A stretch of 43,876 nt of DNA from Thermodesulfovibrio sp. (GTDB lineage Bacteria > Nitrospirota > Thermodesulfovibrionia > UBA6902): positions 1-43,876 of the forward strand of contig JALSHG010000104.1 of the NCBI GenBank assembly GCA_026982355.1. The letters run 5' to 3'. Each line of letters starts with the position of its first letter. Position 1 is the first letter of the stretch. The position numbers were made by a program, and so were the translations under genes. This document shows positions 1-43,876 of this stretch, one piece after another. Under the pieces are notes generated by a model. The model ran no database searches, had not been told where the DNA came from, and was given only the letters and a program-made list of their open reading frames with translations.

Positions 1-84
1 CTCCACCAACCGTGAACTGTCACTGCTGATTCATATTTCGTCCCTGAAAAACCCGAGTGACCTCTGAAACAGGTTCAGAGTGAT

Positions 85-131
85 AAAAATAAAAGGCCCG
101 GTTAATTAACCGAACGTTAATCAACCGGGCT
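85..131 (-). terminator. Rho-independent terminator after small gene 1
   Basis: A 14-bp stem (97-110 with 116-129, one G-U pair) closes a five-base loop. On the minus strand it is followed by a run rich in T (complement of 81-94). It lies about 100 bases past the stop of the 83-residue gene. A related hairpin follows the paralogous gene upstream, so the terminator was duplicated together with the gene. Confidence 0.8.
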
Positions 132-231
132 TTAATAACCTGTACCCCCGCACCGGGAAACACGGCGCGGCAGAGATGCTTTCCCGCCCGAGACGGGAAA
201 AGCAGGGTTAAAGTCCACCGTCGGGGACCGC

Positions 232-483
232 TTACTTGATTGTTTCGATCCCCTTGATGTTAATCCATGCTATATTGCCTGATGTTGTCTTGATCCTTAT
301 CTCATAATCCTTCTTTTCCTCAAGATAACCGAATTTTCTGAATATGTTCATCAGCTCCCTTTTGAATTCCTTCTTCTTTGCTGCATCCGCGAGGCTGTCA
401 GCGGTGGTGCGGACGGCTACCGGTTTCGAACCGTTGTTGTCCTCGCCGCCGACAGCGAATGTATCCTTGTTTGATCCGGACAT
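232..483 (-). CDS. Small conserved-looking protein, paralogue 1 (83 aa)
   Basis: I do not recognise the family. The protein has a polar, probably disordered first 30 residues and then a compact charged domain. Its last 45 residues closely match the neighbouring paralogue at 634-861: both contain KFGYL, then KDYE, then TTSGNIAWIN and the ending IETIK. The start at 483 (MSGSNKDTF) is preferred over a longer frame from 525 because an AGGGGGCGGA ribosome site precedes it and the longer form would run into the upstream terminator hairpin. The gene has its own terminator at 85-131. No membrane segment, signal peptide or cysteine motif is visible. The conserved C-terminus suggests a small binding or modulator protein, but function is unknown. 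Confidence 0.75.
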   Translation of the reverse strand: MSGSNKDTFAVGGEDNNGSKPVAVRTTADSLADAAKKKEFKRELMNIFRKFGYLEEKKDYEIRIKTTSGNIAWINIKGIETIK

Positions 484-502
484 TGTCTTCCGCCCCCTGC
501 CC

Positions 503-555
503 ACAATAAAAGAAAACCCGATCAATCAACGCTGCCTGTCAATCAATCGGGCTTT
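503..555 (-). terminator. Terminator between the two small paralogues
   Basis: An imperfect hairpin (core 517-522 with 546-551, extended by imperfect AT-rich arms) is followed on the minus strand by a T-rich tract (complement of 503-516). It corresponds in position and sequence to the terminator at 85-131, including the conserved GGGCTTTAA edge. The duplicated unit is therefore gene plus terminator. Confidence 0.6.
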
Positions 556-633
556 AAGTGCCTGTGCTTCAAACCCATTTCATCGAGACGCCGGGTAATG
601 TATCATCAGGGTTAAAGTAACCGTTAATTATAT

Positions 634-861
634 TTATTTGATTGTTTCTATGCTGTTTATATTAATCCACGCTATGTTGCCCGACGTGGTCCTGATCTGC
701 ACCTCATAGTCCTTTCCTTCCGCGAGATAACCGAATTTATGAAATACCTCTATCAACTCCTTTTTGAATAATTTCTTTCTGTAATTGACCGGTTTCACCC
801 TGACCACCTCTGCACTGCCGCCCCCCTGCGGGGTAAATATGTATTTTTTCGACTCAAGCAT
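634..861 (-). CDS. Small conserved-looking protein, paralogue 2 (75 aa)
   Basis: This is the upstream member of the tandem pair. It starts at ATG 861, right behind AAGGGGAT. Residues from about 28 to the end align with paralogue 1 without gaps (KFGYL, KDYE, TTSGNIAWIN, IETIK), while the N-terminal 25 residues are unrelated. The shared domain is basic with a hydrophobic end. No known motif is seen. The 3' flanks of both genes are also alike (CAGGGTTAAAGT close to each stop), so this is a duplication of a cassette of roughly 400 bp that has since diverged in its N-terminal part. Function is unknown. Confidence 0.75.
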   Translation of the reverse strand: MLESKKYIFTPQGGGSAEVVRVKPVNYRKKLFKKELIEVFHKFGYLAEGKDYEVQIRTTSGNIAWININSIETIK

Positions 862-988
862 TTATCCCCTTATCCCCTGTTTAAAGCCGAATTCAAGTTG
901 TCTATCCTTCTTTCGGTTTAAAATTGAACAGATTATGTAAGGTTAGTTTTCCGGGCAGGTTCCACCGCCCGGGTTACACCGGTAATTT

Positions 989-1948
989 TTATGTCAATGC
1001 ACCGCTGCAGCTTGCCCCCGCTCCTGCGGTGCACATGAAACACAGCCGGTTTGTGACTATCTCTCTGTTTTTCAGGTTGTCGTAATCGAAATCCTCAAGC
1101 CGTGCACCCCCGTTTTTCACGGGAAGGTCCAGCACCTGCCAGAAGTCACAGTCAAAAAGCCTGCCGTCCGGGGACACGCTTATCAGGTGCCTGCACATGA
1201 CGTTCTCAACGGTGTCGGGGTTGAATTTCTCCTCCAGCCTTTTTATATACTCAGCCTGTTCCTCAGGCGATATCGATTTGCCCAGCCTGCCGATGGGCAT
1301 GTTGCTCAGGGCTATCAGATGATTGAACGTTATGCCGTGCATCCCGCGCAGTTTCTCTTTATACGCCTTTTCCAGCATTTTCTGGTCCGGCGCAATGTCC
1401 GCCTTCGCCGGATTAAACATTATGTCCAGCTCAAGGCCCGTGCCTTCCCTGCCGTATCCGAGGGAGTTCAGTGTCTTCAGGGCTTCCACGGCCTTTCCGT
1501 ACGTGCCCCTCCCCCTCTGGCCGTCCACGCCTTCCTCTGTGTAGCAGGGCAGTGACGCCACTATCCGGACACCGTTGTCCGCGAGGAACCGCGGAATATC
1601 CTGCAGGGCGTCTTCAGTATATATCGCGAGGTTCGTCCTGACGATCACTTTCTTCCCCAGGTCGATGCATGACTTTACAAAATACTTGAAATAGGCATTC
1701 AGCTCGGGAGAGCCGCCTGTTATGTCGACCGTGCCTATGCGGTCGTTTTCCTTCAGAAGCTGAAGTATCCTTGACATCGTGCTCAGGGACATCATCTCCT
1801 GCCTTTCAGGGGACGCCTCCACGTGGCAGTGTGAACACGTGAGGTTGCATTTGTAACCCACGTTCACCTGCAGGGTCGAGATATCCTGAGCGGTAAGCGG
1901 ATAGCGGCCGACTTCCTTCAGTTTAACGTCGAACTTATTCATATTCAC
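989..1948 (-). CDS. Radical SAM protein, ArsS family (arsenosugar-type)
   Basis: A radical SAM enzyme of about 319 residues. The [4Fe-4S] cluster motif CNLTCSHC lies at residues 34-41, followed by VDITGGSPE, which corresponds to the SAM-binding GGE region. The C-terminus carries further cysteines (MCRH, CDFWQ, FMCTAGAGASC) as expected for an auxiliary cluster. The order TVDITGG, ASLPCY, GYGREGTGLELD, NMPIGR, CTAGAGASC is characteristic of the ArsS/radical SAM-Cys-rich family, some members of which help build arsenosugars. The substrate here is not shown. GTG at 1948 is chosen as start because AAGGAG sits seven bases before it; a TTG at 1954 or ATG at 1942 are alternatives. No ars genes are nearby, so a role in arsenic metabolism rests on family resemblance only. 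Confidence 0.85.
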   Translation of the reverse strand: MNMNKFDVKLKEVGRYPLTAQDISTLQVNVGYKCNLTCSHCHVEASPERQEMMSLSTMSRILQLLKENDRIGTVDITGGSPELNAYFKYFVKSCIDLGKKVIVRTNLAIYTEDALQDIPRFLADNGVRIVASLPCYTEEGVDGQRGRGTYGKAVEALKTLNSLGYGREGTGLELDIMFNPAKADIAPDQKMLEKAYKEKLRGMHGITFNHLIALSNMPIGRLGKSISPEEQAEYIKRLEEKFNPDTVENVMCRHLISVSPDGRLFDCDFWQVLDLPVKNGGARLEDFDYDNLKNREIVTNRLCFMCTAGAGASCSGALT

Positions 1949-1977
1949 AGACAAACTCCTTTTCCGGACTCCATGAC

Positions 1978-2002
1978 GTCATTCCGGCCCGCCGGAAATC
2001 CC
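1978..2002. repeat. GTCATTCC-type inverted repeat remnant
   Basis: The segment reads GTCATTCCGG, a short spacer, then CCGGAA. It resembles the end of the imperfect palindrome at 34432-34507, which begins GTCATTCC and ends GGAATGAC. It sits between the radical SAM gene and the binding-protein gene. It is probably a second, unrelated class of dispersed palindrome. Confidence 0.4.
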
Positions 2003-2040
2003 GTTGCATCTCAAGAAGGTTTCCGGCAGGCGGGAAAGAC

Positions 2041-2072
2041 ATCCTCCCGTCTCCCGCGGGAGACGGGAGGAT
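2041..2072. terminator. Perfect 32-bp palindrome downstream of the binding-protein gene
   Basis: ATCCTCCCGTCTCCCG is followed directly by its exact reverse complement, giving a 16-bp stem with no free loop, beginning 11 bases past the stop of the minus-strand gene at 2083. The RNA hairpin would be very stable, but no clear U-run follows on the minus strand. It may end transcription or protect the 3' end of the mRNA. Confidence 0.5.
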
Positions 2073-2082
2073 TGCCGTTATC

Positions 2083-2955
2083 CTACCTCGGCCATACCCA
2101 CGGCTTGTTCTTGCCGAATATGTCCTCCGGCAGTCTGGGCCTTGCATTTATGGGAAGCGGGAATTTCCCGTTCGGGCCGAACCACTTCTGGTAAATCTTC
2201 TCATATGTGCCGTCTTTGAGCATGTCCTGCAGGAGGAAACTTATCTTGTCCCTCCACTTGCTGTCGTTGGGCGGAACGCCTATCCCGTAGAGTCCGGGGC
2301 TGAAGATGGGGCCCACGGCCTCATAGTCCACTCCTTCGCTGCCTGCAACGCCTGCTATGATCGGCGTGTCCTGAATATAGGCGTCCACCTTGCCCTGTTT
2401 CAACGCCAGGAAGCACTCCGCATTGGTCTGGTATGCATTTATTATGAATTTCTTGGTGCAGCCGAGTTCTCTCAGGTAGTCCTGGCCCGCAAGGTAGGCG
2501 TTCGAGCCCTGCACCACGGCCATCCTCTTGCCGCAAATATCCATGGGTGTTTTAAACCTGCCCTTTTTTGCATAGAATATCTTTCCCGACCACAGGTACG
2601 GGGGCTCCGCATAGTCGATCTGCTCGTCGCGGCTCCTCGTGTGGCTCATGCTGGATATCGTCAGGTCTATCCTCTTGTTGGCAAGGAACGCTATCCTTGT
2701 TTTGTTGTTCACATTGACCCTCTGGACCTTCACGCCGAGCCTCTTGGCGATCTCATTGCCGAGGTCTATGTCGAATCCCGTCCAGTTGCCGTTCTTGTCG
2801 ATATAATTAACAGGAGGCACCGTGGTGCCGGAGCCTATCCTGACCACCCCTCTTTTTTTGACTTCGTCAAGAATGGATTTTGCGGCTGTTGCGGCTGAGA
2901 CAAAGCTCACCATGTACAACAGCACAACCAGTGCGACCAGTCTGCGTCTTTTCAT
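2083..2955 (-). CDS. Periplasmic amino-acid-type solute-binding protein (family 3)
   Basis: A 290-residue extracellular binding protein of the SBP_bac_3 type, which captures polar amino acids or related small molecules for an ABC importer. Residues 1-25 form a Sec signal peptide (MKRRR, hydrophobic core, ATAA cleavage region). The mature part begins SILDEVKKRGVVRIG and has the family's GFDIDLGNEIAKRLGV block and the second-lobe motif KRMAVVQGSNA. The start is supported by AAGGAG ten bases upstream. No permease or ATPase gene is in the window, so it is an orphan binding protein that must pair with a distant transporter or serve a sensor. The ligand cannot be read from the sequence. Confidence 0.88.
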   Translation of the reverse strand: MKRRRLVALVVLLYMVSFVSAATAAKSILDEVKKRGVVRIGSGTTVPPVNYIDKNGNWTGFDIDLGNEIAKRLGVKVQRVNVNNKTRIAFLANKRIDLTISSMSHTRSRDEQIDYAEPPYLWSGKIFYAKKGRFKTPMDICGKRMAVVQGSNAYLAGQDYLRELGCTKKFIINAYQTNAECFLALKQGKVDAYIQDTPIIAGVAGSEGVDYEAVGPIFSPGLYGIGVPPNDSKWRDKISFLLQDMLKDGTYEKIYQKWFGPNGKFPLPINARPRLPEDIFGKNKPWVWPR

Positions 2956-3138
2956 GCTTTTCGTTCTCCTTTCTTGTTGTGTTTGATTTCAGGCTGATAT
3001 GCGGCCGAGTTGAAAAAGATGCAATGTATAATGCAAGGATCATGCCAGCGGAAAACGGTTGAATTACTTGATGAATCTCCGGGAAAACGGACGGGCGCTG
3101 CTCAATTTTTGACCAAGGCGTTAATTAATTGAACAACA

Positions 3139-4524
3139 TTACCTTCTCTCGAGTTTTGCCTTGAGGGTGTTTCTGGATATGCCGAGCATGCGTGCCGTCA
3201 GGGCCTGGTTGTTGTTGTTCAGTTGCAGGGCCTTTTCTATCAGGAGCCTTTCAAAATCAGCGACAGCCTCCCTGTATATATCCGCGCCCCCTGCCTGCAG
3301 TATCCTGTCCACCGCGCCTGAGAGCATCTTCCGGACGTCCCCCCCTGTCTCCGCCGCCCTCATATCCGGCTGTGAGAAAGATTCACAGTCATCGCGGGAG
3401 AGTATGTCCCTCTGGCACAGGACCATGCCGCGCTGGATGATGCTCTGCAGTTCCCTGACGTTTCCGGGCCAGTGGTAGTTGTGAAACTCGCTCAGCAGTT
3501 CCGGGGAGATGCCCTTTACGTTTTTACCGAGTTCCCTGTTGAACTTCCGAATGAAATAGCGCACTATGTCGCCGATGTCATCCTTTCTCTCCCTCAGGGG
3601 CGGCAGGGTGATGCTGACGACATTCAGGCGCCAGTACAGGTCATCCCTGAATTCCCCTCTGTCCCTGAGGGTCTCGAGGTCCTTGTTGGTTGCCGCAATG
3701 ATCCTGACATCCGCCCTTATCAGCTCCTTTCCCCCGAGCCGCTGAAAACATCCGTCCTGCAGCACCCTGAGCAGCTTTGCCTGCAGGGACAGCGGCATGT
3801 CCCCTATCTCGTCAAGGAACATGGTGCCCCCGTCGCACTGCTCGAACTTGCCGATCCTCCTTGCGTCCGCACCCGTAAAGGCTCCCTTTTCATGTCCGAA
3901 TATCTCGCTCTCGAGAAGATTCTCAGGGATGGCCGCGCAGTTGACCGGCAGGAACGGTCTGCTGACCCTCCTGCTGTGATGGTAAAGCGCCCTTGCGATC
4001 AGTTCTTTGCCCGTCCCTGTCTCGCCCCGCAGGAGCACTGTTACATCCGTTTCAGCGACCTGGCCGATCTTTTTGAATATGTTGAGCATGACGGGGCTCC
4101 TGCCTATAATCCTGTCGCCGTCCTCCTCGTCAATGCCCTCGAATGTCACGGGGGTGGACATCTTTCCGTCCATGATGGCCTTTCTGACCAGTGATATCAG
4201 CGCATCGTTGTCAAACGGCTTGGTCAGGTAATCATAGGCCCCGTACTTCATGGCGGTTATCGCCCTCTCGGACGTGCTGTAGGCCGTCATCATTATCACT
4301 GTAAGGGAGTGGTTGCCGCTCTTCAGTCTCCTGAGCGTCTCCAGCCCGTCCATGCCCGGCATGGTTACGTCCATTATGACGAGGTCCGGATTTTCGCTTC
4401 CGGCCTTCTCCACGGCTTCGGTTCCGTTTTCCGCTGTGATGACATCATAGCCGCACCTGCCCAGAATCTTTCTGAAAGAGTGCCGGACCCCTTTTTCGTC
4501 GTCCACTACGAGAATCTTATTCAT
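3139..4524 (-). CDS. Sigma-54-dependent response regulator, NtrC family
   Basis: A 461-residue NtrC-like activator. The receiver domain (1-120) has phosphoacceptor Asp52 in [10 protein letters not shown]. The AAA+ domain from about 140 carries the Walker A motif GETGTGKE and the sigma-54 contact motif GAFTGA. A C-terminal Fis-type helix-turn-helix ends in [15 protein letters not shown]. The ATG overlaps the last eight bases of the kinase gene (ATGAATAA), so the two are translationally coupled and form a cognate pair. It should activate sigma-54 promoters when phosphorylated. No clear -24/-12 site was found nearby, so the targets are unknown. Confidence 0.95.
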
Positions 4525-5926
4525 CTTCCTTTCCTATTGGCAGCCTCACGGTGAACACCGTTCCCCTGCCTTCCACGCTGTTGAAAAACAGCCTGCCTCC
4601 GTGCGATCTCACTATATTATAAGCTATCGAGAGACCCAGCCCGGTACCGTCCGTCTTGGTGGTGAAGAACGGGTCGAATATCTTCGAGCGGATATCCTGC
4701 GGGATGCCGCTTCCCCTGTCCCATATCATGACTTCCGAAAACCCGTCGTCCGTCTTGCCCGATATTCTTATCTCCCCGCCGTCGGGCATTGCGTGCACGG
4801 CATTGATGATGAGATTGAGAAAGACCTGCTCAAGGAGGGCCCTGTCGGCCCTGACAGGGGGGATGCTTTCCAGCATGTCCTTGTGCACCGCTATGTTCGA
4901 GTTTTCAATGTCGAAGGTTGCGAGGGTCAGGACACGGTCGATAAGGGAGTTCAGATCCACCGGCGAATAGTTGAGGCTCTTCTGTTTCACGAAGCCTATG
5001 AAGTTTGTAAGTATATTGTCTATCTTTTCTATTTCCCCGCTGATGACTTCTGCGTCTTCCCTTGTCATGTCAGGCTGCTCCTTGAACGCCTGAAAAAGCA
5101 TTTTCAGGGTGGTCATGGGGTTTTTAAGCTCATGTGCAAGGCCCGCTGATATCTGGCCGATGGAGGAGAGCTTCTCGGCCTGCAGCAGGTGCGTGTATGT
5201 GTATGCCTCTTCCATCTTCTCCTTGGCCATCTTCAGCTCCATGGAGAGCCTGTTGAAGTTGCGTGCAAGATATCCCACCTCATCCCCTGCGCCTGGATGC
5301 ACCTCCACCTTCCTGCCGAACTCGCCCCTGCCGAGCACCTTTGTAAACTCAACGAATTTATTCAGGGGCCCGGTGATGAAACGGCTGAATATGAACGAGG
5401 CGATTATCCCGAGTATTATCACGGATATTATGATGGGGAATGTCAGGTATCTCATCTCATTCAGAGTATCCCTGAGCCTGTCCTCCCTTATGCCTACGTG
5501 AAGCTCCGACTTCGTGCCCTTGAATACGCTCACGCCCACGTCCCTTATGTAGCCTTTCTCAGTATCGAGGAGCTGCACGCGGAGGCTTTTACCGGCAAGC
5601 GGATTCCATGTAAGGATGTCAGGCGGCAGGCCGTTGCTGAAGGTATGGGCGAATATCCTGCCTTCTTCATCCGTTACATATATATATTCAAGGTCCTTTT
5701 CCTTGCTGAGGACCTCGTTGAATGCCTTCGTAGTCTGGTAGTAATCCTTCATGGGGATGTTATTGGCTATGCGGTCAGCAAGGTTGCCTGCTATTGATAC
5801 GGCCTTTTTCTCAAGCTCTTCCCTGAAGGCATTTATGACGACCCCGCGTATCGGCAGAAGGGTGAAAAACACGACGCTCAGGGCTATCGCCGTGGTGAGG
5901 ATGGTTATCTTTGTTCTCAGTTTCAT
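4517..5926 (-). CDS. Membrane sensor histidine kinase
   Basis: A 469-residue kinase with a first membrane helix at about 7-25, a periplasmic sensor segment of about 150 residues, a second helix ([18 protein letters not shown]), a HAMP linker, a HisKA domain with the phosphorylated His in [12 protein letters not shown], and a HATPase domain with the G boxes DRGSGIP and [11 protein letters not shown] start at ATG 5926 (MKLRTKITI). The in-frame extension upstream to 6013 is only translation of the palindromic repeat at 5931-6020. The ribosome site GTAAGG is the terminal sequence of that repeat. It is followed by and overlaps its response regulator, and is preceded by a PhnD-like lipoprotein that may be its ligand-sensing partner. 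Confidence 0.93.
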
Positions 5927-5930
5927 TTGC

Positions 5931-6020
5931 CTTACAGCGGCATAAAAATGCCGCCCGCGGGCAGGGGAGTCAGAAGGTTTTACGCCGGACTCCCCTGCCG
6001 GCTTGTGCAACATTAAGATT
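5931..6020 (-). repeat. Dispersed palindromic element, copy A (full)
   Basis: A complete element with the left end at 6018 and the right end at 5931. The left terminus (CTTAATGTTGCA) contains the TAA stop of the lipoprotein gene. The GC hairpin arms are GGCAGGGGAGTC and GACTCCCCTGCC. The right terminus ends in GTAAGG, five to ten bases before the kinase ATG, where it acts as the ribosome-binding site. The whole intergenic space is thus the element. Confidence 0.85.
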
Positions 6021-6939
6021 TATTTAAAAGCCCGTATTCCATTGCAAGGGCCTTCACCTTCCCGAGCCCGGGTTCCTTTATCTCCGTGAAACCGCCCGGC
6101 ATCTCCGTCCTGTCCCAGTCAAAGAGCATGTCCCTGTCCTTTCCCATCGGGTCAAAGGAGAGGAGAGCGGATTTCACCGCCTCCACTATCTTGGCGTCTA
6201 CATGGCTGTTGTATGCTATAAGTACCGCGGGATATGCACCGGAGACCTTCAATATCTTTATCTTCCCCTCTGAGGCCAGTCTCTTTGCAAGGCTGTCGCG
6301 TATGCCCCCTGCGTCGCACTCACCATTGAGCACCGCCTTTACGGCGTTTGTCAGTGAACCGGTATAGACGTATTTACCGAGATCATCGAGTGTGATCCCC
6401 GCATTGCTGAGCATCTTGCGCGGTATAAGGTGCCCCTGCGCAGACATCCTGTCGCCGAATGCAAAGCACTTTCCCCTTATATCTCTTATGCTTTCGATAC
6501 TGCTGTCCGACCTTGTAAATATCATTGTGTGATATGTCGGGTAACCCCCCCTGTTCAAACCGCTTACAAGGTACTTGATGCCGTATTCGTTCTTTCCGAT
6601 TACATATCTCAGTGCGCCTATTGCGGCGAAGTCCGTGACTCCCCTGCCGAGATTTTCAACCGTGTCCTCGTACTTGGTCGTGAATTTGATGCGGAAGCGC
6701 TTGCCCGTGGCCTTTTCAAGATATTTGAGAAAGGGTGTGTAGATCATAACCTCTTCTTTCGGGCCGAGCCCCGGGTCGAATCCGAACCATATCGTGTTCT
6801 GCTGCGGGTAATCCGTCTCCCTGGAAATGCCGCCTTCCCTCTTGTACAGGCTTACCTTCTTTGGCGCCCCATCTCCTGAACATCCGGATATCACGACAAA
6901 GGAAAGTATGATTAATGCTGAAAACAACCTGTTCATCAT
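6013..6939 (-). CDS. PhnD-like phosphate/phosphonate-type binding lipoprotein
   Basis: About 308 residues. A lipoprotein signal peptide ends in VISGC (lipidated Cys20), so the protein is anchored in the periplasm. The mature part is of the PhnD/phosphonate-binding superfamily (WFGFDPGLGPKEE, KYLEKATGKRFRI, DFAAIGALRYV, SDSSIESIRDIRGKCFAFGD). The ATG at 6939 overlaps the stop of the aminopeptidase gene as ATGA; a GGGAGG site lies 14 bases upstream. No phn transporter genes are here. The kinase gene follows directly, so I infer that the lipoprotein presents a ligand to that kinase rather than to a transporter. Its stop codon is supplied by repeat copy A. Confidence 0.87.
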   Translation of the reverse strand: MMNRLFSALIILSFVVISGCSGDGAPKKVSLYKREGGISRETDYPQQNTIWFGFDPGLGPKEEVMIYTPFLKYLEKATGKRFRIKFTTKYEDTVENLGRGVTDFAAIGALRYVIGKNEYGIKYLVSGLNRGGYPTYHTMIFTRSDSSIESIRDIRGKCFAFGDRMSAQGHLIPRKMLSNAGITLDDLGKYVYTGSLTNAVKAVLNGECDAGGIRDSLAKRLASEGKIKILKVSGAYPAVLIAYNSHVDAKIVEAVKSALLSFDPMGKDRDMLFDWDRTEMPGGFTEIKEPGLGKVKALAMEYGLLNKS

Positions 6940-8042
6940 CTGCCGGAAGACCACCTCCCGTTATTCAGGAGAACCGCCGTTCCGTTGTCTTCACCGGAAA
7001 ACAACGTCACAGTGGGACTGAAAAATACGAAGTCCTGATGCAGGGGGGCGCTCACCCTTCCGCCGAACGAGCTGTTGTCCCCGACTGCGACGTGCACTGT
7101 CCCGGATATCTTCTCGGACTCAAGTATGTTGTCAGGTCTTGAGGCACTGTTGTTCGTGCCTATTCCGAACTCGGCTATGTTCCTGTTGTCGTCCCTCTCT
7201 GAGAGTTTCTCCCGCAGGTATTCCGCGTAGGGTTCATTGCCCTCCACCTCTTCAACAATCCCGTTTCCGACGTAAAGCGTGACCGGTTCTTCAAGCCTTC
7301 TTGTGGGCGCCCATTCAAGCACGAGCCTGCCCTCCGCCGAGCCCTCCAGGGGCGCAAAATAGACTTCCCCCGCCGGCAGGTTGCCGAATGACCCCGGATC
7401 TGTAAGTATACCCGTGTCGCACCTGGCCTTTCTGCCGCCCCGGCGGAGCGTTATGAATGTGCCGTTGGGGGTTTTCATCTCCAGTCTTTCGTATTTATTT
7501 ACGATATCCGCCGTTCTGTGCGTCATTTCCATCATTTCATTCCAGTCCACCCTCATCGGACCTGAAAGCATCTTTTCGTCGAACAGCGGCATGCTTGCAT
7601 ATCTGGCCCTGCATATCCCTGTCAGGAAGTCTCTGAACCTCGTGTGGCTTGTGGAAAAATGCGAGACGGCTATGACAACGTCTGCCGCTTCTTCTTTATA
7701 TCCGCTGATGATACGTCCTGCATCTTTTATTCCTTCCCCGGTTACTGTCTTGGACAGGAGAGGATTGAGTAGTCCGGCCTTTTTCAGCCCTGTGCATGCG
7801 TTTTCACCGAACGCCTCCGTCCAGACATCCTCCGGCGGTTCCGCGCCGTGACATCCGGAAGGGCTGTATCCGATATATGAAATACGAGGGGTGAACCGCC
7901 TTCCCCTTTCGGCGATCAGTCTTACGGTCTTTGTTATCTCTTCGTTGAACCCGTCTGTGATGACAAGTACCTTTTCACCCGCCCTGACGGCAAGGTTGAT
8001 TCCGAATATGTTGTCTATGATACTGTTCAGTGGATTTTTCAC
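6936..8042 (-). CDS. M29-family (aminopeptidase T-like) metallopeptidase
   Basis: A 368-residue protein matching the thermophilic aminopeptidase T/AmpS/PepS family, which removes N-terminal residues using a two-metal centre. Family signatures in order: TDPGSFGNLPAGEVYFAPLEG, with the first metal-binding Glu; NIAEFGIGTN, with the second Glu; GTVHVAVGDNSSFGG, with a His; and PLHQDFV, with the terminal His-Asp pair. The N-terminal domain is less conserved than in known peptidases. The start is GTG 8042 without a good ribosome site, so it is uncertain. It heads a tightly overlapping operon with the lipoprotein, kinase and regulator. A peptidase in a signalling operon is unexpected. Confidence 0.82.
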   Translation of the reverse strand: MKNPLNSIIDNIFGINLAVRAGEKVLVITDGFNEEITKTVRLIAERGRRFTPRISYIGYSPSGCHGAEPPEDVWTEAFGENACTGLKKAGLLNPLLSKTVTGEGIKDAGRIISGYKEEAADVVIAVSHFSTSHTRFRDFLTGICRARYASMPLFDEKMLSGPMRVDWNEMMEMTHRTADIVNKYERLEMKTPNGTFITLRRGGRKARCDTGILTDPGSFGNLPAGEVYFAPLEGSAEGRLVLEWAPTRRLEEPVTLYVGNGIVEEVEGNEPYAEYLREKLSERDDNRNIAEFGIGTNNSASRPDNILESEKISGTVHVAVGDNSSFGGRVSAPLHQDFVFFSPTVTLFSGEDNGTAVLLNNGRWSSGR

Positions 8043-8569
8043 GGGGTGTTTTCAACCAATAAGCCGGTTTACTTTTTATTATATATCTTTTTATTAAATA
8101 ATTTAATAGAAGAAACAAGGCCGTTGAAAGTGTTGGCTGTGCATGGAACATAAGGGGAAATAACGGGAAACCATTAGTTGACAATTTGTTGAAAACACGG
8201 CGGCATGCTTGACAAATCGCATGTGAAATGATAGGCTTCAAAGTTGGTAAGTTTACTGTTCAGCATGCCGGATATTGTCAGGGATACCTGTTGATAACCA
8301 CCGCTGAGGACTCCGGAATGTATTGCCTGTCGTGTCTCTGACCGGTATTCGAGGATACGTTGAAAACCTGTTTGCAGATGAATGCCAGCTGTCCGGTTGA
8401 CCCCGACAGCCCGTGAAAATTGTCCACTATTGATTCACACGGTTTATACAGGATATCCTTCAAGACCGGGCCTGCAGCCCGGCATCATACTTTAATGCTG
8501 CATGAACGGGCATAGGAGTCTGCCGGCGGTATTTTATGCAGCTGTCAATGTAAGGAAAGGTTGAAGAAG
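8043..8569. other. Divergent intergenic region before serC
   Basis: This 527-base gap separates the M29 gene and serC. It begins AT-rich (8080-8110). A possible sigma-70 promoter for serC has TTGACA at 8209-8214, a 17-base spacer and TAGGCT at 8232-8237, a weak -10. A small hairpin (CCGGGC loop GCCCGG) lies at 8466-8482. The last 70 bases are a short copy of the dispersed element. I see no coding sequence, tRNA or known riboswitch here. Confidence 0.5.
8489..8555 (+). repeat. Dispersed palindromic element, copy B (short)
   Basis: A compact copy: left end CTTTAATGCTGCATGAACGG, then GGAGTC, then directly the right-end sequence GCCGGCGGTATTTTATGCAG and GTAAGG. Most of the internal hairpin is missing. 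The terminal GTAAGG with the next bases AAAGG forms the serC ribosome site. Confidence 0.75.
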
Positions 8570-9652
8570 ATGGCGCGTATATTCAATTTCAGCGCAGGCC
8601 CTGCAATGCTTCCGCGGGAGGTGATGGAGCGCGCGGCTGCGGAGATGACGGACTGGCACGGCAGGGGTATTTCCGTGATGGAAATGAGCCACAGGAGCAG
8701 GGAGTTTATTTCCATTGCCGAGAAGGCCGAGGCGGATATCAGGGAACTCATGGCCATACCTGACAACTACCGCGTCCTGTTTCTCCAGGGCGGGGCATCC
8801 AGCCAGTTTGCAATGGTGCCGCTTAACCTGCTGAGGGGCAGGGGTACGGCTGATTATATCAATACCGGGATGTGGTCCAAAAAGGCCATAGCCGAGGCCC
8901 GGCGCTTCTGCGAAGTGAATGTGGCGGCCTCGGGAGAGACGGGCGGATTCACCGGCATTCCACCGAGGTCGGAATGGTCGCTGAATCCGGATGCCGCTTA
9001 TGTGCATTACACGCCGAATGAGACGATCGGAGGCGTTGAGTTTTTTGATGTCCCTGATGTGGGCGATGTGCCGCTGGTTGCGGACATGTCATCGACCATT
9101 CTTTCCAGGCCGGTTGATGTATCGAGGTACGGCGTCATATATGCCGGAGCGCAGAAGAATATAGGCCCGGCCGGCCTGACCGTCGTTATTGTGAGGGATG
9201 ACCTCATAGGCGGAGAGGCCCCGGGTACCCCCACCATGTTCAGCTATGCGACACATTCAAAGGCAGGCTCCATGTACAACACCCCGCCCACATACAGCTG
9301 GTACATGGCGGGTCTTGTATTTGAATGGATAAAGGAAAAAGGCGGCCTTAAAGCAATGGCGGAGATAAACAGGCGTAAATCGGAAAAGCTCTATAAGGCC
9401 ATCGACGAGTCGGATTTTTATCACAACCCTGTCGACCCCGCGTGCCGCTCGTGGATGAATGTGCCGTTTACCCTCTCCGACCCGGGTCTCGACGGAAAGT
9501 TTCTCGGGCAGGCTGAAGAGGCAGGCCTTATAACCCTCAAGGGCCACAGGTCCGTCGGCGGAATGCGCGCCAGCATATACAATGCCATGCCGGAAGAGGG
9601 TGTGGATGCACTGATTGAATTCATGAAGGACTTTGAGAAGAAAAACACGTAA
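8570..9652 (+). CDS. serC: Phosphoserine aminotransferase
   Basis: A 360-residue PLP enzyme that converts 3-phosphohydroxypyruvate plus glutamate to phosphoserine (serine synthesis; SerC also acts in the DXP-dependent PLP route). The start is ATG 8570 because the protein then opens ARIFNFSAGPAMLP, the family N-terminus; a TTG nine bases earlier is unlikely. The PLP lysine is K196 in YAGAQKNIGPAG. Other family blocks are FLQGGASSQF, YVHYTPNETIGG and ADMSSTILSRP. It is followed 15 bases later by serA, the enzyme making its substrate. The ribosome site comes from repeat copy B. Confidence 0.97.
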   Translation: MARIFNFSAGPAMLPREVMERAAAEMTDWHGRGISVMEMSHRSREFISIAEKAEADIRELMAIPDNYRVLFLQGGASSQFAMVPLNLLRGRGTADYINTGMWSKKAIAEARRFCEVNVAASGETGGFTGIPPRSEWSLNPDAAYVHYTPNETIGGVEFFDVPDVGDVPLVADMSSTILSRPVDVSRYGVIYAGAQKNIGPAGLTVVIVRDDLIGGEAPGTPTMFSYATHSKAGSMYNTPPTYSWYMAGLVFEWIKEKGGLKAMAEINRRKSEKLYKAIDESDFYHNPVDPACRSWMNVPFTLSDPGLDGKFLGQAEEAGLITLKGHRSVGGMRASIYNAMPEEGVDALIEFMKDFEKKNT

Positions 9653-9667
9653 AAGGGGAATCCCGTT

Positions 9668-11251
9668 ATGAGAGTTCTTGTAAGCGACAACATATCTCCA
9701 AAAGGCGTAAGGATACTTGAAAAGGCAGGTCTCAAGGTTGATGTAAAGACCGGGCTCTCTCCGTCGGAGCTCAGGAAGGAGATCGGTAAATACGAAGCCC
9801 TGGTTATAAGGAGCGCCACAAAGGTAACGGCCGACATAATTGAATCCGCCGGAAAGCTCAAGGTTATCGGAAGGGCGGGTTCAGGCCTTGACAATGTTGA
9901 CAAGACCGCTGCTTCGAAACACGGCATAGTCGTCATGAACACGCCGGGCGGCAATACGGTAACCACGGCGGAACATACAGTGGCGCTCATGCTGTCCATG
10001 TCGAGGCTCATTCCCCAGGCCACCGCCTCGTTGAAGCAGGGTAAATGGGAAAAGAAGAAATTCATGGGCGTTGAGCTGTACAACAAGACGCTCGGAATAA
10101 TAGGCCTCGGCAACATCGGGACACATGTGGCGAAAATGGCCATGGGCATGGGAATGAACGTAATAACATACGACCCGTATCTGAGCGAGGAAAAGGCAAG
10201 GACCCTCGGTGTAACCGTGGTGGACCTGAAGGAGCTGTTCAAAAAGTCGGACTTTATCTCATGCCATGTGCCCCTTACAAACGAGACAAGGAACCTTATA
10301 AACGACGACAGCATAGCAGTGATGAAAAAGGGCGTAAGGATAATAAACGCAGCAAGGGGCGGTATCGTTGATGAAGACGCACTTTACAGGGCCCTTAAGT
10401 CGGGCAGGGTTGCGGCGGCCGCGCTGGATGTGTTTGAAAAGGAGCCGCCGGGGCACTCGCCGTTGTTCGAACTCGACAATTTCATCTGCACGCCGCACCT
10501 CGGCGCATCCACAGCCGATGCCCAGGAAAACGTTGCGGTCGCTGTTGCAAGCCAGATAGTGGACTACCTGGTACACGGCACTATCAGGAATGCGGTCAAT
10601 TTCCCGTCCGTGTCGGCGGATGTGCTTCCGGTGATTCAGCCGTACATAAACCTTGCAGAGAGGCTCGGGGGGTTCATATCCCAGAACTTTGAAGGGGGCA
10701 TAGAGGAGATAAACATTGAATACAGGGGCAGGATTGCGGAGCTCGACCACGAACCCGTGACCATGGCGGTGCTGAAAGGCATTCTGACGCCCATACTTGA
10801 GGAAACGGTGAATTTCATAAACGCCCCGCTGATTGCAAATGAAAGGGGCATTCAGGTCAGGGAAACCACGACAAATGACGCGGGCGACTACCACAGCATG
10901 CTGGTGATAAGGATAAGATCCGGCAAAAAGGAGAGCACGGTCTCCGGAATTCTCCACGGCAAAAAGGAGCCGCGCATAATAGCCGTGGATAATTTCACGG
11001 TGGAGATCATCCCGGAGGGCGAGATGCTCGTACTGTCCAACAACGACAAACCCGGAGTCATCGGCGACATAGGCAACCTGCTCGGCAGGAACAATATCAA
11101 CATAGCCAGGATGCATTTCGGCAGGGAAAAACGGGGAGGCAAGGCCATCTCGGTTGTAAGCGTGGATACACCCGTGTCAAAGGACATCCTTTCAAAAATC
11201 AGGAAACTGCCCAATGTCCTCTCTGTCAAACAGATACATCTGCCTGTCTGA
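9668..11251 (+). CDS. serA: D-3-phosphoglycerate dehydrogenase (long form)
   Basis: A 527-residue NAD-dependent enzyme catalysing the first step of serine synthesis. The Rossmann motif GLGNIG lies at 146-151. Catalytic residues are R230 (NAARGG), E259 (FEKEPP) and H277 (CTPHLGAST). After the catalytic domains come an intervening domain (about 320-450) and a C-terminal ACT domain (VLSNNDKPGVIGDIGNLLG), so it is the long SerA type with probable serine feedback control. It forms an operon with serC upstream and purA 22 bases downstream. Length is typical for the family. Confidence 0.97.
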   Translation: MRVLVSDNISPKGVRILEKAGLKVDVKTGLSPSELRKEIGKYEALVIRSATKVTADIIESAGKLKVIGRAGSGLDNVDKTAASKHGIVVMNTPGGNTVTTAEHTVALMLSMSRLIPQATASLKQGKWEKKKFMGVELYNKTLGIIGLGNIGTHVAKMAMGMGMNVITYDPYLSEEKARTLGVTVVDLKELFKKSDFISCHVPLTNETRNLINDDSIAVMKKGVRIINAARGGIVDEDALYRALKSGRVAAAALDVFEKEPPGHSPLFELDNFICTPHLGASTADAQENVAVAVASQIVDYLVHGTIRNAVNFPSVSADVLPVIQPYINLAERLGGFISQNFEGGIEEINIEYRGRIAELDHEPVTMAVLKGILTPILEETVNFINAPLIANERGIQVRETTTNDAGDYHSMLVIRIRSGKKESTVSGILHGKKEPRIIAVDNFTVEIIPEGEMLVLSNNDKPGVIGDIGNLLGRNNINIARMHFGREKRGGKAISVVSVDTPVSKDILSKIRKLPNVLSVKQIHLPV

Positions 11252-11270
11252 AAAAAATCATGAGGAGTAA

Positions 11271-12602
<1,332 letters not shown>

Positions 12603-12652
12603 GCCTGTGAACACTCTTTTGAATTCTTCAGGAACAGACGGGAACAAAAACC

Positions 12653-13699
12653 ATGCAGCCGGATAGTAATTGCACGGGTAATCATTGCACCGGCAACGGC
12701 TCCCCCGGTCGGGCGAAAGGGCGGGAGGACCGTTTAATAAGCGGATTCTGGAGGCGTTTGTCCGCCTTTATTATCGATGCGGCCGTTCTCGCTGCAACCG
12801 GCTTTCTTGCCGGCAGGATATTTTTTGATTTCCTTGCAGGCACGGGCCCCTACGGAAGGCTGATCGGATTTGTCATCGCCATGCTTTACTTCAGCCTGCT
12901 CAACAGTTCAGTTGCGGGCGGCCGGACCATCGGAAAGCGCATCCTGAAGATCAGGGTGGTTGACGGGAAAGGCAGGCCTATTTCACCCGCCCGCTCGTTC
13001 ATCCGTTTTTTAATCGCGGGCTCACCGTTTTTCCTCAACGGCGCAATGATCCCGCCCGGCGCCATGCTCAACCCTCTTGTATCGCTGCTGATAGGACTGG
13101 TATTCTTTTTCATTGGCGGGTCGATATTATATCTTTACATTTTCAACTACAGAACCAGGCAGTCTCTCCATGACCTGGTCGTGGGCTCATATGTCGTCAG
13201 GACGGGCTCCGCGCAGGAAATGACGGCCCCGCCGGTATGGAAAGGCCACTTCGCGGCAGTCGGCCTGATATTCGCCGCGGTGGTCGTCTTCACCACCGTG
13301 GTGGTGCCCGGCGTGATGGGCACGGAGTCGTTTGCCGAACTGCTCGCCCTTCAGACACGCATACGGGACACGGGCCTTGTCAATGCCGCGGCGGTCACAT
13401 CCGGCGTCATGTACACCTCAAAGGCCGGAGGGGCGGTAAAGGAAAAGACAGAAAAGACATACCTGTCGATACACGCGGTATTAAAAGAACGGCCCGCGGA
13501 CTACGACAGGATAATAAACATCCTTGCATCCATAGTAATGGACAGGTACGCGCCTGTGATGGAGAAAGACTCGGTTATAGTCAATGTTGCCTACGGCTAC
13601 GACATAGGGATATGGAGTTCGTGGATAAGACAGCGCAGGCAGCTCAGCCCCGGCGAGTGGAAGAAGCTGCTTTCCCGGTACCCGTATCCCTACAGGTAG
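12653..13699 (+). CDS. RDD-family membrane protein
   Basis: A 348-residue integral membrane protein. The first 35 residues are hydrophilic. The RDD core follows: RRLSAFIIDAAVLAA, with the name-giving R and D, then helices around 45-65, 70-85 and 140-165, and the linker GGRTIGKRILKIRVVD typical of RDD proteins. It ends in NYRTRQSLHDLVVGSYVV. A fourth hydrophobic segment (VGLIFAAVVVFTTVVV) precedes a C-terminal soluble region of about 110 residues that I do not recognise. RDD proteins are mostly of unknown function; some act in ion or osmotic adaptation. It lies 50 bases after purA with a poor ribosome site. Confidence 0.85.
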   Translation: MQPDSNCTGNHCTGNGSPGRAKGREDRLISGFWRRLSAFIIDAAVLAATGFLAGRIFFDFLAGTGPYGRLIGFVIAMLYFSLLNSSVAGGRTIGKRILKIRVVDGKGRPISPARSFIRFLIAGSPFFLNGAMIPPGAMLNPLVSLLIGLVFFFIGGSILYLYIFNYRTRQSLHDLVVGSYVVRTGSAQEMTAPPVWKGHFAAVGLIFAAVVVFTTVVVPGVMGTESFAELLALQTRIRDTGLVNAAAVTSGVMYTSKAGGAVKEKTEKTYLSIHAVLKERPADYDRIINILASIVMDRYAPVMEKDSVIVNVAYGYDIGIWSSWIRQRRQLSPGEWKKLLSRYPYPYR

Positions 13700-13887
13700 G
13701 TCTTCCGGTCATCATGTTGTTACAGGGCAATCGCGATTCAGGCATTTGAAATGCCGGGAAAAGCGAACTTCACATATTGAATTGTTGGACTAAACCGCCG
13801 TGGCGGTAGAAAAGCCTTCCGCAGATTGACGCTATCGATTTCAATCCAAAATTGCAAGATTCAAGACCTGACCCCGGGCCGTTTGCC

Positions 13888-14847
13888 TTATGACAAAAAC
13901 TCTTTTTTGCCCCTGTAGGTCTTCCACCGGTTGTGCATCCAGAGATATTGTTCAGGGTATTTCCTGATGATTGCCTCCATCCTGCGGGTCATTTCTTCGG
14001 TTATGCTTGAAATCCCGGTTTTTTTGTCGGGGTACGTGTCCGGCCATATGGGGTCGCTTACAATAACGTCATACCGGTAATCCCCCTCTCTCCTGCAGCA
14101 GGCCACGACCACTATGGGTTTCCCGTATTTCAGGGCAAGCATGGCGGGCACAGGGGTGGTGGCGGCCTTCCGGCCGAAAAAATCAATCAGGAGCCCCTTC
14201 ATCGTGCTCTGGTCCGGCAGCATGCCTATCGACCTGCCCTCTCTGAGTGTCCTGCCGAGGTGGAAGAGGGCGTTTCTCCTGGGGATAATGACCTGGCCGC
14301 TGGCTACGCGGTTTGAGTATATCAGCTTCTCCAGGTAGGGGTTGTCAAGCGGCCTTGCGACAATGGTAAGGGGGATCCCCGCCGCTGAAAACACATGTGG
14401 AAGCACCTCCCAGTTGCCTATGTGCGGGGTTACAAAGATACATTCTCCGGCCTCTTCCTGTATCCTCTTTGCCTTTTCAAAGACCTTGGCCATGCGCTGC
14501 ATTGCGGCTCCGGCGCAGCCCCTCCCGTCAGCCGGCCGTGCCAGCATGTGATTGAGTTTTATAATTTCAAGAAAAGACATGAAAAAAGAGCGGCAGCTCT
14601 TACGGGCGATATCCCGTATCTCCCCGGGCGTCTTTTCGCCGCGGAATGCATGCCGCAGGTTCTCCACGGCTATTTCCCGGCGCCTTTTCCCCAGAAAATA
14701 GAGGAGGTCTCCGAGAAGGCCGCCGAGGAGCCCGGCTGTTTTCATGGGGGCCGCGCGCACGATGGAAACGATTATGCACGCTGCGCCGTACTCAAGCAGC
14801 CCGGCAATCCCGCTTTTGCGTCGTCTGCGTTTCCTTTTTTTCTTCAT
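13888..14847 (-). CDS. Lipid A late acyltransferase (LpxL/HtrB family)
   Basis: A 319-residue inner-membrane acyltransferase that transfers a fatty acid onto a lipid A precursor. The catalytic HxxxxE motif is H142-IGNW-E147, followed by family blocks IVARPLDNPYLEKLI, GMLPDQS and DFFGRKAATTPVPAMLALK, and the C-terminal PEQYLWMHNRWKT. The N-terminus is unusually basic (nearly all Lys/Arg over residues 2-11) before a hydrophobic segment at 15-50. It is a lone gene transcribed toward the RDD gene. Presence of this family implies an outer membrane with LPS. The exact acyl position (LpxL or LpxM role) cannot be told. Confidence 0.92.
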   Translation of the reverse strand: MKKKRKRRRRKSGIAGLLEYGAACIIVSIVRAAPMKTAGLLGGLLGDLLYFLGKRRREIAVENLRHAFRGEKTPGEIRDIARKSCRSFFMSFLEIIKLNHMLARPADGRGCAGAAMQRMAKVFEKAKRIQEEAGECIFVTPHIGNWEVLPHVFSAAGIPLTIVARPLDNPYLEKLIYSNRVASGQVIIPRRNALFHLGRTLREGRSIGMLPDQSTMKGLLIDFFGRKAATTPVPAMLALKYGKPIVVVACCRREGDYRYDVIVSDPIWPDTYPDKKTGISSITEEMTRRMEAIIRKYPEQYLWMHNRWKTYRGKKEFLS

Positions 14848-15022
14848 CCTGATTGTCCGTATGCGGCTACAACATGATACAGGATGCAGGATGTACGATG
14901 CAATATCCCGCCCCTGTCAGAAATAATAGCTGTCAGAATTAGCAGTATCTTACGCCGGGGGAAAACTGCTAAACTGTTGGTCGCCCCCGGCTTCCTGTTC
15001 ATAGAGGGATGAAGCTGAAAAT

Positions 15023-15119
15023 CAACCTTAATGTCGCATAAGCGGGCAGGGGAGTCCGGGGTGAAACCTCCGGCCCCCCCCTGACCGCAGGCGGTGTTTT
15101 ATGCCGCTGTAAGATTAAT
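15023..15119 (+). repeat. Dispersed palindromic element, copy C (full)
   Basis: The left end TCAACCTTAATGTCGCATAA, a hairpin with arms GGGCAGGGGAGTCCGG and CCGG plus a C-run, and the right end GCAGGCGGTGTTTTATGCCG then CTGTAAGATTAAT. It lies between the divergent acyltransferase and comEA-like genes and ends 25 bases before the latter's start. Confidence 0.85.
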
Positions 15120-15143
15120 ACCGGATTAAAAGGAGGATATGTT

Positions 15144-15464
15144 ATGAAAAAACTTGTAACGGGAAAAATCATGATGCTTTTATTGACGGCGCTCATGGCG
15201 GGCCTCGTGCCGGGCTATACGGCCTTTGGCGGGGATGACGCCCGGGAAACGGCGGTCCGGGGCGGCGCTGAGAAGATCAACGTCAATGCCGCAACCCTGA
15301 AAGAGTTGATCACCCTGCCCGGGATCGGCAGGAAAAAAGCAGGCGCGATCATCGCCTACAGGACTGAAAACGGGAAGTTCGGCAGTATCGATGATCTCAG
15401 GAAAGTCGAGGGTATAGGGAAGAAGACACTGGAAAAGATCAGGCCGTATATCACTGTACCTTAA
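15144..15464 (+). CDS. ComEA-like helix-hairpin-helix DNA-binding protein
   Basis: A 106-residue exported protein with a signal peptide (MKKLVTGK, hydrophobic core to about residue 28) and two helix-hairpin-helix motifs (ITLPGIGRKKAGAIIAYR and LRKVEGIGKKTLEKIRPY) after the typical INVNAATLKELI opening. Such proteins bind double-stranded DNA in the periplasm during natural transformation, working with type IV pili; others act in unrelated DNA binding. A GGAGG site precedes the ATG. The last codons CCT TAA coincide with the left-end sequence of the dispersed element (copy D), so the C-terminus VP may have been set by the element. Confidence 0.9.
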   Translation: MKKLVTGKIMMLLLTALMAGLVPGYTAFGGDDARETAVRGGAEKINVNAATLKELITLPGIGRKKAGAIIAYRTENGKFGSIDDLRKVEGIGKKTLEKIRPYITVP

Positions 15465-15518
15465 TCTTAAGGTTGCATAAGCCGCCGGCGAGGGCAGGGG
15501 GCCCGGGGGAGCCGATTA
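15463..15518 (+). repeat. Dispersed palindromic element, copy D (left half)
   Basis: CCTTAA serves as last codon and stop of the comEA-like gene, and a second CTTAAGGTTGCATAAGCC follows at once, running into GGCGAGGGCAGGGGG. No right end is present. It is a half copy or a decayed one. Confidence 0.6.
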
Positions 15519-15616
15519 AAGTTTTTCTGATGAGTTGTCGACATGTATGTTAATTGCAGGACAGGGCCGGCCGGGCATCGGGCCGGCCGGGCACGGATTT
15601 TAATGAAGGCGGCATC

Positions 15617-16015
15617 ATGAAGACAACCGGGCAGAACGCGGCAACGGCGGTGGGCAAGGCCCCGGCGGGAGGGGCGGACAGCCGGCTCAACATGCACGCG
15701 GAAAAAAGGGCGTGCATGAGAATATCCGCAAACCTGCAGGCAAGGCTTTTTTACGGCAACCTCATCTATACCGGGACAGTAACCAATCTCTCGGAAAAGG
15801 GCATGTTTGTCAGCACGAAAGTGAGATTTCCCGTTAATTCCGTGTGTATCATGCTTGTGCTTGTAAATGAACAGGTCGTGAAAATCCCCGTCAAGGTGAA
15901 AAGATCCGTGGCCCCCGAAGGTGGCTATTCCCCGGATTGCGGCATGGGTGTGGAGCTCGTCAACGCCCCGCAGAATTATCTTGATTATGTAAACGCCTGT
16001 AAGAGCTCCGCATAG
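15617..16015 (+). CDS. PilZ-domain c-di-GMP-binding protein
   Basis: A 132-residue protein that is mostly a single PilZ domain. The c-di-GMP contacts are visible as RxxxR (R31-ACM-R35) and NxSxxG (N57-LSEK-G62), followed by the beta-barrel strands to about residue 125. Start ATG 15617 is chosen because GAAGGCGG precedes it; a frame open from 15554 has no site. The first 25 residues look disordered. A single-domain PilZ protein usually acts as an adaptor on motility or secretion machinery. It stands next to the comEA-like gene, and a large c-di-GMP/pilus locus lies 3 kb downstream, which may be its context. Confidence 0.88.
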   Translation: MKTTGQNAATAVGKAPAGGADSRLNMHAEKRACMRISANLQARLFYGNLIYTGTVTNLSEKGMFVSTKVRFPVNSVCIMLVLVNEQVVKIPVKVKRSVAPEGGYSPDCGMGVELVNAPQNYLDYVNACKSSA

Positions 16016-16212
16016 CGGCCTGATTTTCCCCCGCCGCAGACTCCACTTTTATATGTTTCCGCCGTTATGTTATAGTCTAATAGCGTTCAGCTGTCAGTTA
16101 TCAACATTCGGCAAAGACAAGCCGTCACAGAGGAATGTCAGGGGTTCCGCAGGCGTCTGTCGCTGGAGCAATCTCGGGTTACTGGTTCATTCTTAAATTT
16201 CACAATGCATTT

Positions 16213-16290
16213 CAACTTGACCGTAATGTTGCATAAGCCGGCGGGAGAGTCCGGCGTAAAACCTTTATAAGGCGATAGGATATTGGAAAT
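16213..16290 (+). repeat. Dispersed palindromic element, copy E (left half with extension)
   Basis: The left end (ACCGTAATGTTGCATAAGCC) and first arm GGCGGGAGAGTCCGGCG are followed by a different tail, ACCTTTATAAGGCGATAGGA then TATTGGAAAT, that ends exactly at the mutS ATG. The same tail occurs in copy I (35688 onward). It is a second structural class of the element, and its TAGGA is the only ribosome-site candidate for mutS. Confidence 0.8.
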
Positions 16291-18891
16291 ATGTCCGAGC
16301 TTACCCCTTTGATGAAACAGTATCAGGATATAAAGAAAAACCACCCGGACGCCATTGTCTTCTTCCGCCTGGGCGATTTTTATGAGATGTTCGGCCAGGA
16401 CGCGGTGATTGCCTCAAAGGTGCTGCAGATAACCCTCACGACACGGGACAAGGGGAAGGCCAATCCCGTGCCCATGTGCGGCATTCCTCATTTCAGCTCT
16501 GAAAACTATCTCTCAAAGCTCGTCAGGGCGGGCCACAAGGTGGCGATCTGCGAACAGGTCGAGGAACCCGGTGAAACAAGGGGTATTGTGAGGAGGGAGG
16601 TCGTCAGGGTCGTGACACCCGGGACATTCCTTCCCGACAATCCCAAGGAGAACAATTTCATACTCGGATTCTTCCGCAAGGAGAATATATCGGGCATCGC
16701 GGTTGCGGACATCACGACCGGGGAGTTCCTGATCTATGAGACCCACAACAGCGTCGAGGACGAGGTAAGCAGGTTCCAGCCGAAAGAGATCCTCTATCCC
16801 TACAGTCTGAAAAACAATCCCTCGGTGATGAATCTGGGCGATTTCTACCTGACGGCCTATGATGACTGGTACTTTGATTACATCGAGGCATACAGGAAGC
16901 TCATCCGGCACTTCAGGGTTACATCCCTGGAGGGCTACGGATGCGAGGGCATGATAGTGGCGATTTCCGCTGCAGGGGCGCTCCTCAACTATCTCGAGGA
17001 GACCCAGGGAAACGCTCTCACCTTCAGGAAGATACGCGTACTGAGGCGCGAATCATGCATGCTGCTGGATGCGGCAACCCTGAAAAACCTGGAAATCACG
17101 GCAAACATGCGGGACGGGGGCGCGGAAGGCAGTCTCCTGTGGGTTGTTGACGAGACACTCACTCCCATGGGGGGGAGGCTCCTGAGGACATGGCTTTTAA
17201 ACCCCCTGCTCGATACAGGGGCCATAAGGCGGAGGCAGGACGCAGTGGGCGCCCTCATGGATGATCCGGCGGGGCTTTCAAAGATACGGAAGATTTTAAA
17301 AGGCACGGCAGATATCGAACGCCTCGCCTCAAGAATCGCCGCCGGCACCGCCAATGCCAGGGACCTCGTATCGCTCAGGAATTCCCTCGCCATGCTGCCC
17401 GAGCTGAAAAACCTGCTGAAGGATTACGACGACGGGACGATCAACCGCCTGCAGGGACGGATGAACGAACTGCCTGAAACGCGGTCTCTCATTGAAAATG
17501 CAATCGCCGACGACCCTCCCCCGGGACTGAAGGACGGCGGGCTGATTAAAAAGGGCTTTGATGCGGGCGTGGATGAGCTGCGCGAGATAAGCAGCAGCGG
17601 AAAGGATTTTATCGCATCGATTCAGGCAAGGGAGAGGGAGAAGACGGGGATATCTTCCCTGAAGGTGGGATATAACAGGGTGTTCGGTTATTACATAGAG
17701 GTCACAAAGGCGAATCTCTCGCAGGTGCCGGAGGAATACATAAGAAAGCAGACGCTCGTAAACGGCGAGAGATTCATAACACCGGAGCTGAAGGAATACG
17801 AGGCCAAGGTGCTGGGCGCCGACGAAAGGCTCAGGAACCTCGAGTACGAGCTGTTCCTCAAAGTAAGAAACGACATCGCCGCGGAGACCGGGAGTCTCCA
17901 GGAGACCTCATCGGCGGTCGCGGAGCTGGATGCCCTTCAGAGTTTCGCACATGTTGCGGCGAAATACGGTTACGAACGGCCGGTTGTCGATGACGGCTAT
18001 ACGATAAGCATCTCCGAAGGCAGGCACCCGGTCATAGAGCGGCTGTCGGCAGGTGAGAAATTCATACCCAACGACGCCCTCATAGACTCGGATGAAAACA
18101 ATATCCTGATAATAACCGGCCCCAACATGGCCGGCAAATCGACCTACATGAGGCAGACGGCGCTTATCGTGCTTATGGCACAGACGGGCTGCTATGTGCC
18201 GGCCGGAGAGGCAAGGATAGGCATCGCCGACAGGATATTCACCCGCATAGGCGCATCCGACGTCATAACCAGGGGCCGGAGCACGTTCATGGTCGAGATG
18301 ATAGAGACAGCCAACATACTGAACAATGCCACCCGGCGGAGCCTCATACTGCTGGACGAGGTCGGCAGGGGGACGAGCACATTCGACGGCATCAGTATTG
18401 CATGGGCGGTTGTCGAGTATATCGCGGGGGAACTGAAGTCGAGAACCCTGTTCGCCACCCACTACCACGAGCTGACGGAGCTTTCACTTGTTCTTGACGG
18501 GGTGAAGAACCTGAACGTGGCGGTGAAGGAGTGGGGGGATGAGATAATCTTTCTCCGGAAAATCGAGGAAGGCGGTGCTGACAAGAGCTACGGCATACAG
18601 GTGGCAAGGCTTGCGGGCCTTCCTGAGAAAACCATCGGCAGGGCCAGGGAAATCCTGTCCAACCTTGAAAAATCCGAGCTGAATGAACTCGGCTCCCCGA
18701 AGCTCGCCTATGCATCCGAACAGGGGATTTCCGCCGGCACCGGCACCGGGCAGCTCGACCTGTTCGCCACCCAGGCGGACCCTGTGATAAAAGAGATTCT
18801 CGGCCTTGACATCATGAGCATCACACCGATCGAGGCTCTCAACAAGCTGTTTGAGATCAGGAAGAAGCTGTCCGGGGGAAAGGAAAAATAG
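16291..18891 (+). CDS. mutS: DNA mismatch repair protein MutS
   Basis: An 866-residue MutS1 protein that recognises mismatches and short loops. The mismatch-wedging motif F30-Y-E32 lies in RLGDFYEMFG. The clamp and lever domains follow, then the ABC-type ATPase with Walker A GPNMAGKS (610-617), Walker B/D-loop LLDEVGRGTST and the switch His in FATHYHELT. Length and domain order are normal. The ribosome site is weak and lies in repeat copy E. mutL is not in the window. The short 3' gap to the convergent kinase gene holds repeat copy F. Confidence 0.97.
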   Translation: MSELTPLMKQYQDIKKNHPDAIVFFRLGDFYEMFGQDAVIASKVLQITLTTRDKGKANPVPMCGIPHFSSENYLSKLVRAGHKVAICEQVEEPGETRGIVRREVVRVVTPGTFLPDNPKENNFILGFFRKENISGIAVADITTGEFLIYETHNSVEDEVSRFQPKEILYPYSLKNNPSVMNLGDFYLTAYDDWYFDYIEAYRKLIRHFRVTSLEGYGCEGMIVAISAAGALLNYLEETQGNALTFRKIRVLRRESCMLLDAATLKNLEITANMRDGGAEGSLLWVVDETLTPMGGRLLRTWLLNPLLDTGAIRRRQDAVGALMDDPAGLSKIRKILKGTADIERLASRIAAGTANARDLVSLRNSLAMLPELKNLLKDYDDGTINRLQGRMNELPETRSLIENAIADDPPPGLKDGGLIKKGFDAGVDELREISSSGKDFIASIQAREREKTGISSLKVGYNRVFGYYIEVTKANLSQVPEEYIRKQTLVNGERFITPELKEYEAKVLGADERLRNLEYELFLKVRNDIAAETGSLQETSSAVAELDALQSFAHVAAKYGYERPVVDDGYTISISEGRHPVIERLSAGEKFIPNDALIDSDENNILIITGPNMAGKSTYMRQTALIVLMAQTGCYVPAGEARIGIADRIFTRIGASDVITRGRSTFMVEMIETANILNNATRRSLILLDEVGRGTSTFDGISIAWAVVEYIAGELKSRTLFATHYHELTELSLVLDGVKNLNVAVKEWGDEIIFLRKIEEGGADKSYGIQVARLAGLPEKTIGRAREILSNLEKSELNELGSPKLAYASEQGISAGTGTGQLDLFATQADPVIKEILGLDIMSITPIEALNKLFEIRKKLSGGKEK

Positions 18892-18901
18892 GGTTCAGGC
18901 C

Positions 18902-18966
18902 CCGGGCAGGAGATCCGAGGGTTTTACGGCGGACTCTCCTGCAGCCTTATGCAACATTAAGGTTTA
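18902..18966 (-). repeat. Dispersed palindromic element, copy F (left half plus hairpin)
   Basis: Read on the minus strand: ACCTTAATGTTGCATAAGGC, then a strong hairpin (GCAGGAGA with TCTCCTGC around a TAAAACCC loop); the right terminus is missing. It fills the convergent junction of mutS and the receiver-kinase gene, whose TAA stop immediately precedes the element, and could act as a two-way terminator. Confidence 0.8.
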
Positions 18967-20229
18967 CTCCACAACCGGTATCTTCACGGTGAAAGTGGTT
19001 CCCCTGCCCTCTTCGCTGTCAACCGTTATCTCCCCGTTGTGTTTCTTCACTATATCGTAGGTTATGCTCAGTCCCAGGCCCGTGCCCTTTCCGACCTCCT
19101 TTGTAGTGAAGAAGGGTTCAAATATCCTGTTGAGCATATCCTTCTGTATCCCCCTGCCCGTGTCTGAAATCGACACGCATATCGATCCGTCGGAGTTCCA
19201 CGTCCTTATCGTGATATCCCCCTGTTTTTCTATGGCCTGGCCCGCGTTGACAAGGAGATTCATGAATACCTGGTTGAGCTGGCGCGGATAACACCTTGTC
19301 ATGGGGATTTCACCGTACTCCTTGTTTATGACCGTCTTGTACTTGAGCTCGTTCCGGACGATATTCAGCGTGCTTTCAATGCACTTGTTTATATCGGCCT
19401 GCTTGTACTCCGCCTCATCCACCCTTGAGAAGCTCTTCAGGTCCTGCACTATCCTTCTCACCCTGTCGGTCCCGTCAAGGGATTCCGTTATGAGTTCCTT
19501 TATGTCTTCTGTAATATAGTCGATCTTCAGTTCTTTGCGCTTTCTGCCGAGTTCCTCGACTGCCCCGGATGCCTCAAGCCGTCCGATGACTTCGGACTGG
19601 AGGCTGATGAACTCCGTAAGCTTATCCACATATTTCCCAAGGGTGCCGAGATTGCTCGATATGAACCCTATAGGGTTGTTTATCTCGTGGGCCACCCCTG
19701 CGGCAAGCTGGCCGATGGACGCCATCTTCTCCTGCTGCAGCATGTGAGTCTGGGCCGCCTTGAGCGCCGCATATGCGCTTTCAAGCTCCCTATGCTCTGA
19801 TTCCATGATCTCGCGGGACCTTTTAAGCTCTGCGGCCTTTTCGTGAAGCTCGAGAAACACCCTGACCTTGTTTCTCAGGATGTCCGGCTCAAGGGGTTTG
19901 AACAGGTAGTCCACCGCCCCTGCCTCGTAGCCCCTGAAGATATATTTCTGTTCCTTGCTTATTGCGGTGACAAAGATTATCGGTACGTATTTTGTCCTTT
20001 CATTGCCCCTCATCAGCTCCGCGGTCTCAAAACCGTCCATGCCCGGCATCTGGACATCAAGGAGAACGAGCGCAAAATCATATTCAAGCATCAGGCCCAG
20101 GGCCTCTCTGCCTGATGACGCCTTGACAATATTCAGGCCCGGGCCCTCGAGGATGGCCTCCAGGGCAAGGAGGTTCTCCGGCCTGTCGTCCACTATAAGC
20201 AGATTCTGGATATTGCCTTTGCCGTTCAT
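18964..20229 (-). CDS. Receiver-histidine kinase, soluble
   Basis: A 421-residue cytoplasmic protein. The N-terminal receiver domain has D58 (LLDVQMPGMDG), followed by a coiled coil (125-165), HisKA with H181 in GVAHEINNPIGF, and HATPase ending in TGLGLSITYDIVKKHNGE. Its kinase half is closely related to that of the protein at 31784-33532, at the other end of the same locus. With a receiver before the kinase it probably responds to phosphate from another kinase here and passes it to the single receivers. AAAGGAGG lies five bases before the ATG. It is the last gene of the ten-gene minus-strand run. Confidence 0.92.
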   Translation of the reverse strand: MNGKGNIQNLLIVDDRPENLLALEAILEGPGLNIVKASSGREALGLMLEYDFALVLLDVQMPGMDGFETAELMRGNERTKYVPIIFVTAISKEQKYIFRGYEAGAVDYLFKPLEPDILRNKVRVFLELHEKAAELKRSREIMESEHRELESAYAALKAAQTHMLQQEKMASIGQLAAGVAHEINNPIGFISSNLGTLGKYVDKLTEFISLQSEVIGRLEASGAVEELGRKRKELKIDYITEDIKELITESLDGTDRVRRIVQDLKSFSRVDEAEYKQADINKCIESTLNIVRNELKYKTVINKEYGEIPMTRCYPRQLNQVFMNLLVNAGQAIEKQGDITIRTWNSDGSICVSISDTGRGIQKDMLNRIFEPFFTTKEVGKGTGLGLSITYDIVKKHNGEITVDSEEGRGTTFTVKIPVVE

Positions 20230-20283
20230 TGTTGCCTCCTTTCACCGTGTACCCGGCTGGGTTATGATGATTTTTTGTAAGGA

Positions 20284-20322
20284 TTTTCCGGCATGCCGCC
20301 GGTTTATGCGACGTTTCAAGGT
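20284..20322 (-). repeat. Dispersed palindromic element, copy P (degenerate left half)
   Basis: On the minus strand CCTTGAAACGTCGCATAAAC then CGGCGG matches the left-end consensus with several changes. CCT TGA are the last codon and stop of the hybrid kinase gene, the same arrangement as in the better copies. Confidence 0.55.
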
Positions 20323-23300
20323 CTTGCCTCACCTGTACCAGCCATAATAGTACCGTCACGGCCGCACTCCTCTTCGTACAGCCAGACACTGATAATGGAC
20401 AACAGCTTTTCGATATTAAAGGGCTTCGCGAGATAATCACTGGCCCCAGCCTCCATACACCTGTTCCTGTCGTCCCTGCCCGCCTTTGCGGTAAGCGCGA
20501 TAACCGGCAGTTTTTCAAAGCGCTGCTGTTTCCTGATCCGCCGTATCGCCTCATACCCGTCCATCCCGGGCATCAGGATATCCATTATCACAAGGTTGAT
20601 ATCCGGATTTGCCTGCAGGCATTCCACCGCCTCCCCGCCGTTTTTTACTATCAGCACCTTCATTTCCTTCTGCTCCAGGACATTCGACAATGCGTAGGCA
20701 TTGCGCATGTCATCATCCGCCACCAGTATCTTCTTGCCTTTAAACACCTCGTTCCTGTTACGGCCCGCAACAGGTATATTGCGGGCATCTTCCGGACGGG
20801 GAGCGGCGGGAGTGCGGTTGCCGGTTTCTTCCATATTCTCCGGCCGTTCCGGCAGATAGAGGATGAACGTGCTGCCCCGGCCCTCGATGCTTTTCAGCCG
20901 GATATCGCCGCCGAGGAACCCGGCCAGTTCCTTTGATATGGAAAGGCCGAGCCCGGTGCCGCCGTATTGCCTGCTTATGTTGCCGTCCACCTGCCGGAAG
21001 GCCTCAAATATCAGTTCCTGCTTGTCTTCCGGGATACCGATGCCTGTATCGGAGACAACGACAGCCACGGTTTCTGAAGGGGTCAGGCCGCTGCCGGAAA
21101 GGCCGGCGTCCGCATCCGGGCGGCGGATGCTCAGTGTAATCCCGCCCCGGCTGGTGAATTTAAATGCATTGGAGAGCAGGTTCCTGACGATCTGCTCCAC
21201 CCTCTGCCTGTCCGTGACTATACACGCGGGCAGGCCGTCCGCCTTCTCGGTCCTGAAGCTCAATCCCTTTTCCCGGGCCACCTGTATGAAACTCCGCTCC
21301 ATGCCGAGGAGAAAATCATCAATGTCCATTTCATCGAAAGCGATCTCGACCCTGCCGGCCTCTATCTTTGAGAGATCCAGTATGTCGTTAATCAGCATCA
21401 TCAGGTCGGAACTGGCTCTGTGAATGATGGAGGCGAACTCCACCTGCTTGTCCGTAAGGTTGCCGTCCTTGTTCTGCATAAGCAGGCTGGAGAGGAGCAG
21501 GAGGCTGTTCAGGGGTGTCTTCAGTTCGTGCGACATATTGGCAAGGAATTGAGATTTATACCTTCCGCTTTTCTCCAGTTCCCTTGCCTTTTCCTCTATC
21601 ATCCGCCGGGCGTTTTCCAGCTCGATATTTTTTTTCTTCAGGTCATCCTTCTGCCTTTGAAGTTCCTCATTGGTCTGGCGCAGCCTTTCCTGCTGGATCT
21701 GCAGCCGGACCTCGGATTCCTGCAGTATCTCGGCCTGCTCTTCAAGCTCCTTGTTCGCCTCCCGCAGGTCCGCCTCCCTGACTTTCAGCTCCCCGGCCTG
21801 GCGCTGCGTCTCCCTGAGCAGGGCCTTCATCCTCGCGCGGGAACGGGCGGAGTGCAGACTCACCGCAATATCCCCGGCGGCCTGCTCAATGAACTCCATC
21901 CTCACAACCGTTATTTCGTGAAACGAGCCCAGCTCGATCACTCCCTGCACCTCTTCATCGTGCAGGAGGGGCACGATCATGATATTGCGCGGGGTAACCT
22001 CGCCCATGCCGGAACGTATCTTGATATAGTCTTCCGGGACATCCTTCAGGAGAATGCTCTTTCTCTCCGCGGCGGCCTGTCCTATCAGCCCTTCTCCGAA
22101 TTTATACCTGCGGCTGAAATCCTGCCTGCCGGTATAGGCGTAACCCGAGGCGAGCGCCAGCAGGTTGTCGTCATCGACCGTGTACACCGCTCCCACCTGC
22201 ACCTCCAGGTATGGGACGAGATAGCTGATTATATTCCTGCACAGGGCGGAAATATCCTGTTCCCCGCGCATCCGGTCGTTCAGCCCGGCCTGGCCGGTCT
22301 TCAGCCAGTTTTCTTTCTCGTTCTCGGCGGTTATCTCCCTGAGGGTGTGAATCATCCTGTTGACCGATTTGCCGAGCACGTCCTTGTCGCTCTTGACCGC
22401 AAGGGACCTGCTCAGGTCCCCGTTGGAGATGTCTTCACACACCGAGGCCACCTCCCTGAAAGAGTTCACCACGTCCCTGTAACCGGCGTTCAGTTTCCCG
22501 ATTTCGTCTTTTGATATCCCGATGTCTTCAAGGGTAAGGTCTCCCTCGGAGAGCCTCGCGGACATGTCCGCGAGCCTGCCGATGGGTTTTGAAATGTTAC
22601 GCGCGATAATGCCGAGTATCACTATGGAAAAGACTACAGCCGACACCCATATCCCCGCGCCGATCCATAAGAGATAATTCGGCACCTCGAGCGCCGCTGA
22701 CTTTTCGATTCCGAGAGCCACATTCAGCCCGAGCTCCGGAACCGTCTCCCGTGCAGTCACCCAGTCCGGCGGGTCTCCCTTCATAAAGGCAGAGACTGCG
22801 GCAGGAGCAAGGTCAACGGAGTGTGCGAGTGGCTCCCCCTCTGTATTGTATATTATGTAACTGATGCCGTCGCTTGCCAGGCCCGAGAACGTGTCTTTCA
22901 TGTAAGCGCCCACCGGCTGCTTTATCCATAAAATCCCCTCGATTTTCTTATTGAAGATCAGTGCACTGGCTGTCAGAAGCTCCCATCCGCCGGTATTCCC
23001 CCGGGAAAGCTCGTGTATCACCATGAAAGAATCCTTCCGGCCTCCCCGCGTATCCGGCCACGTGCGCCTGAACCGCCTGAACATTTCAGCATGATCATAT
23101 GTATTGAACCGTTCCACCCGCCTGTCTCCTGCAATGCGGAGGACCGGCCCGCCCGCGGCGCTTACAAGCTGGATATCGGTGTACCTCGATTTGGCCCGGA
23201 TAATCCTTATGAAAAACGATTCAAGCTCAAATTCCGCATCAAGCATCCCGTCACCGTCATCCAGTTCCATGGAAGCGAAGTAATCCTCAAACGCCTTGTG

Positions 23301-23507
23301 CGCCTGTATCGCCGAGAGGTCTTCCTCTGTCTTATCCAGCAGGTCATTCAGCAACCTGGCCCTGATCTTGAGCTCCCCGGCAAGATGCCTGACCACCGAG
23401 GACTTAAGCTCGTTTCTTATTATTATCTGCGAGACGGCCCCCTGTATGAGCAGTACAAGAGACACCAGGGTGCCTGCGGCCAGCATTATTTTCTGACTTA
23501 TCTTCAT
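20316..23507 (-). CDS. Membrane hybrid histidine kinase (sensor-HAMP-GAF-HK-REC)
   Basis: A 1063-residue hybrid kinase. Membrane helix 6-30, periplasmic sensor of about 245 residues (Cache-like by layout, not by a motif I can name), second helix 278-301, HAMP 303-355, a second HAMP-like segment to about 395, GAF domain about 415-550, a long coiled coil 560-650, HisKA with H660 (NMSHELKTPLNSLL), HATPase with SDTGIGIP and [13 protein letters not shown], and a C-terminal receiver with the acceptor Asp in IMDILMPGMDG. AAGGGG nine bases before ATG 23507 supports the start. It is the only membrane-bound sensor in the locus and the likely signal input. It has no phosphotransfer domain of its own. 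Confidence 0.93.
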   Translation of the reverse strand: MKISQKIMLAAGTLVSLVLLIQGAVSQIIIRNELKSSVVRHLAGELKIRARLLNDLLDKTEEDLSAIQAHKAFEDYFASMELDDGDGMLDAEFELESFFIRIIRAKSRYTDIQLVSAAGGPVLRIAGDRRVERFNTYDHAEMFRRFRRTWPDTRGGRKDSFMVIHELSRGNTGGWELLTASALIFNKKIEGILWIKQPVGAYMKDTFSGLASDGISYIIYNTEGEPLAHSVDLAPAAVSAFMKGDPPDWVTARETVPELGLNVALGIEKSAALEVPNYLLWIGAGIWVSAVVFSIVILGIIARNISKPIGRLADMSARLSEGDLTLEDIGISKDEIGKLNAGYRDVVNSFREVASVCEDISNGDLSRSLAVKSDKDVLGKSVNRMIHTLREITAENEKENWLKTGQAGLNDRMRGEQDISALCRNIISYLVPYLEVQVGAVYTVDDDNLLALASGYAYTGRQDFSRRYKFGEGLIGQAAAERKSILLKDVPEDYIKIRSGMGEVTPRNIMIVPLLHDEEVQGVIELGSFHEITVVRMEFIEQAAGDIAVSLHSARSRARMKALLRETQRQAGELKVREADLREANKELEEQAEILQESEVRLQIQQERLRQTNEELQRQKDDLKKKNIELENARRMIEEKARELEKSGRYKSQFLANMSHELKTPLNSLLLLSSLLMQNKDGNLTDKQVEFASIIHRASSDLMMLINDILDLSKIEAGRVEIAFDEMDIDDFLLGMERSFIQVAREKGLSFRTEKADGLPACIVTDRQRVEQIVRNLLSNAFKFTSRGGITLSIRRPDADAGLSGSGLTPSETVAVVVSDTGIGIPEDKQELIFEAFRQVDGNISRQYGGTGLGLSISKELAGFLGGDIRLKSIEGRGSTFILYLPERPENMEETGNRTPAAPRPEDARNIPVAGRNRNEVFKGKKILVADDDMRNAYALSNVLEQKEMKVLIVKNGGEAVECLQANPDINLVIMDILMPGMDGYEAIRRIRKQQRFEKLPVIALTAKAGRDDRNRCMEAGASDYLAKPFNIEKLLSIISVWLYEEECGRDGTIMAGTGEARP

Positions 23508-23629
23508 GAAGAATCCCCTTGCCGTCTTTGCCTTCCTGTCCCGCCGGAGGTTGGCCGATGCCCTTCCTTCAGGCAGGCTCTCATGTCCGTTTGTGCGACA
23601 TTCAGGTCGCCCGAATGTCGCCCTTTGTC

Positions 23630-24148
23630 TTAAATCCCGGATATTTCAGGCAGTATCAGGTTGCCTTCCTCGTCCTTTTTCAGCCTTGTAATCCCGGGGT
23701 GCATCTTCTCAAGCTCCTCCAGTTCGGCTGCCTGACGCCTGACGGTCTTCAGGAGCCGCCTGTTTTCCGCCTCGAGGTCGTATTTTTCAACGGCGGACCG
23801 GACGGACAACTTCAGCTCAATGTCATCCCACGGCTTTGCAAAGAACCGGTATATCTCCCCGTTGTTGATCGCCTTCATGGCCGACTCGATGCTTGCATGT
23901 CCCGTGAGCATGATTCTCACCGTATCCGGGAAAAGCCTTCTGGCCGCGGATAAGAATTCGGTCCCGGCCATCCCCGGCATTTTTTCATCAGAGATCACAA
24001 GCTTTATATTGTGGTCCTTCAGCACGGCAAGCCCCTCCACGCCGCTGCCCGCCGTATAAATCCTGTAAGACTCCTCCCCGCTTAATGATCTCTTAAGAGC
24101 CGACAGTACACCCGGATCATCATCCACGATCAGTATTGAATGTTCCAT
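23630..24148 (-). CDS. Single-receiver response regulator with coiled-coil tail
   Basis: A 172-residue protein with a receiver domain of the RpfG/RsbU-linked type (SDEKMPGMAGTEF around the phosphoacceptor Asp, conserved KPW near residue 107) and a coiled-coil tail. It ends in a short segment (GNLILPEISGI). No output domain is present. Stand-alone receivers usually act by protein contacts or as phosphate sinks. GGGAGG sits four bases before the ATG, in the 23-base space after the receiver-ATPase gene. The receiver closely resembles those of the ATPase fusion and the HD-GYP proteins, so a family expansion inside the locus is likely. Confidence 0.9.
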   Translation of the reverse strand: MEHSILIVDDDPGVLSALKRSLSGEESYRIYTAGSGVEGLAVLKDHNIKLVISDEKMPGMAGTEFLSAARRLFPDTVRIMLTGHASIESAMKAINNGEIYRFFAKPWDDIELKLSVRSAVEKYDLEAENRRLLKTVRRQAAELEELEKMHPGITRLKKDEEGNLILPEISGI

Positions 24149-24154
24149 ATATCC

Positions 24155-24178
24155 TCCCTTTTTATGCAGTATTAAGGT
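24155..24178 (-). repeat. Dispersed palindromic element, copy G (terminal remnant)
   Basis: On the minus strand ACCTTAATACTGCATAAAAA: only the left terminus remains. CCT TAA are the last codon and stop of the receiver-ATPase gene, and the next bases lead straight into the GGGAGG ribosome site of the following gene. Confidence 0.6.
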
Positions 24179-26607
24179 TTCACGCCGCCGGTTGATTTCG
24201 CGGAGCCGCAGACGGGACAGATATTCCAGTCCTTCTCAAGAGGCAGCATGCACTGCCTGCAGAAATTCTGTTTGAAGCTCCCGCAGTAGGGACAGAACAT
24301 GAACTTCGCATCTATGGTCCTGCCGCAGTCGCTGCACAGGCGTTCATGCTTTGTCTGGGGGCCTATCACCCTGACGAGCTCCTCAAGGGTTGTCTCCCCC
24401 TTTTTGACCTTTTCGATCCCGTCCTCGATCAGGGTCCTCATCCCGCTTGCGCGGGCCATGTTCATAAGCTCCGACTCTTTATAGCCGCCGCTGATAAGAT
24501 GCCTGAAGTCATCGTTCATGATGAATATCTCGAAAATGCCGGTTCTTCCCTGGTACCCCGTATCATTGCAATGTTTGCATCCCCTGCCCCGGAAGATGTT
24601 TTCTCCGGCAAAATCCTCACGGATCTTGAGCAGCCGCAGCAGTTCCCTGTCGGGGCTGTGTTCAGTCCTGCAGTACCTGCATATTGTCCTGACGAGCCGC
24701 TGGGCCAGGATGCCCTCGAGGGCCGAGGCTATGAGGTAGGGCTTGACGCCCATGTCGATCAGCCTCGTGACCGATGCAACCGAATTGTTCGTATGCAGCG
24801 TCGTAAGCACCATGTGGCCGGTCAGCGCGGCTTTAAAAGATACATCCGCCGTTTCATGGTCCCTTATCTCTCCCACAAGGATGACATCCGGGTCCTGGCG
24901 CAGGGTGGAGCGCAGGACGGATGCAAAGGACAGGCCGATCTTTTCCCTCACGAACACCTGGCTGGCCCCTTCAAGGAAATATTCCACGGGGTCCTCAATG
25001 GTCTCAAAATTCTTCGTGCTCCTGAGCATGGCGCTCAGTATCGAGTAGAGCATGGTCGTCTTTCCGCTTCCCGTGGGCCCGGTGGAGATGATCATCCCCT
25101 GGGGTTTTTTGAGCACGAGGTATATCCTCTCGAGGTCATCCGGCAGCACGCCTAATTCATCAAGGTTCTTGATCGCCGCGCTCTTGTCCAGTATTCTCAT
25201 GACTATTTTTTCGCCGTTTATCGTGGGCATGGTGGAGACCCTCATATCAACAACCCTCGTGCCGGACTTGACGGTTATCCTCCCGTCCTGGGGCTTTCGC
25301 CTCTCGGAGATATCCATCTTGGCAAGTATCTTGATCCTTGATATCGTGGCCAGATGAAGATCGGGCGGTATCTTTATCTTTGTATGGAGCATCCCGTCGA
25401 TCCTGTACCTGATTATGGTGTATTTCGTCTTGGGCTCTATGTGGATGTCGCTTGCCCTGTACCGCACGGCCTCGGAGATAATCGCGTTCACGATCCTGAT
25501 TATCGGGGGCACCTCCGATGTTCCGATCAGCTCCTGGATGTTGATGTCCGGTTCATCCTCGGCGATGATGATATCTATCTCGTCCATGGGCTCGATCTCC
25601 GAGATTTCATCGATATCCTCGGCCGGATCGCCGTCTTTGTATCCGTAGACCCTCTGCAACTGATTCATGATGCCGGAACACGTCGCGATTACGGGGACAA
25701 CCTTGAGGCCGGTCATAAACGTAATGTTGTCGCATTTGAATATATCGGAGGGGTCGGCCATTGCCACCCGTATCTGCCTGTCGTCGAGCATCAGGGGGAT
25801 AAGGCGGTTTCTCTCGCAGAAATCCCGGGGGAGAAATCTCACGACATTCTGGTTGAGTTTTATTTCTTCAAGGTCCACGTACTCGATGTTCAGGTAATGC
25901 TGCATGGTCTTTATAATCTTCGATTCGGTTATGGCGCCGAGCCTCACGAGTGTCTCCCCCAGGAATTCATCCTCCTTCATTTCCCTGAGCGCCGCGTCAA
26001 GCGCCTCTTTTTTTATGGCGCCGGACTTGACGAGGATGCTTCCCATGGCGCCCCTGTGTTCATACATGAGTGAGGAGTACTTTTTGATCTTGATCTCCTG
26101 CTTTCTGGTTATATCCCGGAGTTTCCTGTTTTCCATTATGAGCGTATACTGCTGGAAGGCAAGGCTTACGGTAAGCCGGAGATCCTCGTCATTCCACGGC
26201 TTGGTTATGAACTTGTAGACCGCCCCCTCGTTCACCGCGCCCATGATGGACTGCACGTCGGCATAACCCGTGAGCATGATCCTTATCGTCTCGGGCCAGC
26301 GCTGCTTTATCTCCTTCAGCAACTCCGCACCCGGCATCCCGGGCATCCTGTGGTCCGAAATAATCAGGTGAATATTCCTGGTCTCCATGATTTCAAGGGC
26401 CTCGTGGGCGGAACCGGCGGTATAGATGTCGTAGTTTTCCTCAAGGAAAACCCTGCCGAGGGCCCTGAGCACGCTCTCCTCGTCATCGACGAGCAAGAGC
26501 GTGAACGGCTCCTGCCGCCGCGGCTGCGTTTCATCCGCCGCATCATCCTTATGTCCGGCGGCAGGCTCATCCGCCGCCTGCCGTTTAAACAGCCTCGCGT
26601 ATGACAT
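24172..26607 (-). CDS. Receiver-MshEN-PilB/GspE ATPase fusion with zinc ribbons
   Basis: An 811-residue protein with an unusual order. A receiver domain (35-155, D85, KPW at 136) is followed by a coiled coil and an MshEN/T2SSE N-domain (185-320, RLGAITESKIIKTMQHYL; this domain type binds c-di-GMP in MshE). Next comes the secretion/pilus extension ATPase: SDIHIEP, Walker A GPTGSGKT (510-517), Walker B ILVGEIRD and the His box TTLHTNN. A metal-binding CRYC...CKHC insertion follows, and the C-terminus has two CxxC zinc ribbons (CSDCG/CPYCG and CRQC/CPVCG). Start ATG 26607 has GGAG before it and overlaps the upstream kinase gene by 23 bases. It probably powers type IV pilus or type II secretion assembly under phosphorylation and c-di-GMP control. 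Confidence 0.92.
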   Translation of the reverse strand: MSYARLFKRQAADEPAAGHKDDAADETQPRRQEPFTLLLVDDEESVLRALGRVFLEENYDIYTAGSAHEALEIMETRNIHLIISDHRMPGMPGAELLKEIKQRWPETIRIMLTGYADVQSIMGAVNEGAVYKFITKPWNDEDLRLTVSLAFQQYTLIMENRKLRDITRKQEIKIKKYSSLMYEHRGAMGSILVKSGAIKKEALDAALREMKEDEFLGETLVRLGAITESKIIKTMQHYLNIEYVDLEEIKLNQNVVRFLPRDFCERNRLIPLMLDDRQIRVAMADPSDIFKCDNITFMTGLKVVPVIATCSGIMNQLQRVYGYKDGDPAEDIDEISEIEPMDEIDIIIAEDEPDINIQELIGTSEVPPIIRIVNAIISEAVRYRASDIHIEPKTKYTIIRYRIDGMLHTKIKIPPDLHLATISRIKILAKMDISERRKPQDGRITVKSGTRVVDMRVSTMPTINGEKIVMRILDKSAAIKNLDELGVLPDDLERIYLVLKKPQGMIISTGPTGSGKTTMLYSILSAMLRSTKNFETIEDPVEYFLEGASQVFVREKIGLSFASVLRSTLRQDPDVILVGEIRDHETADVSFKAALTGHMVLTTLHTNNSVASVTRLIDMGVKPYLIASALEGILAQRLVRTICRYCRTEHSPDRELLRLLKIREDFAGENIFRGRGCKHCNDTGYQGRTGIFEIFIMNDDFRHLISGGYKESELMNMARASGMRTLIEDGIEKVKKGETTLEELVRVIGPQTKHERLCSDCGRTIDAKFMFCPYCGSFKQNFCRQCMLPLEKDWNICPVCGSAKSTGGVKP

Positions 26608-27889
26608 TGTTCTCCTTTTTTGCAACGGGCAGGAGTATGCCGAATGCCGCGCCACTGCCGGGAACGCTCTTTACCTCGATGGTGCCTCCGTAGGATGTTA
26701 TGATGTCGTATGTGACTTTCAGGCCCATGCCGGTTCCCTTGCCCACCTCTTTTGTGGTGAAAAAAGGCTCGAATATCCTGTTTGTTATCTCCTCCGGTAT
26801 GCCGGGGCCGTTGTCGGAGAAACTTATCCTGATAAAATCCTTTTCATAACGCGTGGTGATTATGAGCTTAAGACCCTCTTTGCCCGTCTGAAGCGCATTG
26901 AGGATAATGTTGAAAAACGCCTGGCATATATGCGCGGGGCTGCATGTGAATTCGGGAAGCGGACGATAGTCCCTTATTATCTCCGCATCCCCGGGTATCT
27001 CATGGGTCAGGACATTCAGTGTCCTGTCTATCTCCCTGTTGATGTCGACCCCGGCCCTGTCCCCGTCGTCGATATGGGAGAAGTCCTTGAGGTCTGCGAC
27101 GATCTTCCTGACCCTTTCCGCTCCGTCAAGGCTCTCTCTTATAAGGTCCGCGGCGTCCGGCAGGATAAAGTCAAGCTTGTAATCCCCCCACTTCCGCCTT
27201 GTCAGGGCCCTGTTTTCATCCGTGAATTCCCCGTTTTCAAAGGCCGAACGGTACAAGACGAGCATATCACGGAATCTCGATACATACTGGTTCAGCGTGT
27301 TCAGATTGCTCACTATGAAACCGAGGGGGTTGTTGATCTCATGGGCCACTCCTGCCGCAAGCTGGCCCACGGAGGCTATCTTTTCCTGGTGCAGCAGCGT
27401 TGCAAGGGCCTGTCTCAACTCTTCCGTACGCTCGTGCACCTGTTTCTCAAGTGTATCCGCGAGGTCCCGGTACCTGCCTTCCGACAGTTGCAGCCGGCGG
27501 TTGGTCTCAAGGAGCTCGTTGTATGACTGGTCGACCACCGCCATGTGCGTTTCAGTGGCGAGCACGGATTTGAAACTGCTCCTCAGTATTGTGTTTACTG
27601 CATTGAGTATCAGCTCCGCCGCGGCCTCGATACGGCTCCTGCTGGGTTCATCCCCTCTTACGACAACATATCCCGCAGCCTCCCCTTCGAGATAAACGGG
27701 TTTTCTCAGGGTAATCATTCCTTCCCCGGAAGGGTTCCCCCAGTGACACAGAACATCCCCCCGCGAATCCTCCAGCATGACACACGGGATGCCCGATTCA
27801 ACAGCGCTCCTGAAAAAGGGTATGAGATCAATATCCTTGATTATTTCGCCAAGGCTCTTTTCAGCGCCTACTATGTACTCTTTTTTCAT
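26585..27889 (-). CDS. Soluble sensor histidine kinase
   Basis: A 434-residue kinase without membrane segments. Residues 1-110 form a sensor domain I cannot name (EIIKDIDLIPFFRSAVESGI, then LEDSRGDVLCHWG); it resembles small-ligand or redox sensing domains in layout. A coiled coil (125-168) leads to HisKA with H183 (GVAHEINNPLGF) and a HATPase with SDNGPGIP and TGMGLKVTYDII. ATG 27889 is chosen because AGAAAGG lies five bases upstream. It overlaps the ATPase fusion gene by 23 bases and follows the MglA-like GTPase gene, so it is the kinase most tightly coupled to the motor ATPase. Confidence 0.92.
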   Translation of the reverse strand: MKKEYIVGAEKSLGEIIKDIDLIPFFRSAVESGIPCVMLEDSRGDVLCHWGNPSGEGMITLRKPVYLEGEAAGYVVVRGDEPSRSRIEAAAELILNAVNTILRSSFKSVLATETHMAVVDQSYNELLETNRRLQLSEGRYRDLADTLEKQVHERTEELRQALATLLHQEKIASVGQLAAGVAHEINNPLGFIVSNLNTLNQYVSRFRDMLVLYRSAFENGEFTDENRALTRRKWGDYKLDFILPDAADLIRESLDGAERVRKIVADLKDFSHIDDGDRAGVDINREIDRTLNVLTHEIPGDAEIIRDYRPLPEFTCSPAHICQAFFNIILNALQTGKEGLKLIITTRYEKDFIRISFSDNGPGIPEEITNRIFEPFFTTKEVGKGTGMGLKVTYDIITSYGGTIEVKSVPGSGAAFGILLPVAKKENNVIREAV

Positions 27890-27977
27890 CGTAACCTTTC
27901 TGTTCGCCCTTCCCCTGATCCCCGCCCCCGGGAAATCTGAAAGCAACCGGCGTGCTCTCACCGTCGAGGGGGAATGG

Positions 27978-28631
27978 TCAGGGTGAGGGGAGTGTTAGTT
28001 TTCCCACAAATGCGGTCTTGTCAAGACCGTGTTTTTCCATGAGACCGTACCGGCGGTCGATGTGGTCGTATGTCTGCTTCACCAATTCCCGGAACGTCTC
28101 CATGACCCCGGTTCCCGTGATGGCCGAAGACATAAAGACGGGTATGCCGGTCTGTTCCCACACGCGCCTTATATCATCCTCTGCGACTATATTCCCCAGG
28201 TCCCTTTTGTTGAACTGCACGACAAGGGGGATTTTTTCTATATCGAGCCCGACAAAACCGAGGTTGTCCTCGAGATTCCTGAAGCTTTCAAAGTTGTTCG
28301 TCTCTTCGGAGACCTGCGAGTCTGCTATAAAGGCGACGCCGTCCGCCCTCTGCAGCACCGCCTTCCTGGTGGCGTCGTGTTTTACCTGGCCGGGGACGGT
28401 AAAGACTTTCAGCTTGATTTTAAGCCCGCCCGGGGCGGTGAGGAAAAAAGGCAGAAGATCGAAGAATATAGTCCTGTCGTCCTTTGTATCAAGTACGGTG
28501 AGCTCTCCCCTGCCTTCCTGCTCCACCATATCGTGAAGCCGCAACAGGTTGGTGGTCTTGCCCGACAGGGCGGGGCCGTAGTAGACCAGCTTAAGTACCA
28601 TCCTGTTGTCAATCCCGTCATACTCGATCAT
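27978..28631 (-). CDS. MglA-type small GTPase
   Basis: A 217-residue Ras-like GTPase of the bacterial MglA family, which sets cell polarity and controls type IV pili and gliding in Myxococcus and others. Walker A is GPALSGKT (19-26), the PM3 motif is TVPGQ (78-82) with Thr where Ras has Asp, an MglA hallmark, and the guanine-specificity motif is NKRD (141-144). Start ATG 28631 follows AGGGGGGAAGG. No MglB-type (Roadblock/LC7) activator gene is beside it. The C-terminal 30 residues after the GTPase fold are extra. Its place between a HD-GYP protein and a kinase/ATPase pair suggests it positions the pilus or secretion machine. Confidence 0.93.
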   Translation of the reverse strand: MIEYDGIDNRMVLKLVYYGPALSGKTTNLLRLHDMVEQEGRGELTVLDTKDDRTIFFDLLPFFLTAPGGLKIKLKVFTVPGQVKHDATRKAVLQRADGVAFIADSQVSEETNNFESFRNLEDNLGFVGLDIEKIPLVVQFNKRDLGNIVAEDDIRRVWEQTGIPVFMSSAITGTGVMETFRELVKQTYDHIDRRYGLMEKHGLDKTAFVGKLTLPSP

Positions 28632-28670
28632 GCCTTCCCCCCTGCAAACAACCCGCACCCGCAACGCTTC

Positions 28671-29987
28671 TCATCTCCGGACCCTGACAAATATCCCGCC
28701 TCTTGACGGGTCGATCTGATAAGAGCGTCTGAGAGATTTTATGTTCCTCTCGTCAAGTTCCACGCCGACACTCAGGATCAGGAGCCCTGTGCCGGTCCGG
28801 ACATCCCGCGATATGACCATTCCCGCACGGAGGTCTTTCGGGCTCAACTGCATCTCAACAAACTCCCTTTTCTGTGTAATGCCGCTGTAAAGCTCCCTTG
28901 CGGGAGACTCGATCAGCGGACACAACCTGCCGTCGAACCTCCTGCCTGCATATTCCTTTACTTTCTTCAGTGTAAAGGCAATGGCGTTTTCCCCCCTGAA
29001 TCCCCTGACAGTGCGGTCCACAAAGTCCGCTATCGAGATAATCCGTGCCCCGAGCGGTATGTCTTCACCGGAGAGCCCGTCGGGGAATCCCCTGCCGTTG
29101 AACCACTCGTGGTGATGCCTTATGATTACCCCTGCGCTCCTCAACGGCCCGATGGAGTCAATAGCGGTCTGTCCCCTTACAGGGTGCTGCGCGTAGACGG
29201 CCTGTTCTTCCGGCTCCATCTCTTCCGTCTCCTTTGCAAGCAGTATGTCCGGAATGCCGATCTTGCCTATATCATGAAGCAGGGAGGCTGTTGAGATGGT
29301 GTGTATCTCCTCTTCGGACAGGCCCATCCGCCGTGCCGTCCTGACGGATAATTCGGCCACGTTTTTTGAATGGCTTGCCGCGTTTGCATCCCTGAGTTCG
29401 ATCAGGCCGGAAAATGCGGCGATCATGTCCCTGAAATTGTTTTCGAGGGTCTCGTTCAGCCTCTTGAGTTCCTCATTCTGCCTTCGCATCCCGCGTGTCT
29501 GCTCCTGAACCACTGCCTTAAGCCGTACATTCCATTCCTTCAGCTCTTCGTTCTGGTTTTTGACGATCCTCGTCAGTCTCTGGTTGTCTTTTATCAGGAC
29601 GAATTTCAGGAGCGCTTCATGTACAATGCGCATCAGTTCGTCATCCTTCCAGGGCTTTGTTATATACCTGTACGCCCCTCCCCTGTTTATCCCGTCTATG
29701 GCCGCGTTTACATCTGCATACCCCGTGAGGATTATCCTGCCGGCGTCGGGCGCCAGCTTCCTTGCCCGTTCGAGAAAATCCACGCCTGAGAGCCCGGGCA
29801 TTCTCTGGTCGGATATTATGAGGGCCGTATCCGTATTTTCGCTCAGGATCTTCAGCCCCTCCTCCCCCGATATCGCGGTCATGACCTCGAATTCCTCATT
29901 TGCCAGTAACCGCCTGAGGGAACGGAGGATGTTCTCTTCATCATCAACGATCAGTATCTGCAGGGGAATATCCTTCGCGGCATTCAC
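28671..29987 (-). CDS. Receiver-HD-GYP c-di-GMP phosphodiesterase 1
   Basis: A 438-residue RpfG-like protein. The receiver has D60 (SDQRMPG), a long coiled coil spans 132-185, and the HD-GYP domain has H238-D239 (LLHDIGKIGIPD), HHE at 292-294 and GFP in place of GYP at 300-302, followed by DFVDR. About 90 residues follow the domain. HD-GYP enzymes hydrolyse c-di-GMP; the GFP variant and Asn for Asp in FNGRG may alter activity or partner binding. The start is a GTG that overlaps the previous gene's stop (GTGA), showing translational coupling to the second HD-GYP gene. Confidence 0.92.
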   Translation of the reverse strand: MNAAKDIPLQILIVDDEENILRSLRRLLANEEFEVMTAISGEEGLKILSENTDTALIISDQRMPGLSGVDFLERARKLAPDAGRIILTGYADVNAAIDGINRGGAYRYITKPWKDDELMRIVHEALLKFVLIKDNQRLTRIVKNQNEELKEWNVRLKAVVQEQTRGMRRQNEELKRLNETLENNFRDMIAAFSGLIELRDANAASHSKNVAELSVRTARRMGLSEEEIHTISTASLLHDIGKIGIPDILLAKETEEMEPEEQAVYAQHPVRGQTAIDSIGPLRSAGVIIRHHHEWFNGRGFPDGLSGEDIPLGARIISIADFVDRTVRGFRGENAIAFTLKKVKEYAGRRFDGRLCPLIESPARELYSGITQKREFVEMQLSPKDLRAGMVISRDVRTGTGLLILSVGVELDERNIKSLRRSYQIDPSRGGIFVRVRR

Positions 29988-30961
29988 CGGGGGTCCTCCG
30001 TCTGTTCAGGGCTGTCGATACATTCAATGAGTGGAGGGAAAAGATCGACTATTTCGGGGTCGAAGCTGCTGCCTTTCATCGACAGGATTATCTCCATGCC
30101 TTTTTTCATGGAGTAAGCCTTTCTGTAGGACCTGTCCGAGGTGAGGGCGTCGAATACATCGGCCACCGCGACGATTCTCGCCTCAACCGGTATGTCCGCC
30201 CCGCTGATCCCGGCGGGATAGCCCTTCCCGTCATATCTCTCGTGGTGATAGAGAATGATATTTACAATCACCTCCGACAACCGCGCCTGTCTTGCGACAT
30301 CGGCTCCCCAGGCAGGGTGTTTCTTTATGAGATCGAATTCACTGTCATCCAGTGCGCCGGGTTTATTGAGGATTGAGCCGGGTATGCCGATCTTTCCGCA
30401 GTCGTGGAGCCAGCCGCCGTATCTTATATCCCTTACCGTCTCTGCCGGAAGCTTAAGCGCCCCGGCAATCGCAACGGCATATGAGGCCACCCTGTCGCAG
30501 TGCCCCCTGGTGTACTTGTCCTTCAGCTCGATTGTCCCGGCAAGAGACAGCAGTGTCGCCTCGTCCGCCCTTTTCAGCGCGCGTACGATGCGGAAGCGGT
30601 CGATCCCCTCTCTGACCGTCCGGATGAAGTCATCGTCGTCCCACGGTTTTACTATGAACCGGAAGACCTCCCCCCGGTTGATCGCGTCAATGGCGGTCGG
30701 AAGGTCCGCATATGCGGTCATGAGTATCCTTACCACGTCCGGCGAGAGTGTTCTCACCTTCGAGAGAAGCTCTATCCCCTTCATCCCGGGCATGTGATTG
30801 TCGGAGACGAGCACGGCTATGTTTTCGTTTCTTACGAATTCCAGGGCATCCTCGGCATTATCCGCCTTCAGGATGTTAAGTCCGTCTTCGCTGAACAGCC
30901 TCTCTATGGAGTTCAGGATGTTTTTCTCATCATCGACAAGCAGCACAATATCATTATTCAT
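29984..30961 (-). CDS. Receiver-HD-GYP c-di-GMP phosphodiesterase 2
   Basis: A 325-residue protein with a receiver (D54 in SDNHMPGM, KPW near 105) joined by a short linker to a canonical HD-GYP domain: H154, H186-D187 (LHDCGKIGIP), HHERYDGKGYPAG (239-251) and ADVFDAL. All expected metal and substrate residues are present, so it should be active. It is coupled to its neighbours by overlaps (8 bases upstream, 4 downstream). Together with the variant HD-GYP next door it forms a pair of one canonical and one divergent enzyme. Confidence 0.94.
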   Translation of the reverse strand: MNNDIVLLVDDEKNILNSIERLFSEDGLNILKADNAEDALEFVRNENIAVLVSDNHMPGMKGIELLSKVRTLSPDVVRILMTAYADLPTAIDAINRGEVFRFIVKPWDDDDFIRTVREGIDRFRIVRALKRADEATLLSLAGTIELKDKYTRGHCDRVASYAVAIAGALKLPAETVRDIRYGGWLHDCGKIGIPGSILNKPGALDDSEFDLIKKHPAWGADVARQARLSEVIVNIILYHHERYDGKGYPAGISGADIPVEARIVAVADVFDALTSDRSYRKAYSMKKGMEIILSMKGSSFDPEIVDLFPPLIECIDSPEQTEDPR

Positions 30962-31781
30962 TGCCGGCTACCTCGTCAAAGGCCAGGATGATGCCGTCCT
31001 GGCCGCCGGGATACTTCATATGCACGCCCCTGATCCTGATGCCGGAGCCGTTTTCTGAAATATGCCCGGAAAGTTCCCCTTTCCGGGCAACCTCTTCAAT
31101 AAAAGCGTTTATCTCATCGGAGAACGAGTCTCTCCTGTCCATCCCCATGAGGTTGTCCTCTCCGCCGCCGATAAGTTCGAGACCCTTCCTGTTGCACTGC
31201 ACTATCAGGCCGTCAGGGTCTATGCCCACCACTCCGACGGGCAGTGAATCAAGGATGTTCTGTGAACATGCCAGTATTCTGTTGTGCATTATCACGTCCG
31301 CCGTCTTCTCCTCGACAATTCTCTCGAGATTGTCGTTTATCTCCTGAAGCTCCCTGTTTTTCGATTCCAGTTCCTTTGTGAGCTGGATGTTTTTCTGCTG
31401 CATGAAATAGCAGTCAAGGGCGTTGGATATCGCCACCTTCAGCTCATCGTCATTCCAGGGCTTCGGGATGAACTTGTAAATCTGTCCTTCATTTATGGCG
31501 CCCACGATGGCCGCGGCATCCGCATACCCGGAAAGAACTATCCTGACCGTATGAGGCCAGTGCCGGCAGACCTCTTTCAGGAAGTCGACACCGTTCATCC
31601 CCGGCATCCTGTAGTCGGAAATCACGATCTGCACCGGCGCCTCCCTGCCGAGGATCTCTATCCCCTCGTCTCCGGACATTGCCGTGAGAATCTCATAGTC
31701 GGAATCAAGAAAGAGTCTCCGGAGAGACCTCAGGACGTTTCTTTCATCGTCCACGCAGAGAATTTTTATCTGCTCCTCCAT
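30954..31781 (-). CDS. Receiver-PAS response regulator
   Basis: A 275-residue protein. The receiver has D56 (SDYRMPGMNG, KPW around 108), a coiled coil spans about 130-160, and a PAS domain (NRILACSQNILDSLPVGVVG, then CNRKGLELIGG) ends the protein. There is no catalytic or DNA-binding output. The PAS may sense a small ligand, form dimers or bring partners together. It follows the Cys-rich kinase gene after two bases, so that kinase is its probable phosphodonor, and overlaps the next HD-GYP gene by eight bases (ATGAATAA). Confidence 0.9.
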   Translation of the reverse strand: MEEQIKILCVDDERNVLRSLRRLFLDSDYEILTAMSGDEGIEILGREAPVQIVISDYRMPGMNGVDFLKEVCRHWPHTVRIVLSGYADAAAIVGAINEGQIYKFIPKPWNDDELKVAISNALDCYFMQQKNIQLTKELESKNRELQEINDNLERIVEEKTADVIMHNRILACSQNILDSLPVGVVGIDPDGLIVQCNRKGLELIGGGEDNLMGMDRRDSFSDEINAFIEEVARKGELSGHISENGSGIRIRGVHMKYPGGQDGIILAFDEVAGNE

Positions 31782-31783
31782 TG

Positions 31784-33532
31784 CTAAGGTTCCTCCACTA
31801 CGGGTATTTTTATTGTAAAGGTGGTGCCCTTGCCGACCTGACTGTCAACCGTTATCTCGCCATCGTGTTTTTTCACTATCTCATAGGTTATGCTCAGTCC
31901 CAGGCCCGTGCCCTTGCCGACCTCCTTGGTCGTGTAAAACGGCTCGAATATCTTGGTTAATCTGTCCTCCGGTATGCCGCTTCCGGTGTCTGATATCGAT
32001 ACATATATCGAGCCGTCGCTGCTCCAGGTCTTTATCCTGATCTCCCCGCGGTTCTCTATGGCCTGGCCCGCATTGACAAGGAGATTCATGAACACCTGGT
32101 TGAGCTGCTGCGGATGACACATTGTCAGGGGAAGTTCCCCGTAATCCTTTCGGACGTCCGCATTGTACTTGAGTTCGTTCCAGACGATGCTCAGCGTGCT
32201 CTCAATGCAGTCGTTGATGTCGGCCGGCTTGCTCTCCGCCTCGTCGATCCTTGAGAATGTCTTGAGATTCTGAACTATGGTCTTCACCCTGTCCGCTCCC
32301 TCAAGGGATTCGTTGATCAGGGGTTCGATATCATCGAGTATATAGTCGATCTTCAACTGCCTCCTCCGCTCTCTGAGAGCGGCGAGCTGCTCCCGTCCGT
32401 TGAACTGCTCTGCACTCCCGGTAAGCTCGCGCACATAGCCGGCAAGCTTGCCGGCATACTTGCCGAGTGTGCCGAGATTGCTCGATATAAAACCCATGGG
32501 ATTGTTGATCTCATGGGCTACGCCTGCTGCAAGCTGGCCGATGGATGCCATCTTCTCCTGCTGGAGTATCCTTGTCTGTGTGTTTTTCAGTTCGGCATAT
32601 GCATTCTCAAGCTCTTTGTTCTTCATTTCAAGGACATGCATCATGTTGTTGAACTGTTCCCCTATCTGGTACACGGGGTCCGACGTGGCCTTTTTAAACA
32701 CTATGCAGGCAGAGCATACATCGTATTTGTCCGCGAAAGACTCCAGTCCTCCATCCCGGCAGAGGGTGCCTTCAGTCTGCCAGCATCTTGCGGGGCCCTT
32801 GCCGAAACAGACACATTTCGTCCTCCCGCATTTTATCAGTTCATAGCACTTGCCCAGGTTCGGATTGGAAAACCTGACTCCGTAGTCAAGCTGCTTTGTA
32901 ACGTTCTGTATCAGCGCCGTTATCTCCCTGAGGCCGGACCGGAGTTTTTCCCTGTTCTCATTGACCATCCTGTTTGAATTCATAAGCTCTTCCGTGATGA
33001 CTTTCAATTCGGTGTTGTCATGGATCGTTATTACGGTGCCCGGCGAATTCATGTCACTGTCGCTGTACGGATATGTGTTGAGCTCAAACCATTTACCGGT
33101 GGAGCTCTGGAAAAGCTCGGCGCTTCCGCCGTGACGCGTTCTGACCTCCATGTTGTTTTCGCGGAGAAACTCTTCCCAGCCCTTCCGGATAATCATGTGG
33201 TATGGCATACCGGTGAATTTTGCAAATGAGCGGTTGCATCTTCGGATGATCCCGTCCCTGTCCGTAAGGATTATCATATCCCCCACACAGTCCATGGTCC
33301 TTTCCCATTCCCTCTTCGCATTCTCCACCAGCTTGAAGGCTTTGTTCAGCTCTTTATGCTCCCTGATAAGGAGTTCCTGTGTACGCAGGATTTCTTCCTC
33401 CGCCTTCTTGAAGTTGCTCTCCGATATTTTCAATCTGTCGACCTGCAGGCGCAGATCATTCAGTTCAGCTATCAGCTGTTCTTTTGTCTTTTCCTCATCC
33501 CGTGATACAGGGACGCCCAAGTCTACATCCAT
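31784..33532 (-). CDS. PAS histidine kinase with an eight-cysteine sensor segment
   Basis: A 582-residue soluble kinase and the first gene of the locus. A coiled coil (12-75) is followed by a PAS domain (78-185) and then a Cys-rich stretch with C229, C235, C240, C242, C250, C258, C273 and C276 (CGRTKCVC, RCWQTEGTLC, CSAC), suited to bind a metal, an Fe-S cluster or heme. HisKA follows with H340 (GVAHEINNPMGF) and HATPase ending GLGLSITYEIVKKHDGE. Start ATG 33532 has GGGAG six bases upstream. The kinase half is a paralogue of the protein at 18964-20229. The last codon and stop, CCT TAG, recall the repeat-derived ends of other genes here. Confidence 0.92.
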   Translation of the reverse strand: MDVDLGVPVSRDEEKTKEQLIAELNDLRLQVDRLKISESNFKKAEEEILRTQELLIREHKELNKAFKLVENAKREWERTMDCVGDMIILTDRDGIIRRCNRSFAKFTGMPYHMIIRKGWEEFLRENNMEVRTRHGGSAELFQSSTGKWFELNTYPYSDSDMNSPGTVITIHDNTELKVITEELMNSNRMVNENREKLRSGLREITALIQNVTKQLDYGVRFSNPNLGKCYELIKCGRTKCVCFGKGPARCWQTEGTLCRDGGLESFADKYDVCSACIVFKKATSDPVYQIGEQFNNMMHVLEMKNKELENAYAELKNTQTRILQQEKMASIGQLAAGVAHEINNPMGFISSNLGTLGKYAGKLAGYVRELTGSAEQFNGREQLAALRERRRQLKIDYILDDIEPLINESLEGADRVKTIVQNLKTFSRIDEAESKPADINDCIESTLSIVWNELKYNADVRKDYGELPLTMCHPQQLNQVFMNLLVNAGQAIENRGEIRIKTWSSDGSIYVSISDTGSGIPEDRLTKIFEPFYTTKEVGKGTGLGLSITYEIVKKHDGEITVDSQVGKGTTFTIKIPVVEEP

Positions 33533-33849
33533 AATGTTCTCCCTGCTTTTCCGCCTCTGCATCTGTCCGGTTCATGGTGATCCGCGTTAATCCTAGGCCG
33601 AATTGCATAATTACAAAGGGTTACGGTTTTCATATTGCTGCCTGTGTCCGGCCGTTCCAGCCGGACAAACTCACCTCCTGTTCTGTTTTTTTCCCTGCAA
33701 TTCTTATCGGATAGTAAGAAAGGCCGCTAAATAGGGGGATCCCCGACATCCGGGCGGCAGAAAGCCCGATGCTGCCGTAAGGCTTTCAGACACCGGTGTT
33801 TTTTGTCGATGCACGGTTAAGGTAAAACCGGAGATATAAAGGTGGGGGG
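33533..33849 (-). other. Intergenic region upstream of the signalling locus
   Basis: A 317-base gap that should hold the promoter of the ten-gene run. On the minus strand a perfect anti-SD complement (AGGAGGTGA, at 33671-33679) stands before no known gene; it is followed by a hairpin (33646-33666, GTCCGGC with GCCGGAC). A 20-base imperfect palindrome with TTCTTA/TAAGAA arms lies at 33701-33720. A hairpin with GGCTTTC arms lies around 33758-33789. No convincing -35/-10 or sigma-54 site was found. Confidence 0.45.
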
Positions 33850-34374
33850 TTACTGAGACGACTTGTTCGCTCTTCTTTTCAACATCGTCTTTCTCGGGGC
33901 CTTGTATACAAACCAGTCTTCCTTGGTTATTTCATGAAAGTAGTCCGCCTCGTCAATCAATATCCTCGCGGTCGTCTGTCTTACGGCGGCAATCTCCACC
34001 CTTACGCCCTCCCCCTTCAGGTGCAGAACCAAGTCCACGAAATCCGCATCGCCCGACATGATGATGATGGTGTCGACCTTTGAGGCGAGTTGTGTGGCCT
34101 TGATGGAAAGGGGGATATCAGCGGACTTGTGACACGGAACAACCGAGCCGTAATAATTCTCGTGCAGTCTCTCGGCGAACTTGGAGGAAATGGCCTTCCC
34201 CTCGCGGAAATAAAGCAGTCTGTTCAATCCCCTGTCGTTCAGCAGTTTGGGGATCAATGTGTCAAAATTGATCATGGTGTTTTTCGACCCGGAAAGGTCG
34301 TGGATACTGCGTTCGATGTTATTGCCGTCGCAAAGTATCGCCACCGATTGATTGATGAGAATGTTTTCCACCAT
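33850..34374 (-). CDS. NYN-domain (LabA/DUF88-like) putative ribonuclease
   Basis: A 174-residue protein with a NYN/PIN-like fold. Conserved acidic residues are seen in VAILCDGNNIE (D16), KSADIPLSIKA (D87) and MSGDADFVDL (D109, D111), the pattern of LabA/Vpa0982-type NYN proteins that bind metal and probably cleave RNA. Start ATG 34374 is chosen for the AGAGGG site upstream; the open frame continues to 34509 but that part lies in the GTCATTCC palindrome and looks non-coding. The C-terminus is very basic (RKTMLKRRANK), fitting nucleic-acid binding. It is a lone gene, apparently not part of the signalling unit. Confidence 0.88.
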   Translation of the reverse strand: MVENILINQSVAILCDGNNIERSIHDLSGSKNTMINFDTLIPKLLNDRGLNRLLYFREGKAISSKFAERLHENYYGSVVPCHKSADIPLSIKATQLASKVDTIIIMSGDADFVDLVLHLKGEGVRVEIAAVRQTTARILIDEADYFHEITKEDWFVYKAPRKTMLKRRANKSSQ

Positions 34375-34431
34375 TTTACACACACCCTCTTGCAGTGCCG
34401 GCGTTGTAATGCCGTGCTGTAGTACAATGTC

Positions 34432-34507
34432 GTCATTCCCGTCAGCCGGGACTCGGGTCATCTCCGGTTCCGGGCCGCTCCGGGATGGGGACGGGAGCCG
34501 GAATGAC
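34432..34507. repeat. GTCATTCC/GGAATGAC inverted repeat
   Basis: A 76-base imperfect palindrome starting GTCATTCCCGTC and ending with GGAATGAC, with further GC-rich inverted arms inside. It lies upstream of the NYN gene. Similar GTCATTCC palindromes are common in several bacterial phyla. A related fragment lies at 1978-2002. Confidence 0.6.
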
Positions 34508-34742
34508 ACCGGAGAGTTGATACGACACTATGATAGCATGCAGCCCCTCCTGTTGCAAGAGACAATAAGCCACCGTGAATTGCTCTGATTGTGCTCTTCT
34601 CTATCAATTATTGATTTATTGTTCTTGTCCTCCATGCCGTCTCTCCCGGCTTTAATCCATACGCGCTTCGACTTTGACGTTTCCGTGGGATTCGGGCCTC
34701 CGAGCTTGACAAAGCGGCTTTAATTGCATTACGTTTGTATGT

Positions 34743-34836
34743 TTACCTAAATGTTGCATAAGCCGGCGGGAGAGTCCGGCGTAAAATCTGCCGGACTCCC
34801 CTGCCCGCAGGCGGTGTTTCTATGCAACCGCGAAGA
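34743..34836 (+). repeat. Dispersed palindromic element, copy H (full)
   Basis: Left end TTACCTAAATGTTGCATAAG; arms GGCGGGAGAGTCCGGC and GCCGGACTCCCCTGCC around the loop GTAAAATCT; right end GCAGGCGGTGTTTCTATGCA then ACCG. One of the clearest copies for the hairpin. It fills the leader of pdxJ. The rest of the gap from 34510 contains only a weak TTGACA (34706-34711) without a matching -10. Confidence 0.88.
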
Positions 34837-34872
34837 GAGAAAGGGAAGAGAAAATTCAGAGGGGGCTTGATT

Positions 34873-35601
34873 ATGATTCTTGGAGTAAATGTTGATCACG
34901 TGGCGACCGTACGGGAGGCGAGAAAGGATGTCGAGCCTGACCCTGTAAAGGCCGCTTATCTGGCGCTGGGGGGGGGGGCTGACGGTATCACCGTGCATCT
35001 GAGAGAGGACAGGAGACATATAAACGACAGGGACCTGCGGGAGATAAGGCGCAACATATCGAAAGAAGTCAATCTTGAGATGGCCGCCACGGATGAGATG
35101 ATAAATATTGCGCTGAAGATCAGACCCGACATGGTGACTCTCGTGCCTGAAAAGAGGGCGGAGCTGACAACCGAAGGCGGCCTTGACCTGAAAAAGAACC
35201 GGGGAAAGATCAGGAAGGCTGTCGAGGCCATCACCGGCAAAGGCATTCCCGTAAGTCTCTTTATCAACCCCTCGGTTTCCGATGTTGAGATATCCAGAGA
35301 GCTCGGAGCCCCCATGGTCGAGATACATACGGGTCTTTATTCAAACGCCAGTGGAAAGAAACAGACTGAAGAACTCCGAAGGGTGAGGCTCGCCGTGAAA
35401 AAAGGACTGGCGCTCGGGCTTGCCGTCAATGCCGGCCACGGGCTGAATTATACAAATGTTAAAAGAATCGCGGCCATAAAGGGCCTGAGGGGGTTGTATA
35501 TCGGCCACAGCATCGTTGCCCGGGCTGTTTATGACGGGATGCGGAAGGCCGTAAGGGAGATGAAGAGGCTGATCCGCGAGGGAGCCGGGGCTTCAGGGTG
35601 A
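34873..35601 (+). CDS. pdxJ: Pyridoxine 5'-phosphate synthase
   Basis: A 242-residue TIM-barrel enzyme that condenses DXP with 1-amino-acetone-3-phosphate in PLP synthesis. The start is ATG 34873 (MILGVNVDHVATVREAR), preceded by AGGGGG; an open frame from 34822 is repeat sequence. Active-site blocks are GADGITVHLREDRRHI, TLVPEKRAELTTEGG and NAGHGLNYTN. A run of eleven G (34968-34978) falls in codons 32-36 and encodes GGG; loss or gain of one base would kill the gene. SerC in this window also feeds the PLP route. Neighbour acpS is 333 bases downstream, the gap being filled by repeats. Confidence 0.96.
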   Translation: MILGVNVDHVATVREARKDVEPDPVKAAYLALGGGADGITVHLREDRRHINDRDLREIRRNISKEVNLEMAATDEMINIALKIRPDMVTLVPEKRAELTTEGGLDLKKNRGKIRKAVEAITGKGIPVSLFINPSVSDVEISRELGAPMVEIHTGLYSNASGKKQTEELRRVRLAVKKGLALGLAVNAGHGLNYTNVKRIAAIKGLRGLYIGHSIVARAVYDGMRKAVREMKRLIREGAGASG

Positions 35602-35606
35602 GAGTT

Positions 35607-35645
35607 CCCCCCGCAGGCGATGTTTTACATGCCACTGTAAGGTTA
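35607..35645 (+). repeat. Dispersed palindromic element, copy I' (right half)
   Basis: CCGCAGGCGATGTTTTACATGCCACTGTAAGGTTAG is the right terminus of an element, and its last bases (TAAGGTTAG) run directly into the left terminus of copy I. The two copies abut head to tail or one was inserted at the end of the other. Confidence 0.7.
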
Positions 35646-35864
35646 GCCTTAATGTTGCATAAGCCGGCTGTGGAGTCCGGCGTAAAACCTTTATAAAGCG
35701 ATGGGATATCGGAAAATGTCTTTGTTGCAGGACGTAACGGAGAGTGAAATTCCAAAAGACGGCAATATGCCGTGCGGGATATGTCCTGAAGGTATCGCAG
35801 ATAAAGCTTTCCCGCCGGACTCCACAGCCCGCAGGCGATGTTCTTATGCAACTGTAGGGTTAAT
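35642..35864 (+). repeat. Dispersed palindromic element, copy I (long, about 220 bp)
   Basis: The longest copy. Left part: TTAGCCTTAATGTTGCATAA then GGCTGTGGAGTCCGGCG; right part: CGCCGGACTCCACAGCC, an exact 17-base inverted match, then GCAGGCGATGTTCTTATGCA and CTGTAGGGTTAAT. The inside carries the same tail as copy E (ACCTTTATAAAGCGATGGGA) and a block GAGTGAAATTCCAAAAGACG also seen in copy N. This may be close to the ancestral full-length form. No convincing reading frame spans it. Confidence 0.8.
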
Positions 35865-35934
35865 ATAACGGGCAAGGCGGTCTGACGGGATAACAAAGTT
35901 CAGAGGTCGGGCGGCATGGTTAAACAGCAGGGTC

Positions 35935-36306
35935 ATGATATACGGTATCGGCATAGACATAGTGAAAATCGGCCGCATCCGAAGGGCCTCCGAGAAGTGG
36001 GGCAGGAAATTTCTTGAAAGGTTTCTTTCGCAGGAGGAGATATCCTACTGTTCCGAAAAGAACGACCCTTACCCCTCACTGGCTGTAAGATTCGCCGCAA
36101 AAGAGGCGCTGATCAAGGCTGTAGGCGCAAAAATCATCATAAACATGAAGGACATTGAAGTGGTGAATGATGAGACGGGAAGGCCTTTTATCCGGCCCGG
36201 CAGGAGGCTCGAGGCATATTTCAGGGGGGAAAAAATAAGGCGTTGTCATTTATCGCTCAGCCACGAAAAGGAGTTCGGCGTGGCGTGCGTGGTGCTGGAG
36301 AAGTAA
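35935..36306 (+). CDS. acpS: Holo-[acyl-carrier-protein] synthase
   Basis: A 123-residue phosphopantetheinyl transferase that activates acyl carrier protein with CoA. The family pattern is clear: GIGIDIV with metal-binding D8, FLSQEEI, RFAAKEALIKA with the catalytic Glu, and LSLSHEKEFGVACVV at the end. Length is typical for AcpS. ATG 35935 is close behind CAGCAGGG, so spacing is short. pdxJ-acpS is a frequent gene pair in bacteria, which supports both calls. Confidence 0.95.
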   Translation: MIYGIGIDIVKIGRIRRASEKWGRKFLERFLSQEEISYCSEKNDPYPSLAVRFAAKEALIKAVGAKIIINMKDIEVVNDETGRPFIRPGRRLEAYFRGEKIRRCHLSLSHEKEFGVACVVLEK

Positions 36307-36316
36307 CGGGTGCCTG

Positions 36317-36616
36317 CTAATGATAGGGATTGCTGTTGACCTTGTTTGTGGCCTCGCGGACGGCCTTCTCCACCCTTGCCCTGTCAAGTGTTCCCGTTAA
36401 ATCGTTATCCTGGGAAGAGGTATCTTTAAATGTGCTCTGGACGTACAGGGGGGGCAGATTGTTCAGCGACAGCGCATATATGTCCTCAATACAGAGGTGG
36501 CACCTGCAGATGCTCTTGTCCTCGTTTAAAATTTCTTCCATCAGCTCGATCACCAGTTCCTCGTTTATATTGTTGATCTCCGACAAATCAAACCCGAAAA
36601 TGTCTTTTCTGCCCAT
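36317..36616 (-). CDS. ComFB-family protein
   Basis: A 99-residue protein of the ComFB (late competence development) family. Visible marks are NINEELVIELMEEIL, the zinc-type cysteine cluster C37-R-C39-HL-C42 and the block LNNLPPLYV. The ribosome site GAGGGACGGG precedes ATG 36616. ComFB proteins accompany type IV pili and c-di-GMP genes in many bacteria, and members have been reported to bind cyclic dinucleotides; that activity is not proven for this one. It is a single gene convergent with acpS. With the PilZ, ComEA-like and receiver-ATPase genes it strengthens the pilus/c-di-GMP theme of the window. Confidence 0.9.
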   Translation of the reverse strand: MGRKDIFGFDLSEINNINEELVIELMEEILNEDKSICRCHLCIEDIYALSLNNLPPLYVQSTFKDTSSQDNDLTGTLDRARVEKAVREATNKVNSNPYH

Positions 36617-36874
36617 GTCCCGTCCCTCGTTTTCTGCCTGTAACCGGCGGGAAAAGCCGCTGTACCGTTTTATTGTTTTGTGAAGGCTGTCGGCGCTGTC
36701 GCCCTCATGGGGAAAAACCCGCCCGGTTCAGGATGAGATTATCTCTGCTGATACACTGTTTATGTATGAATACTTGTATCACAAATCAACCCGGCCTGTC
36801 AATCGGCTTTTTGCCGTTGCTTCCGCCCGCATGGGAACGCCCGCCTGCGGCGCCGGTTCAATCCGGGGCCGATA

Positions 36875-36903
36875 TTGACTTTTTAATATGAAAATGCCAT
36901 TAT
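36875..36903 (+). promoter_or_regulatory. Candidate sigma-70 promoter for a small RNA
   Basis: TTGACT (36875-36880), a 17-base AT-rich spacer and CATTAT (36898-36903). Initiation would fall near 36910, about 28 bases before a strong terminator and with no reading frame between. Confidence 0.45.
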
Positions 36904-36907
36904 TGAC

Positions 36908-36973
36908 CTGAAGTTTCAGGAGTTTTTGTTACAGGCAAAGGCCGCAGAGACTTTGAACTTTGCGGCCTTTTTT
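36908..36973 (+). ncRNA. Candidate small RNA of about 65 nt
   Basis: A promoter-like sequence, a small hairpin (CCTGA with TCAGG, 36907-36920) and a terminator lie within 100 bases with no coding frame. The transcript would be about 65 nt. It could be an independent small RNA or an attenuated leader of the cold-shock gene at 37123. No family was recognised. Confidence 0.35.
36937..36973 (+). terminator. Rho-independent terminator (orphan)
   Basis: AAAGGCCGCA pairs with TGCGGCCTTT (ten base pairs), followed by TTTTCTT. No plus-strand gene ends within 600 bases upstream, which is why a small RNA is suspected. Confidence 0.8.
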
Positions 36974-36998
36974 CTTAACAGGCCCGGGGCCCCGGCAC

Positions 36999-37095
36999 TT
37001 AACCTGAATGTTGCATAAGCCGGCAGGAGAGTCCGGCGGAAAACCCGCCGCACCCCCCGCCCGCGGGCGGTATTTTCATGCAACTGCAAGGTTTA
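36999..37095 (+). repeat. Dispersed palindromic element, copy J (full)
   Basis: Left end AACCTGAATGTTGCATAAGC, arms CCGGCAGGAGAGTCCGGCGG and CCGCCGCACCCCCCGCCCG, right end GCGGGCGGTATTTTCATGCA then ACTGCAAGGTT. It ends 28 bases before the cold-shock start, so it lies in that gene's leader or promoter. Confidence 0.85.
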
Positions 37096-37122
37096 TTTTC
37101 TTGAAAAATCAGGAGGTGGAAA

Positions 37123-37323
37123 ATGGCGGACGGCGTAGTAAAATGGTTCAATGAGTCCAAGGGGTATGGCTTCATATCAGCAGAGGACGGCAGCGATGTC
37201 TTCGTTCATTATTCCTCTATTCAGGGTAATGGATACAAGTCACTTGCCGAGGGCGACTCGGTCAGTTTTGATATTGAGAGCAGCCCGAAAGGCGCCAAGG
37301 CTGTCAATGTAGTGAAGCTCTGA
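37123..37323 (+). CDS. Cold-shock domain protein (CspA family)
   Basis: A 66-residue single OB-fold protein that binds single-stranded RNA and DNA and acts as an RNA chaperone. RNP1 is KGYGFIS and RNP2 is [14 protein letters not shown] lies seven bases before ATG. A perfect terminator follows immediately. Length and motifs are typical; which Csp paralogue it is cannot be told. Confidence 0.97.
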
Positions 37324-37334
37324 CCGATCAAAAG

Positions 37335-37374
37335 AAGAAATCCCCATGATCGCTTCATGGGGATTTCTTGTTTG
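37335..37374 (+). terminator. Rho-independent terminator after the cold-shock gene
   Basis: A 15-bp perfect stem (AAGAAATCCCCATGA with its complement, 37335-37349 and 37355-37369) with a five-base loop, followed by a short T-rich stretch. It may also work for the convergent gene at 37408, as the A-rich left flank gives a T-tract on the minus strand. Confidence 0.9.
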
Positions 37375-37407
37375 TACGGATTTCCAGGAAGGCGGCCTGC
37401 GATTACG

Positions 37408-38715
37408 TCAGCTCACCGGGGCCGAGTTCAGCGCCTCGTATTCCTCTTTCCTGCCGGCGGCAAGGTAATAGTCCAGCTCCAGCCGGGCGATTCGCCCGGC
37501 CTCTCTGCGAATGTCCTGATACCGGCCCTGAATAAAAGCCTGTATCACCGAGAACTTCTGTTTCTGGATATCCAGAAAGCGTTCATCCACCACCGGTGTC
37601 GGGGGATAGCCGCTCTTTTCCTGGCCCTCGGCCAGTATTTCAGTAAACGGCCTGCCGGTTCTCGCGGCGGCTTTCTTTGCCTCATTGACCGCGCTGTACC
37701 ATTCCGGATGCATAATCCTGTAGTAGTCCCTCATTGACTGCTTGTTGAAGTGCACAAAATGCATCCTGTCGCCGCTTGCAAGATTGAATGTCACGCGGAC
37801 GGAATCGGTGTCAATGGTGTCCACGAAGACGAGAGCGTCCCCTTCCCTGGCGATCTCCCATTTCATGTCCCACAGAAACAGGCCCATCCCTGCAAATATG
37901 CGCTTCAGCAGGCAGGCGCCCAGGACCGCCATAACCATTGACCGTGCAAATACGTCGCCGTCAGCGCCGGAAATCAGCGCGGCCTCCTGGCGGCTTATAT
38001 TCCTGTCCTCGGGTTCGTATTTGGTGGTCAGATCGACAACCGGATAATCAAAACGGCTCCACGGGGAAAGCGGCCTGTCAAGCCCGAGCTCGTTCAGGTA
38101 TTCTTTTTTGTGCGCCTCACTGAGCGCGTTGTATTTCTTCAGCACTGACGAACCGCTCGTGATGCCGAGCCGGACAATATATTCAAGCGGGATGACATAC
38201 CCGTCGATATGATGGTATTTTTCGTAGTCGTAAAAGTGCCATCCCAGCACCTTCATGAGCGCCGGTTTTTCGACTCTATACTTCCTGATAAGGGTCAGAT
38301 TGCTTGGCCGGGGAGGAAATCCCCGGCGGTGGACCCTGCCGCTGTTGCGGTCTATCATGCCGGCGTGGTGGGTCAGGGCGCCGTTTCCGCTGAACCCTGA
38401 GAGGACCTTTTCCACGAGTCCGCTTTCATCTCTCCGGAGCAGTTCCCCCTCCGCGGACAATTCCCGCGCAAGAGCGCTCCATGCCTCCGGCTTCTGCAGT
38501 TCCTGGAAGACGAGGTGCCTGAAGCCCGCCCTTCCCACGTCGCTGCCCTCTATATTGAAAATAGCGCCGACATCAAAGACAGAGCCCCCTGCCGTTGTTT
38601 CACTGACCAGATACCCGGGATGCCCCGGAACATCATAAAGCCTCTGGACAGAGCCTGTATAGCAGGGCCTGTCGAGTTCAAGAGTGATTTTATCAGGGAT
38701 GTCATTCATCATCAT
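37408..38715 (-). CDS. SAICAR synthetase (PurC)-like protein, long and divergent
   Basis: A 435-residue protein whose middle matches the SAICAR synthetase fold: GYVIPLEYIVRLGITSGSS (172-190), TKYEPEDRNIS (231-241), LWDMKWE (281-287) and DTIDTDSVR (299-307, the ATP/Mg site DEI-PDS-R in PurC). Standard PurC is about 240 residues; this one carries about 150 extra residues at the N-terminus and about 100 at the C-terminus that I do not recognise. The normal enzyme joins aspartate to CAIR in purine synthesis. Given its length and altered motifs, a different amide- or phosphate-transfer reaction is possible. GGAGG before three consecutive ATG codons leaves the exact start open by two codons. Confidence 0.8.
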   Translation of the reverse strand: MMMNDIPDKITLELDRPCYTGSVQRLYDVPGHPGYLVSETTAGGSVFDVGAIFNIEGSDVGRAGFRHLVFQELQKPEAWSALARELSAEGELLRRDESGLVEKVLSGFSGNGALTHHAGMIDRNSGRVHRRGFPPRPSNLTLIRKYRVEKPALMKVLGWHFYDYEKYHHIDGYVIPLEYIVRLGITSGSSVLKKYNALSEAHKKEYLNELGLDRPLSPWSRFDYPVVDLTTKYEPEDRNISRQEAALISGADGDVFARSMVMAVLGACLLKRIFAGMGLFLWDMKWEIAREGDALVFVDTIDTDSVRVTFNLASGDRMHFVHFNKQSMRDYYRIMHPEWYSAVNEAKKAAARTGRPFTEILAEGQEKSGYPPTPVVDERFLDIQKQKFSVIQAFIQGRYQDIRREAGRIARLELDYYLAAGRKEEYEALNSAPVS

Positions 38716-38832
38716 CCAACCTCCGGTAATTGATAAGCTGTCCTTGATTTAAACCTGAAAATGGAAACACCAGCGGTATTTACCCTAACTTTTCAGGGGG
38801 GCAATAGTCAATAACCAGAGATTTGCCTGTCT

Positions 38833-38930
38833 CAACCTTAATGTTGCATAAACAGGCAGGGAAGTCCGCCGTAAAACCTGCCTCACATTCCCTCTGCTCC
38901 GCCGCCGGTATTTTATGCCATTGTAAGGTA
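38833..38930 (+). repeat. Dispersed palindromic element, copy K (full, diverged)
   Basis: Left end CAACCTTAATGTTGCATAAA, right end GCCGGTATTTTATGCCATTG then TAAGGTAA. The inner arms are weaker than in other copies. It lies in the divergent gap between the PurC-like and sulfatase-type genes. Confidence 0.8.
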
Positions 38931-38992
38931 AAGAAAAGGCGGGGACATGGAAGCGCCCGTTCATAAATATATTTTATTGTGTTATTACACTC

Positions 38993-39031
38993 TTAATACT
39001 TTATCTTCTTTCTGTTATGATTTAATCATAA
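38993..39031 (+). promoter_or_regulatory. Promoter with overlapping palindromic operator for the sulfatase-type gene
   Basis: A candidate -35 TTAATA (38993-38998), 17-base spacer and -10 TATGAT (39016-39021). A perfect 17-base palindrome, TTATGATT-T-AATCATAA (39015-39031), covers the -10 and the expected start point near 39028, the classic place for a repressor site. A GACGGG/CCCGTC hairpin follows at 39035-39050. The gene starts at 39089. The rest of this 373-base gap holds repeat copy K. Confidence 0.5.
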
Positions 39032-39088
39032 TCTGACGGGCTATCCCGTCTCATTCCGTTATCCTGTCATCTCAGAGCGGAGATTAAC

Positions 39089-41044
39089 TTGCCGGGACAT
39101 AACGCAAATAAGAAAAAATTTTCCTACCGGCGGGTGTTCCGCGTGGTCTTTGTAATCTTCTTCCTGTACCTTACGGGTGACGCATTCTACCGCTGGGACG
39201 GATTCCGGTACCATGCCTCATTCTCCGAATTCCTGCCGGCTCTTGCACTGACGGCGATTCTCTGGAGCATCGTGGCCGCGTTGACCGCCGCGCTGGCATG
39301 GCTGGCGCTCGGAGCCCTGGAGTGGCTGTGCCGGCGGATGAAATGCAAACTGACGATAGAGCACCTGATGGTTTTTACAGGTATTTTTGTGCTGGCCGGA
39401 GCAACCGTCTGGGCCGGCCGGAGAATCTGGAGAGTGGCGGATGTTTACAGGGAACTGGCGTTTTTAGCCGTATTATTCACCTCGGTACTCCTGACGTGGC
39501 TGCTTCGCAACAGGGCCGCTCGATGGATAGACGTTGTGCAGAACCGGATCACCCCGCTGGTATGGCTGTTCGGCATCTGTGTTGCACTTTCCGTGCCTTT
39601 CGTGGCCTACCACACATGGGTGAAGCAGCCGCAAAACGTCATATCACCCAAAACCTTTCCCTCCTCCGTGGAAAACAAAAACAGGCCGAATATCATTCTG
39701 GTTATCTTTGATGCCATGTCCGCGCGTGATATGTCCCTGTACGGCTATCAGAGGCCCACAACGCCGTTTATGGAGAAATGGGCGGGCACGGCCACTCTCT
39801 TTACAAGAATCGCCTCCGAAAGCCATTACACCAAGCCGACCATGACAAGCTTCATGACCGGCAAGAGACTGTGGACACACCGGATATATTGCATCGAAGG
39901 AGCCGCCCCCGAGACAATCGAGAGCCTGCCGGCTGTACTGAAGAATAATGGTTATTACAACATGGCATTCATAGTAAACCCGCCCGCCACGGTTAAGTCG
40001 CTGGGCATTGCCGGCAGTTTTGACATTGCCCCTCAACCCAGCGAATTCAGTACGCCTGTCTCTGTGTATGGATGGCTTGACAAACTGCTCACGCAGCTGT
40101 TCAGTGAAAAAATCCTGTTGCACGACTGGATATTAAAAGGAGATTTCATCATGCGCAGGTTTGTGGATGTAATCTCCAGGAATTACTCCAAAACGCTTGT
40201 ACCGCCTGAAAATGCTTTTGACAAGTTCCTGTGGATTATTGACGGCAATGACGGCAGATTTCCAGAGCCTTTCTTTGCATGGATTCATCTCCTGCCCCCT
40301 CACGGATATTATCTGCCGCCTGATCCCTTTATGGGAATGTTCGACGCGTCGCCTGAACTGAGGTCGTTAAAGAGCCAGTATGAGGCTTTCAACAGACAAC
40401 CGATGCCGTATACCCCCGCAATGCAGTCCGGCGTTGAAATTATGCGGGCCCGTTACGATGAATTCATACGGTATGTGGACAGCCAGTTTGAGGACTTCAT
40501 TGCAAATCTGGCGGCGAGGGACAGGTTAAAAAACACCCTCATTATTTTAACCACGGATCATGGTGAAAGCTTTCAGCACAACTGGATATTCCACGGCGGC
40601 ACGCTTTATGAACCCGAGACCCATATCCCCCTTGTCATTAAAGAGCCCGCCCAGGCGGAGGGTCGGGTTGTCGATGACCTCTCGGAACAGATAGATATTC
40701 CCGTCACCATCCTCGATCTGGTCGGAATACCTGTGCCTTCATGGATGGAAGGGCGTTCACTGGTGCCGCTTATGCGGGGCGAAAGCCTTCCGGCGAAGCC
40801 CGCATTCTCGCTTGCCCTGGAAAAAAACTTCAGCCGCGGGCGCCGGCCCATTACCAAAGGAATCATTGCCGTCAGGGACGGCGACTACAAGCTGATCCAC
40901 TATATTGAAGAGAAAAAGTCCGAGCTTTTCAACCTGAAACACGACCCTGGCGAGTTGAACGATCTCTTTGCAAAAGAACCGGAGACAGGACGGCGGCTTC
41001 TCAACCTTATTCTGGAGAGACTGCAAAAGGCGAATGAACCTTAA
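39089..41044 (+). CDS. Membrane-anchored sulfatase-fold (alkaline phosphatase superfamily) protein
   Basis: A 651-residue protein. The basic N-terminus is followed by four or five membrane helices within residues 15-180, then a periplasmic sulfatase-type domain: NIILVIFDAMSARDMSLYGY with metal Asp208, HYTKPTMTSFMTG with Thr248 in the nucleophile place, TTDHGESFQHN with the C-terminal metal Asp-His, and a late DYKLIHY/ELFNLKHDP typical of sulfatases. Thr instead of the Cys/Ser needed for formylglycine argues against a sulfatase and for a phosphotransferase or hydrolase of the LtaS/EptA kind acting on envelope lipids or sugars. Start is TTG 39089 with GGAG six bases upstream. Last codon and stop CCT TAA come from repeat copy L. 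Confidence 0.88.
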   Translation: MPGHNANKKKFSYRRVFRVVFVIFFLYLTGDAFYRWDGFRYHASFSEFLPALALTAILWSIVAALTAALAWLALGALEWLCRRMKCKLTIEHLMVFTGIFVLAGATVWAGRRIWRVADVYRELAFLAVLFTSVLLTWLLRNRAARWIDVVQNRITPLVWLFGICVALSVPFVAYHTWVKQPQNVISPKTFPSSVENKNRPNIILVIFDAMSARDMSLYGYQRPTTPFMEKWAGTATLFTRIASESHYTKPTMTSFMTGKRLWTHRIYCIEGAAPETIESLPAVLKNNGYYNMAFIVNPPATVKSLGIAGSFDIAPQPSEFSTPVSVYGWLDKLLTQLFSEKILLHDWILKGDFIMRRFVDVISRNYSKTLVPPENAFDKFLWIIDGNDGRFPEPFFAWIHLLPPHGYYLPPDPFMGMFDASPELRSLKSQYEAFNRQPMPYTPAMQSGVEIMRARYDEFIRYVDSQFEDFIANLAARDRLKNTLIILTTDHGESFQHNWIFHGGTLYEPETHIPLVIKEPAQAEGRVVDDLSEQIDIPVTILDLVGIPVPSWMEGRSLVPLMRGESLPAKPAFSLALEKNFSRGRRPITKGIIAVRDGDYKLIHYIEEKKSELFNLKHDPGELNDLFAKEPETGRRLLNLILERLQKANEP

Positions 41045-41092
41045 TGTTGCATAAACGGGCAGGAGATTATTTTTAGGCGATAAGCGGCAGGA
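41037..41092 (+). repeat. Dispersed palindromic element, copy L (left half)
   Basis: ACCTTAATGTTGCATAAACG then GGCAGGAGATTATTTTTAGG CGATAAGCGG (two blocks). The left end supplies the stop of the sulfatase-type gene. The TTTTTAGGCGATAAG portion resembles the tail of copies E and I. It lies at a convergent junction with the NagA-like gene. Confidence 0.75.
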
Positions 41093-41107
41093 GCAACGCG
41101 TGAGGCC

Positions 41108-41971
41108 TCAGCCGCGGAGGTATCTTTCAGGGTTTTCGGAGACGGATTTCATGACAAGGTCCCTATCCAGTCCCGTCCGTATCAATTCCGCGGTCGACTC
41201 CGCAAGGGTCATGGATCCGCCGGAGAGGGTGTCTTTCTCCCCCGTTATCTTTTCGTGCGCCGGTTTTGTCGATGTCTCTTTCACTGTGTCGGAGATGATG
41301 ATTATCCTGTCCGGATTCTTTACTTTAAATATAAGTTCAATCACTCTCCGGTCAAGATGAAACGGGTCGGCGATGACTTCAATGTAAACATCCCGGTGCA
41401 TGAGCCCGAACCCTGCAAGCCCGGGCTCCCTGTGATGAATCCCCCTCATTGCATTGAAGATGTGCGTGATCCCGCGCGCCCCTGCATGAAAGCCCGCCTC
41501 CGCCTCTGCATATGAGGCATCCGAATGCCCCATGCTCACGGTGATTCCCATACCGGATATGGCCCTGATCAGCCCTGCCGCTCCCCGGAGCTCGGGGGCG
41601 ACGGTTATTATTTTCACGATATCCTCGAACCCTTCGATGAGTTGCCTGAGGGTGCGCCCGGAAGGCTCAAGGAATGACCCCGGGTCAAGGGCGCCGCATT
41701 TCGAACGGTTCAGGAAAGGCCCTTCAAGGTATATGCCGGCTATTCGGGAGGAACTGCCGTGATGTTTTCCGGCCTTCTGTCTTTCGATCGCCTGCTTGAT
41801 CGCCTCCATGTTTTTACGCATTGTCCTGATCGGGGAGGGAAATACGGCTGGGATGATCTCCGAAACCCCGCGGCCGCCGTGTATTTCAGCCATGCGCAGT
41901 ATCTGGTCCGCCGAGGCGGCGGATGTATCGGCGCCGCCTGCGCCGTGTGTATGTATGTCGATGATCTTCAT
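41108..41971 (-). CDS. N-acetylglucosamine-6-phosphate deacetylase-like amidohydrolase (short)
   Basis: About 287 residues of the NagA family, which removes acetate from GlcNAc-6-P. Motifs: DIHTHG (H7, H9), GIYLEGPFLN with metal Glu83, VSMGHSDA (H149), ITHIFNAM (H170) and IIISDTV (D228). Usual NagA is about 380 residues; this one begins straight at the barrel and lacks the N-terminal half of the small beta-sandwich domain, and the C-terminal half is short. It may be a naturally minimal form or act on another N-acyl sugar. Start is ATG 41971 or 41983; neither has a good ribosome site. No nag regulator or transporter is nearby. Confidence 0.85.
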   Translation of the reverse strand: MKIIDIHTHGAGGADTSAASADQILRMAEIHGGRGVSEIIPAVFPSPIRTMRKNMEAIKQAIERQKAGKHHGSSSRIAGIYLEGPFLNRSKCGALDPGSFLEPSGRTLRQLIEGFEDIVKIITVAPELRGAAGLIRAISGMGITVSMGHSDASYAEAEAGFHAGARGITHIFNAMRGIHHREPGLAGFGLMHRDVYIEVIADPFHLDRRVIELIFKVKNPDRIIIISDTVKETSTKPAHEKITGEKDTLSGGSMTLAESTAELIRTGLDRDLVMKSVSENPERYLRG

Positions 41972-42076
41972 AACGGTTATCATAGCATAGGGTTTTTTGC
42001 GGTGCCGTGCTGATTGACACTGTTCCGGTGGATTGTTAGAATTATTTATCCTTCACCAAGGCAGACAGGAAGCGGA

Positions 42077-42799
42077 ATGAAAATCGGCGACATAGAGCTT
42101 GGCAAACGGCCTGTAGTGGTCGGCACGGTCTCCGGGGATTTCAACATGCCCGCGGATGCGGCGGCCCAGGTGGACATAATGGAAATCCGCGTGGATATGC
42201 TTGATGTGGAAAGCATTCCCGATATCGCCGGTATCTTCTCTTCGGTGAAGCGTAAATACGGCAAACCTCTTATTGCGACCATAAGGTCCGGGGAAGAGGG
42301 AGGCGAGCGGGATATTGATGACGACAGAAGGTACCGGATATTCAGAGAGATTCTCCCGTTTGCCGAAATACTCGATGTTGAATTGAGTTCCGCCGGCCTG
42401 ATAGGGAAGGTTTCGGCATTATGCAGGGAAAACGGCAGGATACTGATGGCCTCCTATCATAATTTCAATGAAACACCCGGGAGGAACATCCTGGAGGGGC
42501 TCCTGCGGAAGGGAAAAGACCTCGGCGCCCGGATCGTCAAGATTGCCGTGCATGCCGCTGATAACAAGGACCTCGGCAGGCTGATCCATTTCACAATAGA
42601 AAACAGGGATGCCGGAATAGTCACTATTTCGCTGGGCAGGGCGGGACTGATATCGCGGATTGTCAATCCCATGACAGGCTCTCTCCTGACTTACGGGTTT
42701 ATCGACCGGGCCGCCTCGCCCGGGCAGATATCGGCATTTGAGATTATAAAACACCTCCGCCTCTTTGACCCCGCCTATAACGAGGCTGCGCCCCCGTGA
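42077..42799 (+). CDS. aroD: 3-dehydroquinate dehydratase, type I
   Basis: A 240-residue class I enzyme of the shikimate pathway, forming 3-dehydroshikimate through a Schiff base. Visible active-site parts are MEIRVD (E36, R38), IATIRS, SYHNFNETP with catalytic H128, and IVKIAV with Schiff-base K155. ATG 42077 follows AGGAAGCGGA; the open frame from 42014 has no site. No other aro gene is in the window. Repeat copy M follows within ten bases of the stop. Confidence 0.95.
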   Translation: MKIGDIELGKRPVVVGTVSGDFNMPADAAAQVDIMEIRVDMLDVESIPDIAGIFSSVKRKYGKPLIATIRSGEEGGERDIDDDRRYRIFREILPFAEILDVELSSAGLIGKVSALCRENGRILMASYHNFNETPGRNILEGLLRKGKDLGARIVKIAVHAADNKDLGRLIHFTIENRDAGIVTISLGRAGLISRIVNPMTGSLLTYGFIDRAASPGQISAFEIIKHLRLFDPAYNEAAPP

Positions 42800-42805
42800 T
42801 GAGCC

Positions 42806-42852
42806 TGATTTTACGGCGGACCCTCCTGCCGGCTCATGCAACATTAAGGATA
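42806..42852 (-). repeat. Dispersed palindromic element, copy M (left half)
   Basis: On the minus strand TCCTTAATGTTGCATGAGCC, then GGCAGGAGGGTCCGCCGTAA: left end and first arm only. It lies downstream of aroD in opposite orientation to the gene. The remaining 200 bases before the cytochrome gene show nothing recognisable. Confidence 0.75.
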
Positions 42853-43065
42853 ACGCGGCGGTTTGCTAAATTAATGAGCACTGTGTTCAAATGTTGACCG
42901 TTTTGCGGCGTCATTGTCCTGAAACCCCACTTTTTTAAAGCATTTTTCTGGCGTTTCCGCGGCACGGATATTGCAATTCCCTTCTCTGCTGCGGATATAT
43001 CTTTTTTACGGAAATCTTTGCGCCTTATTCTTAAGCTGCAAAAATACAACACGCGGGAAACTTGC

Positions 43066-43440
43066 TTGAGAAACACCGTTATCTTTTTTGTGGCCGTTGT
43101 TTTCACTGTTGTGTGGCCAGTACATTCCCCCGCAAAGGAGAATTCCTCTCCCGCCGGAGGTGAAAAACTGTACAGGCGCTACTGTTCGCCGTGCCATGGA
43201 ACAAGCGGGGACGGCAGGGGCTTTAATGCAAAAAACCTTGACCCCCGGCCTGCAAACCACACTGATGCGGAGATGATGAGCTCGAGAACGGACAGGGAAC
43301 TGTATGACGTGATTTACGGCGGAGGCAGGTCCGTGGGCAAATCAACCCTGATGCCACCGTGGGGGCGGAATTTCAGCAAGGCGGAGATTGACTCCCTTGT
43401 CTTGTACCTCAGAAAACTCTGCGGGTGCAGGGGGTTGTAA
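43066..43440 (+). CDS. Class I c-type cytochrome, monohaem
   Basis: A small exported cytochrome of about 124 residues. A signal peptide (RNTVIFFVAVVFTVVWPVHS) precedes the haem motif CSPCH in KLYRRYCSPCHGTSGDGRG; the axial Met is in STLMPPWG, and the last helix is DSLVLYLRKLCG. This is the cytochrome c553/c6-like pattern of periplasmic electron carriers. Two TTG starts are possible: 43066 (GGGA upstream, compact signal peptide, preferred) and 43018. Two additional C-terminal cysteines (CGC) are unusual and could form a disulfide. A Tat-exported redox-type protein gene follows, suggesting a shared electron-transfer chain. Confidence 0.85.
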   Translation: MRNTVIFFVAVVFTVVWPVHSPAKENSSPAGGEKLYRRYCSPCHGTSGDGRGFNAKNLDPRPANHTDAEMMSSRTDRELYDVIYGGGRSVGKSTLMPPWGRNFSKAEIDSLVLYLRKLCGCRGL

Positions 43441-43592
43441 GGTGCAGGGTGGAGGGGGCTTTTTGCTCCTACCTTTAAAAGGGGAGGCGGGGCGGGATTA
43501 CAGCTTATAAGTACTCTTTTGAGGAAGGATTTCCCGGACGGAAAGGGGGGGTGAAAGCAAACCGGTCCGGGGCATTCAATGTCTTAACAACT

Positions 43593-43666
43593 AAACCTTA
43601 ATGTTGCATAAACGCGCAGAAGAGTGAAGTTCAAAAAGACGCCGGTGTTTTATGCAGCTGTAAGGC
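43593..43666 (+). repeat. Dispersed palindromic element, copy N (short)
   Basis: Left end AAACCTTAATGTTGCATAAA, then AGAGTGAAGTTCAAAAAGAC (a block shared with the inside of copy I), then the right end GCCGGTGTTTTATGCAGCTG and TAAGG. A deletion derivative of the long form. It lies in the leader of the Tat-protein gene. Confidence 0.8.
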
Positions 43667-43698
43667 AAAGACTGTAAGGTAAAGGAGGCTGAACACTT

Positions 43699-43876
43699 AT
43701 GAATGACATTAAAGAGAAACAATCCGCCGGTGAAGGGTGTATGAGTCGCCGCAGGCTTCTTAAGGCCGCAGGCTGCGCGGGCGCCGCGGCCCTGCTCATA
43801 AGCGGGTTGGGCGGCAAGGCCGCCGCTTCATCGAAATACAGGACGTATCCGCAGGTGAAGGTTGCCAACATGAGGG
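43699..43876 (+). CDS. Tat-exported protein, 5' part only (possibly Rieske-type)
   Basis: The gene runs off the window; 59 codons are present. The N-terminus has a Tat signal: SRRRLLKAAGCAG with a hydrophobic stretch to ISGLGGKAAA, which marks proteins folded with a cofactor before export. The next residues, YRTYPQVKVANM, resemble the opening of Rieske iron-sulfur subunits, and the cytochrome c upstream would fit a bc-type or oxidase complex, but the cluster motif is outside the window. AAAGGAGG ten bases before the ATG is a strong ribosome site. Confidence 0.75.
   Translation, partial: MNDIKEKQSAGEGCMSRRRLLKAAGCAGAAALLISGLGGKAAASSKYRTYPQVKVANMR

Follow-up and report, generated by a model that had tools for sequence, protein, structure and literature searches.

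The signalling locus around an MglA-type GTPase

The window, which is the whole stretch of 43,876 nucleotides analysed here, comes from Thermodesulfovibrio sp. (contig JALSHG010000104.1 of assembly GCA_026982355.1). An MglA-type GTPase of 217 amino acids is encoded on its minus strand at positions 28631–27978, with the ATG at 28631 and the stop codon at 27980–27978; the plus-strand frame across 27978–28631 is interrupted by stops. A preliminary description of the window had given these coordinates exactly and left the strand unstated. The GTPase gene belongs to a minus-strand run of signalling genes between positions 33562 and 18964, which is flanked by unremarkable genes, mutS and pdxJ among them. 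An NYN-domain gene, possibly for an RNase, is located just upstream of this run on the same strand (33850–34509).

The setting among kinases, HD-GYP and ATPase genes was correctly recognised in that description. On the upstream side, the domain scan revealed a PAS histidine kinase (31784–33562), a REC-PAS protein (30954–31781) and two REC-HD-GYP proteins (29984–30961 and 28671–29987). The latter directly precedes the GTPase and falls into the NosR family of c-di-GMP phosphodiesterases (NF053512, 459 bits with a cut-off of 400). Directly downstream of the GTPase lies the histidine kinase HK_B (26585–27961), with its H, N and G boxes intact and its probable start at an ATG around 27889. It is followed by a REC-MshEN-T2SSE ATPase of the PilB/GspE type (24172–26655), a single-domain response regulator made up of REC and a short tail (23630–24148), a hybrid histidine kinase with the arrangement HAMP-GAF-HisKA-HATPase-REC (20316–23507), which is not a constant member across loci, and a REC-HisKA-HATPase kinase (18964–20229).

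The P-loop of the GTPase reads GPALSGKT, the arginine finger Arg53 is part of a DDRT motif, and TVPGQ and NKRD are both present, so that the assignment to MglA, which had been made on these last two motifs, is borne out. The nearest solved relatives are the MglA proteins of M. xanthus and Thermus, with E-values from 1e-46 to 5e-42, as compared with about 1e-4 for eukaryotic Ras. Residues 11–193 align with M. xanthus MglA (E 1e-46), and TVPGQ, the arginine finger and NKRD are common to both proteins. Group 1 MglA proteins are marked by the arginine finger and TVPGQ (PMC4316618), and the features listed for this group by Wuichet & Sogaard-Andersen (2014) are TVPGQ in G3, [NT]KxD in G4 and an arginine finger beside the G2 threonine. 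Across 46 named loci from other genomes, G3 is TVPGQ in 44 and TVPGH in two, NKxD is kept in all 46 (with the variants NKGD in L014 and NKKD in L029), and Arg53-Thr54, the arginine finger together with the G2 threonine, is invariant. Judged by its G3 and G4 motifs and its arginine finger, the window gene carries the signature of a Group 1 MglA. In the two loci with TVPGH (L034 and L039), the catalytic glutamine is replaced by a histidine. A phage origin of the GTPase was also considered and discarded, as a search of a phage collection gave no match.

The locus ATPase resembles MshE, PilB and GspE in its T2SSE module with intact Walker motifs and in its MshEN-type N-terminal domain, but differs from them in having an N-terminal REC domain, a C-terminal double zinc ribbon and an unmatched c-di-GMP motif. 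It is present in 44 of the 46 loci, and the contigs of the other two (L002 and L041) end inside the kinase gene. The first three cysteine pairs of the ribbon are kept in all 40 sequences that reach it. Sensing of c-di-GMP by this ATPase was rejected, since the MshEN domain is recognised but the c-di-GMP-binding residues of V. cholerae MshE are replaced: the position of Arg9 is occupied by Ile, Ala or Val in 38 of 45 locus ATPases, that of Arg38 by Phe in 39 and that of Gln32 by Lys or Arg in 35, and none of the 45 sequences contains the relaxed form of the c-di-GMP motif, 24 residues long, published by Wang et al. Phosphorylation would therefore be a likelier input to the ATPase than c-di-GMP. 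The window genome encodes three T2SSF proteins and carries, on contig C48, genes that resemble a PilB-PilT-PilC set, as judged by their length and order. No T2SSF gene lies beside the locus ATPase, which would thus have to act on another platform.

A distinct MglA clade with alanine at position 21

The Ala21 MglA-like GTPases form a distinct clade with a P-loop mark of their own. Position 21, in M. xanthus numbering, is the Gly12 position of Ras; the window GTPase has an alanine here (codon 28571–28569). Of the 46 named loci, 45 share this alanine and one (L014) has Ser, whereas the MglA proteins of 40–45% identity in the same comparison all have Gly; the 40 additional loci of the Ala21 type that were examined have Ala without exception. 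A maximum-likelihood tree of 80 rows contains a long branch (2.49) with a support of 100/100, on one side of which stand the 47 Ala/Ser rows, including the window, and on the other the 33 Gly rows; SofG, Bdellovibrio MglA and Groups 2–5 were left out of this tree, as were L048/L080 (a partial copy on another contig of the L026 genome) and L063–L072, whose matches duplicate loci already included and were assumed to stem from the same genomes. The identity to the window GTPase is bimodal among the matches listed, being either 64–100% or below 50% in the phylum and either 60–78% or below 48% in the class of Geobacter argillaceus, and a clade member from Marinobacter (L047) shows 53% identity. Cultured members include Geobacter argillaceus (L045) and Geothermobacter hydrogeniphilus (L035). 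The other positions fixed differently between the Ala21 and Gly21 types include L59, H85, R95 and W158.

The record of L002 is titled Deferribacteres bacterium, yet its GTPase shares 93–94% identity with the window gene, itself placed among Nitrospirota rows, and the label may be wrong. L073–L079 and further Nitrospirota rows are MglA-like GTPases in open frames of 300–640 amino acids with a C-terminal extension, which gave no Pfam match in the five examined; the P-loops of the seven, L073–L079, have Gly21.

The exchange of Gly21 for Ala had been overlooked in the preliminary description. Among nine species with MglA and no MglB, Milner et al. (PMC3983030) give Ala or Ser at position 21 for five and Gly for four, and they take the Ser21 of Bdellovibrio MglA to suggest a GTP-bound state. 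In Thermus MglA, the substitution G21V lowers kcat 7-fold (PMC3000849). From these reports on Bdellovibrio Ser21 and Thermus G21V, we infer by analogy a slow or GAP-insensitive GTP turnover for the Ala21 type. The change suggests that classical MglB-type activation might not apply at all to these GTPases.

The absence of an MglB neighbour, which had been pointed out before, was confirmed, as none of the 10 locus proteins scanned has a Robl_LC7 match. The suggested search of the window genome (2.62 Mb in 119 contigs, 100% complete and 0.55% contaminated) for Roadblock/LC7 proteins was carried out with the PF03259 profile and gave no match at E<=0.001. With the same profile, Roadblock proteins are detected in 6 of 47 genomes from the order and in 103 of 295 from the phylum. 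The survey of genomes that carry an orthologue of the window GTPase took in 47 genomes, including that of L049 with a different MglA; for the 46 others, a Roadblock match was obtained in 23 and none in 23. In 21 of the 23 Roadblock-bearing genomes, the Roadblock gene adjoins a separate Gly21 MglA with a Gly-Pro-Gly P-loop, and in the remaining two (G081 and G087) the match is merely weak, short or partial. Over the 295 genomes of the phylum, Roadblock is found in one of the eight with Ala21 MglA alone, as a partial match of 42 positions, in 99 of the 120 with other MglA (4/4 with both types and 95/116 with the other type alone), and in three of the 167 with no MglA. From this distribution, it is the Gly21-type MglA that Roadblock tracks, not the Ala21 type. 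The idea that the activator of the window GTPase is encoded at a distance found no support as a general account, since no Roadblock match was obtained in the window genome or in half of the orthologue genomes, and in 21 of the 23 others it lies beside Gly21 MglA; on the same grounds, no mglB gene elsewhere emerged as the clear partner in all relatives. Coupling to an MglB gene, which is a Group 1 trait, is absent for the window GTPase. Such coupling is typical rather than obligatory, with 390 of 449 MglA family members coupled and 59 uncoupled (Wuichet & Sogaard-Andersen 2014).

Near-exclusive pairing with the N-terminal domain of HK_B

The gene after the GTPase encodes an HK_B histidine kinase in all 46 named loci, across phyla. 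With ORFs counted from the first start codon, the spacing between the two ranges from a 305-base overlap to a 162-base gap, and in the Marinobacter locus HK_B is a divergent relative. The locus members other than the GTPase, HK_B and the ATPase differ between loci, and this includes the other kinases. Because 46 loci from other genomes keep the GTPase–kinase pair, the pair is not a matter of chance.

Two alignments of the kinase N-terminal region, A1 and A2, were made with 41 rows each, namely the window and 40 of the 46 kinase loci; L002, L010, L015, L016, L041 and L044 were omitted as near-identical or partial or to limit length. A2, as a profile of the N-terminal domain, was searched against whole genomes. 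In the 295 genomes of the phylum, strong matches (E<=8e-13) occur in all 12 genomes with Ala21 MglA and in none of the 283 others, and three weak matches were obtained outside the Ala21 genomes. In the class of Geobacter argillaceus, represented by 277 genomes, strong matches occur in all 68 Ala21 genomes and in two of the 209 others, with six weak matches elsewhere. The gap between strong and weak matches in this class, from E 3.7e-24 to E 7.6e-6, argues against a large overlooked population of such domains. The kinase N-domain is thus found in 80 of 80 Ala21 genomes in the two groups, where it has to be borne in mind that the profile was built from GTPase-adjacent loci and is most sensitive there, and that neither the co-occurrence counts nor the Fisher values allow for shared ancestry. 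The two genes lie within 400 bases of each other in 64 of the 68 pairs of the class and are separated by 473 bases in G640; the pairing is kept even with the genes 8.6 kb apart (G575 and G602) or on separate contigs (G569). The pairing of Ala21 MglA with the HK_B N-terminal domain is near-exclusive and well supported. The two class genomes that have the kinase N-domain without Ala21 MglA (G591 and G601) could reflect loss of the GTPase or an incomplete assembly.

The Roadblock fold has the topology α1-β1-β2-α2-β3-β4-β5-α3, and a single superfold is common to Roadblock, GAF, profilin and PAS domains. The N-terminal α/β domain of HK_B (27527–27883) is predicted to have a Roadblock/GAF-like superfold, judging from AlphaFold models, structure comparison, hhalign and co-occurrence, and provides a candidate surface for the GTPase. 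The AlphaFold model of the window domain together with its coiled coil (A1) has a pLDDT of 87.5. Its structural matches include DosP (GAF) with a Z-score of 10.3, the Roadblock protein 8fw5_G with 10.3, IclR with 9.6 and M. xanthus MglB with 9.4; as the tool counts rows that differ by no more than 1 Z as tied, MglB ties here with the GAF and IclR folds. The window model has no α2 helix between strands 2 and 3, which several relatives appear to have. It is through the α2 helix that M. xanthus MglB touches MglA, with its C-terminal helix making contact too (PMC6785124).

The domain of one relative, L018, modelled alone (pLDDT 88, pTM 0.81), is built in the order of a helix, two strands, a helix, two strands and a long helix. 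The first five ranks of its structural matches are all MglB, from M. xanthus (Z 11.4, 10.8 and 10.6) and from Thermus (10.4 and 10.2), the top one with an rmsd of 2.4 over 107 residues, and the best non-Roadblock matches are IclR (10.1), profilin (9.1) and GAF (8.9), with the tie rule of 1 Z holding here as well. About 36 of the 50 matched rows, judged by their titles, are Roadblock proteins or C-terminal domains of Rag GTPases. In Foldseek, neither the window model nor that of L018 had a match at E<=0.001; its order for L018 starts with a GAF-containing chain of CodY, followed by LAMTOR and MglB. Since all these domains belong to one superfold, the fold evidence favours Roadblock without settling the matter.

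At the level of sequence profiles, hhalign aligned A2 with an MglB profile (A3) over 26 columns, with the β1–β2 hairpin in register, a probability of 44% and a score of 29.8; the highest score among 200 column shuffles was 21.5, and that of the reversed profile was 16.2. Pfam and PDB sequence-profile searches of the kinase N-domain gave nothing convincing. PF03259 was absent from all 18 families obtained for the 41 domain members at E up to 10, and also from the 25 of 60 families listed elsewhere. Diacid_rec appeared at E 0.0012 in three of the 41 members, a hint of a sensor domain, and where A2 matched other proteins weakly, it did so in ordinary sensor domains. The N-domain is less conserved than the GTPase. 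The most conserved stretch, above the domain itself, is the helix that follows it (27392–27571, consensus KRMLTTExHTTVVxQSYEELL), in which K105, H113 and S120 to N128 of A1 are nearly invariant; a parallel with the MglA-contacting C-terminal helix of MglB is only suggestive. All in all, the models lend moderate support to reading the HK_B N-domain as a Roadblock-like (MglB-like) domain that has diverged and become part of a kinase.

A candidate partner for the GTPase and its alternatives

We propose, with a probability of about 0.5, that the dedicated partner of the Ala21 MglA is not a free MglB but the adjoining histidine kinase, whose fused, divergent Roadblock-like domain would take the place of MglB; the proposal is drawn from sequence comparison and structural models. 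The earlier thought that a protein of the locus replaces the activator thereby gains a specific candidate, HK_B, with its near-exclusive N-domain and predicted MglB-like fold, and HK_B is a candidate for both activation and binding. The proposal is favoured by the pairing counts, the fully supported clade, the distribution of Roadblock, the fold of the L018 domain, the hhalign score and the hydrophobic β2 face of the window-type GTPase (F56, F57 and L59); in M. xanthus, the MglB dimer binds MglA through the β2 strand of MglA (F56, F57 and F59) (PMC6785124). What speaks against a Roadblock identity is the missing α2 in the window domain, the mixed fold matches, the absence of PF03259, the mere 26 columns of the hhalign alignment, the Foldseek outcome, the weak matches in sensor domains and the lower conservation of the domain relative to the GTPase.

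Histidine kinases are dimers, and in the proposed mechanism dimerization of the kinase would place two N-domains side by side to form a platform similar to the MglB dimer, on which one MglA-GTP could dock through its β2 strand. GTP-bound MglA would then set the autophosphorylation of the kinase, or the state of the kinase would set the GTPase. The phosphate would pass to the REC proteins of the locus, that is, to the REC-HD-GYP enzymes, which would lower c-di-GMP, and to the REC-PilB/GspE-type ATPase, which might act on a pilus or secretion platform. As Ala21 likely makes cycling slow or GTP-biased, a role of the N-domain as an effector or adaptor for the readout of MglA-GTP is more probable than one as a strong GAP. 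Only tentatively would we go further and regard the N-domain as an MglB/Roadblock regulator that was fused to a kinase and diverged past profile recognition, the kinase dimer and the GTPase as one switch, the change from Gly to Ala as a consequence of GAP-driven turnover being unused, and the whole as a family of GTPase-gated kinases in at least three phyla.

Given the weak profile matches in ordinary sensors, the kinase N-domain may also be a generic sensor domain. An alternative interpretation, which we hold to be possible but somewhat doubtful, is then that this domain senses a small molecule, like domains of the GAF/Cache/PAS class, that the GTPase works without a GAP through slow intrinsic hydrolysis owing to Ala21, and that the two genes are co-inherited in one signalling island without direct contact. 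The tie of GAF and IclR with MglB for the window domain and the leading place of CodY in the Foldseek order for L018 fit well with it, as do the Bdellovibrio MglA with Ser21 and no MglB (PMC3983030) and the reduced kcat of Thermus G21V (PMC3000849). It is harder to reconcile with the near-exclusive pairing in the two groups, which survives separation of the genes while the other kinases of the locus vary, and with the domain with an intact α2 (L018), which ranks MglB first.

Two further interpretations appear far less probable. One is that the GTPase serves mainly in polarity or recruitment, with the locus ATPase and a pilus platform as its targets, as in the case of M. xanthus MglA and SgmX, under REC control like that by RomR, with the kinase domain being incidental. 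The almost constant REC-PilB/GspE ATPase, the PilB-PilT-PilC-like set on contig C48 and the response regulator RomR with which M. xanthus MglA works (PMC4316618) would be in line with such a role, but it leaves the constant presence of this particular kinase domain unexplained, and no T2SSF partner is encoded next to the locus ATPase; we regard this role as improbable. The other, which we consider about equally improbable, is that the Ala21 genomes contain a divergent free MglB missed by the Pfam model. MglB can drift, as the Bacteriovorax protein is reported to be 22% identical to that of M. xanthus (PMC3983030). However, PF03259 readily detects MglB in related genomes of the order and phylum, and where it was examined in genomes with Ala21 MglA, it adjoins a Gly21 MglA.

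The proposed partnership with HK_B touches on two questions that are still open, namely how small GTPases work without GAPs and how G proteins are connected with two-component systems. In the Ala21 clade, a natural exchange of the residue equivalent to Ras Gly12 is fixed throughout a lineage, and one named protein is a constant companion of the GTPase. If the kinase domain does bind the GTPase, a Ras-like switch would be linked directly to a phosphorelay, to the breakdown of c-di-GMP and to a motor of the pilus/secretion type, and the locus would exemplify a Roadblock regulator that is both fused and hidden.

Compared with the MglA/MglB system of M. xanthus, the window differs in that position 21 of the GTPase is Ala rather than Gly, a free MglB is missing, and the constant neighbour is a histidine kinase. 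The orphan MglA of Bdellovibrio bacteriovorus is similar in that there is no mglB gene and position 21 is not Gly but Ser (PMC3983030). However, the Bdellovibrio gene retains its usual dnaX-recR neighbourhood with mglB lost, whereas the window gene has a conserved two-component locus, a clade of its own and a paired kinase. Membership of the locus in the electrode-sensing esnABCD genes of Geobacter was rejected: in the accessible text of the reports on them, MCP, CheW, CheA and diguanylate cyclase genes are given, and no GTPase. Thus MglA without MglB is already known, both from the 59 uncoupled family members and from Bdellovibrio, and so are kinase–Roadblock–GTPase operons in the form of actinobacterial conservons. 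In the accessible parts of the open-access literature, to which our search was directed, no description was found of this locus or of a Roadblock–kinase fusion paired with MglA. As far as that search reaches, what is new is a clade of Group 1-type MglA with a fixed Ala21 and an obligate kinase with a predicted MglB-like N-domain.

There is a likeness to the conservons, in which a kinase (CvnA), a Roadblock protein (CvnB), CvnC and an MglA-family GTPase (CvnD) occur together (PMC4316618, PMC13343842), just as a kinase, a Roadblock-like element and an MglA-type GTPase do here. The locus is nevertheless not a conservon, since its GTPase has the arginine finger, TVPGQ and NKRD, and no CvnB-like Roadblock gene is present. 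Conservons, as these sources describe them, have a Group 2 GTPase with an altered G4 and no arginine finger, a separate Roadblock protein and no response regulator. The window, in contrast, combines Group 1 motifs with a predicted Roadblock-like domain within the kinase and several REC proteins in the locus.
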